A stretch of DNA of 64,000 nt from Geodermatophilus siccatus. Its GTDB lineage: Bacteria; Actinomycetota; Actinomycetes; Mycobacteriales; Geodermatophilaceae. Of this stretch, positions 1 to 64,000 are shown in pieces (position 1 is the stretch's first letter; the number at the start of each line of letters is the position of its first letter). The stretch covers positions 248,001 through 312,000 of the forward strand of contig NZ_FNHE01000001.1 in NCBI RefSeq assembly GCF_900103785.1, given 5' to 3'. The notes below the pieces were generated by a model. The model was given only the letters and a program-made list of their open reading frames with translations. It ran no database searches and was not told the origin of the DNA. Both the position numbers and the translations under genes were made by a program.

Positions 1-2
1 CC

Positions 3-401
3 AAGGCCATCCCGGACGGCTGGTTCCGCACCGGCGACCTGGCCCGGCAGGACGAGGACGGCTACTTCGCCATCGTCGACCGCAAGAAGGAGATGATCAT
101 CCGCGGGGGCTACAACGTGTACCCGCGGGAGATCGAGGAGGCGCTCTACGAGCACCCCGCGGTCGCCGAGGCCGCGTGCGTCGGCGTCCCGCACCCCGAG
201 CTGGGCGAGGAGGTCGCCGCGGCGGTGGCCCTCAAGCCCGGGCAGCAGGCCGACCCCGACGAGCTGCGCGCCTGGGTCAAGGAGCGGGTGGCCGCCTACA
301 AGTACCCGCGGCACGTCTGGCTGGTCGAGTCCCTGCCCAAGGGACCCACCGGCAAGATCCTCCGCCGGGCCGTCGAGGTCCCCGAGGGGGTGCGGGCGTG
401 A
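3..401 (+). CDS. Acyl-CoA synthetase (AMP-forming), C-terminal fragment
   Basis: Only the last 132 codons lie in the window; the gene starts upstream. Members of this ANL superfamily adenylate a carboxylic acid with ATP and transfer it to CoA. The fragment begins just before the conserved GWFRTGD segment, has the hinge/A8 region ([20 protein letters not shown]) and ends with the C-terminal catalytic lysine in [20 protein letters not shown] is typical of fatty-acid or cyclohexane-carboxylate-type CoA ligases; the substrate cannot be read from the fragment. It lies 52 bp upstream of a PHA-synthesis-like pair on the same strand, so an acyl-CoA supply role for that pair is plausible but inferred. 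Confidence 0.93.
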
Positions 402-453
402 GCGGACCCGCGACCGCACGCACGGACGCAGCACCCACGGTCGAGGAGGACGC

Positions 454-849
454 GTGACCGAGCCACCGCGGTGGCGGCAGGCCTTCGACGCCGTCGAGCG
501 CCGCGTGACCCCCCGGGCGGAGGAGGTCGTCCGCAGCGAGGCCTTCGCCGTCGGTGCCGCCCTGACCCGCCGTGCGGTCACCCTGGCCCGCGGCTCCGCC
601 CGCGACCTGACGGCCCGCGCCTGGCACCTGCTGAACCTGCCGGCCGGGACCGACGTCAGCCGGCTGCGCGCCCAGGTCGGCGCCCTCGACCGCGAGGTCC
701 GCCGGCTGACCCTGCAGCTCGAGGCGGCGCGACGGGAGACCGAGCGCCGCCGCACCCCCGAGGAGTCCGATGCCGACAGTGCCCAGCCCGCAGACGGTGC
801 TCGACCGCGTCCGGCGCGACGTCGAGCGCAACGCCCTGCGCGCCCGTAA
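454..849 (+). CDS. PhaE/phasin-like polyhydroxyalkanoate synthesis protein
   Basis: A 131-residue charged, helical protein. The middle (about residues 55-92) reads LLNLPAGTDVSRLRAQV followed by a heptad-like helix, resembling the C-terminal region of PhaE-type subunits and small PHA-associated proteins, which assist class III PHA synthase. GTG start preceded by GAGGAGG. The last 27 residues are low-complexity R/P/A and overlap the first 80 nt of the PhaC gene in another frame, so the functional part probably ends near residue 105. Assignment rests on the helix pattern plus the adjacent PhaC-like gene; it could be a phasin or an uncharacterised helical protein. Confidence 0.6.
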   Translation: MTEPPRWRQAFDAVERRVTPRAEEVVRSEAFAVGAALTRRAVTLARGSARDLTARAWHLLNLPAGTDVSRLRAQVGALDREVRRLTLQLEAARRETERRRTPEESDADSAQPADGARPRPARRRAQRPARP

Positions 850-1888
850 CGGTCTGCGCCTGGTCAGCGGCGTCGCCCGGCCCGACGTCGGGCAGACGCC
901 CAAGGACGTCGTCTGGCAGCGCGGCCGGACCCAGCTGTGGCACTACCGCAACGACCCCGACACCCACGGCGGGGTCCGGTACTCGCCACCGCTGCTCGTC
1001 GTGTTCAGCCTGGTCAGCCGCAGTTACATCCTCGACCTGGCGCCGGGCAACAGCTTCGTCGAGCAGCTGCTCCGCGCCGGCTTCGACGTCTACCTGCTCG
1101 ACTGGGGCGAACCGGACGAGCGGGACGCCGCCAACACCCTCGAGGACTACGTCGACGACTACATCCCGGCCGGCGTCCAGCGGGTGCTGGAGGTCTCCGG
1201 GGCCGACGAGGTCACCCTGTTCGGCTACTGCTTCGGCGGCGACCTCGCCCTCCTCTACGCCGCCCACCACCCGGACGCGCCGATCCGCAGCCTCACCGTG
1301 CTGGCCACCCCGGCCGACTTCCGGCACATGGGCCCGCTGGCCGACCTGTTCCGGGTCGGCGGCCTGGAGGTGTCCGACGTGCTGGACGCCGACGGCAACG
1401 TGCCGCCCCGGGTCGTCCTGCAGGGCTTCAAGACGCTGACCCCCACCGCCGAGGTGACCCGCTACGTGACGCTGTGGGAGCGCCTCTGGAACGACGAGTA
1501 CGTGGCCGGCTACCAGGCCATGACCGGCTGGTCGGACGACCACGTCCCCTTCCCCGGGGCCGCCGCGGAGGAGACGGTGCGGATGCTGGTGCGCGACAAC
1601 GGGATGGTCACCGACCGGCTGGCGGTGGGCGGCGACCGCGTGCACCTGTCCGACATCCGGGTGCCGTTCCTGACCGTCCGGGCCGATCGCGACCACATCG
1701 TCCCGGCAGAGGCCAGCGCCCCCCTGATCGACCTGGTCGGCTCCCCGGACAAGCACGAGCTGCGGCTGCCGGCCGGGCACATGGGCCTGGTCGTCGGTCG
1801 GACGGCGGCCCGGACGACGGTGCCCACGATCATCGACTTCCTCCGACGGCGCAGTGAGCCGCTGCAGGGCGAGGAGGTCGCCCGGTGA
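770..1888 (+). CDS. phaC: Class III-type poly(3-hydroxyalkanoate) synthase PhaC-like (alpha/beta hydrolase fold)
   Basis: 372 residues. The lipase-like box is GYCFGGDL with Cys154 replacing the usual serine, which is diagnostic of PHA synthases. The other triad members are visible as an Asp in RADRDHIVP (Asp306/Asp308) and His337 in AGHMGLVV. The length fits class III PhaC (about 350-370). It would polymerise hydroxyacyl-CoA into polyester granules with a PhaE-type partner, here the upstream gene. ATG start at 770 overlaps that gene by 80 nt; a GTG at 797 is an alternative start. Its stop overlaps the next start (GTGA). Distant PhaC-like hydrolases of unknown substrate exist in actinobacteria, so true PHA production is inferred. 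Confidence 0.85.
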   Translation: MPTVPSPQTVLDRVRRDVERNALRARNGLRLVSGVARPDVGQTPKDVVWQRGRTQLWHYRNDPDTHGGVRYSPPLLVVFSLVSRSYILDLAPGNSFVEQLLRAGFDVYLLDWGEPDERDAANTLEDYVDDYIPAGVQRVLEVSGADEVTLFGYCFGGDLALLYAAHHPDAPIRSLTVLATPADFRHMGPLADLFRVGGLEVSDVLDADGNVPPRVVLQGFKTLTPTAEVTRYVTLWERLWNDEYVAGYQAMTGWSDDHVPFPGAAAEETVRMLVRDNGMVTDRLAVGGDRVHLSDIRVPFLTVRADRDHIVPAEASAPLIDLVGSPDKHELRLPAGHMGLVVGRTAARTTVPTIIDFLRRRSEPLQGEEVAR

Positions 1889-2427
1889 CCACCGTGACCC
1901 CGCTGACCGAGGCGCACTGCGAGGCCCTGGTGCGCTTCTTCGCCGACCTCCCCGAGGGCGACCGGACCTTCATCCGCGAGGACGTCACCGACCCCGAGGT
2001 CGTGCGCGGCTGGGCGGCCGGCTCACCGGGGGTCGACCGCTGGGTGGCGGTGGACGACGGCGGCCGGGTGTTCGGCTACGTCGCCGTCCTCCGGCTGCCC
2101 GGCTGGTCCGACCACGTCGGCGAGGTCCGGCTGGTGGTCTCGCCCGACCGCCGCGGCTCGGGGCTGGGGCGGGAGCTGGCCCGGCACGCCGTGGTGCACG
2201 CCCTCGAGGCCGGGCTGACCAAGCTCGTCGTCGAGGTGGTCGCCGACCAGGGGCCGGCCCTGGCGCTGTTCACCGGTCTGGGCTTCACCGGGGAGGCACT
2301 GCTGGAGGACCACATCCGCGACCGGGAGGGGAACCTGCGCGACCTCATGGTGCTGGCCCACCACGTCGACGACACCTGGGCCGGCATGGACGCGGTCGGC
2401 CTCACGGAGGCGCTCGACACGCCCTGA
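1885..2427 (+). CDS. GNAT family N-acetyltransferase
   Basis: 180 residues with a recognisable GNAT core: VGEVRLVVSPDRRGSGLG contains strand beta4 and the acetyl-CoA pyrophosphate-binding loop (R/Q-x-x-G-x-G/A pattern as RRGSGLG), followed by the helix and the ALFTGLGFTGEALL beta5-6 region. The substrate is not predictable. GTG start overlaps the PhaC stop by 4 nt (GTGA), implying translational coupling in the same operon. Confidence 0.88.
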   Translation: MTTVTPLTEAHCEALVRFFADLPEGDRTFIREDVTDPEVVRGWAAGSPGVDRWVAVDDGGRVFGYVAVLRLPGWSDHVGEVRLVVSPDRRGSGLGRELARHAVVHALEAGLTKLVVEVVADQGPALALFTGLGFTGEALLEDHIRDREGNLRDLMVLAHHVDDTWAGMDAVGLTEALDTP

Positions 2428-2558
2428 GGGGTCGGCGACGGGTCGTCCCGCGACCGTCTCGTCGCCGTCTCCCGGACGTTCCCGGCCCGACACCTGCGCC
2501 CGCGACGCTCCCGGTGCGAGCGGACCACCCGGGTCCGCCGCACGTCCCGGGAGGCACC

Positions 2559-3308
2559 GTGACCGCTGCGACCTCGTCGACCTGGCTGCGCGTCGGCGCC
2601 ACCGTCGCCGCGGGCCGTCTGCGTCCGCCCGTGGGCAGCAGCCGGCGCCGCAGCGTCTGCGGCGCCGCCCGCGTGCTGACCGGCCTGGGGGTGCGCGTGG
2701 AGGTCCACGTGCCGGCCACGGCCTGGCCGCGCACCGGCACCGGGCTGCTGCTCGTGTCGAACACCGCCACCGCCCTGGACCCGCTGGCGCTGCTCACCGT
2801 CGTCCCCGGCGCCGCGGTCGCCGGGGTCCCCCACCGGCTCGCGGGGGTGCCGGTGCCGGCGGTCCCCGCGGTCTCCGCGCGGATCGCCACGCACCTGCGC
2901 CTGGGGACGCCGGTCAGCGTGCGCCCCGAGGAGGGCGTGCGGGGTGGCGCGGGTCTGGGCCGCTTCTCCCCCGCCCTGCTGGCCGCCGCGGTGGACGCCG
3001 GCGCCGCGGTGTGCCCGGTCGCCGTCCGCTGGCGCGGCGCGGCGTCCCCGCCGCCTGTCGGACGCTCGACGGTGGCGGCCATGCGCTGGCTGGCCGCCTC
3101 CCCCGGCACCGTCGCGGAGGTGCACCTGCTGCCCGCGCTGTCCTCCGCCGGCGCGACGCCGCGGGAGCTGGCGACCACGGCCGAGTACGCGGTGGCCGCG
3201 GCCCTGGAGATCCCGTCCCCGGCCCCGTCCCGAGGCTCCGGCCCCCTCCCGGGTCCCGCCCCGAGCGCGCGAGGGGTGGGGAGGAGGGGGTCCTTCTCCG
3301 AGGCGTGA
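2559..3308 (+). CDS. Degenerate lysophospholipid acyltransferase (PlsC-like)
   Basis: 249 residues starting at GTG 2559, seven bases after a GGGAGG ribosome site. The fold is recognisable as an AGPAT/PlsC acyltransferase: LLLVSNTATALDPLALL aligns with the NHXXXXD block, and VRPEEGVRGGAGLGRFSPA aligns with the FPEGT-type substrate-binding block. The catalytic His of HX4D is Thr69 here (NTATALD), and FPEGT has become RPEEG, so acyl transfer by the usual mechanism looks unlikely. The last 25 or so residues are encoded inside a dispersed palindromic repeat and look acquired. It may be a pseudo-enzyme or a decaying gene; alternatively it uses another base. Confidence 0.62.
   Translation: MTAATSSTWLRVGATVAAGRLRPPVGSSRRRSVCGAARVLTGLGVRVEVHVPATAWPRTGTGLLLVSNTATALDPLALLTVVPGAAVAGVPHRLAGVPVPAVPAVSARIATHLRLGTPVSVRPEEGVRGGAGLGRFSPALLAAAVDAGAAVCPVAVRWRGAASPPPVGRSTVAAMRWLAASPGTVAEVHLLPALSSAGATPRELATTAEYAVAAALEIPSPAPSRGSGPLPGPAPSARGVGRRGSFSEA
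3221..3295 (-). repeat. Dispersed GC-rich palindromic repeat (reverse orientation), inside the 3' end of a CDS
   Basis: The reverse complement reads as an element of the same family as at 8566, 9461, 17362, 21058, 27215, 29214 and 50122: a C-rich arm (GGACCCCCTCCTCCCCACCC), a central CTCG..GGCGGGACCC core and a GGGGCCG-type end. It is translated as the proline/glycine-rich tail of the acyltransferase-like protein and overlaps its last codons. Confidence 0.65.
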
Positions 3309-3327
3309 GGAGGACGGGGTCCTCCTC

Positions 3328-4962
<1,635 letters not shown>

Positions 4963-5016
4963 GGGGCACCAGGGTGCCAAGCCCGGCCGGGACGGCGCGA
5001 ACGGGTTCCGCCGGCC

Positions 5017-6090
5017 TCAATCCTCGAGGTCGTCCTCCCCGGGGTCGTCCTCCTCGAGGACGTCGTCGGCCATCTCGTCGAGCATGCTCTCCAGCGCGGT
5101 GTCGGCCTCCCCCGGCGGGCGGCGCTGCACCCGCCAGGGCTGCAGGTCGTCGTAGCCGCGCACCGACACCCGGCGCAGCGGCCGCACCCGGTAGCGGGGC
5201 AGCCCGCGCAGCTGCCGGGCGAGGTCCCGGTCGACCAGCAGCGTGCCGGGCCGGGCGATCGAGGTGAGCCGGCTGGCCAGGTTCACCACCGGTGAGTACA
5301 CGTCGCCGAGGTGGGTGAGCACGGTGCCGTACGCGGCGCCGACCCGCAGCGGCGGGCGGTCCTCGGCCTGCCAGGCCTCGGGCAGTTCCAGCCCGATCTC
5401 CACGGCGTCGATCGCCGAGACGGCGGTGTAGAGCACGCCGTCCCCCACCGTCTTGACCACCCGGCCGTGGTGGCGGGCGATGACCTCGCTCCCGATGCTC
5501 TCGAAGTCCTCCACCATCGCGCCGAGCTCCCGCCCACCCATCCCCCGGCTGCGGCTGGTGTAGCCGACCAGGTCGGCGAAGCCGACGGCGAGCTCCCGCC
5601 GGGCGACGGCAGCCGCCGGGGTGAGCAGCCGGTCGGCGTTGGCCGCCAGGTGCCGCCGCCACACGTAGGTCTGCAGCTCACGCAGCAGGGGGAAGAGGCT
5701 GCGGGCGGCGGCCACGGCCTCCTCCGGCGGGACGGCGCGCCCGCCCTCGGCGCCGCCGCGGGACAGGGCGTCGGCGAGCAGGTCGGTCTGCCAGTCGGCC
5801 AGCCGCGACAGCGACTGCCCCATGGCGCGGGCGATCGAGGCCTCGCTGCCCGGCTCGACGAAGCCCGAGTCGATGAGCGCGCGGAGCAGCTCCAGCGCCC
5901 GGACGTCGGCGTCGGTGAAGACCGGGTCGTCGTCGGCGGCGTCGGGGAAGCCGAGCGCCCGCCACAGCCGCCGGGTCCGCTCGGGGGGCAGACCGGCCAT
6001 CGCGGCGATCTGCAGCCGGGTGTAGCGGCGCGGACCGTCGAGGAGCAGGCGCAGCAGCGCCTCGTGGGCGTCGCCGGCGTCCGCCACCAC
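5017..6090 (-). CDS. Class III adenylate/guanylate cyclase
   Basis: 357 residues. The N-terminal 150 residues are helical and regulatory (an HTH-like segment near RYTRLQIAAMAGLP). The catalytic domain, about 165-320, keeps every key residue: metal Asp173 (GFADLVGYT) and Asp217 (KTVGDG), base-selecting Lys213 and Asp263 (HLGDVYSPVVN), and transition-state Asn270 and Arg274 (NLASR). The Lys/Asp pair predicts ATP to cAMP. The layout resembles mycobacterial Rv2212. The C-terminus is very acidic (residues 330-357). GTG 6090 is chosen inside a short frame-open leader that overlaps the universal stress protein stop; the two genes probably form one transcript. Cytosolic, as no membrane segment is visible. 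Confidence 0.9.
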   Translation of the reverse strand: MVADAGDAHEALLRLLLDGPRRYTRLQIAAMAGLPPERTRRLWRALGFPDAADDDPVFTDADVRALELLRALIDSGFVEPGSEASIARAMGQSLSRLADWQTDLLADALSRGGAEGGRAVPPEEAVAAARSLFPLLRELQTYVWRRHLAANADRLLTPAAAVARRELAVGFADLVGYTSRSRGMGGRELGAMVEDFESIGSEVIARHHGRVVKTVGDGVLYTAVSAIDAVEIGLELPEAWQAEDRPPLRVGAAYGTVLTHLGDVYSPVVNLASRLTSIARPGTLLVDRDLARQLRGLPRYRVRPLRRVSVRGYDDLQPWRVQRRPPGEADTALESMLDEMADDVLEEDDPGEDDLED

Positions 6091-6122
6091 GTCTGGGTCC
6101 CGAGGGGTGTCCGGCAGGGCCG

Positions 6123-6581
6123 TCAGCCCGTGGTGTGGACGACCAGGACGTCGACCGACGAGCGTCGGGTCACGTCCGCCGGCACCGACCCGATCAGCCG
6201 GCCCTTGAGGCTGTCGAGCCCCCGGTTGCCGACGACGAGCAGGTCGGCCTGGGCGCGGGTGACGACGTCGAGCAGGGTCTCGACCGGCGAGCCGACGACG
6301 GCCATCTGCTCGACCTCCCCCGCGCCGGCCCCGACGGCCTCCTCCGCGGCGCGCCGCACGACGTCGTCCGCCGGCTCGGACCCGACCACCGGGTACGCGC
6401 CCTCGCCCCGCTGGTCCCGCGCGCGGCGCCCCTCGCGCTCGTCCGCCCGCAGCGGCAGGTAGGCGCACACGATCACCAGCCGCGCCCGGCAGGCCCCGGC
6501 GAGGGCCCCGGCACGGCGCACCGCCAGCAGCGAGGAGTCCGACCCGTCGGTCCCGACGACCACCGTGCGGTAGGCGCTCAC
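6123..6581 (-). CDS. Universal stress protein (UspA family)
   Basis: 152 residues, one Usp domain. It starts YRTVVVGTDGSDSS and ends with the ATP-binding signature G-x2-G-x9-G-S (GNRGLDSLKGRLIGS) followed by VDVLVVH, so it is the nucleotide-binding class. The GTG start sits three bases after GAGGAGGG, decisive against longer in-frame versions. Encoded immediately upstream of the cyclase on the same strand, which suggests joint expression and a possible cAMP/stress link; actinobacterial Usp proteins are often tied to cyclic-nucleotide signalling, but the functional link here is inferred. Confidence 0.92.
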   Translation of the reverse strand: MSAYRTVVVGTDGSDSSLLAVRRAGALAGACRARLVIVCAYLPLRADEREGRRARDQRGEGAYPVVGSEPADDVVRRAAEEAVGAGAGEVEQMAVVGSPVETLLDVVTRAQADLLVVGNRGLDSLKGRLIGSVPADVTRRSSVDVLVVHTTG

Positions 6582-6835
6582 GGACCCTCCTCGATGGCCT
6601 GCCCGGGCCGCCTCGAGCGGCACGGCTCCGGCTCGCCGGGGAGCCGGCTCACCCGCCTGACCGGGCAACCTACCGAAGACGCCGGTCACGCGGTGTGCGC
6701 GGGGTCACGCCGGGACGCGCGCGGAGCGGACCGGAGGGTGCCGTTGCGTCCGCCGGGTGCGCTTGGATGGGGACGTCGCCCGGCCGACGCGAGGAGAGCG
6801 CCATCCACCCCGGCAGCAGCCGCCACCGCGACCCC

Positions 6836-7759
6836 GTGCGGGTCGAGGTCCGCAGCCTCAGCAAGAGCTTCGGCGCCGTCCGCGCCGTCTCCGACCTCAG
6901 CTTCACCGTCGAGCCGGGCGCCGTCACCGGCTTCCTCGGACCCAACGGGGCCGGCAAGACGACGACGCTGCGCATGGTCCTGGGCCTCGAGCGGCCGGAC
7001 ACGGGGACGGCGACCTTCGACGGCGTCGCCTATCCCGACCTCCCGTCGCCCGTGCGCAGGGTCGGCGCGGTGCTCGAGACGGCGTTCCACCCGGCGCGGT
7101 CCGGGCGCAACCACCTGCGGGTGTACTGCCGGGCCGCGGGCCTGCCGGTCACGCGCGCCGACGAGGTCCTCGCCCAGGTCGGCCTGGCCGACGCCGGCCG
7201 GCGTCGCGCGGGCGGCTACTCGCTGGGGATGCGGCAGCGGCTGGCGCTGGCCACCGCGCTGCTCGGCGACCCGGCGGTGCTGGTGCTCGACGAGCCGGCC
7301 AACGGGCTGGACCCGGAGGGCATCCACTGGCTCCGCGGCTTCCTGCGCCACCTCGCGCACGACGAGGGGCGCACCGTGCTGGTCTCCAGCCACCTGCTCG
7401 CCGAGATGGAGCAGACCGCCGACCGCGTGGTCATCGTCGGCGCCGGCCGGCTGGTCCGCGAGGGCTCGCTGGCCGAGCTGCGCTCCGGCGCGCAGGGCAG
7501 CGGCGCGGTGCTGGTGCGCAGCCCCGAGGCCGGCCGGCTGGCCGAGGTCCTCGGCGCCGCTGGGTTCGCCGTCGCACCGAGCGAGGACGGCCGGGTCACG
7601 GTCACCGGGACGACGCCGGACGCCGTGGGTGCGCAGGCCTTCCGGGCCGGGGTCGAGCTGCACGAGCTGCGCGCGGAGACCAGCGGCCTGGAGGAGCTGT
7701 ACTTCCGGCTCACCGCCGGCCAGGAGCAGTACGCCGCACCCCAGGGGGCCACCCGATGA
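6836..7759 (+). CDS. ABC transporter ATP-binding protein (ABC-2 type)
   Basis: 307 residues. Walker A GPNGAGKT at residues 35-42, a YSLGMRQRLALA signature, Walker B VLVLDEPANGLDP and the H-loop in LVSSHLLAEME. The C-terminal 90 residues follow the DrrA/BcrA-type accessory pattern. It powers the permease encoded next, forming an exporter of unknown substrate. GTG 6836 starts just before the conserved VEVRSLSKSFG. GAGGAGAG lies nearer an ATC codon at 6803, so a rare upstream start cannot be excluded. Its stop overlaps the permease ATG (ATGA). Confidence 0.9.
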   Translation: MRVEVRSLSKSFGAVRAVSDLSFTVEPGAVTGFLGPNGAGKTTTLRMVLGLERPDTGTATFDGVAYPDLPSPVRRVGAVLETAFHPARSGRNHLRVYCRAAGLPVTRADEVLAQVGLADAGRRRAGGYSLGMRQRLALATALLGDPAVLVLDEPANGLDPEGIHWLRGFLRHLAHDEGRTVLVSSHLLAEMEQTADRVVIVGAGRLVREGSLAELRSGAQGSGAVLVRSPEAGRLAEVLGAAGFAVAPSEDGRVTVTGTTPDAVGAQAFRAGVELHELRAETSGLEELYFRLTAGQEQYAAPQGATR

Positions 7760-8523
7760 CCGCGCTCGTCCGCGCCGAGTGGACCAAGCTGTTCACCACC
7801 CGGGTCTGGATCGGGCTGCTGGCCGGCGCCTGCGTGATGGCCGGCGGGTTCGCCGCCCTGCTCACCGGGCTCGCCGGCCAGGAGGGTGGCCCGCCGCCCG
7901 TCGGCTCGCCCGACTACGAGGCGCTGGCCCTCGCCGTCGCGGCCAACGCCGTGGTGTTCGCGCTGATCCTCGGCATCATCGGGATGACCCAGGAGTTCCG
8001 GCACCGCACCGCGACCCCGACCTTCCTCACCACGCCCAGGCGCGGCCGGGTCGTGGTCGCCAAGCTGGTGGCCTACGCGCTGGCCGCCGTCCCGTTCGCG
8101 CTGGCGGCGGTGGCCGTGACGGTCGCGGTGGTCGTCGTCTACGCCGGGGCGCGGGGCGCCGCGCCGTCCCTGACCGGCGAGAACGCGGAGGTGCTGCTCA
8201 GCGCCGGGCTGGCGATCGTCGTGTACGCGGTCATCGGCGTGGGCCTGGGCGCGCTGCTGCGCAACCAGGTCGGGGCGATCGTCGGGGCGCTGGTCTACCT
8301 CTACGTCGTCGAGCCGCTGCTGTCGGCCTTCTCCGCCACGGCGGCGGTCTACAAGTGGCTGCCCGGCGGCGCGCTGGAGGCCATGACCACCACCTTCCGC
8401 GGCCCGCAGGCCATCGCCCCCGACCTCCTCGAGCGGTGGCAGGGCGGCCTGTTGCTGCTCGGCTACGGTCTGGTGGCGGCGCTCGTGGGCACTCTGCTCT
8501 CCGTCCGCCGCGACGTCGTCTGA
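7756..8523 (+). CDS. ABC-2 type transporter permease
   Basis: 255 residues with about six hydrophobic segments: near 17-40, 60-80, 105-130, 150-175, 178-200 and 230-250. The soluble start MTALVRAEWTKLFTTR and the motif QEFRHRTATPTFLTTPRR are typical of DrrB/ABC-2 subunits paired with DrrA-like ATPases. Translation is coupled to the ATPase by ATGA. The last codons (RRDVV) are the first copy of a 20-bp tandem repeat that continues beyond the stop codon. Confidence 0.88.
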   Translation: MTALVRAEWTKLFTTRVWIGLLAGACVMAGGFAALLTGLAGQEGGPPPVGSPDYEALALAVAANAVVFALILGIIGMTQEFRHRTATPTFLTTPRRGRVVVAKLVAYALAAVPFALAAVAVTVAVVVVYAGARGAAPSLTGENAEVLLSAGLAIVVYAVIGVGLGALLRNQVGAIVGALVYLYVVEPLLSAFSATAAVYKWLPGGALEAMTTTFRGPQAIAPDLLERWQGGLLLLGYGLVAALVGTLLSVRRDVV

Positions 8524-8568
8524 TGAAGCGCGACGTCGTCTGATGAAGCGCGACGTCGTCCGATGAAG
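8509..8568 (+). repeat. Three-copy 20-bp tandem repeat across a stop codon
   Basis: Copies at 8509-8528, 8529-8548 and 8549-8568 of CGCGACGTCGTCTGATGAAG; the third has one change (C for T). Copy 1 contains the permease stop TGA. Each copy carries ATGAAG, and copies 1-2 could encode only the peptide MKRDVV. Confidence 0.9.
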
Positions 8569-8624
8569 GACCCCCTGCCCCCACCACTCACGAGCTCACG
8601 GCGGGGCCCTGCAGGGGCCGCGCT
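8566..8624 (+). repeat. Dispersed GC-rich palindromic repeat
   Basis: Between the transporter and ankyrin genes. Arms AGGACCCCCTGCCCC and GGGGCCCTGCAGGGGCC surround a central CACGAGCTCACGG; the two ends can pair through GGCCCCTGCAGGG-type sequence. Same family as at 9461, 17362 and 50122. Confidence 0.7.
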
Positions 8625-8648
8625 CCCGATCGGAACGGGGATCGCCCC

Positions 8649-9458
8649 ATGACCACGCGCATGACCGCCCCGCGACTGGCCCGGCTGATCGCCGACGGCG
8701 ACCTCGAGGCCGTGCGTGCCGCCGTCCAGGACTCCCCCCGGCTGCTGACCGCCACGGTGGAGCGCGACGGCCAGGGCGGCTGGACGCCGCTGCACCTGGC
8801 CGTCGCCGAGGGGCGCGCCGAGGTGGTGCGACTGCTGGTGGAGGCCGGCGCGGACGTCTCCGCGCGGACCGAGCACGGCCGGGACCCGCTGCACACCGCG
8901 CTGGAGTCAGCGCCCGGACTGGTCCCGCTGCTGCGCGAGCTGGGCGCCCCGGTCGACGCCGCCAGCGCCGCCTACCTCGACGACGTCGAGCGGCTGCGCG
9001 CCGAGCTGGACGCCGGTGCCCCGCTGACCGACCCGGTGACGGGGGTGGACCTGCTGACCCTCGCCGCGGCCGGCGGTGCCGCCGGCAGCACCCGGACGCT
9101 GCTGGACCGGGGCGCCCACGTCGACCACGGCGCGCTGCACGCCGCCGCGGCGAGCACCCGGCTCGAGCTGGTCCGCCTGCTGCTGACCGCCGGGGCCGAC
9201 GTCAACCGGCGCGAACCCGACACCGGCCGCTCCCCGCTGCACGCGGCTGTCGCCGGCGCTCCCGGGCGCGACGCGTCCGACGTGGTCCGCGTCCTGCTGG
9301 ACGCGGGAGCCGACGTCAACGCCACCACCGTCGACGGCGCCACCGCCCTCGACATCAGCCGGGTCGCCGCGGCCCGCACCCGCCGGGACGACGCAGGTCG
9401 GGCGACCACGCACGACGCCCTCGCCGACCTGCTCGTCGCACGCGGCGCCACGGACTGA
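8649..9458 (+). CDS. Ankyrin-repeat protein
   Basis: 269 residues built almost wholly of ankyrin repeats. Clear repeat cores are GWTPLHLAVAEGRAEVVRLLVEAGADV (about 43-70), a diverged DPLHTALESAPGLVPLLRELGAPV, LTLAAAGGAAGSTRTLLDRGAHV, LHAAAASTRLELVRLLLTAGADV and SPLHAAVAG...VVRVLLDAGADVN. No signal peptide or catalytic domain, so it is a cytosolic protein-binding scaffold of unknown partner. ATG start; a second in-frame ATG lies 15 nt later. Flanked on both sides by palindromic repeats, so probably a single-gene transcript. Confidence 0.88.
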   Translation: MTTRMTAPRLARLIADGDLEAVRAAVQDSPRLLTATVERDGQGGWTPLHLAVAEGRAEVVRLLVEAGADVSARTEHGRDPLHTALESAPGLVPLLRELGAPVDAASAAYLDDVERLRAELDAGAPLTDPVTGVDLLTLAAAGGAAGSTRTLLDRGAHVDHGALHAAAASTRLELVRLLLTAGADVNRREPDTGRSPLHAAVAGAPGRDASDVVRVLLDAGADVNATTVDGATALDISRVAAARTRRDDAGRATTHDALADLLVARGATD

Positions 9459-9460
9459 GG

Positions 9461-9570
9461 GAGGCCCGCCCTGCCCCCCACCACTTCCGGGCTCGCGGCG
9501 GGACCCTGCAGGGGGCCGCCCGTCCTCCCCACCCCTCGCAGGCTCGGGGCGGCGCCCTGGACGGGGCCGT
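9461..9570 (+). repeat. Two-unit composite palindromic repeat
   Basis: Unit 1 (about 9461-9518) reads CCCTGCCCCCCACCAC...GCGGCGGGACCCTGCAGGGG. Unit 2 (about 9519-9570) reads CGTCCTCCCCACCCCTCGC...CCTGGACGGGGCCG. The same two units in the same order, on the opposite strand, are at 50122-50222. Probably transcribed as strong hairpins after the ankyrin gene. Confidence 0.75.
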
Positions 9571-9601
9571 TTCGCACCCGGTCCGCACAGAGCTGCGGGC
9601 G

Positions 9602-9607
9602 TAGACT
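9602..9607 (+). promoter_or_regulatory. Putative -10 box of kgd
   Basis: TAGACT fits the actinobacterial TANNNT consensus and lies 51 nt before the kgd start, giving a leader of roughly 45 nt that contains GAAGAAGG. No clear -35 box. Confidence 0.4.
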
Positions 9608-9658
9608 CCATCCCCGGTCCAGAGACGTGCACCGACGACGAAGAAGGCACTCGACCCC

Positions 9659-12600
9659 GTGTCAAGCGTGAGCTCATCCCGGCCGTCCTCCACCCCCAAC
9701 TCCTCAGCGGTGGCGGGATTCGGCACCAACGAGTGGCTGGTCGAGGAGATGTACCAGCAGTACCTCGCCGATCCCTCGAGCGTGGACCAGGCGTGGCACG
9801 AGTTCTTCGCCGACTACCGGCCGGGCAGTCCGGTGTCCGCGAGCGACGACCGGGGGGCACCGGCCGCTCCGGCCGCCGAACCCGCGTCGTCCGCCCCGGC
9901 CCCCGCGCCCGCCGACCGGCAGCCGGCCCCCGCCGCCCAGCAGCCGGCCCCCGACCAGCAGCCCAGCGACGGCGCCGGCGCCCCCTCCCGGGCCACCCGC
10001 GTGCAGGAGCGCACCGAGGACACCGTGGTGGACCGGGCCGCCGACCGGAAGGCGCAGCAGGAGCCGGCCGCCAAGGCCGCGCCCGCCGCGAAGCCGGCAC
10101 CGGCCGCGAAGCCCGCCGCCGCCGCCAAGGCCGACCAGCCCGCCGGTGACGGCCCGAAGCGCGTCCCGCTGCGCGGGGCGGCGGCCAGCGTCGTCAAGAA
10201 CATGAACGCCTCGCTGACCGTGCCGACGGCGACCAGCGTGCGCGCGGTCCCGGCGAAGCTGCTGGCCGACAACCGCATCGTCATCAACAACCACCTGGCC
10301 CGCTCGCGCGGCGGGAAGGTCTCGTTCACCCACCTGATCGGCTACGCGCTGGTCCGTGCGCTCGACGACTTCCCGAACATGAACGCCGCCTTCGCCGAGG
10401 TCGACGGCAAGCCGACCCTGGTGCAGCCCGAGCACGTCAACTTCGGCCTGGCCATCGACCTGCCCCGGTCCGACGGCTCGCGCTCTCTGGTCGTCGCCTC
10501 CATCAAGGCCGCCGAGGAGATGGACTTCGCCCGGTTCTGGGGCGCCTACGAGGACGTCATCCGCCGCGCCCGCGCGGGCAAGCTGACCCTCGAGGACTTC
10601 TCCGGCACCACGATCAGCCTGACCAACCCGGGCACGATCGGCACGAACCACTCGGTGCCGCGGCTGACCGCCGGCCAGGGCGCGATCATCGGCGTCGGCG
10701 CCATGGAGTACCCCGCCGAGTTCCAGGGGATGAGCCCCGAGGCGCTCACCGACATGGCGGTCAGCAAGATCATCACGCTGACCTCCACGTACGACCACCG
10801 GATCATCCAGGGCGCCGAGTCCGGCGACTTCCTGCGCCGCCTGCACCAGCTGCTGCTCGGTGAGGACGGTTTCTACGACGACGTCTTCCGGTCGCTGCGC
10901 ATCCCCTACGAGCCGGTGCGCTGGATGCCCGACGTGCGGGTCAGCCGCGAGGGGCAGATCGACAAGGAAGCCCGGGTCATCGAGGTCATCGAGTCCTACC
11001 GGCGCAACGGCCACCTCATGGCCGACACCGACCCGCTCGAGTTCAAGGTCCGCAGCCACCCCGACCTGGACATCCTCCAGCACGGCCTGACGCTGTGGGA
11101 CCTCGACCGGAAGTTCCCCGTCGGCGGCTTCGCCGGCGAGAAGCTGATGGCGCTGCGCGACGTCCTCGGGGTGCTGCGCAACTCCTACTGCCGCACGGTC
11201 GGCGTGGAGTACATGCACATCACCGACCCCGAAGAGCGGGAGTGGATCCAGCAGCGGGTCGAGGTCAAGGCCGAGCAGCCCGACCGGGAGAAGCAGAAGC
11301 ACGTGCTCGGCCGGCTCAACGCGGCCGAGGCGTTCGAGACCTTCCTGCAGACCAAGTACGTCGGCCAGAAGCGGTTCAGCCTCGAGGGCGGCGAGTCGGT
11401 CATCCCGCTGCTGGACGAGGTGCTCATCGCCGGCACCGACCACGGCCTCGACGAGGTCGCGATCGGCATGGCGCACCGCGGCCGGCTCAACGTGCTGGCC
11501 AACGTCCTCGGCAAGAGCTACGCCAAGATCTTCGGCGAGTTCGAGGGCAACATCGACCCCGGCACCGTGCAGGGCTCCGGGGACGTGAAGTACCACCTGG
11601 GCGCCGAGGGCACCTTCGAGAACCCGTTCAAGCCGGGTGCCGAGATCGCCGTCTCGCTGGCCAGCAACCCCTCGCACCTGGAGACGGTCAACCCCGTCCT
11701 CGAGGGCGTCGTCCGCGCCAAGCAGGACATGATCGACAAGGGCGAGCAGGGCTTCACCGTCCTGCCGGTCCTGCTGCACGGGGACGCGGCCTTCGCCGGC
11801 CAGGGCGTCGTCGCGGAGACGCTGAACCTCTCGCAGCTGCGCGGCTACCGCACCGGCGGCACCGTGCACGTCGTCATCAACAACCAGGTCGGCTTCACCA
11901 CCAGCCCGGCGCAGTCCCGCTCGAGCCTGTACTCCACCGACGTGGCGCGGATGGTCAACGCGCCGATCTTCCACGTCAACGGCGACGACCCCGAGGCGTG
12001 CGTCCGGGTGGCGCGGCTGGCGGTCGAGTACCGGCAGGCGTTCAAGAAGGACGTCGTCATCGACCTGGTCTGCTACCGCCGCCGCGGCCACAACGAGGGC
12101 GACGACCCGTCGATGACCCAGCCGCTGATGTACGACATCATCGACCGCAAGCGCTCGGTCCGGAAGCTGTACACCGAGTCCCTCATCGGCCGCGGCGACA
12201 TCACGCTGGCCGAGGCCGAGGAGGCGCTCAAGGACTACCGCGACCAGCTGGAGCGGGCCTTCGCCGAGACGCACGACGCGCAGGACACCTCGAAGCCGCA
12301 GCCGGTCATGGACCAGCCCGCGCAGGAGCAGCCGGTCGCCACGGCGATCACCACCGAGGTGCTCAAGGCGATCGGCGACGCGCACGTCTCCCTGCCGCCG
12401 GACTTCACCGTCCACCCGAAGCTCCAGCGGATGCTGGAGCGGCGCGCGGCGATGGTCAGCGAGGGCGGCATCGACTGGGCGATGGGTGAGCTGCTGGCCT
12501 TCGGGTCCCTGCTCATGCAGGGCGTCCCGGTGCGGCTGGCCGGTCAGGACTCCCGCCGCGGCACCTTCGTCCAGCGCCACTCGGTGCTCATCGACCGGGA

Positions 12601-13510
12601 GTCCGCCGCGGAGTACACGCCGCTGGCGAACCTGTCCCCGGAGCAGGCGAAGTTCTTCGTCTACGACTCGCTGCTCTCGGAGTACGCGGCGCTGGGCTTC
12701 GAGTACGGGTACTCGGTGGCCAACCCCAGCGCCCTGGTGCTGTGGGAGGCGCAGTTCGGCGACTTCGTCAACGGCGCCCAGATGGTCATCGACGAGTTCA
12801 TCAGCTCCGGTGAGGCCAAGTGGGGTCAGCGCTCCGGCGTCACCCTGCTGCTGCCGCACGGCCTCGAGGGGCAGGGCCCGGACCACTCCAGCGGTCGCAT
12901 CGAGCGGTTCCTGCAGCTGTCGGCGGAGAACAACATGACCGTCGCCAACTGCTCGACGCCGGGCAACTACTTCCACCTGCTCCGCCGTCAGGCGCTCTCG
13001 GACGTGCACCGGCCGCTGGTCGTCTTCACGCCCAAGTCGCTGCTGCGGGCCAAGGCCGCCGTCAGCCCGGTCTCGGAGTTCACCGACGAGACCTTCCGGC
13101 CGGTGCTGGCCGACCCGGGCGTGGGCGGCGAGCCGCTGGACGACGGCGCCGTGCGCCGGGTCCTGCTGTGCAGCGGCAAGGTGGCCTACGACCTGCTGGC
13201 CCAGCGGGAGGCCACCGGCACAGCCGACACCGCGGTGCTGCGCGTCGAGCAGCTCTACCCGCTGCCGGCCGAGCAGATCCGGCAGGCGCTGGAGCGCTAC
13301 CCGAACGCGCAGGACGTCGTCTGGGTGCAGGAGGAGCCGGCGAACATGGGCGCCTGGCAGTTCATGGCCGTGAACCTGCCCGAGCACCTGCCGGGCGGCC
13401 GCCGCCTGCGCCGCGTCAGCCGCCCGGCGGCGGCCAGCCCGGCCGTCGGCTCGGCGAAGGTCCACGAGGTCGAGCAGAAGCGTCTCGTGGCCGAGGCCTT
13501 CGCGGACTAG
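9659..13510 (+). CDS. kgd: Multifunctional 2-oxoglutarate decarboxylase / dehydrogenase E1 with E2 catalytic domain
   Basis: 1283 residues, the size of mycobacterial Kgd/corynebacterial OdhA. Order: short E1-type N-terminal helix segment ([20 protein letters not shown], about 20-45); Ala/Pro-rich linker (50-165); dihydrolipoamide acyltransferase-like E2 domain (165-400) with catalytic His380 in TYDHRIIQG but no lipoyl domain; then thiamin-diphosphate E1 domain (about 415-1283) with GDAAFAGQG and [12 protein letters not shown]. It decarboxylates 2-oxoglutarate in the TCA cycle and works with the lipoyl domains of the pyruvate dehydrogenase complex. In relatives it is inhibited by the FHA protein GarA/OdhI. 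GTG start after GAAGAAGG. A conserved 60-residue gene follows at once. Confidence 0.97.
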
Positions 13511-13522
13511 TCCACCCGAGCC

Positions 13523-13705
13523 ATGTACTTCACGGACCGGGGCCTGGAGGAGCTGGCCGACCGGCGGGGCGAGGAGCAGGTGACCCTCGCCTGGCTGGCC
13601 GACCAGATGCAGGCGTTCGTCGACCAGCACCCCGAGTTCGAGGTGCCCGTCGAGCGGCTGGCCACCTGGCTGGCCCGGGGCGGCACCGAGGACGAGGAGG
13701 ACTGA
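13523..13705 (+). CDS. DUF6104 small protein
   Basis: 60 residues, acidic, starting MYFTDRGLEELADRRGEEQV and containing HPEFEVPVERLATWLAR. I recognise this as the DUF6104 pattern that sits directly downstream of kgd in many actinobacteria. ATG start 12 nt after the kgd stop, so co-transcribed; function unknown. An accessory role for Kgd is suggested only by the conserved neighbourhood. Confidence 0.8.
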   Translation: MYFTDRGLEELADRRGEEQVTLAWLADQMQAFVDQHPEFEVPVERLATWLARGGTEDEED

Positions 13706-13727
13706 GCGAGGCGCCCTTGCGAGGGCC

Positions 13728-13765
13728 AGCCGCGGGGACGGGGCCGGAGGCTCCTCCCCGCGGCT
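13728..13765 (+). terminator. Putative terminator of the kgd-DUF6104 transcript
   Basis: Perfect 11-bp inverted repeat AGCCGCGGGGA / TCCCCGCGGCT separated by 16 nt, 23 bp after the DUF6104 stop. No U-tract, as usual in such GC-rich genomes. Confidence 0.55.
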
Positions 13766-13874
13766 GAGCGGGTCGGCTCCACGCACCCGGGGCGGCACCT
13801 GCCCGCGGTGCGGTCCGGAGGACCGCGGTGTCCTGGCGCGCCTGCGTGGGGACGGCGGCCCGCGACGGCACGCT

Positions 13875-14594
13875 GTGTCCGTGCTCGGTCACTCGCACGC
13901 GCTCTCCGGGCTCGCCGCCGGTGCCGCGACGCTGCCGTGGGCCCCGGTCGGCGGCACCGTCGGCCAGGTCGCCTGGATCGCCGCCGTCGGCGGGATGGCC
14001 ATGCTGCCCGACCTCGACCACAACGGCTCGACGGTGTCGGACATGTGGGGCCCGATCACCGACGTCCCCTCCGGTGCGGTGGGACGGCTGGCGCAGGGGC
14101 ACCGCTGGGGCACCCACGACGCCGTCCTGGCCCCGCTGGCCTTCGGCGCCCTCGCGCTGGCCGCGGCGCACGCGTTCTGGTCCAGCCTGCTGCTCCTCAG
14201 CCTGGCGGTCGGGCTGGCGTTGAGGGCGCTGCACTTCGTCATCCCGGGGCGGGCGGAGAACACCGTCGTCGGCAACCTGGTGCTGTCGTGGGGTGGCGCC
14301 TGGCTGCTGCTCGAGCACTCCCCCAGCCCGGCCTGGCTGCCCTGGGCGGTCGCGCTGGGCGTGCTGACCCACATCGCCGGGGACGCGATCACGACGCAGG
14401 GCGTGCCGGTGCCGGTGCTCTGGCTGCTGCGCCGGTCACGGCTGAAGCTGACCCCGCTGCGCACCGGGGCGTCGTTGGAGAAGGTCGTGCTGGTGCCGGC
14501 GTTCGCGCTGGTGACGCTGTACTGCGTCTACCTCAACACCGACGTCCGCGCCGCGGTCGACCCGCTGCTGCAGGACCTGCGCAGCTGGGGTTGA
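13875..14594 (+). CDS. Membrane-bound metal-dependent hydrolase (YdjM/DUF457 family)
   Basis: 239 residues with four to five membrane segments. Family signatures are present in order: GHSHALSG near the start (residues 5-12), the acidic metal motif LPDLDHNGST (about 44-53), QGHRWGTH (about 74-81) and LTHIAGDAITTQGV (about 163-176). The family was named LexA-binding, inner-membrane-associated putative hydrolase; the substrate is unknown. GTG 13875 gives the usual short N-terminus before GHSHALSG; GTG 13881 is an alternative. Stands alone between a terminator and the convergent malic enzyme. Confidence 0.85.
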   Translation: MSVLGHSHALSGLAAGAATLPWAPVGGTVGQVAWIAAVGGMAMLPDLDHNGSTVSDMWGPITDVPSGAVGRLAQGHRWGTHDAVLAPLAFGALALAAAHAFWSSLLLLSLAVGLALRALHFVIPGRAENTVVGNLVLSWGGAWLLLEHSPSPAWLPWAVALGVLTHIAGDAITTQGVPVPVLWLLRRSRLKLTPLRTGASLEKVVLVPAFALVTLYCVYLNTDVRAAVDPLLQDLRSWG

Positions 14595-14625
14595 GCAGGC
14601 GGGGGCAGGGGGCAGGGGGTCTCCC

Positions 14626-15813
14626 TCAGCGGGTGACGCCCTGCTCGCGGGCGCAGGCGGCCACCGCGGTGGCCACGGCCTCGGCCACCCGGCGGTCCAG
14701 CGGGCTGGGCACCACGTAGTCCGCCCGCACCTCGTCGCCCACGACATCGGCGATCGCGGTGGCCGCGGCCAGCTTCATCTCCTCGGTGATGCTGGTCGCC
14801 CCGGCGTCGATCGCGCCCCGGAAGACCCCGGGGAAGGCGAGCACGTTGTTGATCTGGTTGGGCTCGCCGCTGCGACCGGTGGCGACGACGGCCGCGTACC
14901 GGGCCGCCATCGCCGGGTCCACCTCGGGGATCGGGTTGGCGAGCGAGAACACGATGCAGTCCTGCGCCATCGAGGCGATCACCGACTCGGGCACCGACCC
15001 CCCGGACAGGCCCAGGTAGACGTCGGCGCCCTGCAGCGCACCGGCCATCGTGCCCGCGTAGCCCGCCCGGTTGGTGTTCTCCGCGAGCCAGCGCTTGATC
15101 GGCGTGAGGTCCTCCCGGCCGGTGTGCAGCACGCCCCGGGAGTCGGCCACGGCGATGTCACCGACGCCGGCCTCCAGCAGGATCTTGGTGCAGGCGACCC
15201 CGGCCGCGCCCGCGCCGGAGACGACCACCCGCAGGGACCCGAGCTCCCGGCCGACCACCCGCGCCGCGTTGCGCAGCGCGGCCAGGACGACGATCGCCGT
15301 GCCGTGCTGGTCGTCGTGCATGACCGGGATGTCCAGCCGCTCGCGCAGCCGGTCCTCGATCTCGAAGCAGCGCGGCGCGCTGATGTCCTCGAGGTTGATG
15401 CCACCGAAGGACGGCGCGATCGCCGCCACGGTCTCCACGATCGCGTCGACGTCGGACGTGGACAGCACCACCGGCACCGACGAGAGGCCGGCGAACTCGC
15501 TGAACAGGCAGGCCTTGCCCTCCATGACCGGCAGCGCCGCGGCCGGGCCGATGTCGCCCAGGCCCAGGACGGCGGTGCCGTCGGAGACCACCGCGACCAC
15601 GCGCGGCGCCCAGGTGAACCGGTCGGCCAGCGTGGGCTCGGCGGCGATGGCGCTGGACACCCGGGCGACGCCGGGCGTGTAGGTGAGCGCCAGGTCGGCG
15701 ACGGAGTCGATCGAGCGGGTGGGGCGTACGACCAGCTTGCCGCCCTCGTGCACCGCGAACGCCGGGTCGTCGGCGAAACGGTCGGCAGTCCCGTCGTGCT
15801 GCTGCGCGCTCAT
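14626..15813 (-). CDS. NAD(P)-dependent malic enzyme
   Basis: 395 residues, the short bacterial type without a phosphotransacetylase domain. Visible are the malic signature LTYTPGVA (43-50), catalytic Lys in VMEGKACLFSEF, substrate/metal region MHDDQHGTAIVV, the Rossmann motif VVVSGAGAAGVACTKIL and FSLANPIPEV. It oxidatively decarboxylates malate to pyruvate, linking the TCA cycle to pyruvate and NAD(P)H; cofactor choice was not resolved. A TACGCT -10 box lies nine bases before its ATG. Confidence 0.94.
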   Translation of the reverse strand: MSAQQHDGTADRFADDPAFAVHEGGKLVVRPTRSIDSVADLALTYTPGVARVSSAIAAEPTLADRFTWAPRVVAVVSDGTAVLGLGDIGPAAALPVMEGKACLFSEFAGLSSVPVVLSTSDVDAIVETVAAIAPSFGGINLEDISAPRCFEIEDRLRERLDIPVMHDDQHGTAIVVLAALRNAARVVGRELGSLRVVVSGAGAAGVACTKILLEAGVGDIAVADSRGVLHTGREDLTPIKRWLAENTNRAGYAGTMAGALQGADVYLGLSGGSVPESVIASMAQDCIVFSLANPIPEVDPAMAARYAAVVATGRSGEPNQINNVLAFPGVFRGAIDAGATSITEEMKLAAATAIADVVGDEVRADYVVPSPLDRRVAEAVATAVAACAREQGVTR

Positions 15814-15822
15814 GGAACCGGG

Positions 15823-15828
15823 AGCGTA
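15823..15828 (-). promoter_or_regulatory. Malic enzyme -10 box, near-leaderless
   Basis: On the minus strand TACGCT is followed by nine bases and then the ATG at 15813, so the mRNA would start at or within a few bases of the start codon. Confidence 0.5.
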
Positions 15829-15916
15829 ATCCCCCTCGCACGGTCCCGTCCCGCCGTGCGGGGGACACGGTCCGGGCGGTGGGCCGGGGCTGCGCGGTGC
15901 CGGGGACCGACCTGGT

Positions 15917-15922
15917 TACCGT
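15917..15922 (+). promoter_or_regulatory. rfbC -10 box, leaderless type
   Basis: TACCGT followed by six bases and the GTG start at 15929. There is no ribosome-binding site upstream, in keeping with a leaderless transcript. Confidence 0.5.
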
Positions 15923-15928
15923 CCAGGC

Positions 15929-16534
15929 GTGCAGATCCGTCAGCTCGCCGTCGGCGACGCCTACGTCCTCGACCTCGTCCCGCACGGCGACGCCCGCGGC
16001 CGGTTCACCGAGTGGTACCGCGCCGACGTGCTCGCCGACGTCGTCGGCCACGGCCTGCCGCTGGCCCAGGCCAACCACAGCGTCTCCGCCCGCGGCGTGC
16101 TGCGCGGCGTCCACTTCGCCCTCGTCCCGCCCGGCCAGGCCAAGTACGTCTACTGCCCGGCCGGCCGGGTGCTCGACGTCGTCGTCGACGTCCGGGTGGG
16201 CTCCCCCACGTTCGGCGTGCACGACGCCGTCGTCCTCGACAGCGAGCGGCCCCGTGCGGTGTACCTCGCCGAGGGCCTCGGGCACGCCTTCCTGTCGCTG
16301 GCCGACGGCAGCTCGGTCACCTACCTCGTCTCCAGCGGCTACGACCCCTCGCGGGAGTTCGGCGTCTCGCCGCTGGACCCGGCGCTGGACCTGCCGTGGC
16401 CGGACGACGTGGAGTTCGAGCTGTCGGCCAAGGACGGGCAGGCGCCCACGCTGGCCGAGGCCCGCGAGCAGGGTCTGCTGCCGACGATCGAGGAGTGCCG
16501 CGCCCGCTACGCGCAGCTGCGCACGGCCCGCTAG
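15929..16534 (+). CDS. rfbC: dTDP-4-dehydrorhamnose 3,5-epimerase
   Basis: 201 residues of the RmlC double-stranded beta-helix family. Conserved parts are HGDARGRFTEWYR (about 19-31), NHSVSARGVLRGVHF with the catalytic His of RGVHF, QAKYVYCPAGRVLDVVVDVR with the Asp of the His-Asp dyad, and EGLGHAFLSL. It epimerises C3 and C5 of dTDP-4-keto-6-deoxyglucose on the way to dTDP-rhamnose. The other rml genes are not in the window. GTG start without ribosome site; TACCGT box six bases upstream. Its TAG stop overlaps the convergent sodX stop (CTAG). Confidence 0.92.
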   Translation: MQIRQLAVGDAYVLDLVPHGDARGRFTEWYRADVLADVVGHGLPLAQANHSVSARGVLRGVHFALVPPGQAKYVYCPAGRVLDVVVDVRVGSPTFGVHDAVVLDSERPRAVYLAEGLGHAFLSLADGSSVTYLVSSGYDPSREFGVSPLDPALDLPWPDDVEFELSAKDGQAPTLAEAREQGLLPTIEECRARYAQLRTAR

Positions 16535-16905
16535 GCCGGACGCCCGGGCAGCCGCCCCGGCCGCGGCCACAGCCGGCCGACCACCCGGCCGACGACGACC
16601 GCCGGGCCGAACGCGCGGCTGTCGTCGGTGACGAAGGGGTTGTCCCCCTCGACCCAGTGCCCACCCGGCACCGCGCGACGCACCCGCTTGACCACCAGCA
16701 GCTCGGGCCGTGCCGGGAAGCGGGCCAGGACGACGTCGTCGTGACGCACCGTGGTCGCTCCGGTGACCCGCCGCACCAGCAGCCGGTCGCCGGAGCGGAC
16801 CGTGGGGGTCATCGACGGACCGGACACCCGGGCCACGACCCAGGGCGTGACCAGCGGCTCGACGTCCGTCGTCCGCCCTGCTCCGGACGTGTCCCCGCTG
16901 CTCAC
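16531..16905 (-). CDS. sodX: Nickel-type superoxide dismutase maturation protease (S26 signal-peptidase-like)
   Basis: 124 residues of the S26 peptidase fold. The nucleophile motif is VSGPSMTPTVRSGDRLLVRR and the general-base lysine is in LLVVKRVRRAVPGGHWVEGDN. Small, with no obvious membrane anchor, and divergently placed 51 bp from sodN, which identifies it as SodX, the protease that removes the Ni-SOD leader to free its N-terminal histidine. GTG 16905 is the first start in a sensible position; no good ribosome site, so the true start is uncertain. The stop shares CTAG with the convergent rfbC stop. Confidence 0.9.
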   Translation of the reverse strand: MSSGDTSGAGRTTDVEPLVTPWVVARVSGPSMTPTVRSGDRLLVRRVTGATTVRHDDVVLARFPARPELLVVKRVRRAVPGGHWVEGDNPFVTDDSRAFGPAVVVGRVVGRLWPRPGRLPGRPA

Positions 16906-16911
16906 CGGGAG

Positions 16912-16917
16912 TAGGGT
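16912..16917 (+). promoter_or_regulatory. Putative sodN -10 box
   Basis: TAGGGT in the 51-bp sodX-sodN divergent gap; a transcript from about 16924 would carry the GGAGG site before the sodN ATG. Nickel control through Nur is known in Streptomyces, but no operator was identified by eye. Confidence 0.4.
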
Positions 16918-16956
16918 CGCAGACGAACCGACCCCACAGAACCGGAGGCTCAGCCC

Positions 16957-17358
16957 ATGCGTTTCCGCATGTTCTCCGCCGTGGAGGCCACCGCTCACTG
17001 CGACCTCCCCTGCGGCGTGTACGACCCGGCCCAGGCCCGCATCGAGGCGGAGTCCGTCAAGGCCCTCCAGGAGAAGTACCAGGCCAACGAGGACCCGGTG
17101 TTCCGCACCCGCGCCATCCTGATCAAGGAGCAGCGGGCGGACCTGGTCAAGCACCACCTGTGGGTGCTGTGGACCGACTACTTCAAGGCCCCGCACTTCG
17201 AGAAGTACCCGCAGCTGCACGAGCTGTTCAACAAGGCGACCAAGCAGGCCGGCGCCTCCGGCGCCAAGGGCAGTATGGACCCGGCCGAGGGCCAGAAGCT
17301 GCTCGACTACATCGCCGAGATCGACAAGATCTTCTGGGAGACGAAGGCCGCTGCCTGA
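16957..17358 (+). CDS. sodN: Nickel superoxide dismutase
   Basis: 133 residues. A 13-residue leader (MRFRMFSAVEATA) precedes the nickel hook HCDLPCGVYDP: after cleavage His1, Cys2 and Cys6 ligate Ni, and the conserved Asp and Tyr are present. The rest is the four-helix bundle with HHLWVLWTDYFKAPHFEKYP. It converts superoxide to peroxide and oxygen as a cytosolic hexamer. ATG start, GGAGG ten bases upstream. Leader removal is assigned to the divergently encoded SodX. Followed by a repeat element and a perfect hairpin. Confidence 0.98.
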   Translation: MRFRMFSAVEATAHCDLPCGVYDPAQARIEAESVKALQEKYQANEDPVFRTRAILIKEQRADLVKHHLWVLWTDYFKAPHFEKYPQLHELFNKATKQAGASGAKGSMDPAEGQKLLDYIAEIDKIFWETKAAA

Positions 17359-17361
17359 AGA

Positions 17362-17419
17362 AGGGCCTCCCCGCCCCCGCCGCTCGCACGCCGGCGGCGG
17401 ACCCCTGCAGGGAGGCCGC
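17362..17419 (+). repeat. Dispersed GC-rich palindromic repeat
   Basis: Begins three bases after the sodN stop: AGGGCCTCCCCGCCCC ... GGACCCCTGCAGGGAGGCC. The outer arms AGGGCCTCCC and GGGAGGCC pair. Same family as 8566 and 21058. Confidence 0.65.
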
Positions 17420-17430
17420 TGCACCACGTC

Positions 17431-17467
17431 GCGACGGCCGGCGAGCGCTCCGCTCGCCGGCCGTCGC
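17431..17467 (+). terminator. Perfect hairpin terminator after sodN
   Basis: 17-bp perfect inverted repeat (GCGACGGCCGGCGAGCG and its complement) with a 3-nt loop. The rest of the 294-bp gap up to 17652 holds no further gene that I can support; CAGGAGA before 17653 is the next ribosome site. Confidence 0.6.
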
Positions 17468-17652
17468 CGTCCCGCCGCCGGGGAGGGCCTGGGGGGCATC
17501 GGGTACGCCCTGACGTCGCTGGTGCTCGCGGTGACGCCGGGCGCGGACTCGCCGCGACCGAGCGCTGACCGCCTCCCGGCCGCGGGCGATGACTTCTGCG
17601 GGCCCGGACGGTCTGCCGTGCCGAGACACCCACCCACACCCCAGGAGACCCG

Positions 17653-18066
17653 ATGGCCGCCCGCCTGAACCCGTACCTGCACTTCGCCGGCAACGCCCGC
17701 GAGGCGATGGAGTTCTACCGCTCCGTCCTCGGCGGCGAGCTCGACGTGATGACCTTCGGTGACGTCGGCGGGGGCGGGGACCAGTTCCCCGACGACGGCG
17801 TCATGCACGCCTCCCTGCGCACCGACGGCGGACTCGAGCTGATGGCCTCCGACGGGCACGACCCGGACGCCGCCGGACCCGACCGGGTGTCGCTGTCCCT
17901 GTCCGGGGACGACGCCCCCACGCTCACCCGGTGGTTCGAGGGGCTGGCCGAGGGCGGCACGGTCGACGTCCCCCTGGAGAAGCAGGTGTGGGGCGACACC
18001 TTCGGTCAGGTGACCGACCGCTACGGCCTGCGCTGGCTGGTGAACATCGGCTCGGCCCCGGCCTGA
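17653..18066 (+). CDS. VOC family protein (PhnB-like)
   Basis: 137 residues with the PhnB/3-demethylubiquinone-methyltransferase-like glyoxalase fold: LNPYLHFAGNAREAMEFYRSVLGGEL at the N-terminus, MHASLRTDGGLELMASD in the middle and VWGDTFGQVTDRYGLRWLVNI at the end. This subgroup has no settled reaction. ATG start six bases after CAGGAGA. Confidence 0.88.
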   Translation: MAARLNPYLHFAGNAREAMEFYRSVLGGELDVMTFGDVGGGGDQFPDDGVMHASLRTDGGLELMASDGHDPDAAGPDRVSLSLSGDDAPTLTRWFEGLAEGGTVDVPLEKQVWGDTFGQVTDRYGLRWLVNIGSAPA

Positions 18067-18156
18067 GGAAGGACCTCGTCCGGTCGCCGTCCTCGCGTGG
18101 GCGACGACCGGTCGTCCCGGGGGCGGAGACCGTCGGTGGGAGCGACTGCTCCCCGG

Positions 18157-18162
18157 TACCGT
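18157..18162 (+). promoter_or_regulatory. psd -10 box, near-leaderless
   Basis: TACCGT, nine bases before the psd ATG at 18172; it favours that start over an in-frame upstream ATG-less extension and supports transcription of psd-pssA from here. Confidence 0.45.
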
Positions 18163-18171
18163 CTGATCTCG

Positions 18172-18837
18172 ATGCGTATCGACCGGGCCGGGTGGCCCTT
18201 CATCACCGGGCCCCTGGCACCCGCCGCCGTCCTCGCTGCGGCAGGCCGCGCCGGCGGGCGGCGTGGCCTGCGGCTCGCCGCCTGGCCCTTCGCTGTCCTG
18301 TCGGCCTACATGGCGCTGTTCTTCCGCGACCCGGACCGGCGCTGCGACGTCGAGGCACCGGCACCCGACGACGTCCTCTCCCCCGCGGACGGCGTGGTGA
18401 TGGTCGCGGGCGAGCCCCAGGAGGGGGTGGCCCCCGAGGGCGACTGGCAGCAGGTCAGCGTGTTCCTGTCCGTCGTCGACGTGCACGTGAACCGCTCGCC
18501 CTACCACGGTGAGGTCGTGGAGAGCTCCTATCGCAAGGGCAGCTTCCTGGCCGCCTACCGCAAGGAGTCGGCGCACCGGAACGAGCGCAGCGAGCTGTGG
18601 CTGCGCGACGGCGACCGCACGGTGGTCTTCCGGCAGATCGTCGGCGTGCTCGCCCGCCGCATCGTCACCCGCACCGGCGTCGGCCGGCGGCTGGCCACCG
18701 GCGAGCGGATGGGCCTGATGAAGTTCGGCTCCCGGATGGACGTCTTCGTCCCCCGGGACTGCACGGTGCTCGTCCAGGTGGGCCAGCGGGTGCGCGGCGG
18801 CGAGACCGTCATCGCCCGCTGGTCCGACGCCCGCTGA
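18172..18837 (+). CDS. psd: Phosphatidylserine decarboxylase proenzyme
   Basis: 221 residues, the short actinobacterial PSD type. It has a hydrophobic N-terminal segment (about 10-50), DDVLSPADGVVM, VDVHVNRSPYHGEV and a self-cleavage site MKFGSRMDVFVP, where Ser187 would become the pyruvoyl group (beta chain 1-186, alpha chain 187-221). It makes phosphatidylethanolamine from phosphatidylserine at the membrane. The substrate is supplied by pssA, whose ribosome site overlaps the psd stop, so the pair is one operon. Confidence 0.94.
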   Translation: MRIDRAGWPFITGPLAPAAVLAAAGRAGGRRGLRLAAWPFAVLSAYMALFFRDPDRRCDVEAPAPDDVLSPADGVVMVAGEPQEGVAPEGDWQQVSVFLSVVDVHVNRSPYHGEVVESSYRKGSFLAAYRKESAHRNERSELWLRDGDRTVVFRQIVGVLARRIVTRTGVGRRLATGERMGLMKFGSRMDVFVPRDCTVLVQVGQRVRGGETVIARWSDAR

Positions 18838-18848
18838 GGAGGTCCCTG

Positions 18849-19676
18849 GTGCCCAGCTCCTCGTCCGGGGCCCGGCTCCCCCAGACCCGGCGGACGGCGA
18901 CCGTCGAGTTCGTCCGCGGATCGGTGCGCGGCAGCCGGCGACGGGCGCTGGCGACGCTGCCCAGCCTGTTCACGCTGGCCAACATGATGTGCGGCTTCGT
19001 GGCGATCCTGGTCTCCATCCGGGGCCAGTACACGCTGGCCGCCGTCCTGGTCGGGCTCTCGGTGGTCTTCGACATCGCCGACGGCGCCGTGGCCCGGCTG
19101 GTCGGGGCGGTGACGCCCTTCGGCCTGCAGTTCGACTCGCTGGCCGACCTGGTGTCCTTCGGGCTGGCCCCGGCGCTGCTCGCCTTCACGTTGTTCTCCG
19201 AGGGCCGCGACGCCTGGGACCCGCTGGGCTGGGTCGTCTGCGGCCTGTGGGTGGCGTGCGCGGCCATCCGGCTGGCGCGCTTCAACACCACCATCGACCC
19301 GACCGCGGACAAGCGGTACTTCACCGGCATGCCGAGCCCCGGCGCGGCCGGTGTCGTGCTCGCCTCGGTGTTCGCGTTCGGCGGCCAGATGCAGGGCCGG
19401 GAGCGGCTGTGGGTGCTGCTCATCGTGGCCGTCCCGGCGCTGCTGATGGTCAGCACGATCCGCTTCCGCTCGTTCCGCTCGCTGGTCAGCCCGAAGAGCG
19501 GACGACCGTACGGGCTGATCGTCGCGGCGCTGGCCGTCGTCGTCGGCTTCGCGTTCGTGCCGGTCGTGACCGGATGCGTCCTGGCCTACGGCTACCTCCT
19601 GGCACCGGTCCTCGTGCCGGTCGTCGCCCCGCTCGGCCGGCTGGTCCCGACCCGTCTCAAGGAGCTGCTCACGTGA
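18849..19676 (+). CDS. pssA: CDP-diacylglycerol-serine O-phosphatidyltransferase
   Basis: 275 residues, integral membrane. The CDP-alcohol phosphotransferase signature D-x2-D-G-x2-A-R-x8-G-x3-D-x3-D is complete in DIADGAVARLVGAVTPFG followed by LQFDSLADLVSFG. About seven to eight hydrophobic segments. It condenses CDP-diacylglycerol with L-serine to phosphatidylserine for Psd. GTG start with TGAGGAGG overlapping the psd stop. The start of an in-frame extension of the next gene (GTGA) overlaps its stop. Confidence 0.94.
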   Translation: MPSSSSGARLPQTRRTATVEFVRGSVRGSRRRALATLPSLFTLANMMCGFVAILVSIRGQYTLAAVLVGLSVVFDIADGAVARLVGAVTPFGLQFDSLADLVSFGLAPALLAFTLFSEGRDAWDPLGWVVCGLWVACAAIRLARFNTTIDPTADKRYFTGMPSPGAAGVVLASVFAFGGQMQGRERLWVLLIVAVPALLMVSTIRFRSFRSLVSPKSGRPYGLIVAALAVVVGFAFVPVVTGCVLAYGYLLAPVLVPVVAPLGRLVPTRLKELLT

Positions 19677-19750
19677 GCGAGCCTGCGAGCTCACGCGGAG
19701 GGCAGAGCACCGTCGGGCACGGGTCCGACGAGCCTCAGCGAGGAGGACCC

Positions 19751-20239
19751 GTGAGCGTCCGGCCGGTGCGCCCCGACGACGTCCCCGCCGTGGTAGACCT
19801 GGTGCGCGAGCTGGCCGAGTACGAGAAGGCCCTGCACGAGGCCCGGATGACCGAGGAGCAGCTGTCCGCGGCGCTGTTCGGCGACTCTCCCGCGCTCTTC
19901 GGGCACGTCGCCGTGGCCGACGGGGCGGTCGTCGGGATGGCGCTGTGGTTCCTCAACTTCTCCACCTGGCGCGGCACCCACGGCGTCTACCTGGAGGACC
20001 TCTACGTCCAGCCGCAGCACCGCGGCAGCGGGCTGGGCCGCGAGCTGCTGCGCACGCTCGCCGACCTGTGCGTGCAGCGCGGGTACGACCGGCTGGAGTG
20101 GTCGGTGCTGGACTGGAACACGCCCTCGATCGAGTTCTACGAGTCAGCCGGCGCGGTGCCGATGGACGAGTGGACGGTCTTCCGGCTCACCGACGACGCC
20201 CTGACCACCTTCGCGGCCGACCGCCGCGGGCCCCGCTGA
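19751..20239 (+). CDS. GNAT N-acetyltransferase (diamine/spermidine acetyltransferase-like)
   Basis: 162 residues. RPVRPDDVPAVVDLVRELAEYEKA matches the N-terminus of SSAT-like acetyltransferases; LYVQPQHRGSGLGRELLRTLA is the acetyl-CoA loop and WNTPSIEFYESAGAVPMDEW the C-terminal catalytic region with a Tyr. Polyamines, thialysine or amino acids are possible acceptors. GTG 19751 follows AGGAGGACCC; the frame is open back to a GTG overlapping the pssA stop, but the strong ribosome site decides for 19751. Confidence 0.9.
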   Translation: MSVRPVRPDDVPAVVDLVRELAEYEKALHEARMTEEQLSAALFGDSPALFGHVAVADGAVVGMALWFLNFSTWRGTHGVYLEDLYVQPQHRGSGLGRELLRTLADLCVQRGYDRLEWSVLDWNTPSIEFYESAGAVPMDEWTVFRLTDDALTTFAADRRGPR

Positions 20240-20273
20240 GCAGGACCGAGGGGGGGTCGGCAGGATCACCGGG

Positions 20274-21056
20274 GTGAGCATCGACCGCAAGCCGGCGGAG
20301 TGCTGGCTGACCGACATGGACGGCGTCCTGGTGCACGAGGGCCAGGCACTGCCCGGCGCCGCGGACTTCCTCGACCGCCTGGTCGCGGCAGGCCGGCGCT
20401 TCCTCGTCCTCACCAACAACTCGATCTTCACACCGCGCGACCTCTCCGCGCGGCTGGCGAGGTCGGGCCTGCAGGTGCCCGAGGCGTCGATCTGGACCTC
20501 GGCGCTGGCGACCGCGGACTTCCTGTCCACCCAGTTGCCGGGCGGCTCGGCCTACGTCATCGGCGAGGCGGGCCTGACCACCGCGCTGTACGAGGCCGGC
20601 TACACGCTCACCGACACCGACCCGGACTACGTCGTCCTCGGCGAGACCCGCACGTACTCCTTCGAGGCCATCACCCGCGCCATCCGGCTGGTCGGCGCGG
20701 GGGCGCGGTTCATCGCGACCAACCCCGACGTCACCGGCCCCTCCCCCGAGGGCCCGCTGCCGGCCACCGGCTCGGTCGCGGCGATGATCACCCGGGCCAC
20801 CGGCTCGGAGCCCTACTTCGTGGGCAAGCCCAACCCGATGATGTTCCGCAGCGCCATGAACCGGATCGAGGCGCACTCGGAGTCGACGGTCATGATCGGC
20901 GACCGGATGGACACCGACGTCGTCGCGGGCATCGAGGCCGGCCTGGACACCATCCTGGTGCTCACCGGGTCGACCCGGGCCGCCGACGTCGCACGCTTCC
21001 CGTTCCGGCCGGGCCGGGTGCTGGACTCGATCGCCGACGTCGTCGACCTCGTGTGA
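20274..21056 (+). CDS. HAD-IIA family hydrolase (NagD-like)
   Basis: 260 residues. Nucleophile and acid Asp14/Asp16 in LTDMDGVLVHEG, motif II in VLTNNS, the lysine in YFVGKPNPMMFR and motif III acidic pair in MIGDRMDTDVVAG. The large C2-type cap between motifs II and III defines subclass IIA, which includes NagD, p-nitrophenyl phosphatase and phosphoglycolate-type phosphatases. The natural substrate is unknown. GTG start, 34 bp after the acetyltransferase. Confidence 0.92.
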   Translation: MSIDRKPAECWLTDMDGVLVHEGQALPGAADFLDRLVAAGRRFLVLTNNSIFTPRDLSARLARSGLQVPEASIWTSALATADFLSTQLPGGSAYVIGEAGLTTALYEAGYTLTDTDPDYVVLGETRTYSFEAITRAIRLVGAGARFIATNPDVTGPSPEGPLPATGSVAAMITRATGSEPYFVGKPNPMMFRSAMNRIEAHSESTVMIGDRMDTDVVAGIEAGLDTILVLTGSTRAADVARFPFRPGRVLDSIADVVDLV

Positions 21057-21057
21057 G

Positions 21058-21113
21058 GGACCACCCTTCCCCCGCGCCCCGCAAGCTCGGTGCGGGCCCC
21101 TGGAGGGTGGCCG
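21058..21113 (+). repeat. Dispersed GC-rich palindromic repeat
   Basis: Starts three bases after the HAD stop: GGACCACCCTTCCCC ... CCCCTGGAGGGTGGCC. CCACCCT pairs with AGGGTGG. Closest sister is at 27215. Confidence 0.65.
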
Positions 21114-21132
21114 TTCCATCACCTCACCAGCG

Positions 21133-21615
21133 TCAGCGGTCCTCGAACGCGAGCCGGGCCTCGGGGGTCGCCAGCAGGTACAGCTCGGTCGCCACCAGCG
21201 CCAGCAGTGGGACGCCGACCCACGCGCCACCCCACTCGAACGCCGAGTAGAAGCCGAACAGGCCCAGCAGCAGCTGCAGGAAGACGACCGGCCCGCGCGA
21301 CCACGGCGACACCCGCCACAGCCCCACGGCGGCCGCGCCCAACGCGACCGCGAAGATGCCGACGTAGACCACCTCGGCGAGGGCCCGTCCGACGCTGTCA
21401 GCCGTCGAGGTGAACGTGAGGACGAGCAGCCACAGCGCGACGGCGGCCAGCCCCGCGGCCTCCACGCCGGCGACCAGCGCCGCCCGGCGCACCGCCGTCG
21501 GGGCCGCCGGTCGCTCCCGCTCCGGGCGCGGCGCCGCCGGTTCGGCCGCGCCGCCGAGCAGCCGTTCCATCCGCCGGCGGTCCCGCGACGGCCGGGCTCC
21601 GGACTGCTCGGTCAC
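21133..21615 (-). CDS. Four-helix integral membrane protein, unknown function
   Basis: 160 residues. A basic, proline-rich cytosolic N-terminus (1-42) is followed by four hydrophobic segments at about 44-66, 76-100, 104-125 and 128-150. No family motif recognised. GTG start; divergent from the dagK-like gene with 125 bp between. It converges with the HAD gene at its 3' end across a palindromic repeat. Confidence 0.75.
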   Translation of the reverse strand: MTEQSGARPSRDRRRMERLLGGAAEPAAPRPERERPAAPTAVRRAALVAGVEAAGLAAVALWLLVLTFTSTADSVGRALAEVVYVGIFAVALGAAAVGLWRVSPWSRGPVVFLQLLLGLFGFYSAFEWGGAWVGVPLLALVATELYLLATPEARLAFEDR

Positions 21616-21727
21616 GACCGGCAGGGTACGCGCCGGGGCACCCGCGGGACGGCGTCCCGCTGGACCCGTCGAGTCCGTTCCCGCGCGCCCGTGCCACGCC
21701 AGCGCCGGGGTGGGCTGCGCCGCTGGC

Positions 21728-21733
21728 TAGCCT
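21728..21733 (+). promoter_or_regulatory. Leaderless -10 box of the DagK-like gene
   Basis: TAGCCT, seven bases before ATG 21741, with no ribosome site in between. Confidence 0.5.
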
Positions 21734-21740
21734 GACTGCC

Positions 21741-22763
21741 ATGCGCGCGCTCGTGGTGGCCAACCCCGCGGCGACGACGACCAACCGCGGCGTGCGCGAC
21801 CGGGTGCTCACCACCCTCGCCGGTGAGCTGCAGGTGGAGCTCGCCGAGACCACCCACCGCGGCCACGGCAGCGAGCTGGCTCGCAAGGCCTGCGTGGACG
21901 GCGTCGACGTCGTCCTCGCGCTCGGCGGTGACGGCACGGTCAACGAGGTGGTCAACGGCCTGCTGCACGACGGCCCGGGCGAGCACGTCCCGCCGCTCGC
22001 CGTGGTGCCCGGCGGGTCGACCAACGTGTTCTCCCGCGCGCTGGGCCGGGCGCGCGACCCGCTGACCGCGACCCGCGAGGTCCTCGACTCGCTGCGCGCC
22101 GGGCGCACCCGGAGCATCTCGCTCGGCACGGCCAGCGTCCGCGGCGCCACCACGGCGCCGGCCCGGCTGCCCGACCCGGCGCTGGCGCAGTCCGCCGCCG
22201 ACGCCGGGGCCGCCGCCCACCCCGGGTGGAGCGAGCCGCGCTGGTTCGCCTTCTCCGCCGGGCTGGGCTTCGACGCCGACGTCATCGGCCGGGTGGAGGC
22301 CCACCGCGCCCGCGGGCTCCGCTCGACCGGGCTGCTCTACGTGCTCGAGGCGACCAGCACGTTCGTGTTCGGCCGCGAGCGCCGCGACCCGGCGATGTCG
22401 GCCCACCTGCCCGGGGGTCCGCCCCTCGACGGGCTGTTCCTGTGCCTGGTCTCGAACGTCTCCCCGTGGACCTACCTGGGCGCCCACGCGGTCAACCCGA
22501 CCCCGGACGCCACCTTCGACAGCGGCCTGGACGTCTTCGCGCTCGGCCCCACGGGGATCGTCCGGATGCTGCACCACGTGCGCGAGGTGTTCGCCTCGGG
22601 GCCCGACGTCCGCGGCGGGGGTGTGCACCGCTGGCACGACCTGGACGAACTGACCCTCACCGCACGCCGTCCGCAGGGATGGCAGCTCGACGGCGACCAC
22701 CTCGGGACGGCGACCGGACTGCGGGTGCGCAGCGTGCCCTCGGCGCTGACCGTCGTCGTCTAG
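21741..22763 (+). CDS. Diacylglycerol kinase family lipid kinase (DagK/YegS-like)
   Basis: 340 residues. The catalytic domain starts VVANPAATTTNRGVRD and has the diagnostic LGGDGTVNEVVNG (GGDGT 62-66) and VVPGGSTNVFSRAL; the C-terminal beta-rich lipid-binding domain includes WFAFSAGLGFDADVIGRVE. It phosphorylates diacylglycerol, sphingosine-like or related lipids. An insert of about 25 residues (RGATTAPARLPDPALAQSAA) is longer than usual. It precedes whiB1 on the same strand but has its own leaderless promoter. Confidence 0.9.
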   Translation: MRALVVANPAATTTNRGVRDRVLTTLAGELQVELAETTHRGHGSELARKACVDGVDVVLALGGDGTVNEVVNGLLHDGPGEHVPPLAVVPGGSTNVFSRALGRARDPLTATREVLDSLRAGRTRSISLGTASVRGATTAPARLPDPALAQSAADAGAAAHPGWSEPRWFAFSAGLGFDADVIGRVEAHRARGLRSTGLLYVLEATSTFVFGRERRDPAMSAHLPGGPPLDGLFLCLVSNVSPWTYLGAHAVNPTPDATFDSGLDVFALGPTGIVRMLHHVREVFASGPDVRGGGVHRWHDLDELTLTARRPQGWQLDGDHLGTATGLRVRSVPSALTVVV

Positions 22764-23101
22764 CAACGGGAACCACACGGTTCCGCTACCGGGTCGCTGA
22801 CCTGGGCTTTCCCCACGGACACAGCCGCCTGTCAACGCACCGCGCAGGAGGTTCCGCTGGTCGAGTGGCGGGCCCTACCATGCCCGTGGTGAGCTTGCTC
22901 ACGAGGGGTCGACCGATGCCCTCGTTCTGCTTGACAGGCGTCCTCGCCGTGAAAACATCGCGGTAGGAAAGCAACCTGTCGGTAACAAATGCACGAAGTC
23001 GCTGTGCCATGGCGCTGGCCACCCCGGTGCCGGCCTGCGGATCGGTCCGAGGCCGGCGACGACTGCACCACACCGTAGACGACATCGAGGAGAACACCGC
23101 C
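22764..23101 (+). promoter_or_regulatory. 338-bp whiB1 upstream region with promoter candidate
   Basis: No gene seen. TTGACA at 22931-22936 is 16 nt from AAACAT (22953-22958), the best sigma-A-type promoter candidate of the window; CGAGGAG sits before the whiB1 ATG. TTGACAGGCG also occurs on the other strand at 22826-22835, making a 10-bp inverted repeat about 95 bp apart. The block around 22930-23000 is notably AT-richer than its surroundings. In mycobacteria whiB1 is controlled by a cAMP-responsive regulator; I could not identify its operator here. Confidence 0.5.
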
Positions 23102-23353
23102 ATGGACTGGCGCCACCGCGCGCTCTGCCGCGACGAGGACCCGGAGCTGTTCTTCCCCATCGGGACGAGCGGCCCCTCTCTCGTGCAGATCGAGCAGGCC
23201 AAGGGTGTGTGCCGCCGCTGCCCCGTCACCGAGTCGTGCCTCGACTGGGCACTGCGCTCGGGTCAGGACTCCGGCGTCTGGGGTGGGCTCTCGGAGGACG
23301 AGCGGCGCGCGCTCAAGCGGCGTCAGGCCCGCACCCGCGTCCGCACCGCCTGA
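23102..23353 (+). CDS. whiB1: WhiB family iron-sulfur transcription factor WhiB1
   Basis: 83 residues. Start MDWRHRALCRDEDPELFFP, cluster cysteines Cys9, Cys37, Cys40 and Cys46, the GQDSGVWGGLSEDERRALKR turn/DNA-binding segment and a basic tail. Nearly identical in layout to mycobacterial WhiB1, an essential nitric-oxide-sensitive 4Fe-4S protein that binds region 4 of the primary sigma factor. ATG 23102 after GAGGAG; an in-frame upstream extension has no ribosome site. The pdtaS gene next door on the opposite strand matches the mycobacterial order. Confidence 0.97.
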   Translation: MDWRHRALCRDEDPELFFPIGTSGPSLVQIEQAKGVCRRCPVTESCLDWALRSGQDSGVWGGLSEDERRALKRRQARTRVRTA

Positions 23354-23410
23354 GCACACCGCACCACGGCACCCGGGCCCCGCGCCCGGCACCACCACAC
23401 TGCACGGCCG

Positions 23411-23445
23411 CAGGGGCCGGTCCGGGATCTCCGGACCGGCCCCTG
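23411..23445. terminator. Bidirectional terminator between whiB1 and pdtaS
   Basis: Perfect 15-bp inverted repeat CAGGGGCCGGTCCGG / CCGGACCGGCCCCTG with a 5-nt loop between two convergent genes. Confidence 0.8.
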
Positions 23446-23523
23446 TGTCGTCCGTGTCGCTGTCGGCCCCCGCGGTCGGTCCACCGCGACCAGGTGCCGT
23501 CCCCCAGCGATCGGTCCGCCCGC

Positions 23524-25020
23524 CTAACGACGGAGACGGCCCGCGCCGGGGAGGGTGAGCACCACCTCGGTGCCGGTGCGGCCGTCGGCGGGGCGGGAGG
23601 GCGGGCTGGTCATGGCGAGGCTGCCACCGAGCTCGCTGGCGACCAGCGTGCGCACGATCTGCAGGCCCAGTCCCTCGCTGGCGGAAGGGTCGAACCCCTC
23701 GGGCAGCCCCTGCCCGTCGTCCACCACGCGCACGACGAGGTCGTCACCGTCCCGCTCGGCCACCAGCTCGATGCTGCCCGGGCTGCCGTCGGGGAACGCG
23801 TGCTCCGCGGCGTTGTGCAGCAGCTCGGTGACCACCAGCACCAGCGGTGTCGCGGCGACCGCCGGCAGCTCGCCGAACTGGCCGACCCGGCGCGTCCGCG
23901 CGGCCGGGCCGACGGAGGTCAGGTCGCCCAGCATCGGCAGCACCCGGTCGAGGACGTCGTCGACGTCCACCACGTCCTCCCGGCTGCCGGCCAGGGTCTC
24001 GTGCACCACCGCGATCGACGACACCCGGCGTACCGACTCCTCCAGCGCCTCCCGGGCGGCCGGCTCGGTCATGCGGCGGGCCTGCAGCCGCAGCAGCGCG
24101 GCCACCGTCTGCAGGTTGTTCTTCACCCGGTGGTGGATCTCGCGGATGGTGGCGTCCTTGGTCAGCAGCGCGCGGTCCCGCCGGCGGACGTCGGTCACGT
24201 CGCGCACGAGGACCAGCGCGCCCTCCTCGGCACCGGGCGCCTGCAGCGGCAGCGCCCGCACCAGCAGGGTCGCCCCCACGCTGTCGACGTCCATCGGGTC
24301 GGGGAACCGCCCGGCCACCGCAGCCCGGATGCCGGCCGAGACCGCCTCGCCGGCCACCCGGTCGACCGCGGCGTCCCGGGTGAGCCGGGCCAGGTCGGCG
24401 CCGACGACGTCTCCCGTGACGCCCAGCCGGCGGTAGGCCGACAGCGCGTTGGGACTGGCGTAGACGGCCCGACCGTCGGCGTCCAGCCGCACCAGCCCGT
24501 CGCCCACGCGTGGGCTCAGCTCGGCGTCCAGCGGCTTCTCCGGCGGGAACGTGCCCGCCGAGACCATCAGGCAGAGGTCGGCGGCGATGTCGAGGTAGGT
24601 CAGCTCCAGGGTGGACGGCGACCGGGTCACCGCCAGGTTGGTGTCCCGCGCCAGGACGGCGACGACCACGCCGTCGTGGCGCACCGGCACGACCTCCCGG
24701 CGGCGCGGGGTGCTGCCCGACCAGTCCGGCTCCCCCTCGGTCACCGGGCGGCCCTCGCGGTGCGCCACCAGGAACGGCTCCGCGGCCGGACCCTCCAGCT
24801 CCGAGCCCACGAGGTCCTCGGGCTGGCTGGTGGGGGCGGTGAGCGGCCGCACCTGGGCGACGCACCACCACGCCCCGGTGGGCAGCGGCACCCACAGCGT
24901 CAGGTCGGCGAACGACAGGTCGGCCAGCAGTTGCCAGTCGGCGACCAGCCGGCGGGCGTGGTCGACCTGGGCCGGGGCGGACGCCGAGCCGCGGGTGAGG
25001 CGTTCGGAGAGGCTGTTCAT
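23524..25020 (-). CDS. pdtaS: PdtaS-type sensor histidine kinase
   Basis: 498 residues, cytosolic. N-terminal GAF-like domain (about 20-160), PAS domain (about 175-280), a HisKA_2 dimerisation segment with phosphoacceptor His296/His297 in REIHHRVKNNLQTVAALL, and an HATPase domain with ELLHNAAEHAFP and DDGQGLPEGF. This architecture and the whiB1 neighbourhood match M. tuberculosis Rv3220c, which phosphorylates the ANTAR regulator PdtaR. ANTAR proteins bind tandem hairpins in mRNA leaders. An ANTAR-domain protein is encoded at 51949-52356, though not necessarily its partner. Confidence 0.93.
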   Translation of the reverse strand: MNSLSERLTRGSASAPAQVDHARRLVADWQLLADLSFADLTLWVPLPTGAWWCVAQVRPLTAPTSQPEDLVGSELEGPAAEPFLVAHREGRPVTEGEPDWSGSTPRRREVVPVRHDGVVVAVLARDTNLAVTRSPSTLELTYLDIAADLCLMVSAGTFPPEKPLDAELSPRVGDGLVRLDADGRAVYASPNALSAYRRLGVTGDVVGADLARLTRDAAVDRVAGEAVSAGIRAAVAGRFPDPMDVDSVGATLLVRALPLQAPGAEEGALVLVRDVTDVRRRDRALLTKDATIREIHHRVKNNLQTVAALLRLQARRMTEPAAREALEESVRRVSSIAVVHETLAGSREDVVDVDDVLDRVLPMLGDLTSVGPAARTRRVGQFGELPAVAATPLVLVVTELLHNAAEHAFPDGSPGSIELVAERDGDDLVVRVVDDGQGLPEGFDPSASEGLGLQIVRTLVASELGGSLAMTSPPSRPADGRTGTEVVLTLPGAGRLRR

Positions 25021-25081
25021 GGTGAGACCGAGCGTATGACCGGCCCTGCCCGGGGCGTCTCCAGCCTGTGGGGACCCTCTC

Positions 25082-25087
25082 TAGGCT
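25082..25087 (+). promoter_or_regulatory. Leaderless -10 box of a GNAT gene
   Basis: TAGGCT, seven bases before GTG 25095; it decides for that start over an upstream GTG at 25068. Confidence 0.5.
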
Positions 25088-25094
25088 CGTCGCC

Positions 25095-25601
25095 GTGTCC
25101 CCGTCCTCCGACGCACCGGCCCTGACCGTCGACCGCGCCCGTCCCGACGACTTCCCGCGGATCGGGCAGCTGACCTCCGACGTGTACGTGGGTGGCGGGC
25201 TGGCCTCCCCCGAGTACGGCGTGCAGCTGCGCGACGTCGCGGGGCGGGCCGACCGGGCCCAACTGCTCGTCGTGCGGGACGACGAGGGCCGCGTGGTCGG
25301 CAGCGTGGCGCTGGTGCTCTCGGGTGACTTCGGCGAGGTCACCCGGTCCGGCGACGAGGCGGCGTTCCGGATGCTCGTCGTCGACCCGGCCGTGCAGGGC
25401 CGCGGGATCGGCGAGCTGCTGGTGCGGACCTGCCTGGAGCGGGCCCGCGCGGCCGGCAAGCGACGGGTGGTGCTCTCGACGGACCGGCGGATGACGGCGG
25501 CGCAGCGCCTCTACCAGCGGCTGGGCTTCACCCGGCTGCCGGAGCGCGACTGGCGGCCCGCGCCGGGCATCGACCTCCTCGTGTACGCCCTCGACCTCTG
25601 A
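25095..25601 (+). CDS. GNAT N-acetyltransferase
   Basis: 168 residues. RARPDDFPRIGQLTSDVYVGGG, then AAFRMLVVDPAVQGRGIGELL (acetyl-CoA loop QGRGIG) and RLYQRLGFTRLPERDWRP. Similar GNAT proteins are encoded next to the whiB1-pdtaS region in several actinobacteria. Convergent with the biotinyl-domain gene, the two stops lying three bases apart. Confidence 0.9.
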   Translation: MSPSSDAPALTVDRARPDDFPRIGQLTSDVYVGGGLASPEYGVQLRDVAGRADRAQLLVVRDDEGRVVGSVALVLSGDFGEVTRSGDEAAFRMLVVDPAVQGRGIGELLVRTCLERARAAGKRRVVLSTDRRMTAAQRLYQRLGFTRLPERDWRPAPGIDLLVYALDL

Positions 25602-25604
25602 GCT

Positions 25605-25826
25605 TCAGCCGTCGACGGTGGCGATGAGGTCGCCCTCCTGGAGCACCTCGCCCTCGACGACGTGCAGCTCGCGGACGGTGCCGGCCCGCTCGGTGAGGAC
25701 GGGGATCTCCATCTTCATCGACTCGAGGATCACCAGGGTGTCGCCGGCCGCCACCTCGCTGCCGGGCTGCACGAGCACCTTCCAGACGCTCGACACCATC
25801 TCGGCGTGCACTTCCTCGACCGCCAC
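25605..25826 (-). CDS. Biotin/lipoyl attachment-domain protein (TB7.3-like)
   Basis: 73 residues, a free-standing biotinyl domain. The attachment lysine is in VILESMKMEIPVL (the ESMKMEI motif is diagnostic for biotin), flanked by the usual symmetric hairpins. GTG 25826 follows GGAGGT. Mycobacterial TB7.3 (Rv3221c) has the same size and the same neighbourhood between pdtaS and rshA-sigH. Its carboxylase partner is unknown; here a degenerate biotin-carboxylase-like gene lies directly upstream, 41 bp away on the same strand. Confidence 0.92.
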   Translation of the reverse strand: MAVEEVHAEMVSSVWKVLVQPGSEVAAGDTLVILESMKMEIPVLTERAGTVRELHVVEGEVLQEGDLIATVDG

Positions 25827-25867
25827 CGCACCTCCCTGGGCTCGCCGTCGGTCCATCCTGGCACGCG

Positions 25868-26911
25868 TCAGACCTCCGCCGCGGGGCTCCCGGAGGCCAG
25901 CCGCTCGAGCACCGCGCACACCTCGGGACCGTCGTGCGGCACGCCGACCTCCGGCACCGCGTCGAGGACGTCGCTGACGGCCCGCGCGGCGGTCGCGGTG
26001 TCCCGGGCGCCGGCGCTCACGGTCGCCAGCAGCGCGTCGTACCAGCGGTCCAGCCGATCGCCGGGGTCGTAGCCGCTCACCGCGACGACCTCGACCCCGC
26101 GTCCTCCGGCGGTGTGCCGGCCCGAGCGGGGCAGCCGCCCGGTGACCCGCCCGCCCCGACCCGGCGGCAACGTCGAGCGCAGCTGGACGGTGACCGCCCG
26201 CCGCGGCGGCGCGCCCGTCCCCGAGTCGGCGGCCGAGCCGCCCGCCGCGCTGCGCAGCGCCAGCTCGACGGCGTCCACGCCGTGCGCCCGCTCCAGCACC
26301 GTCGTGTCGAGGGAGAACCCGGCCGCCACCTCGGCCAGCTCGCCGTCCGGGGCGATGCCGACGGTGACCAGGCCGCGCCAGCCGATCTCGGGCAGCCGCT
26401 TGGCCGCCGGAGGCAGCTCGAAGGGCTCGTCGGGGGTCCAGGAGACGCGGGCGATGCCGGCGGCACGGTCGCGCGACACCGGGGTCGTGCAGCGCAGACC
26501 GCCGTCGGTGACCAGGGCGAGGAACCCGCGCTCGCTGGCCGGCTCGACGCCGTCCCCGCCGAGCCGCTCCAGCACCGCGGCGGAGGGGCCCACCCAGGTG
26601 AGGCCGGCAGCCACCACCGCACCGGCCAGCCGGGCGTTGCCGGCCAGTGCCGGGGGCACCGGGAGGACCGCCCGTGCGCCGCTGCGGCGAGCTGCCTCGA
26701 CGATCCGGTCCACGGCGAGGTAGGACTCCGCGGCGGGGGCCGGGCCGAGCAGGATCGCGTCGTCGGCCAGCCGCACGTGCCGGGCGTTGCGGTCGGCCTC
26801 CGAGTGGACGGCGACGGTCTTCACGTCCAGGCGTGAGCAGGCCGCCATCACCGCGCACGCGGCCGGCCCACGGCCTGCCACGAGCACGCTCTCGATCCCG
26901 ACGTGTGCCAC
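25868..26911 (-). CDS. Degenerate biotin carboxylase-like protein
   Basis: 347 residues. The N-terminal 110 residues follow the biotin carboxylase N-domain (SVLVAGRGPAACAVMAACSR, VHSEADRNARHVRLADDAI, YLAVDRIVEAARRSGARAV, WVGPSAAVLERLG), but the ATP-grasp part is missing its glycine-rich loop, the EK pair and the catalytic RDCS...E segment. A remnant of the C-domain is visible in SGYDPGDRLDRWYDALLATV. It therefore cannot be a standard biotin carboxylase. GTG start. Its stop is 41 bp upstream of the biotinyl-protein start, so the two are probably co-expressed. It may be a scaffold or nucleotide sensor; a decaying gene is possible, but the frame is intact. Confidence 0.65.
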   Translation of the reverse strand: MAHVGIESVLVAGRGPAACAVMAACSRLDVKTVAVHSEADRNARHVRLADDAILLGPAPAAESYLAVDRIVEAARRSGARAVLPVPPALAGNARLAGAVVAAGLTWVGPSAAVLERLGGDGVEPASERGFLALVTDGGLRCTTPVSRDRAAGIARVSWTPDEPFELPPAAKRLPEIGWRGLVTVGIAPDGELAEVAAGFSLDTTVLERAHGVDAVELALRSAAGGSAADSGTGAPPRRAVTVQLRSTLPPGRGGRVTGRLPRSGRHTAGGRGVEVVAVSGYDPGDRLDRWYDALLATVSAGARDTATAARAVSDVLDAVPEVGVPHDGPEVCAVLERLASGSPAAEV

Positions 26912-27139
26912 GTCCCGAACCGCCTTCCACCGACCTCGACGCGTCCCAGCCTCCCAGCCTCACCCCGCGCCCCGCCGGACCGCCACAGGGGGCCGGCGCC
27001 GCGCGGGCTCGTGAGAGGCTGGGGGTCCAGCCTGACGGGTCCACCCGGGATCGCAGCGCCAGACGTGCCCCGGGTCACCCAGAGGTGTCCAGGGGCCCGG
27101 CACCGGGCCCGCAGCAGCGACGAGGGAAGGAGGGCAGCG

Positions 27140-27214
27140 ATGTCCAAGCGTGGACGCAAGCGGCGCTCCCGCAAGGGGAACAAGGCCAACCACGGCAAGC
27201 GCCCCAACGCCTGA
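27140..27214 (+). CDS. 50S ribosomal protein bL37
   Basis: Only 24 residues: MSKRGRKRRSRKGNKANHGK plus RPNA. The sequence closely matches the actinobacteria-specific bL37 seen in mycobacterial ribosome structures (MAKRGRKKR...KANHGKRPNA). ATG start five bases after AAGGAGGG. Usually missed by annotation because of its size. The 228-bp stretch before it, back to the carboxylase-like gene, holds only its ribosome site as far as I can see. Confidence 0.93.
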   Translation: MSKRGRKRRSRKGNKANHGKRPNA

Positions 27215-27280
27215 AGGAGGACCACCCTTCCCCACCACGCCTCGCAGGCTCGGGCGGAGGGACCTGGAGGGTGGCCGCCG
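27215..27280 (+). repeat. Dispersed GC-rich palindromic repeat
   Basis: Directly after the bL37 stop: AGGAGGACCACCCTTCCCC ... GGACCTGGAGGGTGGCC. The CCACCCT/AGGGTGG arms match the element at 21058. Confidence 0.65.
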
Positions 27281-27300
27281 GAGCGCGGCGGGGAGACGAA

Positions 27301-27342
27301 CGCCAGAGGCCCAGAACCCGACGGGGTTCTGGGCCTCTGGCG
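27301..27342. terminator. Bidirectional terminator between bL37 and rsrA
   Basis: Perfect 19-bp stem CGCCAGAGGCCCAGAACCC with a 4-nt loop (GACG), between convergent genes. The longest perfect stem in the window. Confidence 0.85.
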
Positions 27343-27354
27343 TTCGAGGGTCCC

Positions 27355-27702
27355 TCAGGCGGTGGTGGGGCGCTCCTGCGTGCGCTCCACGCTGACCCGC
27401 TCGACACTGACCTGCGTGCCGTCCTCCTCGAAGGAGACGGACGTCAGCTGCAGCTTGATCCGGTCCCGCAGGCCGGGCGGCGGGGTGTCGCCCCCGCAGC
27501 GACGGCGGACCAGGGCCTTGAACTCCTGCTCGATGCCGAACTGCCGCAGGCAGGGCGAGCAGTCCTCGAGGTGCTCGGCGATGACCTCGCGCCGGGCGGG
27601 CTCGGTCTCGTGGTCGAGGAACTCGAACACGTGGGACAGGACGTCGTCACAGGAGTCGATCGAGATCGGCTCGCCGGCGTCCGGACGCTGGTCGCTGGTC
27701 AC
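27355..27702 (-). CDS. rsrA: Anti-sigma factor RsrA (zinc, mycothiol/redox sensing)
   Basis: 115 residues with the ZAS motif H-x3-C-x2-C in [13 protein letters not shown] and an upstream Cys in [11 protein letters not shown]. Oxidation of the zinc thiols releases the sigma factor, activating thiol-stress genes; this is established for RsrA/RshA. GTG start overlaps the sigR stop by 4 nt (GTGA), coupling sigma and anti-sigma synthesis. The Cys-poor C-terminal 40 residues ([15 protein letters not shown]) carry a short direct repeat. Confidence 0.94.
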
Positions 27703-28409
27703 GAACGGCTCGCCTCCTCCCCGGCACCGGCCCGGACGAAGCCGCGCTCCCGGGCGTAGTCGGCCAGCAGCTTCTGCAGCCCCCGGCGGCCGCGGTGCAG
27801 GCGGGACATCACCGTGCCGATGGGCGTGCCCATGATCTCGGCGATCTCCTTGTACGCGAACCCCTCGACGTCGGCGAGGTAGACCGCCAGGCGGAAGTCC
27901 TCCGGCAGCTGCTGGAGGGCCTCCTTGATGTCGGAGTCCGGCAGGTGGTCCAGGGCCTCGATCTCCGCCGAGCGCAGGCCGCTGGAGCTGTGCTCCTCGG
28001 CGGCGTACAGCTGCCAGTCCTGCACCTGGTCGGTGGGGTACTGCTGCGGCTGCCGTTGCTTCTTGCGGTAGCTGTTGATGTAGGTGTTTGTCAGGATCCG
28101 GTACAGCCAGGCCTTGAGGTTCGTGCCCTCGGCGAACTGGTGGAAGGCCGAGTAGGCCTTCACGAACGTCTCCTGGACCAGGTCCTCGGCGTCGGCCGGG
28201 TTGCGGGTCATCCGCAGGGCCGCCGGGTAGAGCTGGTCGAGGTACGGCAGCGCGTCCCGCTCGAAACGGGCGTCGCGCTCGGCACGGGTCTCGTCGACCT
28301 CCGTGCGGCTGCCGCCCTCGCGCGCCTCGGGCACCTCGACCGGCGAGCTCTGCTCGACGGCGTCGGCGGTCGTGGTCTCGGGCGTGCGGTCCACGGACTC
28401 CTCAGGCAC
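27699..28409 (-). CDS. sigR: RNA polymerase sigma factor SigR/SigH (ECF)
   Basis: 236 residues. Region 2 covers [34 protein letters not shown] and [20 protein letters not shown]; region 4 has [42 protein letters not shown]. It directs the disulfide/heat stress regulon and is held by RsrA. GTG 28409 was chosen with AGAGAGGAC upstream. The frame is open for another 90 codons upstream; Streptomyces SigR also has a longer unstable isoform from an upstream start, so such a form is possible. The 40-residue acidic N-terminus is typical. Confidence 0.95.
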
Positions 28410-28615
28410 CGACCGTCCTCTCTGCGGCGCCCGGACGCGGGCCACCGCCTCCGACGATCCTAGCCGCGCGGCACCCGGCCGGCCCGGGGGCCGCCGGAGC
28501 GCGGGGCGCTGGCGTGCGCTGGTGGAGAGGGTGCTGCTCACGGCCTGTCCAACCGTGCGGGCGGGGGCACCCATTCCCCGGTGTGAGGTGGAACCAGATG
28601 GGCGGCGCCGCTGGC

Positions 28616-28621
28616 TACGCT
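28616..28621 (+). promoter_or_regulatory. Leaderless -10 box of ybaK-like gene
   Basis: TACGCT, eight bases before GTG 28630; no ribosome site lies between them. Confidence 0.5.
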
Positions 28622-28629
28622 CCCGCAGC

Positions 28630-29103
28630 GTGGCGGCGACCCCCGCGGTGCGGGCTCTCGAGCGGGCCCGGGTGGCCCACACCCTGTACACCTACGACCC
28701 GGAGCACGCCGAGGGACACGGGTACGGGGAGGCCGCGGTGGCCGCGCTCGGCCAGGATCCGCGGCAGGTCTTCAAGACGCTGGTCGCCCGGGTGGACGGC
28801 GCCCTGACCGTCGCCGTCGTCCCGGTGGCCGGGAGCCTGGACCTCAAGGCGCTCGCGGCGGCGACCGGCGGGCGGAAGGCGACGATGGCCGACCCGGCCG
28901 ACGCCGAGCGCACGACCGGCTACGTGCTCGGCGGCATCAGCCCGCTCGGGCAGCGCAAGGCCCTGCCGACGGTCGTCGACGAGTCCGCCCTGGGCTTCCC
29001 GACCGTCATGGTCAGCGCCGGACGGCGGGGCCTGCAGGTGGAGCTGGCACCGGCCGATCTGGTGCGGCTGACCCGCGCGCGCACCGCCGCGATCGGCCGC
29101 TGA
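28630..29103 (+). CDS. ybaK: Cys-tRNA(Pro)/Cys-tRNA(Cys) deacylase (YbaK/EbsC)
   Basis: 157 residues of the YbaK/ProX editing fold: [11 protein letters not shown] with the conserved Lys, [46 protein letters not shown] and a C-terminal [21 protein letters not shown]. It hydrolyses mischarged tRNA in trans, and the [10 protein letters not shown] loop is the typical YbaK signature. GTG 28630 follows a TACGCT box by eight bases and coincides with the family N-terminus. Divergent from sigR; the 220-bp gap between them holds no other gene I can support. Confidence 0.92.
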
Positions 29104-29132
29104 CGGCCCGGCTGCATCCCGCTCTCCCGGAC

Positions 29133-29198
29133 GATCATGGACCCGCGGTGGCGACACGCCGTCGGTCGTGAGCGTGTCGCCACCGCAGGTCCATGATC
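29133..29198. repeat. Large imperfect palindrome, second repeat family
   Basis: 27-bp arms (left from GATCATGGACCCGCGG, right ending CCATGATC) with one mismatch and a 12-nt loop. The inner core is GGTGGCGACACGC / GCGTGTCGCCACC. Unlike the other hairpins here it is not directly after a stop codon. Confidence 0.8.
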
Positions 29199-29213
29199 AC
29201 CGCTGGGGCGGGC

Positions 29214-29255
29214 ACAGGGGGCGCAGGCTCGGGGCGGGAACCGGGACGGGGCCGG
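29214..29255 (+). repeat. Partial copy of the dispersed GC-rich repeat
   Basis: CAGGGGGCGCAGGCTCGGGG ... GGGACGGGGCCG resembles unit 2 of the composites at 9519 and 50122; the left arm is missing. Confidence 0.5.
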
Positions 29256-29257
29256 AC

Positions 29258-30808
29258 TCAGGAACCGGCCGTGGCGTAGGGGGTGAGCAGCTGGTCGACC
29301 GGCGCGTGGTCGTCGGTGAGCACCTCGGCCTCCCCGACGAACTCCGCCAGCTCCGCGCCGGAGGCCACCCGCCAGTCCAGGTCCCGCCGGCCCAGCGCGG
29401 TGCCCACCGCGTCGAGCGGCAGCGGCTGCTGCGAGGCCAGGACGACGACGTTGCCGCCCTCCTCCCCCGCCAGGACGGCGTCCCGGGCGAGCAGCGCGAC
29501 GTGCGGGAAGACCGCCTGCAGGGTGGCCAGCTCGGCGCGCACGAAGCCCAGCGGCGGGTGGTCGATGAGGTTGGCGACGTAGACGCCGTCGTCGGTGAGC
29601 GCTCGGTCGACCAGGCCCAGTGCCTCCACGGTGGTCAGCTGCCAGGGCACCGACAGCCCGCCGAACGCGTCGCCGACGACGAGGTCGCGCTCCCCCGGCG
29701 CCTCCTGCTCGAGCCCGACGCGGGCGTCGGCGACCTCGACGCGCAGTCCGTCGGTCTCGGTCAGCCCGAGCTGCTCGCGGTCCATCTCGACGACCCCGGG
29801 GTCGACCTCGATGACCAGGCTCTCGGTGCCCGGGCGGACGGCGGCGAGGTAGCGGGGCACGGTCGCCCCGCCGCCGCCGAGGTGCAGCGCCGACAGCGGC
29901 TCGCCCGCCGGCGCCATCGCGTCGGTGACCGCGGCGATCGCCCGGACGTAGGCGAACTCCAGGTACGTGGGGTCGGCCAGGTCGACGTAGGAGTGCCGCA
30001 GCGTGTCGAGGACCAGCACCCGGCCGCTGTCCCGCTCGGGATCGGCGGCCACCCGCGCGCAGTGGTAGGCGGTCTCGGCCTGGCAGGGGCTGGGCGCGAC
30101 CGCGGCGAGCAGCGCGCCGACCACGGCCAGCAGGAGCAGCGCCGCCGGCACCCGCCCGGCCGCACCACCGGTCCGCCGCCGCAGCAGCACCCCGACCGCG
30201 ATCCCCGCCAGGACGGCGACCAGGCCGGTGCCGACGAGGATGCCGCTGGTCGGGAACACCGCGACCAGCAGGAAGCCGGTGAGGAACGTGGCGGCGATCC
30301 CGCCGAGGGTGCCGATGCCCGAGAGCCGGCCCACCACCGAGCCGGTCTCGGCGAGGCTGGCCAGCTGCAGCTTGACCACCATCGGCGGCACCGCCGACAG
30401 CAGCGCCGCGGGGACGACGACGGCGACGGCGGCCAGCAGCAGCACGCTCCCGGCGTCGGCACCGGTCAACACCGACCCGGCGAAGCGCACCAGCGGCAGG
30501 ACGGCGACCACGAGCGCGCCACCGGCGACCAGCAGCGGCGCGATGAGCCGGCGCGGGTCGGTGCGGTCGGCCAGGGCACCGCCCATCCAGGCCCCGACCG
30601 CGATCGCGGCCAGCGCGAAGCCGATGACCGCGGTGTTGGTCTGCAGGGTGATGCCGACGTAGGGCGCGATCAGCCGCAGCCCGGCGATCTCGAGCACCAG
30701 CACGGCGCCGGAGGCCAGGAAGGTGACGACGGCGGCCACCCAGTCCGGCAGCGCGGCCGAGCGGGCCCGGTCCGCGCTCTCGGCCAGGGCCTCCCCGGTG
30801 CCCGCCAC
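29258..30808 (-). CDS. Fused MFS-like membrane domain / spermidine-synthase-like protein
   Basis: 516 residues. The first half has seven to eight membrane helices (20-230), beginning VVTFLASGAVLVLEIAGLRLIAPYVG, typical of the fused MFS/spermidine synthase group. The second half is a Rossmann methyltransferase-like aminopropyltransferase domain (HLGGGGATVPRYLA, IEVDPGVVEMDREQLGL, DLVVGDAFGG). True polyamine synthesis by the fused group is unproven. GTG start. The upstream SRAP gene ends two bases before it, so they form one operon. Confidence 0.88.
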   Translation of the reverse strand: MAGTGEALAESADRARSAALPDWVAAVVTFLASGAVLVLEIAGLRLIAPYVGITLQTNTAVIGFALAAIAVGAWMGGALADRTDPRRLIAPLLVAGGALVVAVLPLVRFAGSVLTGADAGSVLLLAAVAVVVPAALLSAVPPMVVKLQLASLAETGSVVGRLSGIGTLGGIAATFLTGFLLVAVFPTSGILVGTGLVAVLAGIAVGVLLRRRTGGAAGRVPAALLLLAVVGALLAAVAPSPCQAETAYHCARVAADPERDSGRVLVLDTLRHSYVDLADPTYLEFAYVRAIAAVTDAMAPAGEPLSALHLGGGGATVPRYLAAVRPGTESLVIEVDPGVVEMDREQLGLTETDGLRVEVADARVGLEQEAPGERDLVVGDAFGGLSVPWQLTTVEALGLVDRALTDDGVYVANLIDHPPLGFVRAELATLQAVFPHVALLARDAVLAGEEGGNVVVLASQQPLPLDAVGTALGRRDLDWRVASGAELAEFVGEAEVLTDDHAPVDQLLTPYATAGS

Positions 30809-30809
30809 C

Positions 30810-31556
30810 TCAGAAGAGCGCGGGCTGGTCGGCCGGCGCGGCGACCGTCTCGGCGCGGGCGGTCAGCTCGACGCCGTTGTTCTTCACGCTGTTGACCGCG
30901 GGGCTCACCGGCCGCACCTCCAGGCCCTCCACCAGCTCCGGCGGGGTCGGCGCGGCCAGCTCGGCGACGTCCTCGCGCGCCGGGTCCAGCCAGTCGGCCC
31001 AGCGCTCGCGGGGCAGCACGAGGGGCATCCGGTCGTGGATCTCGGTGAGCGCGCCGACGGCGGGCTGGGTGATGACCGTGCAGGTGTAGAGCCGGTCGTC
31101 GCCCTCGCCCCAGACCTCCCAGAGGCCGGCGAAGGCGAGCACCGAGCCGTCGCGCGGGGTCGTGTAGTACGGCTGCTTGCCGGGGCCGTCGAGCTTCTTG
31201 GCCCACTCGTACCAGCCGTCGGCCGGCACCAGGCAGCGGCGGGAGCGGGCGGCGCGGCGGAAGGCCGGCTTCTCGGTGAGCGACTCGACGCGGGCGTTGA
31301 GCATCCGGTTGCCGACGGACGGGTCCTTGGCCCAGGAGGGCACCAGGCCCCAGCGGACGGCGCGCAGCTCGCGGTGCGCGGCACCGGTGGGCGCCCCCTC
31401 CGCGTCGCGCTCGCGCTTGGTGCGCACGACGTAGACGTCCTTGGTGGGGGCGACGTTGTAGTCGGCCGGGAGCGGGGGCTGCCCCTCGGCCGGGACCGCG
31501 TCGAACTCCAGGACGAGGTCCTCGGGACGGCGACTGGCGGCGTAGCGGCCACACAC
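30810..31556 (-). CDS. SRAP domain protein (YedK/HMCES family)
   Basis: 248 residues. Catalytic Cys2 exposed after Met removal (MCGRYAASRRPEDL), Asn34 in YNVAPT, Glu in DGWYEW and His in EIHDRMPL: the full set that forms a thiazolidine crosslink with abasic sites in single-stranded DNA. It protects stalled forks from strand breaks. The MCGR start fixes the N-terminus. The neighbour aroA block matches Rv3226c in M. tuberculosis. Confidence 0.95.
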   Translation of the reverse strand: MCGRYAASRRPEDLVLEFDAVPAEGQPPLPADYNVAPTKDVYVVRTKRERDAEGAPTGAAHRELRAVRWGLVPSWAKDPSVGNRMLNARVESLTEKPAFRRAARSRRCLVPADGWYEWAKKLDGPGKQPYYTTPRDGSVLAFAGLWEVWGEGDDRLYTCTVITQPAVGALTEIHDRMPLVLPRERWADWLDPAREDVAELAAPTPPELVEGLEVRPVSPAVNSVKNNGVELTARAETVAAPADQPALF

Positions 31557-31726
31557 GGCGGCACTCCTCCCTGCGGGCGGACGGCGGGCGGCGGCTCGGT
31601 CCGGCGGACCGTGATCGCGAGCGTAGATCGCCGTGCCGACATCCGCCGCCCCCTGCGCGTGCCCCGGGAGGCGAGGGGTAGGACGGGACCGGACACACCC
31701 GAGCAGCGCGACGGAGGCACAGAGCA

Positions 31727-33187
31727 GTGACCACCACCGAGACCGTCCCGGTCGGCAAGACCGCGAGCACCACCGGCGACCGGCCGTACGCGACGGTCAA
31801 CCCGGCCACGGGCCGGACCGAGAAGGAGTTCCCCTTCCTCGACAGCGAGGAGGTCCCGGGCGTCGTCGAGAAGGCGCACGCGGCCTTCCAGGACTGGCGC
31901 CGCCGGCCGGTTGAGGAGCGTGCCGCGGTCGTCGGCCGGATCGGCGAGCTGGTGACCGAGCGCCGCGACGAGCTGGCCGCGCTCATCACCCGCGAGATGG
32001 GCAAGCCGGTCCGCGAGGCCGCCGGTGAGGCCATGCTGGTCGCCGGCATCTTCGACTACTACGCGCAGAACGGCCCCCGCTTCCTGGAGCCGCGGCCCAT
32101 CGACGTCATGGACGGCGAGGCGGTCGTGGTCAACGAGCCGACCGGCGTCCTGCTGGCCATCGAGCCGTGGAACTTCCCGCTGTACCAGGTGGCCCGCGTC
32201 GCGGCGCCCAACCTGGTGCTGGGCAACGCGATCCTGCTCAAGCACGCGGAGAACAACCCGCAGACCGCGCTCGCGCTGGAGCAGCTGTTCCACGACGCCG
32301 GCGTCCCCGAGGGGGTCTACACCAACCTCTTCCTGCGCATCTCCGACGTCGAGCAGGTCATCGCCCACCCGCACGTGGCCGGTGTGACGCTGACCGGAAG
32401 CGACCGGGCGGGCAGCGCCGTGGCCTCCCTGGCCGGCAAGTACCTGAAGAAGTCGGTGCTGGAGCTCGGCGGCAGCGACCCGTTCATCGTCCTCGACGCC
32501 CCCGAGGTGGAGAAGACGGTGAAGGCCGCGGCGATGTCCCGGACCATGAACGCCGGGCAGGCCTGCATCGCCGCCAAGCGCTTCATCGTCATGGACGACG
32601 TCTACGACGAGTTCGTCAGCGGGCTCGCCGAGGTCTTCTCGGGCCTGCAGCCGGGTGACCCCAGCGACCCGTCCACGCGGCTGGGCCCGCTGTCCTCCGA
32701 GCGCGCCGCGGCCGACCTCACCGCCCAGGTGCAGGACGCGATCGACAAGGGCGCCACGGTGCTGGCCGGCGGCGGCCGCCCGGACCGCGAGGGGGCCTAC
32801 GTCCACGCCACCCTGCTGGCCGACGTCACCCCGGAGATGCGCGCCTACCGCGAGGAGCTGTTCGGCCCGGTCGGCGTCGTCCACCGGGTCTCCAGCGAGG
32901 AGGAGGCGGTGCGGCTGGCCAACGACACCCCGTACGGGCTGTCGGCCACCGTCTTCAGCGGCGACGTGGAGCGTGCCCGACGGGTGGCCGACCAGGTCGA
33001 CTCCGGCATGGTGTGGATCAACTCGCCGTCCGGGACGTCACCGGAGCTGCCCTTCGGCGGCGTGAAGAACTCCGGCTACGGCCGGGAGCTCTCCGAGCTG
33101 GGCATGTTCGAGTTCGCCAACCGCCGGCTGGTGCGCGTCGCGGGGGCCAAGAAGTCGAAGCCGGCGGACGCCGCGGCCGCGGGCTGA
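31727..33187 (+). CDS. Aldehyde dehydrogenase (succinate-semialdehyde dehydrogenase-like)
   Basis: 486 residues of the NAD(P)-dependent ALDH superfamily. General base Glu246 in LELGGSDP and nucleophile Cys280 in [12 protein letters not shown]; cofactor motif EPWNFPLYQ and [41 protein letters not shown] is the GabD-like C-terminus. The likely reaction is oxidation of succinate semialdehyde or another small aldehyde. GTG start with GGAGG thirteen bases upstream. A hairpin follows the stop and runs into the aroA leader. Confidence 0.93.
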
Positions 33188-33189
33188 GC

Positions 33190-33233
33190 CCTGCCCTGTC
33201 GCGCCGGCCGGCCGGTCGGCGCGACAGGGCAGG
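33190..33233 (+). terminator. Hairpin between ALDH and aroA, overlapping the aroA ribosome site
   Basis: Perfect 17-bp stem CCTGCCCTGTCGCGCCG / CGGCGCGACAGGGCAGG with a 10-nt loop. The right arm ends in AGG, eight bases before the aroA GTG, so it can act as ALDH terminator and could also mask aroA translation. Confidence 0.65.
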
Positions 33234-33241
33234 ATGGTCCC

Positions 33242-34522
33242 GTGAGCGAGGTCTGGACGACGCCGCACCGCGTCACCCCGGTCGATGCCGTCGTGGCGCT
33301 GCCCGGGTCGAAGTCGCTGACGGCCCGGGCGCTGGTGCTGGCCGCGCTCGCCGACGGCCCGGGCCGGCTGGTCCGGCCGCTGCGGGCTCGGGACACCGAC
33401 CTGATGGCGGCGGCGCTGCGGGCCCTGGGTGTGCGGATCGAGGAGGACGGCGGGGACTGGGTCGTCACCCCCGGTCCGCTGCGCGGCCCGGCCGAGGTCG
33501 ACGCCGGCCTGGCCGGCACCGTCCTGCGGTTCCTGCCGCCGGTCGCCGCCCTGGCCGACGGCCCGGTGCGGGTGGACGGCGACCCGCGGCTGCACGAGCG
33601 GCCCAACGCCGGGCTGATCGCGGCGCTGCGGGACCTCGGCGTGCAGCTGGACGACGGCGGCCGCGGACGGGCGCCGTTCACCGTGCACGGCACCGGGCGG
33701 GTGCGCGGCGGCGCGGTGACCGTGGACGCGAGCGAGTCCTCGCAGATCGTCTCCGGGCTGCTGCTGGCCGCGGCCCGCTTCGACGAGGGCCTCGACCTCG
33801 CCCTCGCCGGCGGGGTGCCGTCGATGCCGCACGTGGAGATGACCGTGGGGTCGCTGCGCGAGCGCGGTGTCGACGTCGTCCGCACCGAGCGGGGCTGGCG
33901 GGTGACCCCCGGCCCCGTCGCCGCGCGGGACGAGGTGCTCGAGCCCGACCTGTCCAACGCGGCCCCCTTCCTCGCGGCGGCGCTGGTGACCGGCGGGCGG
34001 GTGACGGTGCGCGACTGGCCCGCGGAGACCACCCAGCCCGGCGGCCGGCTGGACGTGCTGCTCGGTGCCATGGGCGCCGGCGTCGAGCGCACCGACGAGG
34101 GCCTCCGGGTCACCGGCACCGGGACCATCCGCCCGCTGGTCGCCGACCTCGGCGAGGTGGGCGAGCTGACGCCGGTGCTGGCCGCCCTCTGCGCCCTGGC
34201 CGACGGGACCTCCCGGCTGACCGGCGTGGGTCACCTGCGCGGCCACGAGACCGACCGGCTGCAGGCGCTCGACGAGGTGCTCACCGCGGTCGGCGCCCGC
34301 GTCGAGCAGCTGCCCGACGGCCTGGTGATCGAGCCGGGGCCGCACCGGGCGGCGTGCCTGGACAGCTACGCCGACCACCGGATGGTGCACGCCGCGGCCG
34401 TCCTCGGGCTGGCCGTCGAGGGCGTCGAGGTGCGCGACCCGGGTGCGGTGAGCAAGACGCTGCCGGACTTCGTGGCGCGGTGGGACGGGATGCTGGAGAC
34501 GCCCGCGGGAGCCCTGCCCTGA
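33242..34522 (+). CDS. aroA: 3-phosphoshikimate 1-carboxyvinyltransferase (EPSP synthase)
   Basis: 426 residues. LPGSKSLTARALVLAALADG (substrate-binding Lys, Ser and Arg), LAGTVLRFLPPVAAL, VTVDASESSQIVSGLLLA and YADHRMVHAAAVLGL. It joins PEP and shikimate 3-phosphate in the aromatic pathway. The substitution pattern could not be classed as glyphosate-sensitive or tolerant by eye. GTG start; its stop overlaps the next gene, rsgA, in CTGA. The SRAP-aroA-rsgA order matches M. tuberculosis Rv3226c-Rv3228. Confidence 0.96.
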   Translation: MSEVWTTPHRVTPVDAVVALPGSKSLTARALVLAALADGPGRLVRPLRARDTDLMAAALRALGVRIEEDGGDWVVTPGPLRGPAEVDAGLAGTVLRFLPPVAALADGPVRVDGDPRLHERPNAGLIAALRDLGVQLDDGGRGRAPFTVHGTGRVRGGAVTVDASESSQIVSGLLLAAARFDEGLDLALAGGVPSMPHVEMTVGSLRERGVDVVRTERGWRVTPGPVAARDEVLEPDLSNAAPFLAAALVTGGRVTVRDWPAETTQPGGRLDVLLGAMGAGVERTDEGLRVTGTGTIRPLVADLGEVGELTPVLAALCALADGTSRLTGVGHLRGHETDRLQALDEVLTAVGARVEQLPDGLVIEPGPHRAACLDSYADHRMVHAAAVLGLAVEGVEVRDPGAVSKTLPDFVARWDGMLETPAGALP

Positions 34523-35538
34523 GTCCCCGCAGGCACGACTCCCGGTCCGACGAGGACGACGTCCGGGTCCGGCCCAGCCGGCGCGGCTCCCGCCCGCGCA
34601 CCCGCACCCGGCCGATGCACTCCGACGCCGTGCCGGGCCTGGTGGTCGCCGTCGACCGCGGCCGGATGACGGTGCGGATCGAGGGCCCCGACGGCGTCCC
34701 GCTCGAGGTGACCGCGATGCGCGCCCGCGAGCTGGGCCGGCACGGGGTCGTCGTCGGCGACCGGGTGCGGCTGGTCGGCGACACCAGCGGCCGGCCGGAC
34801 ACCCTCGCCCGCATCGTCGTCATCGAGGACCGGACGACGTCCCTGCGCCGCACCGCCGACGACACCGACCCCACCGAGCGCGTGGTGGTGGCCAACGCCG
34901 ACCAGCTCGTCATCGTCACCGCGGTCGCCAACCCCGACCCCGCGCTGGGCTTCCTCGACCGCTGCGTGGTGGCCGCCTACGCCGGTGGCCTCGAGCCGCT
35001 GCTCTGCCTGACCAAGACCGACCTGGCCAGCCCGCAGCCGCTGCTCGACCGCTATGCGGGCCTGGAGGTCGACGCCGTCCCGATGTCGCGGGAGGCGCCG
35101 CTGGACCCGCTGCTGGAGCGGCTGCACGGACGGATGAGCGTGCTGGTCGGCCAGTCCGGCGTCGGCAAGTCCACGCTGGTCAACCGGCTGGTGCCCGACG
35201 CCGACCGGGCCACCGGCGAGGTCACCAAGGTGGGCAAGGGCCGGCACACGTCGTCCTCGGCGGTGCTGCTGGACCTGCCCGGTGGCGGCACGGTCATCGA
35301 CACCCCGGGCATCCGCTCGTTCGGCCTGGCGCACGTGACCGCCGAGGACGTCGTCGCCGCGTTCGACGACGTCGCCGAGGCCGCGGTGGACTGCCCGCCC
35401 GGCTGCGGGCACACCGCCGAGGACCCCGACTGCGCGCTGGACGCCTGGGCCGGCGCCGGCCCGCCCGCCCGCCGCGAACGGCTGGAGAGCCTGCGCCGCC
35501 TGCTCGACGCCGTCGGCCAGCTCGGCCCCGGCTACTGA
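34519..35538 (+). CDS. rsgA: Ribosome small-subunit-dependent GTPase A, probable CTG start
   Basis: 339 residues if translated from CTG 34519. OB domain (about 35-100), circularly permuted GTPase (TKTD early, Walker A GQSGVGKST at 211-219, then DTPGIRSFGL) and a C-terminal zinc finger (DCPPGCGHTAEDPDC). It checks late 30S assembly. The N-terminus DVRVRPSRRGSRPRTRTRP is conserved in mycobacterial RsgA, yet no ATG, GTG or TTG precedes it in frame: the only start is CTG, overlapping the aroA stop (CTGA). The alternative, ATG 34615, would drop the conserved basic segment. Confidence 0.9.
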   Translation: MSPRRHDSRSDEDDVRVRPSRRGSRPRTRTRPMHSDAVPGLVVAVDRGRMTVRIEGPDGVPLEVTAMRARELGRHGVVVGDRVRLVGDTSGRPDTLARIVVIEDRTTSLRRTADDTDPTERVVVANADQLVIVTAVANPDPALGFLDRCVVAAYAGGLEPLLCLTKTDLASPQPLLDRYAGLEVDAVPMSREAPLDPLLERLHGRMSVLVGQSGVGKSTLVNRLVPDADRATGEVTKVGKGRHTSSSAVLLDLPGGGTVIDTPGIRSFGLAHVTAEDVVAAFDDVAEAAVDCPPGCGHTAEDPDCALDAWAGAGPPARRERLESLRRLLDAVGQLGPGY

Positions 35539-35601
35539 GCCGGCCGATCCGTACAAGACGGCCGCCCCGATCGGGACCAGGCTCGAGGCGTGCCCCCACC
35601 C

Positions 35602-36285
35602 TCAGCCCCCGAGCAGCCGCCGCGGCGGCAGCCCGGCCAGCCGGGTGACCTCGCGGGTCAGGTGCGCCTGGTCGGCGTAGCCGACGCTGACGGCCACCTC
35701 GGCCAGGGGCTCACCGCGCCGGGCCCGGTCGAGGGCGAGCTGGAAGCGGCGGATGCGGGTCAGCGTCTTCGGGCCGTAGCCGAACGCCCGCGTGCTGACC
35801 CGGTGCAGGGTCCGCAGCGGCAGGCCGGTCCGCGCGGCCACCCGCCCGACCGGGGTGCCGACGGTCAGGGATCGGTCGAGCGCCGCGGCCAGCCGCAGCG
35901 CGGCGGGGTCGGGGTCGGCCCGTCGCCACAGGGCGGCGTAGGCCCGCTCGAGCAGCTCCCCTGGACGGGAGGCGCCGCGTCCCGGGTCGGCTGCGCGGGC
36001 ACCGACCAGCTCGGCGAGGTCGGTGCGGACGTCGGTGAGCTCGCTGGCGGGCCGGCCGAGCAACTCGGCCGCCGCACCCGGTGGCAGCCGCAGTCCAGCG
36101 ATCTCCTCGCCGGGCGCGGTGTCGACGACGACCGCGCGGGTGTCCGGCCCGGCGACCACCAGGCGCTCACGCCACCACAGCAGGTCGACCGCGCCGTCGG
36201 GCAGCACCCGGTGCCCGGGGCCGGCCGTGACCCGCCACAGGACGGCACCCGTGCGCATCCCCCGCACCTCCCGGTAGCCGCTCAC
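35602..36285 (-). CDS. AraC family transcriptional regulator
   Basis: 227 residues. The N-terminal 110 residues form a DUF6597-like sensor domain (VLPDGAVDLLWWRERLVVAGPD); the C-terminus has two HTH motifs (PVGRVAARTGLPLRTLHRVSTRAFGYGPKTLTRI and PLAEVAVSVGYADQAHLTREV). Divergent from a VOC protein 36 bp away, which is the likeliest target. GTG start is within that gap. Confidence 0.9.
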   Translation of the reverse strand: MSGYREVRGMRTGAVLWRVTAGPGHRVLPDGAVDLLWWRERLVVAGPDTRAVVVDTAPGEEIAGLRLPPGAAAELLGRPASELTDVRTDLAELVGARAADPGRGASRPGELLERAYAALWRRADPDPAALRLAAALDRSLTVGTPVGRVAARTGLPLRTLHRVSTRAFGYGPKTLTRIRRFQLALDRARRGEPLAEVAVSVGYADQAHLTREVTRLAGLPPRRLLGG

Positions 36286-36321
36286 AGGCCGAGTCTGCCC
36301 CTGACCGACGAGGAGACCCCC

Positions 36322-36753
36322 GTGGAACAGCAGGTCCACTTCACCACCCTGGCCACCGCCGACCTCGACGCCGCCCGCCGCTTCTACGTCGACGGGCTGG
36401 GCTGGCGCCCGCTGCTCGACGTCCCCGGCGAGATCGTCTTCTTCCAGATCGCGCCCGGCACGGTGCTGGCCTTCTTCGAGGCCGGGAAGTTCGCGCAGGA
36501 CCTCGGCCGCGGCCCGGCGCGGCCCGCCGTCTCCGGCGTGACGCTGGCGCACGACGTGGCCGACCGGGACGCGGTCACCGCGCTGGTCGACGTTATGGTC
36601 GCGGCCGGTGGCACGGTGCTCACCCCGCCGGAGGAGGGCGCCTTCGGCGGGGTGTTCCACGCGTTGGTGGCCGACCCGAACGGTGTCGTCTGGGAGGTCG
36701 CGCACAACCCGGGCTGGTCGGTCGGCGCCGACGGCACCGTCCACCTCGGTTAG
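36322..36753 (+). CDS. VOC family protein (glyoxalase/dioxygenase-like)
   Basis: 143 residues, one VOC module pair: FTTLATADLDAARRFYVDGLGW at the start, FFQIAPGTVLAFFEAGKFAQDL in the middle and FHALVADPNGVVWEVAHNPGW near the end. GTG start after GAGGAG. Divergent from the AraC regulator, which may control it. Its TAG overlaps the TAA of the convergent gene by three bases. Confidence 0.88.
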   Translation: MEQQVHFTTLATADLDAARRFYVDGLGWRPLLDVPGEIVFFQIAPGTVLAFFEAGKFAQDLGRGPARPAVSGVTLAHDVADRDAVTALVDVMVAAGGTVLTPPEEGAFGGVFHALVADPNGVVWEVAHNPGWSVGADGTVHLG

Positions 36754-37289
36754 CGCTGCCTCCGCGCCTGGCTCCGGCGCCGGCGCTCGAGCTCCAGCGG
36801 CGGCCCGTCGCGACCGTCGGCCAGCTCGGCCGGGTCCAGCTCGGCGACCCAGCGGTGGTCCTGCCACATCGGGTCCTCCAGGTGCGCCCCGTCCGGCCGC
36901 ACGGCGACCAGCCCGTCGGTGCGGAGCACCGGGTCGCCCACCGGCGGGGGCGGGTCCCAGGGGCCGCTGCCCAGGACCGCGGACACGGTCGGGGTCCCGC
37001 GGACGACGTCGAGCAGCCGCGCGGCGGCGTCCTCGACGCGCAGCAGGTCCGGCCGACGCAGCCACGCGTGCACCGGCTCCGACCAGGTCCGGTCGTGCCT
37101 CCGGCGCTCGGTGAGGCGCAGCGTCGTCCAGCGCCACGGCGAGGACCGGGCGAGGGCGCGGAAGTCGTCGGCGTCGGGCACCGGAGGAGTGCGGGACCCG
37201 GCAGCCTCCCCGGCCAGCGGGTCCGCCCCGAGCGGCGACCCGTCGTGGCCACGGGACCGCGGGACCACGGGAACCCGCCACTCGACCAC
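36750..37289 (-). CDS. Hypothetical protein
   Basis: 179 residues, soluble, rich in Arg, Pro and Trp. The central part FRALARSSPWRWTTLRLTERR followed by HAWLRRPDLLRVEDAAARLL, and a C-terminal HRWVAELDPAELADG before a basic tail, look like a conserved actinobacterial hypothetical, but I do not recognise a named family. GTG start. The 245 bp between it and the DUF2087 gene holds no gene I can support. Confidence 0.65.
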   Translation of the reverse strand: MVEWRVPVVPRSRGHDGSPLGADPLAGEAAGSRTPPVPDADDFRALARSSPWRWTTLRLTERRRHDRTWSEPVHAWLRRPDLLRVEDAAARLLDVVRGTPTVSAVLGSGPWDPPPPVGDPVLRTDGLVAVRPDGAHLEDPMWQDHRWVAELDPAELADGRDGPPLELERRRRSQARRQR

Positions 37290-37534
37290 CTCAGCCGTCG
37301 CGGCCGGCGTCCTCCACCTCGAGGTCCCGGCCGCCGACGCCGGTCAGCGACCGGTCCGGCTCCCGCGGGGACGGCGACCAGCGCGCCGGGGAGCACCGGC
37401 CCCGCGGTGCAGGCCGGATCCACCGCTTCCCCACCGCACGGGGGCCGGGTGCCCGGACCGGTCAGGAGCTGCCGATCTGCGGGTCCCCGCAGTCGGCCTC
37501 GGCGTCGCGGCGCGAGCCGCCCCCGGGAGGATCC

Positions 37535-38092
37535 TCAGACGTCGACCCAGCCGCCGCTGCGCCAGTAGAGGCCGGCGTCCCGGGTGAGCAGGCCCTCGTC
37601 GACCAGGTAGCGGCGCAGCGCGGCGGTGTCGGGGTGCCACACCGCCAACAGCGCGTTGACCTCGCGCTCGGGGTAGCGGACGCCGACGTCGAAGACGCGG
37701 ACCAGGTGCTCGAGCACGACCCGGCGCTTGCTCTGCTGGGCCGGGATGGACACCAGCCGGCCGTCGCGGACGAACGCGGAGAGGACGGCGTCCTCGGCGG
37801 GGTCGTCGGACAGCGGCTCGGGCGGCGGGGCGGCCTCGGCGGCGGCGCGGGCCGCGGCGCCGAACTGCTCGGTCAGCAGCTCGAGCGCGTGCCGGTCACG
37901 GCGGACCAGGCCCGCCCGGCCCAGCCGGCGCGCGGCCAGGGCGACGTCCTTCAGCGGCAGCCCGGTGGCCTCGGCGACCTCCTCGAGCGTGCCGGCGCCC
38001 AGGGCGAGGGCGGCGACGACCTTGAGCCGGGCGGGGTCGGCCAGCAGCCCGGCGATCGTCGCGGCGCGCACTCCCCGACGGTATCCGCGCAT
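37535..38092 (-). CDS. DUF2087 domain protein with N-terminal winged helix
   Basis: 185 residues. ArsR-like HTH at 10-70 (IAGLLADPARLKVVAALALG, LEEVAEATGLPLKDVALAARRL). The C-terminal DUF2087 module reads DGRLVSIPAQQSKRRVVLEH and FDVGVRYPEREVNALLAVWH. Probably a small transcription regulator; the ligand is unknown. ATG 38092 was chosen; a GTG 21 nt later would remove RGYRRG only. Divergent from a DUF2795 gene 31 bp away. Confidence 0.87.
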   Translation of the reverse strand: MRGYRRGVRAATIAGLLADPARLKVVAALALGAGTLEEVAEATGLPLKDVALAARRLGRAGLVRRDRHALELLTEQFGAAARAAAEAAPPPEPLSDDPAEDAVLSAFVRDGRLVSIPAQQSKRRVVLEHLVRVFDVGVRYPEREVNALLAVWHPDTAALRRYLVDEGLLTRDAGLYWRSGGWVDV

Positions 38093-38123
38093 CGCCCGCG
38101 GCGGACGGGGGTAGGCCGGGGCC

Positions 38124-38300
38124 ATGGTGAGCCCCATCGACATCCAGAAGGCCCTCAAGGGCATGGACTACCCGGCCACGAAGGAGCAGATCCTCGAGCA
38201 CGCCAAGGGCGGCGACAAGGACGTGCTCGAGGCGCTGCAGAAGATCGACGACCGGGAGTACGAGGGCCCCAGCGGGGTCAGTGCCGCGGTCTTCGACTGA
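38124..38300 (+). CDS. DUF2795 small protein
   Basis: 58 residues: [40 protein letters not shown], then [18 protein letters not shown]. Matches the DUF2795 pattern (Px-x-LxHAxxxGAxxxVLxxLxxLPDxxY), a helical protein of unknown function that is common in actinobacteria. It is too short for many gene callers. ATG start without a ribosome site; TAGGCC lies at 38112-38117, six bases upstream, again a near-leaderless arrangement. Confidence 0.85.
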
Positions 38301-38308
38301 GCGCCCGC

Positions 38309-38314
38309 TAGGTT
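38309..38314 (+). promoter_or_regulatory. hisN -10 box, leaderless type
   Basis: TAGGTT, eight bases before ATG 38323. Confidence 0.5.
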
Positions 38315-38322
38315 CGGTGCCC

Positions 38323-39129
38323 ATGACACCGGGCCGGGACTACACGGGGGACATGCACCTGGCGCACGTGCTGGCCGACCAGGCGGACTCGATCAGCCTG
38401 GACCGCTTCCGTGCGCTGGACCTCCAGGTCGACACCAAGCCGGACCTCACGCCGGTCACCGACGCCGACCGGGCCGTGGAGGAACAGCTGCGCATCACGC
38501 TTGCCCGCGCGCGCACCCGCGACGCGGTGCTCGGCGAGGAGATGGGCACGACCGGCCACGGCCCGCGGCGGTGGGTGCTCGACCCGATCGACGGGACGAA
38601 GAACTTCGTGCGGGGCGTGCCCGTGTGGGCCACGCTCATCGCGCTGTTCGACGGTGACGAGCCGGTCGTCGGCCTGGTCTCCGCGCCGGCGCTCAACCGC
38701 CGCTGGTGGGCGGCCAAGGGCGTGGGGACCTGGACCGGCCGGCGGCTGGAGTCGGCGACCCGCTGCACGGTGTCCGCCGTCGGCCGGCTGGACGACGCGA
38801 GCCTGTCCTACTCCAGCCTCTCCGGCTGGGAGGAGCGCGGGCTGCTCGGCGGCTTCCTCGACCTGACGCGGTCGGTGTGGCGCACCCGCGCCTACGGCGA
38901 CTTCTGGAGCTACGTGCTGCTGGCCGAGGGCGCGGTGGACCTCGCCTGCGAGCCCGAGGTCTCGGTGTGGGACCTCGCCGCCCTCGACGTCATCGTGCGC
39001 GAGGCCGGCGGGACGTTCACCGACCTCTCCGGCGTCCCCGGCCCGACCGGCGGCAGCGCGCTGGCCACCAACGGCCGGCTGCACGACGCCGCGCTGGGCC
39101 TGCTGCGCCAGCCCGACCCGGCCGCCTGA
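38323..39129 (+). CDS. hisN: Histidinol-phosphatase (inositol monophosphatase family)
   Basis: 268 residues. Metal ligands in LGEEMG and [15 protein letters not shown], and the C-terminal [38 protein letters not shown] is typical of HisN rather than SuhB. It dephosphorylates histidinol phosphate in His biosynthesis; other IMPases remain possible. ATG 38323 ([14 protein letters not shown]) lies eight bases after a TAGGTT box. A strong hairpin follows its stop at once. Confidence 0.92.
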
Positions 39130-39175
39130 GACGCACACCGGCCCGCCCCGAGCGCGGGGCCGGCCGGTGTGCGTC
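39130..39175. terminator. Bidirectional terminator after hisN
   Basis: 14-bp perfect outer stem GACGCACACCGGCC / GGCCGGTGTGCGTC and a 6-bp inner stem GCCCCG / CGGGGC around AGCG, between hisN and a convergent 56-residue gene. Confidence 0.85.
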
Positions 39176-39179
39176 CCGT

Positions 39180-39350
39180 TCAGCGACCGGTGCCGCGACC
39201 GCCCTGGAAGCGGCGCCGGGCGTCGTCGATCTTCGCCCGGGTCTTCGGGTCCTTGGCCAGCTGCTGGGCCTTCTCGGTGGCCTGCGCGATGACCTGCCGG
39301 CCCTTCGGCGTGTTCGCGAACTGGGTCAGCTTGTTGAACAGCGACGCCAT
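39180..39350 (-). CDS. Small helical protein, unknown function
   Basis: 56 residues: MASLFNKLTQFANTPKGRQV, IAQATEKAQQLAKDPKTRAK, IDDARRRFQGGRGTGR. Basic and almost wholly helical. GAGGAGG eight bases before the ATG is convincing. Similar small proteins with KAKDPKTRAKIDD-like cores are common in actinobacteria and unnamed. Too short for many gene callers. Confidence 0.83.
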   Translation of the reverse strand: MASLFNKLTQFANTPKGRQVIAQATEKAQQLAKDPKTRAKIDDARRRFQGGRGTGR

Positions 39351-39508
39351 CGCCGGTCCTCCTCCGCTCGTCCGGGCGGCCGTTCCGCCCTCCTGCGCCG
39401 GTCAACGTGCCAGCCGCGGCCCCCGTTCCGCACGCCACCGGTCGAGCGCGGCCGCCGGCTCCGGTCCCGGCCGGGTGGCTGTGCTCCTGCGTGAGCTCGC
39501 GAGCTCGC

Positions 39509-40012
39509 TCAGGTCGGGCGGTGCGCGAACCCGCCGCTGCGGCCGTTGCGGTCGGCCAGCAGCCCGGCCAGCGTGCTGAGCGCGATCTCGGCCGGGGTCC
39601 GGGAGCCGATGTCCAGCCCGATCGGCCGGTGCACCCGCGCCACCTCCTCGGGCGGGACGCCGAGCGCGGCCAGCGCCGCCACGTGCGGGCCCTCGTGCCG
39701 CGGGTTGCCCATCACCCCGACCCAGCGCACCCGGCGGGCGAGGGCGTCGCGCAGCACCTCGCCGAGCTCGGGACGGTGGTGGTCGGTGACGACGACGTCG
39801 GCGCCCGAGAGGTCTCCGGGGACGTCGGCCAGATCCACCGCACCGGCGCCTCGGGAGGGGTCCGGGTCGAGCAGCACCGTGCGGAAGCCCAGCTCGGGCG
39901 CCCAGCGCAGCAGCACCTCGGCCACCGGCGACGCGAACACCGCGACGAGCACCCGCCCCGTGACCTCGGGCGCCGGTGCCCCGTGGGCCACCCCGCAGTT
40001 CGGGTCGGTCAC
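39509..40012 (-). CDS. XdhC family protein (C-terminal Rossmann domain only)
   Basis: 167 residues. Only the XdhC C-terminal Rossmann part is present (VLVAVFASPVAEVLLRWAPELGF, DVVVTDHHRPELGEVLRDAL, WVGVMGNPRHEGPH, RPIGLDIGSRTPAEIALS); the N-terminal CxxG-bearing molybdenum-cofactor domain is absent. XdhC inserts sulfurated Moco into xanthine dehydrogenase-type enzymes, but none is in the window. GTG start overlaps the upstream hydrolase stop (GTGA). Last gene of a three-gene operon. Confidence 0.88.
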   Translation of the reverse strand: MTDPNCGVAHGAPAPEVTGRVLVAVFASPVAEVLLRWAPELGFRTVLLDPDPSRGAGAVDLADVPGDLSGADVVVTDHHRPELGEVLRDALARRVRWVGVMGNPRHEGPHVAALAALGVPPEEVARVHRPIGLDIGSRTPAEIALSTLAGLLADRNGRSGGFAHRPT

Positions 40013-40797
40013 GACGGCTCCCCGAGGAAGTCGACCAGCGCCGCCGCGAAGGCCGGCGTCCGGAGGGCGGTCGAGTGGTCGCCGGGGACGACGGCCACCC
40101 GGGCACCGGGGATGGCCGCGGCGAGCGCCTCGGGGCGGTCCGCCAGCGGATCGGCGTCGCCGGCGAGGACGAGCGTGGGCGCGGTGATGGCGGCCAGGTC
40201 CACCGCACGGGTGTGCACCGCGCGGGCGTGCGCGGCCAGGGCGTGCCGGTCGGCGGCGAGGGCGTCGGCCATCCGGCGGAAGTCGACGGTGGCGGGGTCG
40301 TGCACGTCGGCGACGTCGGCCGCCTCCAGCGCGGCGGCCAGCCGGGCCATCAGGGCGGCGTGGCGCTCGGCACCACCCGGCTCGACGAACGGGGCACCGG
40401 CACCGCCGACGACCAGCCGGCGCACCCTCCGGTCGGTGGCCGCGGTCAGCATCGCGACCGTCGCGCCCATCGAGTAGCCCGCCAGGTCGAAGGAGTCGTG
40501 GCCGAGCGCGTCGGCCACCCGCCGCAGGTCGTCGGCCATCCGGCGCTCCCCGTAGGCGGCGGGGTCGTGCGGCTTGTCCGACCTCCCGTGCCCGCGGGCG
40601 TCGACGCCGACGACCTCCCGACCGGCCGACAGGAGGACGCCGACGGTCCCGGTGCCGACCCAGTTGAGCCGGGTGTCCGCGACGAAGCCGTGCTGGAGGT
40701 ACACCGGCGGCAGGTCACCGGGGGCGCCCCACCGGTGCAGGGCGACCTCGACGCCGTCGGCCCCGGGCACCCGCAGCCTCGTCGCCGGCACGGTCAC
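40009..40797 (-). CDS. Alpha/beta fold hydrolase
   Basis: 262 residues. [15 protein letters not shown] (oxyanion HG), [15 protein letters not shown], nucleophile [11 protein letters not shown], acid in [14 protein letters not shown] and catalytic His in [14 protein letters not shown]. The full triad predicts an active esterase, lactonase or haloperoxidase-like enzyme of unknown substrate. Translation is coupled on both sides by GTGA overlaps: to the aldo/keto reductase upstream and to the XdhC-like gene downstream. Confidence 0.9.
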
Positions 40798-41837
40798 GCC
40801 ACGCGCTCCGGGCTGTCGCCGTAGCTGTAGGAGGAGTCGACGTACCGACCGCCCTGCGCGACCCCGGGCGGGGCGATCTCCCCCAGCCGCGTGAGGTCCT
40901 CGGCCGACAGCTCGACGGCGGCGGCCGCGACGTTCTCCTCCAGGTAGCGGCGCCGCTTGGTGCCCGGGATCGGCACCACGTCGTCCCCCTGGGCGAGGAC
41001 CCAGGCCAGCGCGAGCTGGCCGGGCGTGCAGCCCTTCTCCTCGGCCATCGCCCGGACGGCGTCGACCAGCCGCAGGTTGGCCGCGAAGGCCTCGCCGGTG
41101 AAGCGCGGGTGGCCGCGGCGCCAGTCGTCCTCGCCGAAGTCCTCCGGGCTGCGGATCGCACCGGTCAGGAAGCCGCGGCCCAGCGGGCTGAACGGCACGA
41201 CGCCGATGCCGTGCTCGCGGGCCACGCCGAGCACCGCGTCCCCACCCGCCCCACCGCCCCCGGCCACTTCGAGGTCGCGGGTCCACAGCGACCACTCGCT
41301 CTGCAGTGCGGCGATCGGGTGGACCGCGACGGCGCGGCGGATCGAGGTGGCCGAGGCCTCCGACAGCCCGAGGTGGCGGACCTTGCCCTGCTGCACGAGG
41401 TCGGCCATCGCCCCGACGGTGTCCTCGATCGGCACCTTCGGGTCGACCCGGTGCTGGTAGTAGAGGTCGATCACGTCGACCCGGAGCCGGCGCAGGCTGG
41501 CCTCGGCGCGGGCCCGCACGTTCTCCGGGCGGCCGTCGATGTCCATGCCCCCGCGGTCGTTGCGCGACAGCGAGAACTTGGTGGCCAGCTGCACCTCGTC
41601 GCGCCGTCCGGCGATCGCCTCGCCGACCAGCTCCTCGTTGTGCCCGTCGCCGTAGACGTCGGAGGTGTCGAGGAAGGTCACGCCGAGGTCGAGCGCACGG
41701 TGGATGGTCGCGATCGACTCGCCGCGGTCGGCCGCGCCGTACATCTGGCTCATGCCCATGCAGCCCAGGCCGAGGGCGGAGACGACCAGGCCGTCGCGGC
41801 CGAGCGTGCGGGTGCCGACAGGAGGTGGAGAGGTCAC
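40794..41837 (-). CDS. Aldo/keto reductase
   Basis: 347 residues. Catalytic tetrad from TSDVYGDG (Tyr), [10 protein letters not shown] (Lys), YYQHRVDP (His) and the Asp of FLDTSD; NADPH-binding [17 protein letters not shown]. Layout [15 protein letters not shown] matches the YakC/AKR13-like group that reduces various carbonyls. GTG 41837 fits the family start. First gene of the operon with the hydrolase and XdhC-like protein; the P450 gene upstream stops 44 bp away on the same strand. Confidence 0.92.
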
Positions 41838-41881
41838 CCCGGCATCCTCGTCCCGCCTCGCCCGGGCCCGCCACCGGCCGG

Positions 41882-43102
41882 TTACGCGGAGGCGCTCCCC
41901 GCGGCCGGGGGGCGCAGGACCACCGGCAGCGTCTCGAGGGCGTGGACGATGACGCTGCGCCGGTGGTGGAGGTCCTCCGGCGGGACGGCCAGGCGCAGGT
42001 CGGGGAACCGGTCGAGCAGCGACCGCAGGGCCACCTCCCCCTCCAGGCGCGCCAGGGGGGCACCCAGGCAGAAGTGGATCCCGTGACCGAAGGCCAGGTG
42101 CCCGCCGGTGTCGCGCTCGGGGTCGAGCAGCTCGGGCCGGTCGAAGCGTCCCGGGTCGCGGTTGGCCGCGCCCACGGACAGCGTGACCACCGACCCGGCG
42201 GGGATGGTGGTGCCCGAGTACTCGACGTCCTCGGCGGCGAAGCGCAGGGGGGCGTTGTGCACGGGGCCGTCCCAGCGCAGGAACTCCTCGACCGCCGCGG
42301 GGATCCGCTGCGGGTCGGCGAGCAGGTGCTCGCGCAGCGTGGCGTCGGTGGTCACGCCCAGCACCGCGTTGCCGATGAGGTTGGCCGTGGTCTCGTGGCC
42401 GGCGATGAGCAGCAGCACGCCCATCGCGACGACCTCCTCGGTGCTGAGCTGGTCGCCGGCCTCGGAGACCTCGACCAGAGCCGAGATCAGGGCGCCGTCC
42501 GGGGCGCGCCGCTTGCTCTCGACGAGGGCGTACAGGTACTCGGCCAGACCCGCGGTGGCCTGCTGCTGGTCGACGTCGTCGTGGTCGTCGACCAGCGCGC
42601 GCGACCAGGTGCCGAAGGCGTCGCGGTCGGTGTCGGGCACCCCGAGCAGCTCGCAGATGACGGCCATGGGCAGCGGCACCGCGTAGGTGGCAAGCAGGTC
42701 GACCGGCTCGGTCGTGGGCACGGCGTCGAGCAGGGCGGCGGCCAGTGCCTCGATGCGGGGGCGCAGCTCGGCGGTGCGCCGCGCGGTGAAGGCCCGCGAG
42801 ACCAGCCGGCGCAGTCGGGTGTGGTCCGGCGGGTCGAGCAGGATCATCATCGAACCGAAGGGCCCCGGCAGGCGCGGGGCATGGGCGCGGACCTCCGGCG
42901 GCAGGGTCGCGCGGTGGTCCTTGACCAGGCGGGGGTCGGTGAAGGCCGCGCGCACGTCGTCGTAGCGCGTGACCAGCCACGTGGTGCCACCCCGGGGCAG
43001 CGCCACCTCGCGCACCGGGGCCTGTGCGCGCAGCCGCTCGTAGGCGGGATAGGGGTCGCGCCAGAAGGAGCCCTCGAAGACCGAGGCGTCGACCGCGGTC
43101 AC
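41882..43102 (-). CDS. Cytochrome P450 (CYP107-like)
   Basis: 406 residues, soluble bacterial P450. I-helix [16 protein letters not shown]-helix ExxR in VEEFLRWDG, and heme loop [20 protein letters not shown] with thiolate ligand Cys345. The profile ([21 protein letters not shown]) fits class I CYPs of the CYP107/105 type, which often act on macrolides, fatty acids or xenobiotics. No ferredoxin is adjacent. GTG start. Confidence 0.94.
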
Positions 43103-43205
43103 CTCGGCACGCCCCTGGAGCCTCGGGGCTGCTCCGGTGGTCCGGACAGGGGGACCGGGAACTGGGTCACCGCCTCAGCCTCGGTGCCGCGTGCTCCGGC
43201 GGCAA

Positions 43206-43236
43206 GGCGGACGGCGCGTCCCCGGCGCCGTCCGCC
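43206..43236 (-). terminator. Putative terminator after the second aldo/keto reductase
   Basis: Perfect 11-bp stem GGCGGACGGCG / CGCCGTCCGCC with a 9-nt loop, between the reductase stop (43244) and the P450 start (43102) on the minus strand. Confidence 0.5.
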
Positions 43237-43243
43237 GTGGCGC

Positions 43244-44023
43244 TCACACCTGCGCCAGGCCGTCGATCCGGGCGACCTCGTCGTCGGTGAGCGAGAACCC
43301 GCCGATCGCCAGGTTGGCCCGGATCCGCTCCGGGGTGGCCGACTTGGGGATGACGACGACGCCGTGCTCCACGTGCCAGCGCAGCACCACCTGCGCCGGC
43401 GTGACGCCGTGCGCGTCGGCGACCTCGCGCAGCACCGGGTCGCCGAGGTCGGTGTTCTTGAACGGGCTGTAGCCCTCGAGGACGACGCCGCGCTCCCGGA
43501 GCCCGGCCTGGAGCGCGGGGTCGTACCGCGACGGTGCCCAGCTGACCTGGTCGACCTGCGGCGTCACGCCCGTCGCCTCGGTCAGCTCGTCGACCTGCTC
43601 CAGCGAGTAGTTGCTCACGCCGATGGCCCGCGCCCGGCCGGCCTCGCGCGCGGCGACGAAGCGCTCCCAGACGTCCGGCCGGGCGCCGCCGGGCGGCCAG
43701 TGGACGAGCCACAGGTCGACCGCGTCGACGCCGAGCGCGTCGAGGGACCCCTCCAGCACCTGGTCGGCCTGGTCGGCCCGTGGCGGCGGCAGCTTGGTCG
43801 TCACGAACACCTCGTCGCGGTCGACGCCGGAGTCGCGCAGCGCCCGCCCGACCTCGGCCTCGTTGCGGTAGATCGCCGCGGTGTCGAGGTGTCGGTAGCC
43901 GGCGTCCAGGGCGGTGCGGACGGCGTCGTAGCACTCGGAGCCGTTCATCAGCCAGGTGCCGAACCCGAGCAGCGGCATGCCGGGGGCACCGTCGAGCGGG
44001 ACGGTGGGGAAGCTCTCGGTCAT
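43244..44023 (-). CDS. Aldo/keto reductase (2,5-diketo-D-gluconate reductase-like)
   Basis: 259 residues. Asp and Tyr in HLDTAAIYRNEAEVGRAL, Lys in FVTTKLPPPR, His in WLVHWPPGG, and the C-terminal cofactor site VVIPKSATPERIRANL. This is the AKR5-type short family (Dkg/MorB-like). ATG start. It differs from the 347-residue reductase nearby and is not a duplicate. Confidence 0.93.
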   Translation of the reverse strand: MTESFPTVPLDGAPGMPLLGFGTWLMNGSECYDAVRTALDAGYRHLDTAAIYRNEAEVGRALRDSGVDRDEVFVTTKLPPPRADQADQVLEGSLDALGVDAVDLWLVHWPPGGARPDVWERFVAAREAGRARAIGVSNYSLEQVDELTEATGVTPQVDQVSWAPSRYDPALQAGLRERGVVLEGYSPFKNTDLGDPVLREVADAHGVTPAQVVLRWHVEHGVVVIPKSATPERIRANLAIGGFSLTDDEVARIDGLAQV

Positions 44024-44073
44024 GCCGCATCGTCCCGGCTGACCGGGTCGGCCGACAACACCCGGGGACCCGG

Positions 44074-44463
44074 TCAGCCGAGGAACCCGTCGACGACCAC
44101 CGCCAGCTCGGGGCTCGAGGAGACGTCGTGGTGGGTGCGCCCGGGCAGGACGGCCGGCCGGGACGCCGACCGCCCCGAGCCGTCCCACCCGGCGTCGCGC
44201 AGGCCGCCGCCGAGCAGCGCGAAGAACTCGGCGGCGTGCGGGGGCGGGACGCTGTCGGCGTCGCCGTGGACCGGCCGCACCGGCGCGGTGATCCCCCGGA
44301 CCCCGCGGTGCCCACCTGGTCCATGCCGGCCAGGACCTCGGGAACCAGCCGCCGTGCACGACCACCAGCGGGGTGCCGCCCTGCCCCAGGCTCCGCCGGT
44401 ACACCTGCACCCACCGGTGGCCGGTGCGTACCCCTCGTCGGCCCGCAGGTCCGTCGTCGTCAT
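44074..44463 (-). pseudogene. Alpha/beta hydrolase remnant (frameshifts and internal deletion)
   Basis: An ATG-initiated N-terminus (MTTTDLRADEGYAPATG) is in one frame; the following TPLVVVHGGWFPRSWPAW, which carries the oxyanion HGG motif, is in a second frame; the C-terminal acid and His parts (RPVHGDADSVPPPHAAEFFA and PGRTHHDVSSSPELAVVV) are back in the first. The whole middle, including the GxSxG nucleophile, is missing, so only about half of a normal gene remains. Probably an ABH of the kind that lies near the AKR genes. Confidence 0.7.
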
Positions 44464-44555
44464 GCTGGTACGACGGCTCCCGGGCCCGGGAGTCGTCGCC
44501 GGTGGTGGGATGGGGCGCCGAGCGCCCGCCGGGGGTGCCGGCCGAGGAGGTCTGC

Positions 44556-45946
<1,391 letters not shown>

Positions 45947-45950
<4 letters not shown>

Positions 45951-47092
45951 GCTACTCCGGCTTCAACACCCGGGCCATCCACGCCGGGCAGGACCCCGAC
46001 CCGGCCACCGGCGACGTCGTCGTCCCGCTGCACCTGGCGACCACCTTCAAGCAGGACGGCGTCGGCGGGCTGCGCGGCGGCTACGAGTACGCGCGCAGCG
46101 CCAACCCCACCCGGACGGCGCTGCAGGAGGCGCTGGCCGCCCTCGAGCAGGGCCGCACCGGCCTGGCCTTCGCCTCCGGCCTGGCCGCCGAGGACACCCT
46201 GCTGCGCACGGTCTGCGAGCCGGGGAGTCACGTCGTGCTCGGCGGGGACGCCTACGGCGGGACCTTCCGGCTCATCTCGAGGGTCGCCTCGCGGTGGGGC
46301 GTCGAGCACACGCCGGCCGACCTGAACGACGTCGACGCGCTGCGGGCGGCCATCCGGCCCAGCACGCGGGTGGTCTGGTGCGAGACCCCGACCAACCCGC
46401 TGCTCAACATCGCCGACATCGCGCTGGTCGCCGAGGTGGCGCACGACGCCGGGGCGCTGCTCGTCGTCGACAACACCTTCGCCTCGCCCTACCTGCAGCA
46501 GCCGCTGACGCTGGGCGCCGACGTCGTCGTCCACTCGACGACGAAGTACCTGGGCGGGCACTCCGACGTCGTCGGCGGTGCGCTGGTCGTCGGGGACGAC
46601 GACGAACTGGCCGAGCGGCTCGCCTTCCACCAGAACGCGATGGGCGCCGTCTCCGGCCCGCTGGCCGACTGGCTGGTGCTGCGCGGCATCAAGACCCTCG
46701 GCGTCCGCATGGACCGGCACCAGGCCAACGCCGCCCAGGTCGCGGAGTTCCTCCTCGGCCACCCGGCGGTCGCGTCCGTGCGGTACCCGGGTCTGCCCGA
46801 CCACCCCGGCCACGACATCGCCGCCAAGCAGATGTCCGGGTTCGGCGGGATGCTCTCGTTCCGGCTCGCCGGTGGGGAGGACGCCGCCCTGCGGGTCTGC
46901 GAGCGGGCGCAGGTGTTCACCCTCGCGGAGTCCCTGGGCGGCGTGGAGTCGCTGATCGAGCACCCGGCGCGGATGACCCACGCCAGCGCGGCCGGGTCGC
47001 CGCTGGAGGTGCCGGCCGACCTGGTGCGGCTCTCGGTCGGCATCGAGGACGTCGAGGACCTCGTCGCCGACCTGGACCAGGCCCTCGCCTGA
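45947..47092 (+). CDS. metB: Cystathionine gamma-synthase / gamma-lyase family
   Basis: 381 residues, trans-sulfuration PLP enzyme. PLP Lys in VVHSTTKYLGGHSD, YEYARSANPTRTALQEALAA at the N-terminus and ESLGGVESLIEHPARMTHAS at the end. Gamma-synthase and gamma-lyase cannot be separated with certainty by sequence in actinobacteria; the cbs neighbour supports a lyase activity making cysteine. ATG overlaps the cbs stop, and a TACGGT box inside cbs may give it its own leaderless mRNA. Confidence 0.94.
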
Positions 47093-47096
47093 CACC

Positions 47097-47390
47097 GTGG
47101 GCGACCGCGAGGGCGAGCTGCGCGCGAGCTACCGGGGACTGGTCGCCGAGCTGGAGGCGCTGCTCTACCGGCACGACCCCGTCGGCATCGCGTTCGGCGA
47201 CAACCCCGACGAGTACGCACCTGAGGCCGGCACCATCGCCGTGCGCCTGCAGGACGCCCGCACGGTCGACGACGTCCGGGCAGTCGTGCACGCGGAGTTC
47301 GTCCGCTGGTTCGACGAGGACACCGCCGGACCGGTGGAGCGGTACCACCGGGTGGCCGAGGAGATCTGGACGCTGCTCGGCCGGCGGTGA
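47097..47390 (+). CDS. Conserved hypothetical protein
   Basis: 97 residues, acidic, with a distinctive block LLYRHDPVGIAFGDNPDEYA and a C-terminal VHAEFVRWFDEDTAGPVERY. Soluble. GTG start four bases after the metB stop, so co-transcribed with cbs-metB. No named family recognised; DNPDEYxPEAGTIxxRL looks like a fixed motif. Confidence 0.72.
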   Translation: MGDREGELRASYRGLVAELEALLYRHDPVGIAFGDNPDEYAPEAGTIAVRLQDARTVDDVRAVVHAEFVRWFDEDTAGPVERYHRVAEEIWTLLGRR

Positions 47391-47451
47391 TCGCCGACGT
47401 GGCGCAGCAGTCCCCGCCTGGCGCTGCGGGGCGAGGTCGGCGACCGACCGC

Positions 47452-48222
47452 TCACCTCGGAGCGGTGAGGATGCGGGGGCCGTCGTCGGTGACCGCCACG
47501 GTGTGCTCGACGTGCGCCGCGCGGCTGCCGTCGGCGCTGTACAGCGTCCACCCGTCGGCGGCGACCCGGTAGTCGTCGCTGCCGCCCGCCAGGAACCAGG
47601 GCTCGATCGCGATCACCAACCCCGGACGCAGCGGCAGCCCGCGGCCGGGGCGGCCCTCGTTCGGGACGGACGGCGGCTCGTGCATCGAGCGGCCCACGCC
47701 GTGACCGCCCTGGTCGGTGTTGATCCCGCACCCGCCGGCCCGGCCTACCGCGCCGATCGCCGCGGAGATGTCGCCGACCCGGTTGCCGACGACGGCCGCG
47801 GCGACCCCGGCCGCCAGCGCGCGCTCGGTGGTCGCGACGAGCTCGAGGTCCTCCGGCCGGGGCGTGCCCACCGGGAAGGTGATCGCGGCATCGCCCACCC
47901 AGCCGTCGAGGGTGGCCCCGGCGTCCACGCTGAGCAGGTCGCCGTCCTCCAGCTCCTGCGGGGTCGGGATGCCGTGCAACGCGACGTCGTTGACCGACAG
48001 GCAGACGACGCCGGGGAACGGCGGCGTGGTGGCCAGCGGCGCGTACCCGAGGAACGGCGAGGAGGCGCCGGCGTCGGCGAGGACGGCGCGGGCCACCTCG
48101 TCCAGCTGGGTGAGCCGGACACCCGGGGCCGCGGCGGCACGGACGGCGGCCAGCATGTCGGCCACGACCGCTCCGGCGGCGCGCATCGCGTCCAGCTCGC
48201 CCTGCGTGCGCAACTCGATCAA
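47452..48222 (-). CDS. map: Type I methionine aminopeptidase
   Basis: 256 residues. Metal ligands are all visible: two Asp in LLSVDAGATLDGWVGDAAITF-region (SVDAGA and VGDAAITF), His in QGGHGVGRSMHEPP, Glu in IAIEPWF and Glu in HVEHTVAV. It removes the initiator Met from nascent proteins. TTG 48222 is the start: GAGGAGGACCG lies directly before it and the next codons (IELRTQGELDAMR) are the family N-terminus. No ATG or GTG fits. Confidence 0.95.
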   Translation of the reverse strand: MIELRTQGELDAMRAAGAVVADMLAAVRAAAAPGVRLTQLDEVARAVLADAGASSPFLGYAPLATTPPFPGVVCLSVNDVALHGIPTPQELEDGDLLSVDAGATLDGWVGDAAITFPVGTPRPEDLELVATTERALAAGVAAAVVGNRVGDISAAIGAVGRAGGCGINTDQGGHGVGRSMHEPPSVPNEGRPGRGLPLRPGLVIAIEPWFLAGGSDDYRVAADGWTLYSADGSRAAHVEHTVAVTDDGPRILTAPR

Positions 48223-48313
48223 CGGTCCTCCTCGGGCGGCGGGATCGGCGATCCCACACGGACACGGGCCCACGAGCGTGCGAGATCGGTGCTCTCGTCG
48301 GCGAGTCGGGAGC

Positions 48314-49183
48314 TCAACTCGCGAGCTGCTCCTCGAACCAGGCCCGCGCGCGGGCGTTGCCCGCCCGGCCCCGCTCCCCCGCCGCCCGCACCCGTTCGGC
48401 CAGCTCGCCGGACAGGCAGCGCGCCAGGGCGGCGTCGAGTGCCTCGGCGGTGAGCTCCTCGGCGGGCAGGACGAGCGGCCAGTCCAGCGCCGCGGCCTGG
48501 CTGGTGACCTTGGCGCCGCCGGCGATCGGGTCGCAGGCGACGACCGGCCGGCCGTGCTTGAGGCCGAGCACCAGCGCGTGCAGCCGCATGCTCACCACCA
48601 CGTCGGCCCGGCGCACCAGCGCCTCGACCTGGGCCGGACGGCGGGCGTGCGGCTTCTCGTAGAGGTCCATGTCGAGCTCGAACCAGGGCAGCGCGCGGTC
48701 GGCCAGCCACTCCTCGATGGCGTCGCGGACCCGACCGGCCTGACTGCGCTCCCCGTACTCGCCCTGCACCGGCGTGAACGCCACTGCGATCACCGGCACC
48801 TGCGGCTCCGGGCCCTCGACGGCGAGGTCCGGGCGGGCCAGCCCCGCGGCGTCGCGCTCCCACACCCGGTCGAACAGGACCCGTGCGGACTCCTGCACCA
48901 CCGACACGTTGACCGCCCAGCGCTGTGCGCCGGCGAAGGTCTCGGTGAGCTCGCGCAGCAGCGGCCGGTCGGCCAAGGGGCCGCTGACGAACACCAGGTG
49001 CGTGTAGGCGGCCGGGTCGACGTCCCGCCAGTCCACGCCGCGCTCCATGTACGGCGCCCAGGCGACGTCGTGGTCGACGCCCAGGTCGGTGAGCCACCGG
49101 GCCACCACGTCGGCGCCCAGTTCGTCGCCGACGGTGGCGATCACCTCGTCGAAGGAGAACCACCCGGCGACCAGCACACGCAT
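48314..49183 (-). CDS. Polysaccharide pyruvyl transferase family protein
   Basis: 289 residues. The C-terminal half has the family signature RADVVVSMRLHALVLGLKHGRPVVA and PIAGGAKVTSQ. The N-terminal part (MRVLVAGWFSFDEVIATVGD, then DHDVAWAPYMERGVDW) is Rossmann-like. CsaB/WcaK-type enzymes transfer pyruvate ketals to cell-wall sugars; no partner genes are near, so the substrate is open. ATG 49183; a GTG six bases upstream is an alternative. Confidence 0.85.
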   Translation of the reverse strand: MRVLVAGWFSFDEVIATVGDELGADVVARWLTDLGVDHDVAWAPYMERGVDWRDVDPAAYTHLVFVSGPLADRPLLRELTETFAGAQRWAVNVSVVQESARVLFDRVWERDAAGLARPDLAVEGPEPQVPVIAVAFTPVQGEYGERSQAGRVRDAIEEWLADRALPWFELDMDLYEKPHARRPAQVEALVRRADVVVSMRLHALVLGLKHGRPVVACDPIAGGAKVTSQAAALDWPLVLPAEELTAEALDAALARCLSGELAERVRAAGERGRAGNARARAWFEEQLAS

Positions 49184-49283
49184 GGTCACCAGACTCGCAC
49201 CGACGGGTGACCGGGACCCGTCGGGGGAACGAGATCCTGGTCGCAGCGGTTGCCCGACCGCCGACCGACCCCGAGGAGGACCC

Positions 49284-49793
49284 GTGAGCGACACCGCCGG
49301 CGACCTGGACCTGTCCGCCATCGAGCGAGAGCGCACCCGGATCCGGGAGGCGCACCTCAAGCCCTCGGGCGAGCGGCCGGCGTCGACCGCACGCGGCCTG
49401 CACCACACCGCGCTGATCAGCAGCGACGTCGAGCGCACGGTCCGCTTCTACCAGGACGTGCTCGGCTTCCCGCTGACCGAGCTGATCGAGAACCGCGACT
49501 ACCCCGGTTCGTCGCACTTCTTCTTCGACATCGGCAACGGCAACCTGATCGCCTTCTTCGACTTCCCCGGCCTGGACGTCGGCCCCTACGCCGAGGTGCT
49601 CGGCGGGCTGCACCACATGGCCATCAGCGTCGACCCCGAGCGCTGGTCCGAGCTGGTGCAGCGGCTGACCGCCGCCGACGTGCCGCACGAGGTGCACAGC
49701 GGCGTCTCGGTCTACTTCCGCGACCCCGACGGCGCACGCATCGAGCTGATCGCCGACCCGCTCGGTGAGATGTACGGCCACCAGGTCCTCTGA
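49284..49793 (+). CDS. VOC family protein (extradiol dioxygenase-like)
   Basis: 169 residues. Metal-binding pattern from two VOC modules: RGLHHTALISSDVERTVRFYQ, FFDIGNGNLIAFFDFPGLD, GGLHHMAISVDPERW and YFRDPDGARIELIADP; the two HH and the Glu are the probable metal ligands. GTG start with GAGGAGGACCC. The N-terminal 30 residues are a helical extension. Confidence 0.88.
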   Translation: MSDTAGDLDLSAIERERTRIREAHLKPSGERPASTARGLHHTALISSDVERTVRFYQDVLGFPLTELIENRDYPGSSHFFFDIGNGNLIAFFDFPGLDVGPYAEVLGGLHHMAISVDPERWSELVQRLTAADVPHEVHSGVSVYFRDPDGARIELIADPLGEMYGHQVL

Positions 49794-49818
49794 GGGGGAG
49801 CCCGTCCCGGCCGCCGCT

Positions 49819-50106
49819 TCAGGCGGAGGCGTCGACCAGGTCGGCGTAGTCGGGGTGCCGGTCGATCCAGGCGCGGACGAACGAGCAGCGCGGCACCACC
49901 TGCCGCCCGTGTGCCCGGACGTCGTCCAGCGCGCCGCGGACCAGCGTGCTGCCCACGCCGCTGCCCTCGGCGTCGGGGTCGACCTCGGTGTGGGTGAACA
50001 CCACCCGGTCGCCCCGCCGCTGGTAGTTGGCCAGGCCGAGCACGCGGTCGCCGGCACGGGCCTCGTAGCGGCCGGCCTCGGGGACGTCGGTGACGGTGAG
50101 CTCCAT
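49819..50106 (-). CDS. Small GNAT-type N-acetyltransferase (YidJ/Gtn-like)
   Basis: 95 residues. Short single-module GNAT (GDRVLGLANYQRRGDRVVFT, HTEVDPDAEGSGVGSTLVRG, SFVRAWIDRHPDYADLV), matching the truncated human GNAT/YjdJ-like group. Function unknown. ATG start. Convergent with the VOC gene; a composite palindromic repeat lies just upstream of its start. Confidence 0.88.
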   Translation of the reverse strand: MELTVTDVPEAGRYEARAGDRVLGLANYQRRGDRVVFTHTEVDPDAEGSGVGSTLVRGALDDVRAHGRQVVPRCSFVRAWIDRHPDYADLVDASA

Positions 50107-50121
50107 GCCGGCACATTCTCC

Positions 50122-50222
50122 TCGGCCCCGTCCAGGGCACCGCCCCGAGCCTGCGGGGGTGGGAGGACGGGCGGCCCGGCAGGGTCCCGCCGCGAGCGCG
50201 CGAGCGGTGGGCAGGGGGTCCT
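50122..50222 (-). repeat. Two-unit composite palindromic repeat (reverse orientation)
   Basis: The reverse complement reads GGACCCCCTGCCCACCGCTC ... GCGGCGGGACCCTGCCGGG then CGTCCTCCCACCCCCGCAGG ... CCTGGACGGGGCCG, the same two units in the same order as at 9461-9570. It lies between the P450-ferredoxin operon and a small GNAT gene. Confidence 0.75.
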
Positions 50223-50226
50223 GCCA

Positions 50227-50418
50227 TCAGTCGGCGAGCCCCAGCGCCCCGGTCGGGCACTGGGCGACGGCGTCCCGGACGGCGTCCTCGTCGGCCTGCC
50301 CCGGCTGCGGCCGCAGCACCCGGACGACGCCGTCCTCCCCGACCTCGAAGACGTCCGGCGCCAGGAGCTCGCAGGTGCCCGAACCGACGCAGACGTCGAG
50401 GTCGGCCTCGACGCGCAT
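50227..50418 (-). CDS. 3Fe-4S ferredoxin
   Basis: 63 residues. Cys10, Cys16 and Cys54 (VCVGSGTC and QCPTGAL) with the fourth position replaced by Gly, giving a 3Fe-4S cluster as in actinobacterial P450 ferredoxins. It passes electrons to the P450 encoded directly upstream. The ATG overlaps the P450 stop by one base (TGATG), so the two are translationally coupled. Confidence 0.93.
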   Translation of the reverse strand: MRVEADLDVCVGSGTCELLAPDVFEVGEDGVVRVLRPQPGQADEDAVRDAVAQCPTGALGLAD

Positions 50419-51707
50419 CAGCGCCCTCGACCCAGCCGGGCCGGCAGCCGCTTGACGCCGTTGACGAACGACGACCGAAGCCGGTCCGGCTCGCCGGTGA
50501 CCTCGAGGTCGGGCAACTGGTCGAGCAGCGCCCGGAAGGTCACCGCCAGCTCCCGGCGGGCCAGGTGCGCGCCGAGGCAGAAGTGCGGCCCCTTCGACCC
50601 GAACCCGACGTGCGGGTTGGGGTCACGGGCCAGGTCGAGGACCTCCGGGTCCCGGAACACGGCCGGGTCGCGGTTGGCGGCGGCGTAGAGGAGCAGGAAC
50701 TTGTCGCCCTCTCGGAAGCGGTGACCGTTGACCTCGCCGTCCCGGGTGGCGGTGCGCCGCATCCAGGTGACCGGGCTGGTCCAGCGCACCACCTCCTCGA
50801 CGGCGGTGCGGTCCAGCCGCGGGTCGGCCGCCCACCGCGCCCGCTGGTCGGGGTGCTCGTGCAGCGCCAGCACACCCTGGGAGATGGCGTTGCGGGTCGT
50901 CTCGTTGCCGGCGACCAGCAGCAGGATGAAGAACGACGCGATCTCCTGGTTCGACAGCCGCTCGCCGTCGACCTCGGTGGTGACCAGCGCGGTGGTGAGG
51001 TCCGACCGCGGGCGCTCCAGCCGCTCGGCGGCCAGCCGCTCCATGAGACCGGCGAGCTCCATGCCGGCCAGCAGGAAGGCGGTGACCGGGTCGTTCTCGT
51101 CCTCGATGAGCTCGGGGTCCCCGCCGGAGAGGATGACGTTGGACCGCGCGAGCACCATGGCGCGGTCCTCCTCCGGGACGCCCATCATGTCGCAGATGAC
51201 CCGCAGCGGGATCGGTGCGGCGACGTCGGTGACGACGTCGATCGACCCGCCCTGCGCCTCCGCCGTCCGCCGGGCACGGGTCAGCACGTCGTCGACGACC
51301 GCACGGACGCCGTCCACCAGCTGCTCGAGCATGCGCGGGGTGAACGCCTTGGAGACGATGCGCCGGATCTTGGCGTGCCGGGGGTCGTCCATGCTGATCA
51401 GCGAGCCGTAGAACTCGTTGAGGTCGGCCGGGACGTCGGGGATGGACACCGCGCCGCGGCCCGAGCAGAAGACCTCCGGCTGCGAGCTGATCGCCTCCAG
51501 GTCGGCGTAGCGGGTGACGGCCCAGTAACCGGGCCCGACCGGGATCCCCGGCATCTCGGGCTCGGCGAAGAACGCGAAGGGTCGCTCCCTGCGCAGGGCC
51601 GCGAAGGTCGCGTACCGCACCGACGGCGGCCCGATCCACCAGTCCCGGTCGGAGAGGTCGACCGCGTCGAGGTCGACGGGCCCGGACGGAACGGCCTCAA
51701 CGGTCAC
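50418..51707 (-). CDS. Cytochrome P450 (CYP124/125/142-like)
   Basis: 429 residues. I-helix LLLVAGNETTRNAISQG, K-helix VEEVVRWTSPVTWMRR, heme loop HVGFGSKGPHFCLGAHLARRE with Cys377. The AGNETTRNA motif and RRTATRDGEVNGHRF are typical of the mycobacterial CYP124/CYP125/CYP142 group, which hydroxylates cholesterol side chains and methyl-branched lipids. Substrate here is inferred only by class. Its ferredoxin follows. GTG start. Confidence 0.93.
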   Translation of the reverse strand: MTVEAVPSGPVDLDAVDLSDRDWWIGPPSVRYATFAALRRERPFAFFAEPEMPGIPVGPGYWAVTRYADLEAISSQPEVFCSGRGAVSIPDVPADLNEFYGSLISMDDPRHAKIRRIVSKAFTPRMLEQLVDGVRAVVDDVLTRARRTAEAQGGSIDVVTDVAAPIPLRVICDMMGVPEEDRAMVLARSNVILSGGDPELIEDENDPVTAFLLAGMELAGLMERLAAERLERPRSDLTTALVTTEVDGERLSNQEIASFFILLLVAGNETTRNAISQGVLALHEHPDQRARWAADPRLDRTAVEEVVRWTSPVTWMRRTATRDGEVNGHRFREGDKFLLLYAAANRDPAVFRDPEVLDLARDPNPHVGFGSKGPHFCLGAHLARRELAVTFRALLDQLPDLEVTGEPDRLRSSFVNGVKRLPARLGRGR

Positions 51708-51798
51708 GGGTGCCCTCCCTGGGAGCGTCGGTGACCGCGACGTTAGGGAGCCGGCCGGTGACGCACAACACCCTCGGGGCGGCCGGCAGCACGACGAC

Positions 51799-51832
51799 GG
51801 AGGGCCCGGTCACCGTGGTGACCGGGCCCTCC
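51799..51832 (-). terminator. Terminator of the first tRNA-fMet gene
   Basis: Perfect 15-bp stem GGAGGGCCCGGTCAC / GTGACCGGGCCCTCC with a 4-nt loop, five bases past the tRNA 3' end on the minus strand. Confidence 0.75.
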
Positions 51833-51837
51833 GCACG

Positions 51838-51914
51838 TGGTAGCGGGGACAGGATTCGAACCTGTGACCTCTGGGTTATGAGCCCAGCGAGCTACCGAGC
51901 TGCTCCACCCCGCG
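51838..51914 (-). tRNA. Initiator tRNA-fMet (CAT), copy 1
   Basis: 77 nt on the minus strand including an encoded 3' CCA. Anticodon CAT in the loop CTCATAA. It is an initiator by the three G-C pairs closing the anticodon stem (CTGGG/CCCAG) and by the unpaired C1-U72 end (CGCGGGG...CCCCGCTA). T arm is ACAGG TTCGAAT CCTGT. It differs from the copy at 61318 only in one T-stem base pair (A-T instead of G-C) plus flanking sequence. Confidence 0.97.
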
Positions 51915-51925
51915 TCGGTGACTCC

Positions 51926-51931
51926 ACCATA
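51926..51931 (-). promoter_or_regulatory. tRNA-fMet copy 1 -10 box
   Basis: TATGGT on the minus strand, 11 bases before the tRNA 5' end. The sister copy has the same box at 61406-61411 at the same distance, so the promoter was duplicated with the gene. Confidence 0.55.
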
Positions 51932-51948
51932 CACGTCCCGCCGGGACC

Positions 51949-52356
51949 TCAGAGCGTGCCGGTGTAGACGACCGTCTCGGCCACCTGCGCCAGCCGGATG
52001 TTCCGCCGCATGCTCTCCTGCCGGAGCAGCTCGAAGGCCTGCTCCTCGGGGACGTGCAGCCGCTCGAGCAGGATGCCGACGGCCATCCCGATGCGGCGGT
52101 TGCTCGCCAACGCCCGTTCGAGGTTGTCGGCCCGGCGCTCGGCCGTCTCCGCCCGGGCGCGCAGCTCGGCGAGCTCGGTGGCGCTCGCCGCAGCGGCCGA
52201 CCGTCCACCGCGGTCGGTGAGTTCCCGGTGCTGCTGCCGCCTCGTCTCGATCTGGACCCGCAGCTCCGCGGCGCGGACCCGTGCCTCCTGGTTCCAGGTC
52301 CGCAGCGCTGGCAGGTCCACGGACGACGGCTCGCCGGTCTCGGTGCTGTGGGTCAT
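51949..52356 (-). CDS. ANTAR domain RNA-binding regulator
   Basis: 135 residues. A coiled-coil N-terminal helix (20-80) is followed by an ANTAR domain (about 80-133): LERALASNRRIGMAVGILLE and HVPEEQAFELLRQESMRRNI. ANTAR proteins bind paired hexaloop hairpins in mRNA leaders and prevent termination. There is no receiver or GAF sensing domain, so its input is unclear; coiled-coil pairing with a kinase-controlled partner such as the PdtaS system is possible but inferred. ATG start; upstream gap of 111 bp to the transporter gene. Confidence 0.9.
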   Translation of the reverse strand: MTHSTETGEPSSVDLPALRTWNQEARVRAAELRVQIETRRQQHRELTDRGGRSAAAASATELAELRARAETAERRADNLERALASNRRIGMAVGILLERLHVPEEQAFELLRQESMRRNIRLAQVAETVVYTGTL

Positions 52357-52467
52357 CGGGGGTCGTCGGCTCCCTGGGGCGCGGGCAGCAGGGGCACTGG
52401 GCTGGACCCCGGCTGTAGTGACTCCAGTATGGCCACCCCCCGGTCCGCCGCCGCCGACCGCGGGGCG

Positions 52468-53391
52468 TCAGACGGGTTCCGGCGCTCCGGCCCGGGCCGG
52501 CTCCCCGGCGTCCGACGCCGTCCTCCCGGGCAGGGTCCGGCGTGCCCGGCCCCGCACCAGCCGCGACAGGGCCGTGGTCTGACCGAACGCCGCCGTCAGC
52601 CGGTCGAGGAAGATCGCGAGCAGGACGACGGCGAGACCGCCCTCGAACCCGGAGGCGACGTCGAGCTGGGTCACCGCCCGGACCACGACCGCGCCGAGAC
52701 CCGCGGCGCCGAGCAGTCCGGCCGTGACCACCATCGACAGCGCCAGCATGATCACCTGGTTGATGCCGGCCATGATCGACGGCAGCGCGAGCGGCAGCTG
52801 GACCTCCCGCAGGATCTGGCCGGGCCGGGCACCGAAGGCGTGTGCCGCCTCCACGACCTCCCGGTCGACCTGCCGGATGCCGAGCTCGGTCAGCCGCACG
52901 CCGGGCGGGATGGCGAACAGGATCGTCGCCACGACGCCGGGCACGACGCCCACGCCGAAGAAGAACACGGCCGGGATGAGGTAGACGAACACCGGCGTCG
53001 TCTGCATGGAGTCCAGCACCGGCCGGACGACGACGCTGACCGCCCGGTTCCGGGCCGCCAGGATGCCGATCGGCACCCCGATCGCCGTGGCGATCACCGC
53101 CGCCACCAGGACCAGCGCGAGGGTCTGCATCGTCTCGACCCACAGCTCCAGCGAGACCACGAGCAGGAACGCCAGCACCGTGTAGAGCGCCAGCCCCCAC
53201 CCGCGGACCACGAGGGCGATCAGCGTGAAGACGACGATCCACACCACTGGCGGCGCTGTCGCCAGCACGCCGGTCAGGCCGTCGACGAGGACCTGCATGA
53301 CCGCGGAGATGGCGTCGAACAGCCACGGCACCGTGGCCAGCAGCCAGTCGATGAGGTCCGCGACCCACCGACCGAGCGGGATGTCCGGCAC
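52468..53391 (-). CDS. proW: Glycine betaine/proline-type ABC transporter permease
   Basis: 307 residues. Six to seven membrane segments between 20 and 270; the EAA loop is in EAAHAFGARPGQILREVQLP. An N-terminal extension with two helices (18-60) as in ProW. GTG 53391, two bases after the ATPase stop, so the permease and ATPase are one transcriptional unit. It passes betaine-type osmolytes or related quaternary ammonium compounds. Confidence 0.93.
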   Translation of the reverse strand: MPDIPLGRWVADLIDWLLATVPWLFDAISAVMQVLVDGLTGVLATAPPVVWIVVFTLIALVVRGWGLALYTVLAFLLVVSLELWVETMQTLALVLVAAVIATAIGVPIGILAARNRAVSVVVRPVLDSMQTTPVFVYLIPAVFFFGVGVVPGVVATILFAIPPGVRLTELGIRQVDREVVEAAHAFGARPGQILREVQLPLALPSIMAGINQVIMLALSMVVTAGLLGAAGLGAVVVRAVTQLDVASGFEGGLAVVLLAIFLDRLTAAFGQTTALSRLVRGRARRTLPGRTASDAGEPARAGAPEPV

Positions 53392-53393
53392 GA

Positions 53394-54596
53394 TCAGGCC
53401 CCCCGTCGCGCGGGGACGGCGGCCAGCGCGTCGAGCACTGCCGCACGGGGCACCACGCCCAGCAGCCGGCCGTCGTCGTCCACGACCCCCAGCGGCACCG
53501 CGGAGCGGCCGACCAGGTGGACGAACTCGACCAGCGGGCGATCGGGTGCGGTCGTGGCGAAGTCGGCGACCAGCTCCTGCGGGCCGAGTGCCGTCCGGCC
53601 CTCCTGCAGCGCGCGGGCCAGCAGGTCGTCGCGAGCCACCCCGGCGATCCGCCCGTCCTCGCCGAGCACGTAGACGCCGTTGGCCTCGGCGGCACCGAGG
53701 GCACGCAGCACCTCCCCCGCCGGCTGCCCGAGCCGGGCGGTCAGCCGCGGCTCGCGCAGCAGGTCACCGGCGGTGAGCACGCGGGTGCGGTCCACGTCGG
53801 AGGTGAAGTCGGCGACGTAGTCGTCGGCCGGCGCGGAGATGATCTCCGGTCCGGTGCCCAGCTGCACCGTGCGCCCGTCCTTGAGCATCAGGATGCGGTC
53901 CCCCAGCCGCATGGCCTCGTTGAGGTCGTGCGTGATGAAGACGATCGTCTTGTGCAGCTCGGTCTGCAGCCGCACCAGCAGGTCCTGCATGTCGCGCCGG
54001 ATGAGCGGGTCGAGGGCCGAGAACGGCTCGTCCATGAGCAGCACCTCGGAGTCGGCGGCGAGCGCGCGGGCCAGGCCCACGCGCTGCTGCATCCCCCCGG
54101 AGAGCTGGTCGGGCCGCGCGTCGGCCCGCTCCAGCAGCCCCACCGTGCGCAGCGCCCAGTCGGCACGCTCGCGCTGCTCGGCCGCGCCGATCCCCCGGAT
54201 CTTGAGCGCGTAGGCCGCGTTCTCCCGCACGGTGCGGTGCGGCAGCAGCGCGAAGTGCTGGAACACCATGCTGACCTTCTCGTTGCGCAGCGTGCGCAGG
54301 TCGGCGTCGCTGAGCGCCCGCAGGTCCTGGCCGTCGACCTCGATGGTGCCCGCGCTGGGCTCGATGAGCCGGTTGAGCAGCCGGACCAGCGTCGACTTCC
54401 CCGACCCGGACAGGCCCATGATGACGAACAGCTCCCCGCGCTCGACGGTGAAGCCCACGTCGTGGACGGCGAGCGTGCTCCCCGTCCGCCGCTGGACCTC
54501 GTCGCGACCGACGCCCTCACCGGCCAGCCGCAGCGCCTCCTGCTCGCGCGCGCCGAAGACCTTCGTCAGCCCGGTCGCCCGCAACACCGGCGGCAC
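53394..54596 (-). CDS. proV: Glycine betaine/proline-type ABC transporter ATPase
   Basis: 400 residues. Walker A GLSGSGKST, signature LSGGMQQRVGLA, Walker B VLLMDEPFSALDPL; the C-terminal 110 residues form two CBS-like domains (LTAGDLLREPRLTARLG, VPRAAVLDAL), which in OpuA/ProV sense ionic strength. The N-terminal insertion REQEALRLAGEGVGRDEVQ before the strand marks the ProV class (REQEALRL). GTG start two bases after the binding-protein stop. Confidence 0.93.
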   Translation of the reverse strand: MPPVLRATGLTKVFGAREQEALRLAGEGVGRDEVQRRTGSTLAVHDVGFTVERGELFVIMGLSGSGKSTLVRLLNRLIEPSAGTIEVDGQDLRALSDADLRTLRNEKVSMVFQHFALLPHRTVRENAAYALKIRGIGAAEQRERADWALRTVGLLERADARPDQLSGGMQQRVGLARALAADSEVLLMDEPFSALDPLIRRDMQDLLVRLQTELHKTIVFITHDLNEAMRLGDRILMLKDGRTVQLGTGPEIISAPADDYVADFTSDVDRTRVLTAGDLLREPRLTARLGQPAGEVLRALGAAEANGVYVLGEDGRIAGVARDDLLARALQEGRTALGPQELVADFATTAPDRPLVEFVHLVGRSAVPLGVVDDDGRLLGVVPRAAVLDALAAVPARRGA

Positions 54597-54598
54597 GG

Positions 54599-55561
54599 TC
54601 AGCCCACCCACTCGTCGATCTGGTCGGCGTGGTCGTCGACCCACTGCCGCGCGACCTCCGTGACGTCCTCGCCGTCGACGTCGACCTGCTTCTGCATCTG
54701 CTCCATCTCCTCGACGGAGATGCGCAGGTCGACGAGCAGGTCGGCGAAGCCGGGCGCCTGGTCCTGCAGCTCGGTGCTGGCGGCGATGTTCGCGCTGTAC
54801 GACGGCATCGCGCAGGCGCCGTCGCCCTCGGGCGCCAGGCAGCCCTCGGTGTAGGGCGTGGGCTCCTCCAGCTGGACCATGTCGTACTGCGCGAAGACGG
54901 CGTGCGGGTGGTACAGGTACAGCACGATCGGCTCCTCGCGGCTGTAGCTGTTCTCCAGCTGCGCCAGCTCTGCCGCCTCGCTGGAGACGACGTGCTCCAG
55001 CGAGATCCCGTAGCCCTGTAGCCGCTTGGCGTTCTGCTCGGTGGTGATGTAGCCGGGGTCGGCGTCGTAGAACTTGTTGCCCAGCGGCCCGGCGTAGTCG
55101 TTGAGCTGGGTCACGCTGGTCAGGCCCTCGAGCGGGCCGCCGGGCGCGACGGCGTAGGCGGGCACGAACCAGCCCTGCGCGGCGTCGCCGTAGGTCTCCG
55201 ACACGATCTCGACCCGGTCGCGGGCGCTGTCGGCGAGCTCCTGCTGGTTGGGCAGCGCGACCTCCGTCAGCAGGTCGATGTCACCGCGCTGCGCGCCCGC
55301 CCACGCGGCAGCCGGGTCCAGCTGCGTCGTCTGCAGCGTCGCCACGCCCAGCTCGGGACGGTCGGCGGCGATCTCGCTGAGGATGGAGTTGGTCAGGCCG
55401 GCGGCCGTCCAGCTGAACTGGGCGGTCTGGACGGTGATGCCGTCCCCACCGCCGACCGCACTGTCGGCGCCCTCCTCGGCGCTGCACCCGGCGGCGGTCG
55501 CGGCGAGGAGAGCGGCCAGCGCCACCGCGGATGCGCGGGGACGGATCGTGGTGTGCAGCAT
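54599..55561 (-). CDS. Glycine betaine-type ABC transporter substrate-binding lipoprotein
   Basis: 320 residues. Lipoprotein signal peptide with lipobox LLAATAAGCS (Cys at about 26), then a periplasmic-binding-protein fold of the OpuAC type (VQTAQFSWTAAGLTNSILSE, LYLYHPHAVFAQYDMVQLEE). Trp/Tyr/Phe-rich loops suit binding of a trimethylammonium or dimethylsulfonium group. It donates to the permease/ATPase encoded next. Upstream, across a 13-bp hairpin, is the TauD-like gene, so the ligand could be a sulfur compound; this is an inference. Confidence 0.9.
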   Translation of the reverse strand: MLHTTIRPRASAVALAALLAATAAGCSAEEGADSAVGGGDGITVQTAQFSWTAAGLTNSILSEIAADRPELGVATLQTTQLDPAAAWAGAQRGDIDLLTEVALPNQQELADSARDRVEIVSETYGDAAQGWFVPAYAVAPGGPLEGLTSVTQLNDYAGPLGNKFYDADPGYITTEQNAKRLQGYGISLEHVVSSEAAELAQLENSYSREEPIVLYLYHPHAVFAQYDMVQLEEPTPYTEGCLAPEGDGACAMPSYSANIAASTELQDQAPGFADLLVDLRISVEEMEQMQKQVDVDGEDVTEVARQWVDDHADQIDEWVG

Positions 55562-55619
55562 GGGGTCTTCTCTCGTTGTGGCGCCGGGCGCGGGCTCGCC
55601 GGCGTGGTGGTCGTGCGAC

Positions 55620-55650
55620 GAGGCGCAGGCCCTCGAGGGGCCTGCGCCTC
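55620..55650 (-). terminator. Hairpin between tauD-like and binding-protein genes
   Basis: Perfect 13-bp stem GAGGCGCAGGCCC / GGGCCTGCGCCTC with a 5-nt loop, in the 134-bp gap downstream of the dioxygenase. It could terminate the dioxygenase mRNA or attenuate read-through into the transporter. Confidence 0.6.
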
Positions 55651-55695
55651 GCCGTGCGGTCAGTTCTCTGGGACGAGCGTCGTGCAGGTGCCCGG

Positions 55696-56595
55696 TCAGG
55701 CGCCAGTCGGGCCGATCGGCCGGTCCCCCCGGAGCGTGATGCGGTGCATGACGCGCCGCTGGTCGCCGTAGTCGCGGTTGGCGTAGTGCACCGTCGAGCG
55801 GTTGTCCCACATGACGACGTCGCCGACCGACCAGCGGTGCCGGACGATGTGCTCTGGCTTGGTGATGTGCGCGTAGAACAGGTCGAGCAGGTACCGGCTC
55901 TCGGCGTCGGAGACGTCCTTGATGTGCGACACGAAGCCGGGGTTGACGAACAACCCCTTGCGGCCGGTCTCCGGGTGCACCCGCACCACCGGGTGCTCGA
56001 TCGGGACGAGGGCGCGGAACTCCTCGCCCTCCCACGTGGTCCGCTCCTCGCGCTGGGCGAGGTAGTACCCGAACTCGCGCGTGCCGTCGTGCACCGCGAC
56101 CAGTTGGTCGGCCAGGCGCCGGACCGGCTCGCTGAGCGACTGGTAGGCCAGCTCCAGGTCCGCCCACTGGGTGTCCCCGCCCGTGGGCGGCAGGACGACG
56201 GCCCGCAGGACCGATCCCAGTGGCGGACGGCGGACGAAGGTGACGTCGGTGTGCCAGACGTCGGCGAAGCCGCCCGTGGCGCTGTCGAGCGCGTAGATCT
56301 CGGGGTGCTGCTCGTCGACACCGGGGACCACCGGGTGCGACTCGGTGACCTCGCCCAGGCGGCGGCCCAGCGCGATCTGGCTGTCGGGGTGCAGGGCGTG
56401 CTGGCCGGCGAAGAACAGCACCTTGTACTCGGCGAGGGCGGTCCGGATGGCGCGGACCTGGTCGTCGGTGGCGCGGCTGAGGTCGACGCCGTGGACCCGG
56501 GCGCCGATGGACGGCTCGAGGCGCTCGATCTCGAGGAGCCGGCGCTCGGCGGCGGTGGAGGCGGGCGCGGTCGTGGGGGCAGCGAGCAGGGTCAT
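55696..56595 (-). CDS. TauD/TfdA family Fe(II)/2-oxoglutarate dioxygenase
   Basis: 299 residues. Facial triad His115 and Asp117 in DVWHTDVTF and distal His284 in VMHRITLRGDRP; the Arg that binds 2-oxoglutarate is in the same helix. The overall pattern (WDNRSTVHYANRDY) is that of taurine dioxygenase-like enzymes, which release sulfite from sulfonates. A sulfur-type leader peptide immediately upstream supports a role in sulfur scavenging. Start ATG 56595, GGAG eight bases before. Confidence 0.92.
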   Translation of the reverse strand: MTLLAAPTTAPASTAAERRLLEIERLEPSIGARVHGVDLSRATDDQVRAIRTALAEYKVLFFAGQHALHPDSQIALGRRLGEVTESHPVVPGVDEQHPEIYALDSATGGFADVWHTDVTFVRRPPLGSVLRAVVLPPTGGDTQWADLELAYQSLSEPVRRLADQLVAVHDGTREFGYYLAQREERTTWEGEEFRALVPIEHPVVRVHPETGRKGLFVNPGFVSHIKDVSDAESRYLLDLFYAHITKPEHIVRHRWSVGDVVMWDNRSTVHYANRDYGDQRRVMHRITLRGDRPIGPTGA

Positions 56596-56639
56596 GTGGG
56601 GGGCTCCGGTGGCGAGGGGAACGGTTGGCTCGGACGGCA

Positions 56640-56729
56640 TCAGGCCGGACAGAGCGCGCTCGCGCACCGCAGCAGGTCGACGTGCCGGCGCTCGACGAGC
56701 GCTAACCGCACAATCCCGACCAACTGCAT
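56640..56729 (-). CDS. Sulfur-metabolism-type leader peptide of the tauD-like gene
   Basis: 29 codons: MQLVGIVRLALVERRHVDLL then RCASALCPA. The RRHVDLxRxxSAxC ending is the hallmark of short actinobacterial leader peptides found before cysteine and sulfur-assimilation genes. It has two Cys codons near the end (TGC and TGT) and a TTA leucine codon at position 9. A TACGGT -10 box lies seven bases before its ATG, so it would be translated from a leaderless mRNA. The stop is 44 nt upstream of the tauD-like ATG. Probably a cysteine-responsive attenuation or uORF control. Confidence 0.8.
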   Translation of the reverse strand: MQLVGIVRLALVERRHVDLLRCASALCPA

Positions 56730-56736
56730 GGGGATT

Positions 56737-56742
56737 ACCGTA
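56737..56742 (-). promoter_or_regulatory. Leaderless -10 box of the leader peptide
   Basis: TACGGT on the minus strand, seven bases before ATG 56729. Beyond it, 56743-57054 carries no gene I can support. Confidence 0.55.
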
Positions 56743-57054
56743 GCGGCCGTCCCCGTTCCCGTGTCGGAGGGGGTCCGTGTCCCCCTCGACCTGCGTGCAG
56801 ATGCGACGGTCGAGGGATCGGCCGCCAGCAGGTGGGCCCTCGCGCCGGGTCCTCACCGCGGGACGCCCGACGACGGGCAGGAGGCGGTGGCCGCGGCGGT
56901 CCGGCGTCCGACGGCAGCTCGGCAGCTGAGGCGGCGGCCCGTCCAGGATCTTGGCAGGCGCTTCGGACAGGCGGACGCGGCCCGTTCGGCCACGGCCCGG
57001 CCTCGCTGGCCGCTCCTCCCATCGGGGCTGACCTCCCGCGGCGCCCGGCGGGAT

Positions 57055-57092
57055 GGGCACTCGGGCACTCGGGCACTCGGGCACTCGGGCTC
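57055..57092 (+). repeat. 8-bp tandem repeat upstream of the dikinase-like operon
   Basis: TCGGGCAC in three perfect copies (57061, 57069, 57077), with a partial copy before and a diverged TCGGGCTC after. It ends 24 bases before the TATGTT box, thus covers or abuts the -35 region. Confidence 0.85.
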
Positions 57093-57115
57093 TGTGCCCC
57101 TGCCGGGCGCCTCAC

Positions 57116-57121
57116 TATGTT
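57116..57121 (+). promoter_or_regulatory. Candidate -10 box of the PEP-utiliser operon
   Basis: TATGTT, 28 bases before ATG 57150. The transcript would then carry GGGAGA as ribosome site. Confidence 0.4.
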
Positions 57122-57149
57122 CGCCTCCCACCTGTACCCGGGAGACGAC

Positions 57150-58883
57150 ATGGACGAGGTCCGCACCCGACCCCAGGACACCGCGCAGCAGAGCACCGGC
57201 CGGCCGGATTGGACCGCCCCAGGGCCCGGCTCGTGGTTCCTCGACGCCAGCCACGTCCCCCGGCCGCTGTCCCGGTTCACCGCCTCGGTGATGCCGGACG
57301 CGGTGATGGCCGGGTTCGCCGACACCCTCGCCCGCTACGGCAGCCTGCTCGAGGGGATGGACGTCGCCATCGTCGGGGGCTTCATGTACAGCCGCCTACG
57401 CGCGGTCGGCGCGCCTCCGGACGCCGTCGGACCGCCGCCCGAGCCGGTCTTCCGGCAGCTGCTGCAGGAGGTCCCCGAGCTGCGCGAACGGCTGGCCACG
57501 GCCGAGGCTGTTCTCGCAGAGCGCCGGTGGCGGCGGGACCTGCAGCTCTGGGACGACTCGGTCAAGCCGGCGCTGCACGCCCTGCACAAGGCCCTCACGA
57601 CGGTCGCCCTGCCGGCGCTCGACGACCGGGAGCTGTGCGACCACGTCGACCGGTGTGCCGCGGCCCTGTCCGAGGGACACCTGCAGCACCATCGCCACAA
57701 CGCGCCGGCGATGCTCCCCGTCGGTGACCTCGTCGTCCATGCCCTGCGGTGGGCGGGGGTCCCTCCCAGCGAAGTGCTCGCGTGCCTCGCCGGCGCGAGC
57801 CCGGTCACCGAGGGGGCGCCCGAGGAGCTCGCCGAGCTGGTCACCGCTCTCGCGGACGACGAGGACGCCGCAGCGCTGGTCGGGGATGACACGGTGGAGC
57901 CGGGCGACCTGCTCGACCGCCTCGTGAGGCTGCCAGGACCGGTCGGCGACCGAGCCGCCGCGTATCTCTCCGTGCTGTCAGCTCTCCCGGTCGACGGGGA
58001 GGACGCCGTCGGCGAGCCGGGCTCCCTGGAAGCTCCCGGCCTGGTCGTGGGGCGGATCCGCGGCGCCCTCCAGCGCGACGGTCGACGCGACCACGCATCG
58101 GCGAAGGAGGCCGCAGCGCAGGTGCGCAACGCCGTCCCCCCGGACCACCGGGCGGAGTTCGACGACCTCCTGACCGAGGCCCTGATGGTCTACCGGCTGC
58201 GCGACGAGCGCGCCGTGCATGGTGACCGGCTGATGGGGAGCGCCGCCCGGTCCGCGCTGCTGGAGGTCGGTCGCCGGCTGCAGGACCGCGGCGCGCTGGA
58301 CGACGCCACGGACGCGGTGGACCTCGACGCCGACGAGGTCCGCTCGCTGCTGCTGGCGGGGCATGGTCCCTCTCGAGGAGAGGTCGCCGAACGAGTGCGT
58401 TGGCGGCGCACCGCGGACTACCGCGACATGCCCCCGGGCTTCGGCCCGCCGCCGGGTCCGCCTGTCCCGGCGGCGTGGCTGCCACCCGCCGCCGCGCGCA
58501 TCCACGAGGCGATCGGGTTCGTGGTCTCTGCCGTGCTCCAGGACGCCGCCCGCGCGTCCGGTGCCCGGACGGTCCACGGGCTCGGGGTGAGCACGGGCAG
58601 GCACGAGGGCGTCGCCCGGGTGATCGCCGGCCCGGAGGAGCTGTCCCGCATCCAGGTGGGGGACGTGCTGGTCGCTCCGAGCACCGGGCCGGCGTTCAAC
58701 CTGGTGCTGCCGCGCTTGGGCGCGATCGTGACCGATCGGGGCGGACTGCTGTCGCACGCCGCCATCGTGGCGCGGGAGTTCGGCATCCCCGCGGTCGTCG
58801 GCTGCCAGGACGCCACCAGGGTCGTCCCCGACGGAGCGCGCATACGCGTCGACGGGGCCAGCGGCACGGTGACGCTGCTGTGA
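57150..58883 (+). CDS. PEP-utilising enzyme-like protein with phosphohistidine (mobile) domain
   Basis: 577 residues. The last 90 residues are the PEP-utiliser mobile domain, with phosphoacceptor His536 in GGLLSHAAIVAREFGIPAVVG. The preceding 480 residues start GPGSWFLDASHVPRPLSRF, the pattern seen in the central (rifampin-binding-like) part of rifampin phosphotransferases and PEP-synthase-like proteins, and then are helical and poorly conserved. The ATP-grasp domain normally at the N-terminus is absent; it is encoded separately by the next gene, whose GTG overlaps this stop. ATG 57150 after GGGAGA; an earlier ATG at 57117 overlaps the -10 box. Confidence 0.78.
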   Translation: MDEVRTRPQDTAQQSTGRPDWTAPGPGSWFLDASHVPRPLSRFTASVMPDAVMAGFADTLARYGSLLEGMDVAIVGGFMYSRLRAVGAPPDAVGPPPEPVFRQLLQEVPELRERLATAEAVLAERRWRRDLQLWDDSVKPALHALHKALTTVALPALDDRELCDHVDRCAAALSEGHLQHHRHNAPAMLPVGDLVVHALRWAGVPPSEVLACLAGASPVTEGAPEELAELVTALADDEDAAALVGDDTVEPGDLLDRLVRLPGPVGDRAAAYLSVLSALPVDGEDAVGEPGSLEAPGLVVGRIRGALQRDGRRDHASAKEAAAQVRNAVPPDHRAEFDDLLTEALMVYRLRDERAVHGDRLMGSAARSALLEVGRRLQDRGALDDATDAVDLDADEVRSLLLAGHGPSRGEVAERVRWRRTADYRDMPPGFGPPPGPPVPAAWLPPAAARIHEAIGFVVSAVLQDAARASGARTVHGLGVSTGRHEGVARVIAGPEELSRIQVGDVLVAPSTGPAFNLVLPRLGAIVTDRGGLLSHAAIVAREFGIPAVVGCQDATRVVPDGARIRVDGASGTVTLL

Positions 58884-59695
58884 CCCGCCGGCCGCTGCCG
58901 CTGGCGGCGGTGGAGGACGAGACCGCCTACGGTGGCAAGGCGGTGGCACTGGGGACGGCGCTGCGCAACGGGCTGCCGGTGCCGCCGGGGATCGCACTGC
59001 CGGCGGAGCTCGTCGCCGAGTTGTCCGGTGAGCGCCCTGCCCGGGATGCCGTCCGCGCAGTCGCTGAGCAGCAGCCCGGACCGCTGGCGGTCCGGTCGTC
59101 GGCGATCGGTGAGGACGGCGCGAGTTCGAGCTTCGCCGGGCAGCACCTGACGGTCCTCAACCTGGAGGACCCCGACGCCGTCGTGGACGCAGTGGTGCGG
59201 GTCGCCGCGTCGGCTTGCTCCCCGTCGGCCGTGGCCTACCGCCGGGCCCGCGGGGACGCGTCGGTGCCGCGCTGCGGGGTGGTGCTGCAGCGACTGGTGC
59301 CGGCCGTGGCTGCCGGGGTCCTGTTCTCGATGGACCCGGTCACCGGAGCCGACGAACTCGTCGTGGAGGCCAGTTGGGCACTCGGCGAGGCGGTGGTGGA
59401 GGGCCTGGTGATCCCCGACCGGTACCGGCTGGACCGCTGCGGCCGGGTGATCGAGCAGGTGATCGGCCACAAGGACCGGGCGGTCGTACCCCGGCCCGGC
59501 GGCGGCACGGCGACGGTCGACGTCGGTCAGGAGCGGTCGCGGCAGCCCTGCCTCGGACCCGAGGAGCTCCGCGCGCTCGCCGACCTGGCCCGGGACTGCG
59601 ACCGCGTGTTCGAGGGTCCCTCCGACGTGGAGTGGGCGTGCGCGGGCGGATCGGTCAGCCTCCTCCAGCGCCGCCCCATCACGGTGCTCTGCTGA
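58880..59695 (+). CDS. Stand-alone PEP/pyruvate-binding ATP-grasp domain protein (PPDK_N)
   Basis: 271 residues. Core motifs of the PPDK/PEP synthase nucleotide-binding domain: YGGKAVALGTALRNGLPVPP, then LAVRSSAIGEDGASSSFAGQ, VVLQRLVPAVAAGVLFSMDP, ELVVEASWALGEAVVEG and the C-terminal VEWACAGGSVSLLQRRPI. Nothing follows this domain. It would bind ATP and transfer the phosphate to the His domain of the preceding protein in trans. The start codon overlaps the stop of that gene (GTGA). Confidence 0.83.
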   Translation: MTRRPLPLAAVEDETAYGGKAVALGTALRNGLPVPPGIALPAELVAELSGERPARDAVRAVAEQQPGPLAVRSSAIGEDGASSSFAGQHLTVLNLEDPDAVVDAVVRVAASACSPSAVAYRRARGDASVPRCGVVLQRLVPAVAAGVLFSMDPVTGADELVVEASWALGEAVVEGLVIPDRYRLDRCGRVIEQVIGHKDRAVVPRPGGGTATVDVGQERSRQPCLGPEELRALADLARDCDRVFEGPSDVEWACAGGSVSLLQRRPITVLC

Positions 59696-59698
59696 GCC

Positions 59699-61054
59699 GT
59701 GCGGCCCGTGGCACCCCAGGGCAGCGGACCTGCGGCGCTCGCGGGCAGCGGCACCGGCCGGGCGGTCGTCGGTGCGGCGTGCCTGGTGACCACCCTGGTG
59801 CCCCTGGGCTCGACATCGGTGGCCGTCGCCCTGCCGTCCATCCAGACGGCCTTCGCTGCCGAGGCGGGCGGCGCCGTGGCCCTGGTGACCGCCTACCTCG
59901 TCGTCACCGCGGCTTGCCAACCGATCGCCGGCGCCCTGGGCGACCGGTGGGGTCGGCGGCGCAGCGTCCTCCTCGGAGCGGCCGGGTTCGGCGTGGCCTC
60001 GGTGCTGGCGGCCGCGGCCCCGAACCTGCCGGTCCTGGGCACGCTGCGCTGCGTGCAGGCCGCGTGCGGCGCGCTCGCGCTGGTGAACGCGGCGGCGACA
60101 GTCCGGACGGCGGTGCCGGACGACCGGCGCGGACGGGCCTTCGGCCTGGTGGGAGCGTCGGCCACGGCGGCGGCCGCGGCAGGTCCGGCCCTCGGCGGGG
60201 GCGCCGTCCACATGATCGGCTGGCGGGGAGCCTTTCTCGTGGGCGCGCCGGTGGCCGTGCTGGCCCTGGCCGCCGCGCTATGGGGCTTCTCGGCGGATGC
60301 TCGCGCCGCGGCACCGGCTCGCTTCGACCTCTCCGGTGCCGGCCTCCTCCTCCTGCTGCTCGGCGGGAGCGCCGCCCTCCTCAGCGCATCCCCGCAGCTA
60401 CCCGTGGCAGTTGTCGCGGCGGCGGGCGCCGGACTCGCCGGGCTCGCGGTGTGGTTCGTCCGGCACGAGCTGCGTCAACCGCTGCCCGTCCTGGACGTAC
60501 GCGTGTTCCGGATCCGCGGTGTGGTGGCGGCCGGTGCCGCGGTTGCGACGGGCAACGCGGCCCTGTACACGGTGGTCCTCGCCGTGCCGCTGCTCGTCGG
60601 CACGGCCGGCGCGGTGGGGCTGTTGCTCCCGCTCCTCAGCGGAGCCAGCGTCGCCGCCCTGCTGGGTGGCCGGCTCAGCGACCGCTGGGGACGGCGCCGG
60701 CCGGCGGTGCTCGGAGCGGTGCTCATGACCGTTCCGGCCGTCCTGCTGCTGGCGGTGGAACCGGGCCGGGACCGGCTCGCCGCCGCCCTGCTGCTGGGAG
60801 CCTGCGGGGTGGGCCAGGGCCTGGCCACCGCCGCCGTCCAGGCCGCGGGACTGGAGGCGCTGCCGCCGGAGCGGGCCGGCCTGGCCTCCGGAGTCTGGTC
60901 GACCTGCCGCTACCTCGGCAGCATCACCGGCGCGAGCCTGCTCACCCTGTTGATCTCTGGTGAGGCGGGCACCGGGGTCTTCACGCTGGCCGCCGTCGCC
61001 GGGGCGCTGGCGATCGCGGCGTCGGCCGCCCTCCCCGTCAGGCCGACGGCGTAG
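59699..61054 (+). CDS. MFS transporter (drug efflux type)
   Basis: 451 residues, about 12 to 14 membrane segments. The signature between helices 2 and 3 is GDRWGRRRSVLLG, repeated in the second half as SDRWGRRRPAVLG; motif C-like proline/glycine pattern GASATAAAAAGPALGGG is typical of antiporter drug exporters. GTG start four bases after the ATP-grasp gene stop, third gene of the operon, so export of the same substrate that the dikinase modifies is plausible but inferred. Confidence 0.9.
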   Translation: MRPVAPQGSGPAALAGSGTGRAVVGAACLVTTLVPLGSTSVAVALPSIQTAFAAEAGGAVALVTAYLVVTAACQPIAGALGDRWGRRRSVLLGAAGFGVASVLAAAAPNLPVLGTLRCVQAACGALALVNAAATVRTAVPDDRRGRAFGLVGASATAAAAAGPALGGGAVHMIGWRGAFLVGAPVAVLALAAALWGFSADARAAAPARFDLSGAGLLLLLLGGSAALLSASPQLPVAVVAAAGAGLAGLAVWFVRHELRQPLPVLDVRVFRIRGVVAAGAAVATGNAALYTVVLAVPLLVGTAGAVGLLLPLLSGASVAALLGGRLSDRWGRRRPAVLGAVLMTVPAVLLLAVEPGRDRLAAALLLGACGVGQGLATAAVQAAGLEALPPERAGLASGVWSTCRYLGSITGASLLTLLISGEAGTGVFTLAAVAGALAIAASAALPVRPTA

Positions 61055-61276
61055 GCGATGCGCAGAGGCGATCGAGTCGACACCGGTGTGCACGGGGATC
61101 CGCGCCCACCCCCGCGCGGCGACGTGCCCCTCCGTGTGGGTTCCGGCGCCTCTGCTCCAGTGACCGAGGGCGCCTGCGAACTGGACGCGGGGACGTGGCA
61201 CCGGGGACAGCGCCCCACGACCGCCGGTTGCGCCACTGCTGCTGCAGCCCGCTCACACGACAGATCCTTGCGTGAA

Positions 61277-61315
61277 CGACAGTGGCCCTCACAGTCACTG
61301 TGAGGGCCACTGTCG
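61277..61315. terminator. Terminator of the second tRNA-fMet gene
   Basis: Perfect 18-bp stem CGACAGTGGCCCTCACAG and its complement with a 3-nt loop, directly next to the tRNA 3' end; it also faces the MFS transcript. The 222 bp between the MFS stop and this stem hold no gene I can support. Confidence 0.85.
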
Positions 61316-61317
61316 GT

Positions 61318-61394
61318 TGGTAGCGGGGGCAGGATTCGAACCTGCGACCTCTGGGTTATGAGCCCAGCGAGCTACCGAGCTGCTCCACCCCGCG
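61318..61394 (-). tRNA. Initiator tRNA-fMet (CAT), copy 2
   Basis: 77 nt on the minus strand including CCA, anticodon CAT, same C1-U72 end and CTGGG/CCCAG anticodon stem as copy 1. The T arm is GCAGG TTCGAAT CCTGC, so the first T-stem pair is G-C where copy 1 has A-T: a compensated change. The first 20 bases of 5' flank are shared with copy 1 except for two bases. Confidence 0.97.
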
Positions 61395-61440
61395 TCGGTG
61401 AGACCACCATACCCCCGCGCTCCCCCGGCGTGCAGCGGGG

Positions 61441-61480
61441 GCCGGCGTGGGCCCCACCACAGGGTGGTGCCCACGCCGGC
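61441..61480 (-). terminator. Terminator after the UPF0182 gene
   Basis: 12-bp outer stem GCCGGCGTGGGC / GCCCACGCCGGC with an inner 5-bp stem and a small bulge, eight bases past the stop on the minus strand. Confidence 0.65.
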
Positions 61481-61487
61481 CGCACGC

Positions 61488-64000
61488 TCACCCGCCCGGC
61501 GTCGTCGCCTGGGCGGCCTGCGCCTGCGCGGTCTGGTACGCCGTGACGGCCTCCTGCAGGTCCTCGAGGGCCTGCCCCTGCCCGGCGAAGTCGCCGTTGC
61601 GCTGCGCGGTCTGCAGCGCCGCCAGGGCGTTGTTGATCGCCTCGACCGCCTGCTGCATCTCCGGCGTGCTCGGGGTCCCCGTCCCGCCGTCGGCCGGCGG
61701 GGGCAGGGTCGGCGTCGCCGGCGCATCGGGCTGGTCGGTGGGCGCGGGGGCGTCCTCGTTGTCGACGGCGGCCTCGCCCGCCCCGGCGCCGAACACCTGG
61801 TCCAGCGCCTCGGCCAGGGTGTTGGCGTACCCGACCCGGTCGCCGTAGTTGACCAGCACCTTCTGCAGCAGCGGGAAGGAGTTCTCCCCCGTGCCCTCGA
61901 CGTACAGCGGCTCGACGTAGAGCAGGCCGTTGTCACCGATGGGCAGGGTGAGCAGGTTGCCGAACACCGCCCGCGACTCCGCGCTGTTGAACAGCGTGAG
62001 GTCCGGCCGCACCTGGTTGTTGGTGATGAACGACTGCTGCACCTGCTGGGGGCCTCGGAACGGCGTGTTGCCCGGCAGGGTCAGCACCTGGATCTGCCCG
62101 TAGGTGTCCGGCGCGCTGGAGGCCGACACGAACGACGACAGGTTCTCCCGGCGGAAGGCGTTGAGCGCGCTGGTCAGCTGGAAGCTCGCCTCCGGGTCGC
62201 CCGGCCGCTGGGCCAGGATGTAGTACGGCGGCTGCGGCTCCTGGGTGTCCTGCGTCGGGTCGGCCGGGACCGCCCAGCGGTCGTTGCCGCTGTAGAAGTC
62301 GCCCGGGTCGCTGACGTGGTAGCGGGTCAGGATGTCCCGCTGCACCTTGAAGAGGTCCTCCGGGTAGCGCACGTGGCTGACCAGGTCCGCGGACATGTCC
62401 TCACGCGGCTCGACCAGGCCGGGGAAGGCCTTCATGTAGGTCTGCAGGACCGGGTCCCCGGTGTCCCACTCGTAGAGCGTGACCGTGCCGTCGTAGGCGT
62501 CGACGGTGGCCTTCACCGAGTTGCGGATGTAGTTGAAGGTCTCGTTCGGCAGCGCCGTCGTCCCGGTGCCGGTCAGCGCGTCAGCGGCCGCCTCGCCCAG
62601 CTCCATCTGCTCGGAGTACGGGTAGGAGCCCGAGGTGGTGTAGCCGTCGAGGATCCACGTCACCCGGCCGTCGATGACCGCGGGGTACGGGTCGCCGTCC
62701 ACCGTGAGGAAGGGCGCGGCCTTCTCCACCCGGTCCAGCGGGTCGCGGACGTAGAGGACCTTGGAGGCGTCGTTGACGGCGCTGGAGAGCAGGAAGTTCC
62801 GCTCCCGGTAGAAGATCGCGAAGGTCAGCTGCCGGAAGAAGCTGCCGATCTCGACGCCGCCCCGGCCGTCGTAGGTGTTGTTGATCTGGCCCTCGCCGTC
62901 GCTGCCCTCGGGCAGGTCGAACTCCCGCGGCTCGGACCCCTCGGGGGCGCCGACGACCGAGTAGTCCCGCATCAGCTCGCCGTAGTAGATCCGCGCGCCG
63001 TCGTCGCTGACCTCGATGTTGCCGCGGGTCGGCAGGTCCCGGGTGGTGAAGCGGGGCTCGCCGCCCTCCTGGCCGGCGACGACCTCGTTGGCCGGCGCGG
63101 CCACGAACCCGTTGCCGTGGGTGTAGACGGTGTGCCGGTTGATCCAGGTGTCCTGGTTCTCGCTGAGCCCCTGGCTGTTGAGCTCGCGGACCGCCACCAC
63201 GTAGTCCTGCGTCTCGCCGTCGACCGTGTAGCGGTCGATGTCGAGCTTCTCGGGGAAGCCGTAGACGTTGCGGATCTGCTGGCGCGCCGTGAACGTGTCC
63301 GACAGGACGTTGGGGTCCAGCAGCCGGGCGTTGGGGATCGTCTCGGTGTCGTTGCGCAGCTCGGCCAGGGCGGCGGCCGGGTCGACCTGCTCGCCGGTCT
63401 CCTGCTGGGCGTACTGGACGTACTCCACGTCCGTCAGGTCGTAGGCCTCGCGGGTCGACTCGATCGCGCGGGCGATGTAGTCGGCCTCGCGCTGGTCGGC
63501 GCTGGGCCGGACGATGAACTGCTGCACGATGGCCGGGTAGGCCACGCCGATCACCAGGCTGGAGATGAGCAGCAGCACCAGCGCCGCGGCCGGCAGCCGG
63601 AAGTTCCGGACGACGATGTTGGCGAAGAACGCGATCGCGCAGACGGCGGCGGCGAAGACCAGGATCGTCTTGGCCGGCAGCAGCGCGTTGACGTCGGTGT
63701 AGCTGGCGCCGGTGAACAGGCCGCCGCGGTCGGAGTAGACCAGCGCGTAGCGGTCCAGCCAGTAGGCGACCGCCTTGAGCGCGACGAACAGCCCGAGCAG
63801 CACCGACAGCTGCACCATGGCCGCGCCGGTCAGCTTCTGCCCCGGGGTCTGCAGCCGCAGGCCGCCGAACACGTAGTGGGTGAGCAGCGAGCCGATCAGC
63901 GCGAGGATCACGATCGCGAAGCCGAAGCTCAGCAGCAGCCGGTAGAAGGGGTAGTCGAAGACGAAGAACGAGACGTCCAGGCCGAACTGGGGGTCGGTCC
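61488..64000 (-). CDS. UPF0182 family membrane protein, 5' end outside window
   Basis: The visible 837 codons cover the C-terminal half of an approximately 1000-residue protein; the start is beyond 64000. Several hydrophobic segments lie in the first 220 visible residues (LLLSFGFAIVILALIGSLLT, LVLLLISSLVIGVAYPAIV), followed by a long extracellular domain (KAFPGLVEPREDMSADLVSH, HVRYPEDLFKVQRDILTRYH) and an Ala/Gln-rich C-terminal tail (EAINNALAALQTAQRNGDFA). This is the actinobacterial UPF0182 family (Rv0064/Rv3193c-like); function unknown. Confidence 0.93.
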   Translation of the reverse strand, partial: TDPQFGLDVSFFVFDYPFYRLLLSFGFAIVILALIGSLLTHYVFGGLRLQTPGQKLTGAAMVQLSVLLGLFVALKAVAYWLDRYALVYSDRGGLFTGASYTDVNALLPAKTILVFAAAVCAIAFFANIVVRNFRLPAAALVLLLISSLVIGVAYPAIVQQFIVRPSADQREADYIARAIESTREAYDLTDVEYVQYAQQETGEQVDPAAALAELRNDTETIPNARLLDPNVLSDTFTARQQIRNVYGFPEKLDIDRYTVDGETQDYVVAVRELNSQGLSENQDTWINRHTVYTHGNGFVAAPANEVVAGQEGGEPRFTTRDLPTRGNIEVSDDGARIYYGELMRDYSVVGAPEGSEPREFDLPEGSDGEGQINNTYDGRGGVEIGSFFRQLTFAIFYRERNFLLSSAVNDASKVLYVRDPLDRVEKAAPFLTVDGDPYPAVIDGRVTWILDGYTTSGSYPYSEQMELGEAAADALTGTGTTALPNETFNYIRNSVKATVDAYDGTVTLYEWDTGDPVLQTYMKAFPGLVEPREDMSADLVSHVRYPEDLFKVQRDILTRYHVSDPGDFYSGNDRWAVPADPTQDTQEPQPPYYILAQRPGDPEASFQLTSALNAFRRENLSSFVSASSAPDTYGQIQVLTLPGNTPFRGPQQVQQSFITNNQVRPDLTLFNSAESRAVFGNLLTLPIGDNGLLYVEPLYVEGTGENSFPLLQKVLVNYGDRVGYANTLAEALDQVFGAGAGEAAVDNEDAPAPTDQPDAPATPTLPPPADGGTGTPSTPEMQQAVEAINNALAALQTAQRNGDFAGQGQALEDLQEAVTAYQTAQAQAAQATTPGG

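Follow-up and report, generated by a model that had tools for sequence, protein, structure and literature searches.

A three-gene cassette between two tRNA-Met genes

The window, the whole stretch of DNA that we analysed, comprises 64,000 nt of Geodermatophilus siccatus contig NZ_FNHE01000001.1 (248,001-312,000, forward strand), and all coordinates below refer to it. An ORF check found three co-directional open reading frames, termed A, B and C, at 57150-61054 (Table 1). In a Pfam search at E values up to 1, gene A matched PF00391 alone (residues 502-572, E 1.9e-24), gene B matched PF01326 alone (E 4e-57) and gene C matched MFS_1 (E 2.5e-54), in agreement with an earlier reading made from the sequence alone, which had described a His-bearing chain, a free ATP-grasp chain and a transporter at this place. 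Gene B starts with GTG and overlaps the end of gene A by 4 bases, and gene C starts 3 bases after the gene B stop. GGGAGA precedes the ATG of gene A, ending 4 bases before it, and an alternative in-frame ATG lies at 57117; a scan for sigma-70 promoters and terminators gave no match. The cassette lies within a length-variable segment bounded by the two tRNA-Met genes. Its split type is patchy, being present in 7 of 58 genomes of the family with this genome counted.

Table 1 Features of the cassette and its surroundings (window coordinates)
Feature	Coordinates	Strand	Details and basis
tRNA-Met, flanking on one side the variable segment with the cassette	51838..51914	-	
Perfect tandem repeat (GGGCACTC; 8-bp unit, 4.5 copies) ahead of gene A	57055..57090	not assigned	
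Gene A, substrate domain (~residues 14-470) and C-terminal His swivel domain of a predicted two-component dikinase	57150..58883	+	577 aa; Pfam, alignments, hhalign
Substrate-binding domain of A, homologous to the PpsA substrate domain and the RPH RIF-binding domain	57189..58553	+	hhalign, hmmsearch, residue table
Codon CAC of the catalytic His536 (TDRGGLLSH)	58755..58757	+	invariant in aligned A proteins
Gene B, free PPDK_N-type ATP-grasp protein with compact N-lobe	58880..59695	+	271 aa; Lys20, Arg72, Glu251, Gln263 and Arg265 kept
Gene C, MFS transporter of DHA2-like type, from a subfamily inherited together with A/B	59699..61054	+	451 aa; Pfam, NCBIfam and PDB matches, distance correlation
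tRNA-Met, second copy at the opposite border, 96% identity to the first over 95 nt	61318..61394	-	

Catalytic residues and substrate domain

The sequence-only reading had tied its dikinase assignment to the histidine of A and the ATP-grasp residues of B, and both sets are intact. All 75 A proteins that we aligned (74 of the 80 surveyed loci plus the window) have His536, as do all 50 rows of a joint alignment; the surrounding stretch represents the swivel motif T/SxxGGxxxH. The five ATP-grasp residues of B listed in Table 1 were kept in 45 of 45 aligned proteins, an alignment of 44 of the 59 B references plus the window from which cNMP-fused and a few other proteins were excluded. Together with the homologies described below, these residues suggest that A and B very probably carry out dikinase chemistry.

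The 480-residue part of A that had been taken as unique turned out to be homologous to the substrate domain of the phenylphosphate synthase PpsA (hhalign against PpsA-like proteins 98.9%, E 1.6e-17; about 19% identity across 382 profile columns) and more weakly to that of rifampin phosphotransferase (RPH; hhalign 94.1%, E 1.3e-7; hmmsearch against RPH crystal chains, E 1.1e-6). In a residue table, His35, Tyr80, Trp134 and His180 were common to 28 of 28 window-family rows and 11 of 11 PpsA-like rows, whereas all 6 RPH rows have gaps or other residues in place of His35 and His180. Arg351 was found in 28 of 28 window-family rows, and Asp352 and Glu353 in 27 of 28 each. According to the available text of PMC4844700, replacing Arg666 or Glu667 of RPH by alanine abolished rifampin inactivation; their counterparts in A are Arg351 and either Asp352 or Glu353, the register of the acid differing between two alignments.

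Despite this kinship, membership of the RPH family does not hold, because A and B scored 85.8 and 167.8 bits against a cut-off of 999 bits for NCBIfam NF041857 and are laid out on two chains. PEP synthase and PPDK carry a C-terminal PEP/pyruvate-binding barrel domain; at E<=1, Pfam gave only PF00391 for A and only PF01326 for B, and we therefore rejected PEP synthase as an identity. We also rejected a role in anti-phage defence, as none of the three proteins matched PADLOC at E<=0.001.

Gene order, partner genes and the role of the transporter

We surveyed gene order in relatives of the cassette, keeping the best 80 of 152 confirmed loci with heuristic gene calls; 10 loci were dropped from the B count and 17 from the partner count where A was incomplete or a contig ended, and only one set was counted of two that come from the same genomes (L051-L054 and L095; L038-L041 and L043). 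Of the 70 homologous loci in which this could be judged, 61 have B downstream of A; together with the histidine kept in all 75 A proteins, this shows that the arrangement is not due to chance. In L055, B lies 1001 bases from A.

The adjacent partner in 63 evaluable loci was an MFS gene in 33, TetR in 13, a cyclic-nucleotide-binding domain in 13 and none in 4, the TetR count being made up of near copies (8 from Comamonadaceae and 5 from Streptomyces). MFS-type loci form a recurrent operon in five phyla, and in one MAG (L071) B and the MFS protein are fused. Pairwise distances of A and of the MFS proteins were strongly correlated (r=0.889, n=36; 0 of 2000 permutations as high), which points to co-inheritance of the transporter. 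On the other side, 30 of the 63 loci are without an adjacent MFS gene, a near relative (L052) has A-B without MFS, and the sole contrast to the adjacency count is the absence of a gene C match from 18-20 kb around 6 of 6 one-chain-type loci. In the TetR-type sister clade, TetR lies upstream and no further gene recurs, and one of these loci (L058) is carried by a Variovorax plasmid; in another sister clade a cyclic-nucleotide-binding domain sits on or beside the ATP-grasp chain. From these patterns, the transporter probably acts on the same pathway as A-B.

Gene C resembles drug exporters. Its best NCBIfam match was EmrB-type efflux, at 146.1 bits and thus below the cut-off of 230.2, and its best PDB match was an antiseptic resistance protein, which we take to be QacA; the third was a putative triacylglyceride transporter. 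Like the DHA2 exporters of the QacA, EfpA and EmrB type, which were the best or among the best matches, gene C has the MFS_1 fold and, as GPALGG, the GPxxGG stretch that is a motif of DHA2-type MFS drug exporters. It differs from these exporters in its length of 451 aa and near its N terminus, where PLGST stands in place of the TMDMT of the antiseptic resistance protein. In DHA2 exporters, proton coupling involves an acidic residue of the first transmembrane helix. Where QacA and EfpA have this Asp, every one of the 36 MFS proteins compared here has Asn or Gly (Gly in the window), so the coupling of transport may differ. Export as the direction of transport is our guess from the family resemblance.

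We slightly favour the following explanation as a whole: a hydroxylated toxic small molecule would be phosphorylated, and this would be coupled to export. A and B would together form a two-component small-molecule dikinase, in which B binds ATP and passes the beta-phosphate to His536 on the swivel domain of A. This domain would then turn to the substrate domain of A and hand the phosphate to a hydroxyl of the small molecule, leaving AMP and Pi. The MFS protein would be a dedicated transporter that most likely pumps out either the phospho-product or the toxin in unmodified form. The cassette would thereby serve as protection against a compound that is hydroxylated and probably phenolic or polyketide-like. 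The two-component phosphotransferase with an exporter foreseen by the sequence-only reading is thus retained in its core, a two-chain dikinase with intact residues and a recurrent MFS link, and given up as to a unique centre and the novelty of the split and gene order.

Export with detoxification appears somewhat likelier to us than uptake with catabolism. A catabolic role seems fairly unlikely; here the MFS protein would take up a phenolic nutrient, which A-B would phosphorylate as it enters, so that it is trapped and its breakdown begins, as with HpeHI, CreHI and PpsAB. The characterized two-component relatives named in the available part of PMC12167813 are catabolic, and the substrate domain with its His/Tyr/Trp/His signature fits the PpsA-like group rather than RPH. 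No recurring biosynthetic gene family was found around the loci, and of the 80 loci 5 had enoyl-CoA hydratase-like genes and 4 had SDR genes. A list of 174 neighbouring genes was drawn up from 49 loci (10 near-copy loci excluded). For the MFS type, we surveyed Pfam families in 98 of the 100 listed proteins that belong to 28 loci (two long frames excluded): ABC_tran (8) and alpha/beta hydrolases (5) were the commonest, and AMP-binding and enoyl-CoA hydratase each matched 2 of 98. Neither carboxylase nor UbiD was among the 25 commonest of 160 families, which sets these loci apart from the pps and hpe clusters; none of the other 135 families matches more than 2 of the 98 proteins. No catabolic pathway consistently recurs beside the MFS type. 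The drug-exporter likeness of gene C and the lack of a further recurring gene in the TetR-type clade also speak against catabolism.

It is quite unlikely that A-B instead phosphorylates an endogenous metabolite, such as a secondary metabolite, a lipid head group or a signalling compound, for secretion by the MFS protein. Co-inheritance of the transporter across five phyla would fit such a role, as would the RedH/PigC ligases, which have the same ATP-grasp and swivel pieces, and the cyclic-nucleotide-binding domain of one sister clade would suit regulation of an internal pathway; however, the absence of a recurring biosynthetic family and the patchy presence within the family, which suits an accessory trait, argue against it. 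It is very improbable that A is non-catalytic or differently fuelled, for instance as an ATP-independent shuttle of phosphate from one small molecule to another. HpeH alone can pass phosphate between substrates (available part of PMC12167813), and A occurs without B in 9 of 70 loci; of six such genomes searched three gave no B-like match and three had ATP-grasp only in frames of 722-785 aa, but all six are MAGs that may be incomplete, and gene B of the window overlaps gene A and keeps its ATP-grasp residues.

Building on the phosphorylation-and-export explanation, we also offer, as a possible but on balance doubtful extension, a phosphorylate-and-export system shared across phyla. Its MFS subfamily would be specific for the A-B phospho-product, the B-MFS fusion would tether the ATP-grasp half to the pump and so physically couple modification of the toxin to its expulsion, and in the sister clades the A-B core would have been connected instead to a TetR switch and to an ATP-grasp chain gated by cyclic nucleotides.

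Relation to known small-molecule dikinases

Small-molecule dikinases are a large family, and beyond rifampin and a handful of phenols we know of no substrates for them. The co-inherited transporter of this clade points towards a particular biological function, and the three genes provide a tractable handle. We found no description of an MFS-linked dikinase pair in the literature searched, and the pairing of a two-part enzyme with its own pump family in five phyla appears undescribed. If detoxification is its role, bacteria would have a second dikinase route besides RPH for inactivating compounds. The cNMP-binding domain on the ATP-grasp chain of the sister clade would make cAMP-like control of dikinases testable.

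RPH likewise contains ATP-grasp, substrate and His swivel domains, along with the Arg-acid pair, but on one chain; in addition, A has no Lys at the position aligned with Lys670 in the rows shown, an alignment of low identity. One-chain relatives with this domain set also occur in the genus of the window and in other families of its order. They have a compact N-lobe too and share about 29-35% identity with A, but form a single chain of ~780-840 aa in 5 of 6 loci (L048 is without the ATP-grasp part), and a large regulator gene of one cluster precedes them in 5 of 6 (AAA and LuxR domains, checked for one).

The closest parallels in design are the phenolic dikinases HpeHI (Rhodococcus), CreHI (Corynebacterium) and PpsAB (Thauera, Aromatoleum and Azoarcus), described as two-component in the available part of PMC12167813, with the substrate domain and His swivel on one chain and ATP-grasp on the other. 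The His/substrate gene also comes first in hpeH-hpeI (available text of PMC9618137) and in a ppsA-ppsB-type pair of Azoarcus sp. KH32C, which lies beside phenylphosphate carboxylase genes. The split and inverted order, which had been read as new, therefore have precedents, and A shares with PpsA a homologous substrate domain and the swivel motif. By contrast with the PpsAB kind, the window family forms its own clade in trees that do not include HpeH and CreH themselves, both for A (100/100; 37 window-family rows) and for B (100/99; 28 rows, as in the A+B tree), and PpsB-like rows are not one group in the B tree. Its B has a compact N-lobe, with a Lys-Arg spacing of 52 versus 93-99 in 10 PpsB-like rows (Azoarcus PpsB excluded), and its partners are MFS, TetR or cNMP-binding proteins. 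The best trees place the family with the one-chain relatives; since an AU test did not reject one common split with PpsA-like proteins (p 0.418 on A; 0.053 on A+B), we dropped a firm claim of an independent split. Thus, the split, A-then-B design is already known, whereas a separate multi-phylum clade with a single adjacent partner looks new.

A probable two-chain dikinase beside a transporter gene

The window, G000:C20:248001-312000, encodes a tight cassette of three genes (see the table), in which A overlaps B by 4 bases and B is separated from C by a gap of 3 bases. Pfam searches assigned PF00391 to the C-terminal end of A, PF01326 to B and MFS_1 to C; at E ≤ 1 neither A nor B had any further domain match. 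The sequence-only reading had taken this cassette for a split, reordered rifampin-phosphotransferase/PEP-synthase-like dikinase with an MFS exporter. Its dikinase part withstood alignment because the catalytic residues are kept: His536 of A, within TDRGGLLSH, in 75/75 aligned A proteins (the window's and those from 74 of the 80 loci), and Lys20, Arg72, Glu251, Gln263 and Arg265 of B in 45/45 aligned B proteins (the window's and 44 of the 59 B references). The same five residues were kept in all 12 members of a set that includes five one-chain relatives, which carry the ATP-grasp, substrate and swivel domains on a single chain. In rifampin phosphotransferase (RPH), ATP is positioned by Lys22, Arg117 and Thr136, and Arg666 and Glu667 are required for transfer to rifampin (PMC4844700). 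The counterpart of the latter pair in A is Arg351 plus an acid, Asp352 by MAFFT or Glu353 by HMMER. The same genome also encodes, outside the window, a one-chain RPH-like dikinase (G000:C25:198079-200631) that scored 544.6 bits against an RPH cut-off of 999.

Features of the window and of homologous loci (L-numbers) in other genomes
Feature	Position or loci	Strand	Details
Gene A	57150-58883	+	577 aa
Gene B	58880-59695	+	271 aa
Gene C	59699-61054	+	451 aa
8-bp perfect tandem repeat GGGCACTC	57055-57090		4.5 copies, ~60-95 bases upstream of gene A
tRNA-Met genes (two)	51838-51914 and 61318-61394		same orientation; 96% identical over 95 nt
Cyclic-nucleotide-binding domain fused to ATP-grasp C terminus	L069, L079, L101, L104, L106, L107, L114, L119, L120, L122, L129		
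Cyclic-nucleotide-binding domain in gene right after ATP-grasp gene	L082, L089, L093, L103, L111		
B-MFS fusion	L071:3123-5336		one 738-aa frame, ATP-grasp B joined to MFS transporter
A with MFS, without B	L115, L126, L096		
A without B and without MFS	L090, L109, L118, L123, L066, L125		

Partner genes of the A-B family

One genome search confirmed 152 loci, and our figures rest on the best 80 of these. Of these, 70 were evaluable for gene B: it follows A in 61 and is missing beside A in the other 9. Six genomes with an A of the latter kind were sampled, all of them MAGs; three had no B-like match and three had ATP-grasp domains only in long frames. Partners were counted in 63 of the best 80 loci, all having 2.5 kb or more of sequence downstream; partner domains were confirmed on examples. 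An MFS gene was adjacent in 33 loci (30 after, 2 before and 1 fused to B), a TetR gene lay upstream in 13, and a cyclic-nucleotide-binding (cNMP) domain was present in 13 (9 fused to B and 4 next to B), leaving 4 with none of these partners. Mapped onto the A tree for the window and the 63 loci, partner types require five changes, with TetR and cNMP arising once each, and the MFS partner spans Actinomycetota, Pseudomonadota, Acidobacteriota, Myxococcota and Cyanobacteriota. The cNMP type forms one clade of the family (Pfam check on L114 and L103). Two A-B units lie on plasmids, one in Variovorax sp. WS11 (L058; pVarWS11_iso) with a TetR gene in front and one on a Streptomyces plasmid (L132) with a helix-turn-helix gene in front. 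Comamonadaceae copies of the unit are almost identical from genus to genus, which suggests recent transfer.

MFS and A distances were correlated across 36 loci (r = 0.889), as they were after removal of the four nearest relatives (r = 0.873), with 0 of 2,000 permutations as high in either case. This correlation, in sequence distances, shows that the transporter is inherited together with A; part of it may be due to shared vertical descent. All 36 MFS proteins carry PL[NG]xT near the N terminus (PL[NG]ST in 35, PLNAT in L096), whereas an antiseptic resistance protein, which we take to be QacA, and EfpA have Asp at this site. The 98 proteins neighbouring 28 MFS-type loci matched 160 Pfam families, most commonly ABC_tran (8) and alpha/beta hydrolases (5), with AMP-binding and enoyl-CoA hydratase at 2 each; no carboxylase or UbiD family was among the 25 listed of the 160. 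Across the 80 loci, the clusters next after A, B, MFS and TetR were ABC ATPase (9 loci), enoyl-CoA hydratase-like (5), cNMP protein (5) and SDR (4).

Origin of the split and the substrate domain

When PpsA-like proteins (phenylphosphate synthase relatives), RPH and one-chain relatives were included in the trees, the window family formed a single clade for both A (100/100, 37 rows) and B (100/99, 28 rows). The best arrangement sets the window family and the one-chain group against PpsA-like proteins and RPH (A, 95/92; B, 89/90; A+B, 98 SH-aLRT) and, if that tree holds, would mean that chains were split or fused at least twice. A tree with a single common split was not rejected (p-AU 0.418 on A, 0.053 on A+B), and long branches were flagged. 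Grouping the window family with the one-chain relatives is supported by the compact ATP-grasp N-lobe common to both: the window's Lys-to-Arg spacing of 52 compares with 50-61 for 25 further members of its family and 49-67 for 5 one-chain rows, as against 94 in 6 RPH and 93-99 in 10 PpsB-like rows, figures that leave out 3 rows, including Azoarcus PpsB. The one-chain relatives at L044, L045, L046 and L049, and also L048, which lacks the ATP-grasp part, come after large genes that all fall in a single sequence cluster; the L046 copy of this upstream gene carries AAA_16 and a LuxR-type HTH.

A central-domain profile (A residues ~14-468, 34 A proteins) matched PpsA-like proteins with a probability of 98.9% (E 1.6e-17, 382 columns) and the substrate domains of RPH with one of 94.1% (E 1.3e-7); its PDB matches at E < 0.001 were RPH chains only (three sequences, best E 1.1e-6). 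His35, Tyr80, Trp134 and His180 are identical in 28/28 window-family and 11/11 PpsA-like rows, present in no fewer than 4 of the 5 one-chain rows, and missing or gapped in 6/6 RPH rows. In its signature residues the predicted substrate pocket thus resembles that of phenol-acting enzymes, a likeness that may stem from common ancestry instead of a common substrate.

Genomic setting, proposed mechanism and known systems

The cassette lies in a 9.5-kb segment bordered by the two tRNA-Met genes, with a TauD-type gene and putative ABC-transporter-type genes, the latter named from sequence alone, on the other strand. In all 17 same-genus genomes searched, this one included, the tRNA-Met stretch had two matches at the DNA level on one contig, ~0.2 to ~32 kb apart; the segment is a variable-content spot, an insertion hotspot. 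Full-length A was not found in G009 and G016, the genomes closest at this spot. A-type split genes occurred in 7 of 58 family genomes searched, and the A profile matched 19 of 396 genomes in a phylum sample at E ≤ 1e-20 (own genome included in both), with frames of 567-725 aa in 11 and 739-1,297 aa in 8.

By analogy with HpeHI (PMC12167813), B would present ATP and His536 of A would accept the beta-phosphate, then transfer it to a hydroxyl within the pocket of A itself, with release of AMP and Pi; the MFS protein would be the dedicated transporter of the enzyme. The main rival is that the MFS protein imports a substrate, which is then trapped. Export is consistent with the transporter's kin, with the lack of any catabolic pathway that recurs, with the sister clade of TetR type and with the accessory nature of the genomic setting. 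By contrast, genes for phenylphosphate carboxylase and UbiD do occur at the Azoarcus locus, and the hpe cluster includes genes for carboxylase and phosphatase; the words 'transporter' and 'MFS' are absent from the main text of the hpe paper (PMC9618137). The open-licence literature, a scope outside which most subscription papers fall, yielded no paper on an MFS-linked dikinase pair, and the two-chain layout is already published; what looks new is therefore the MFS linkage, not the layout.
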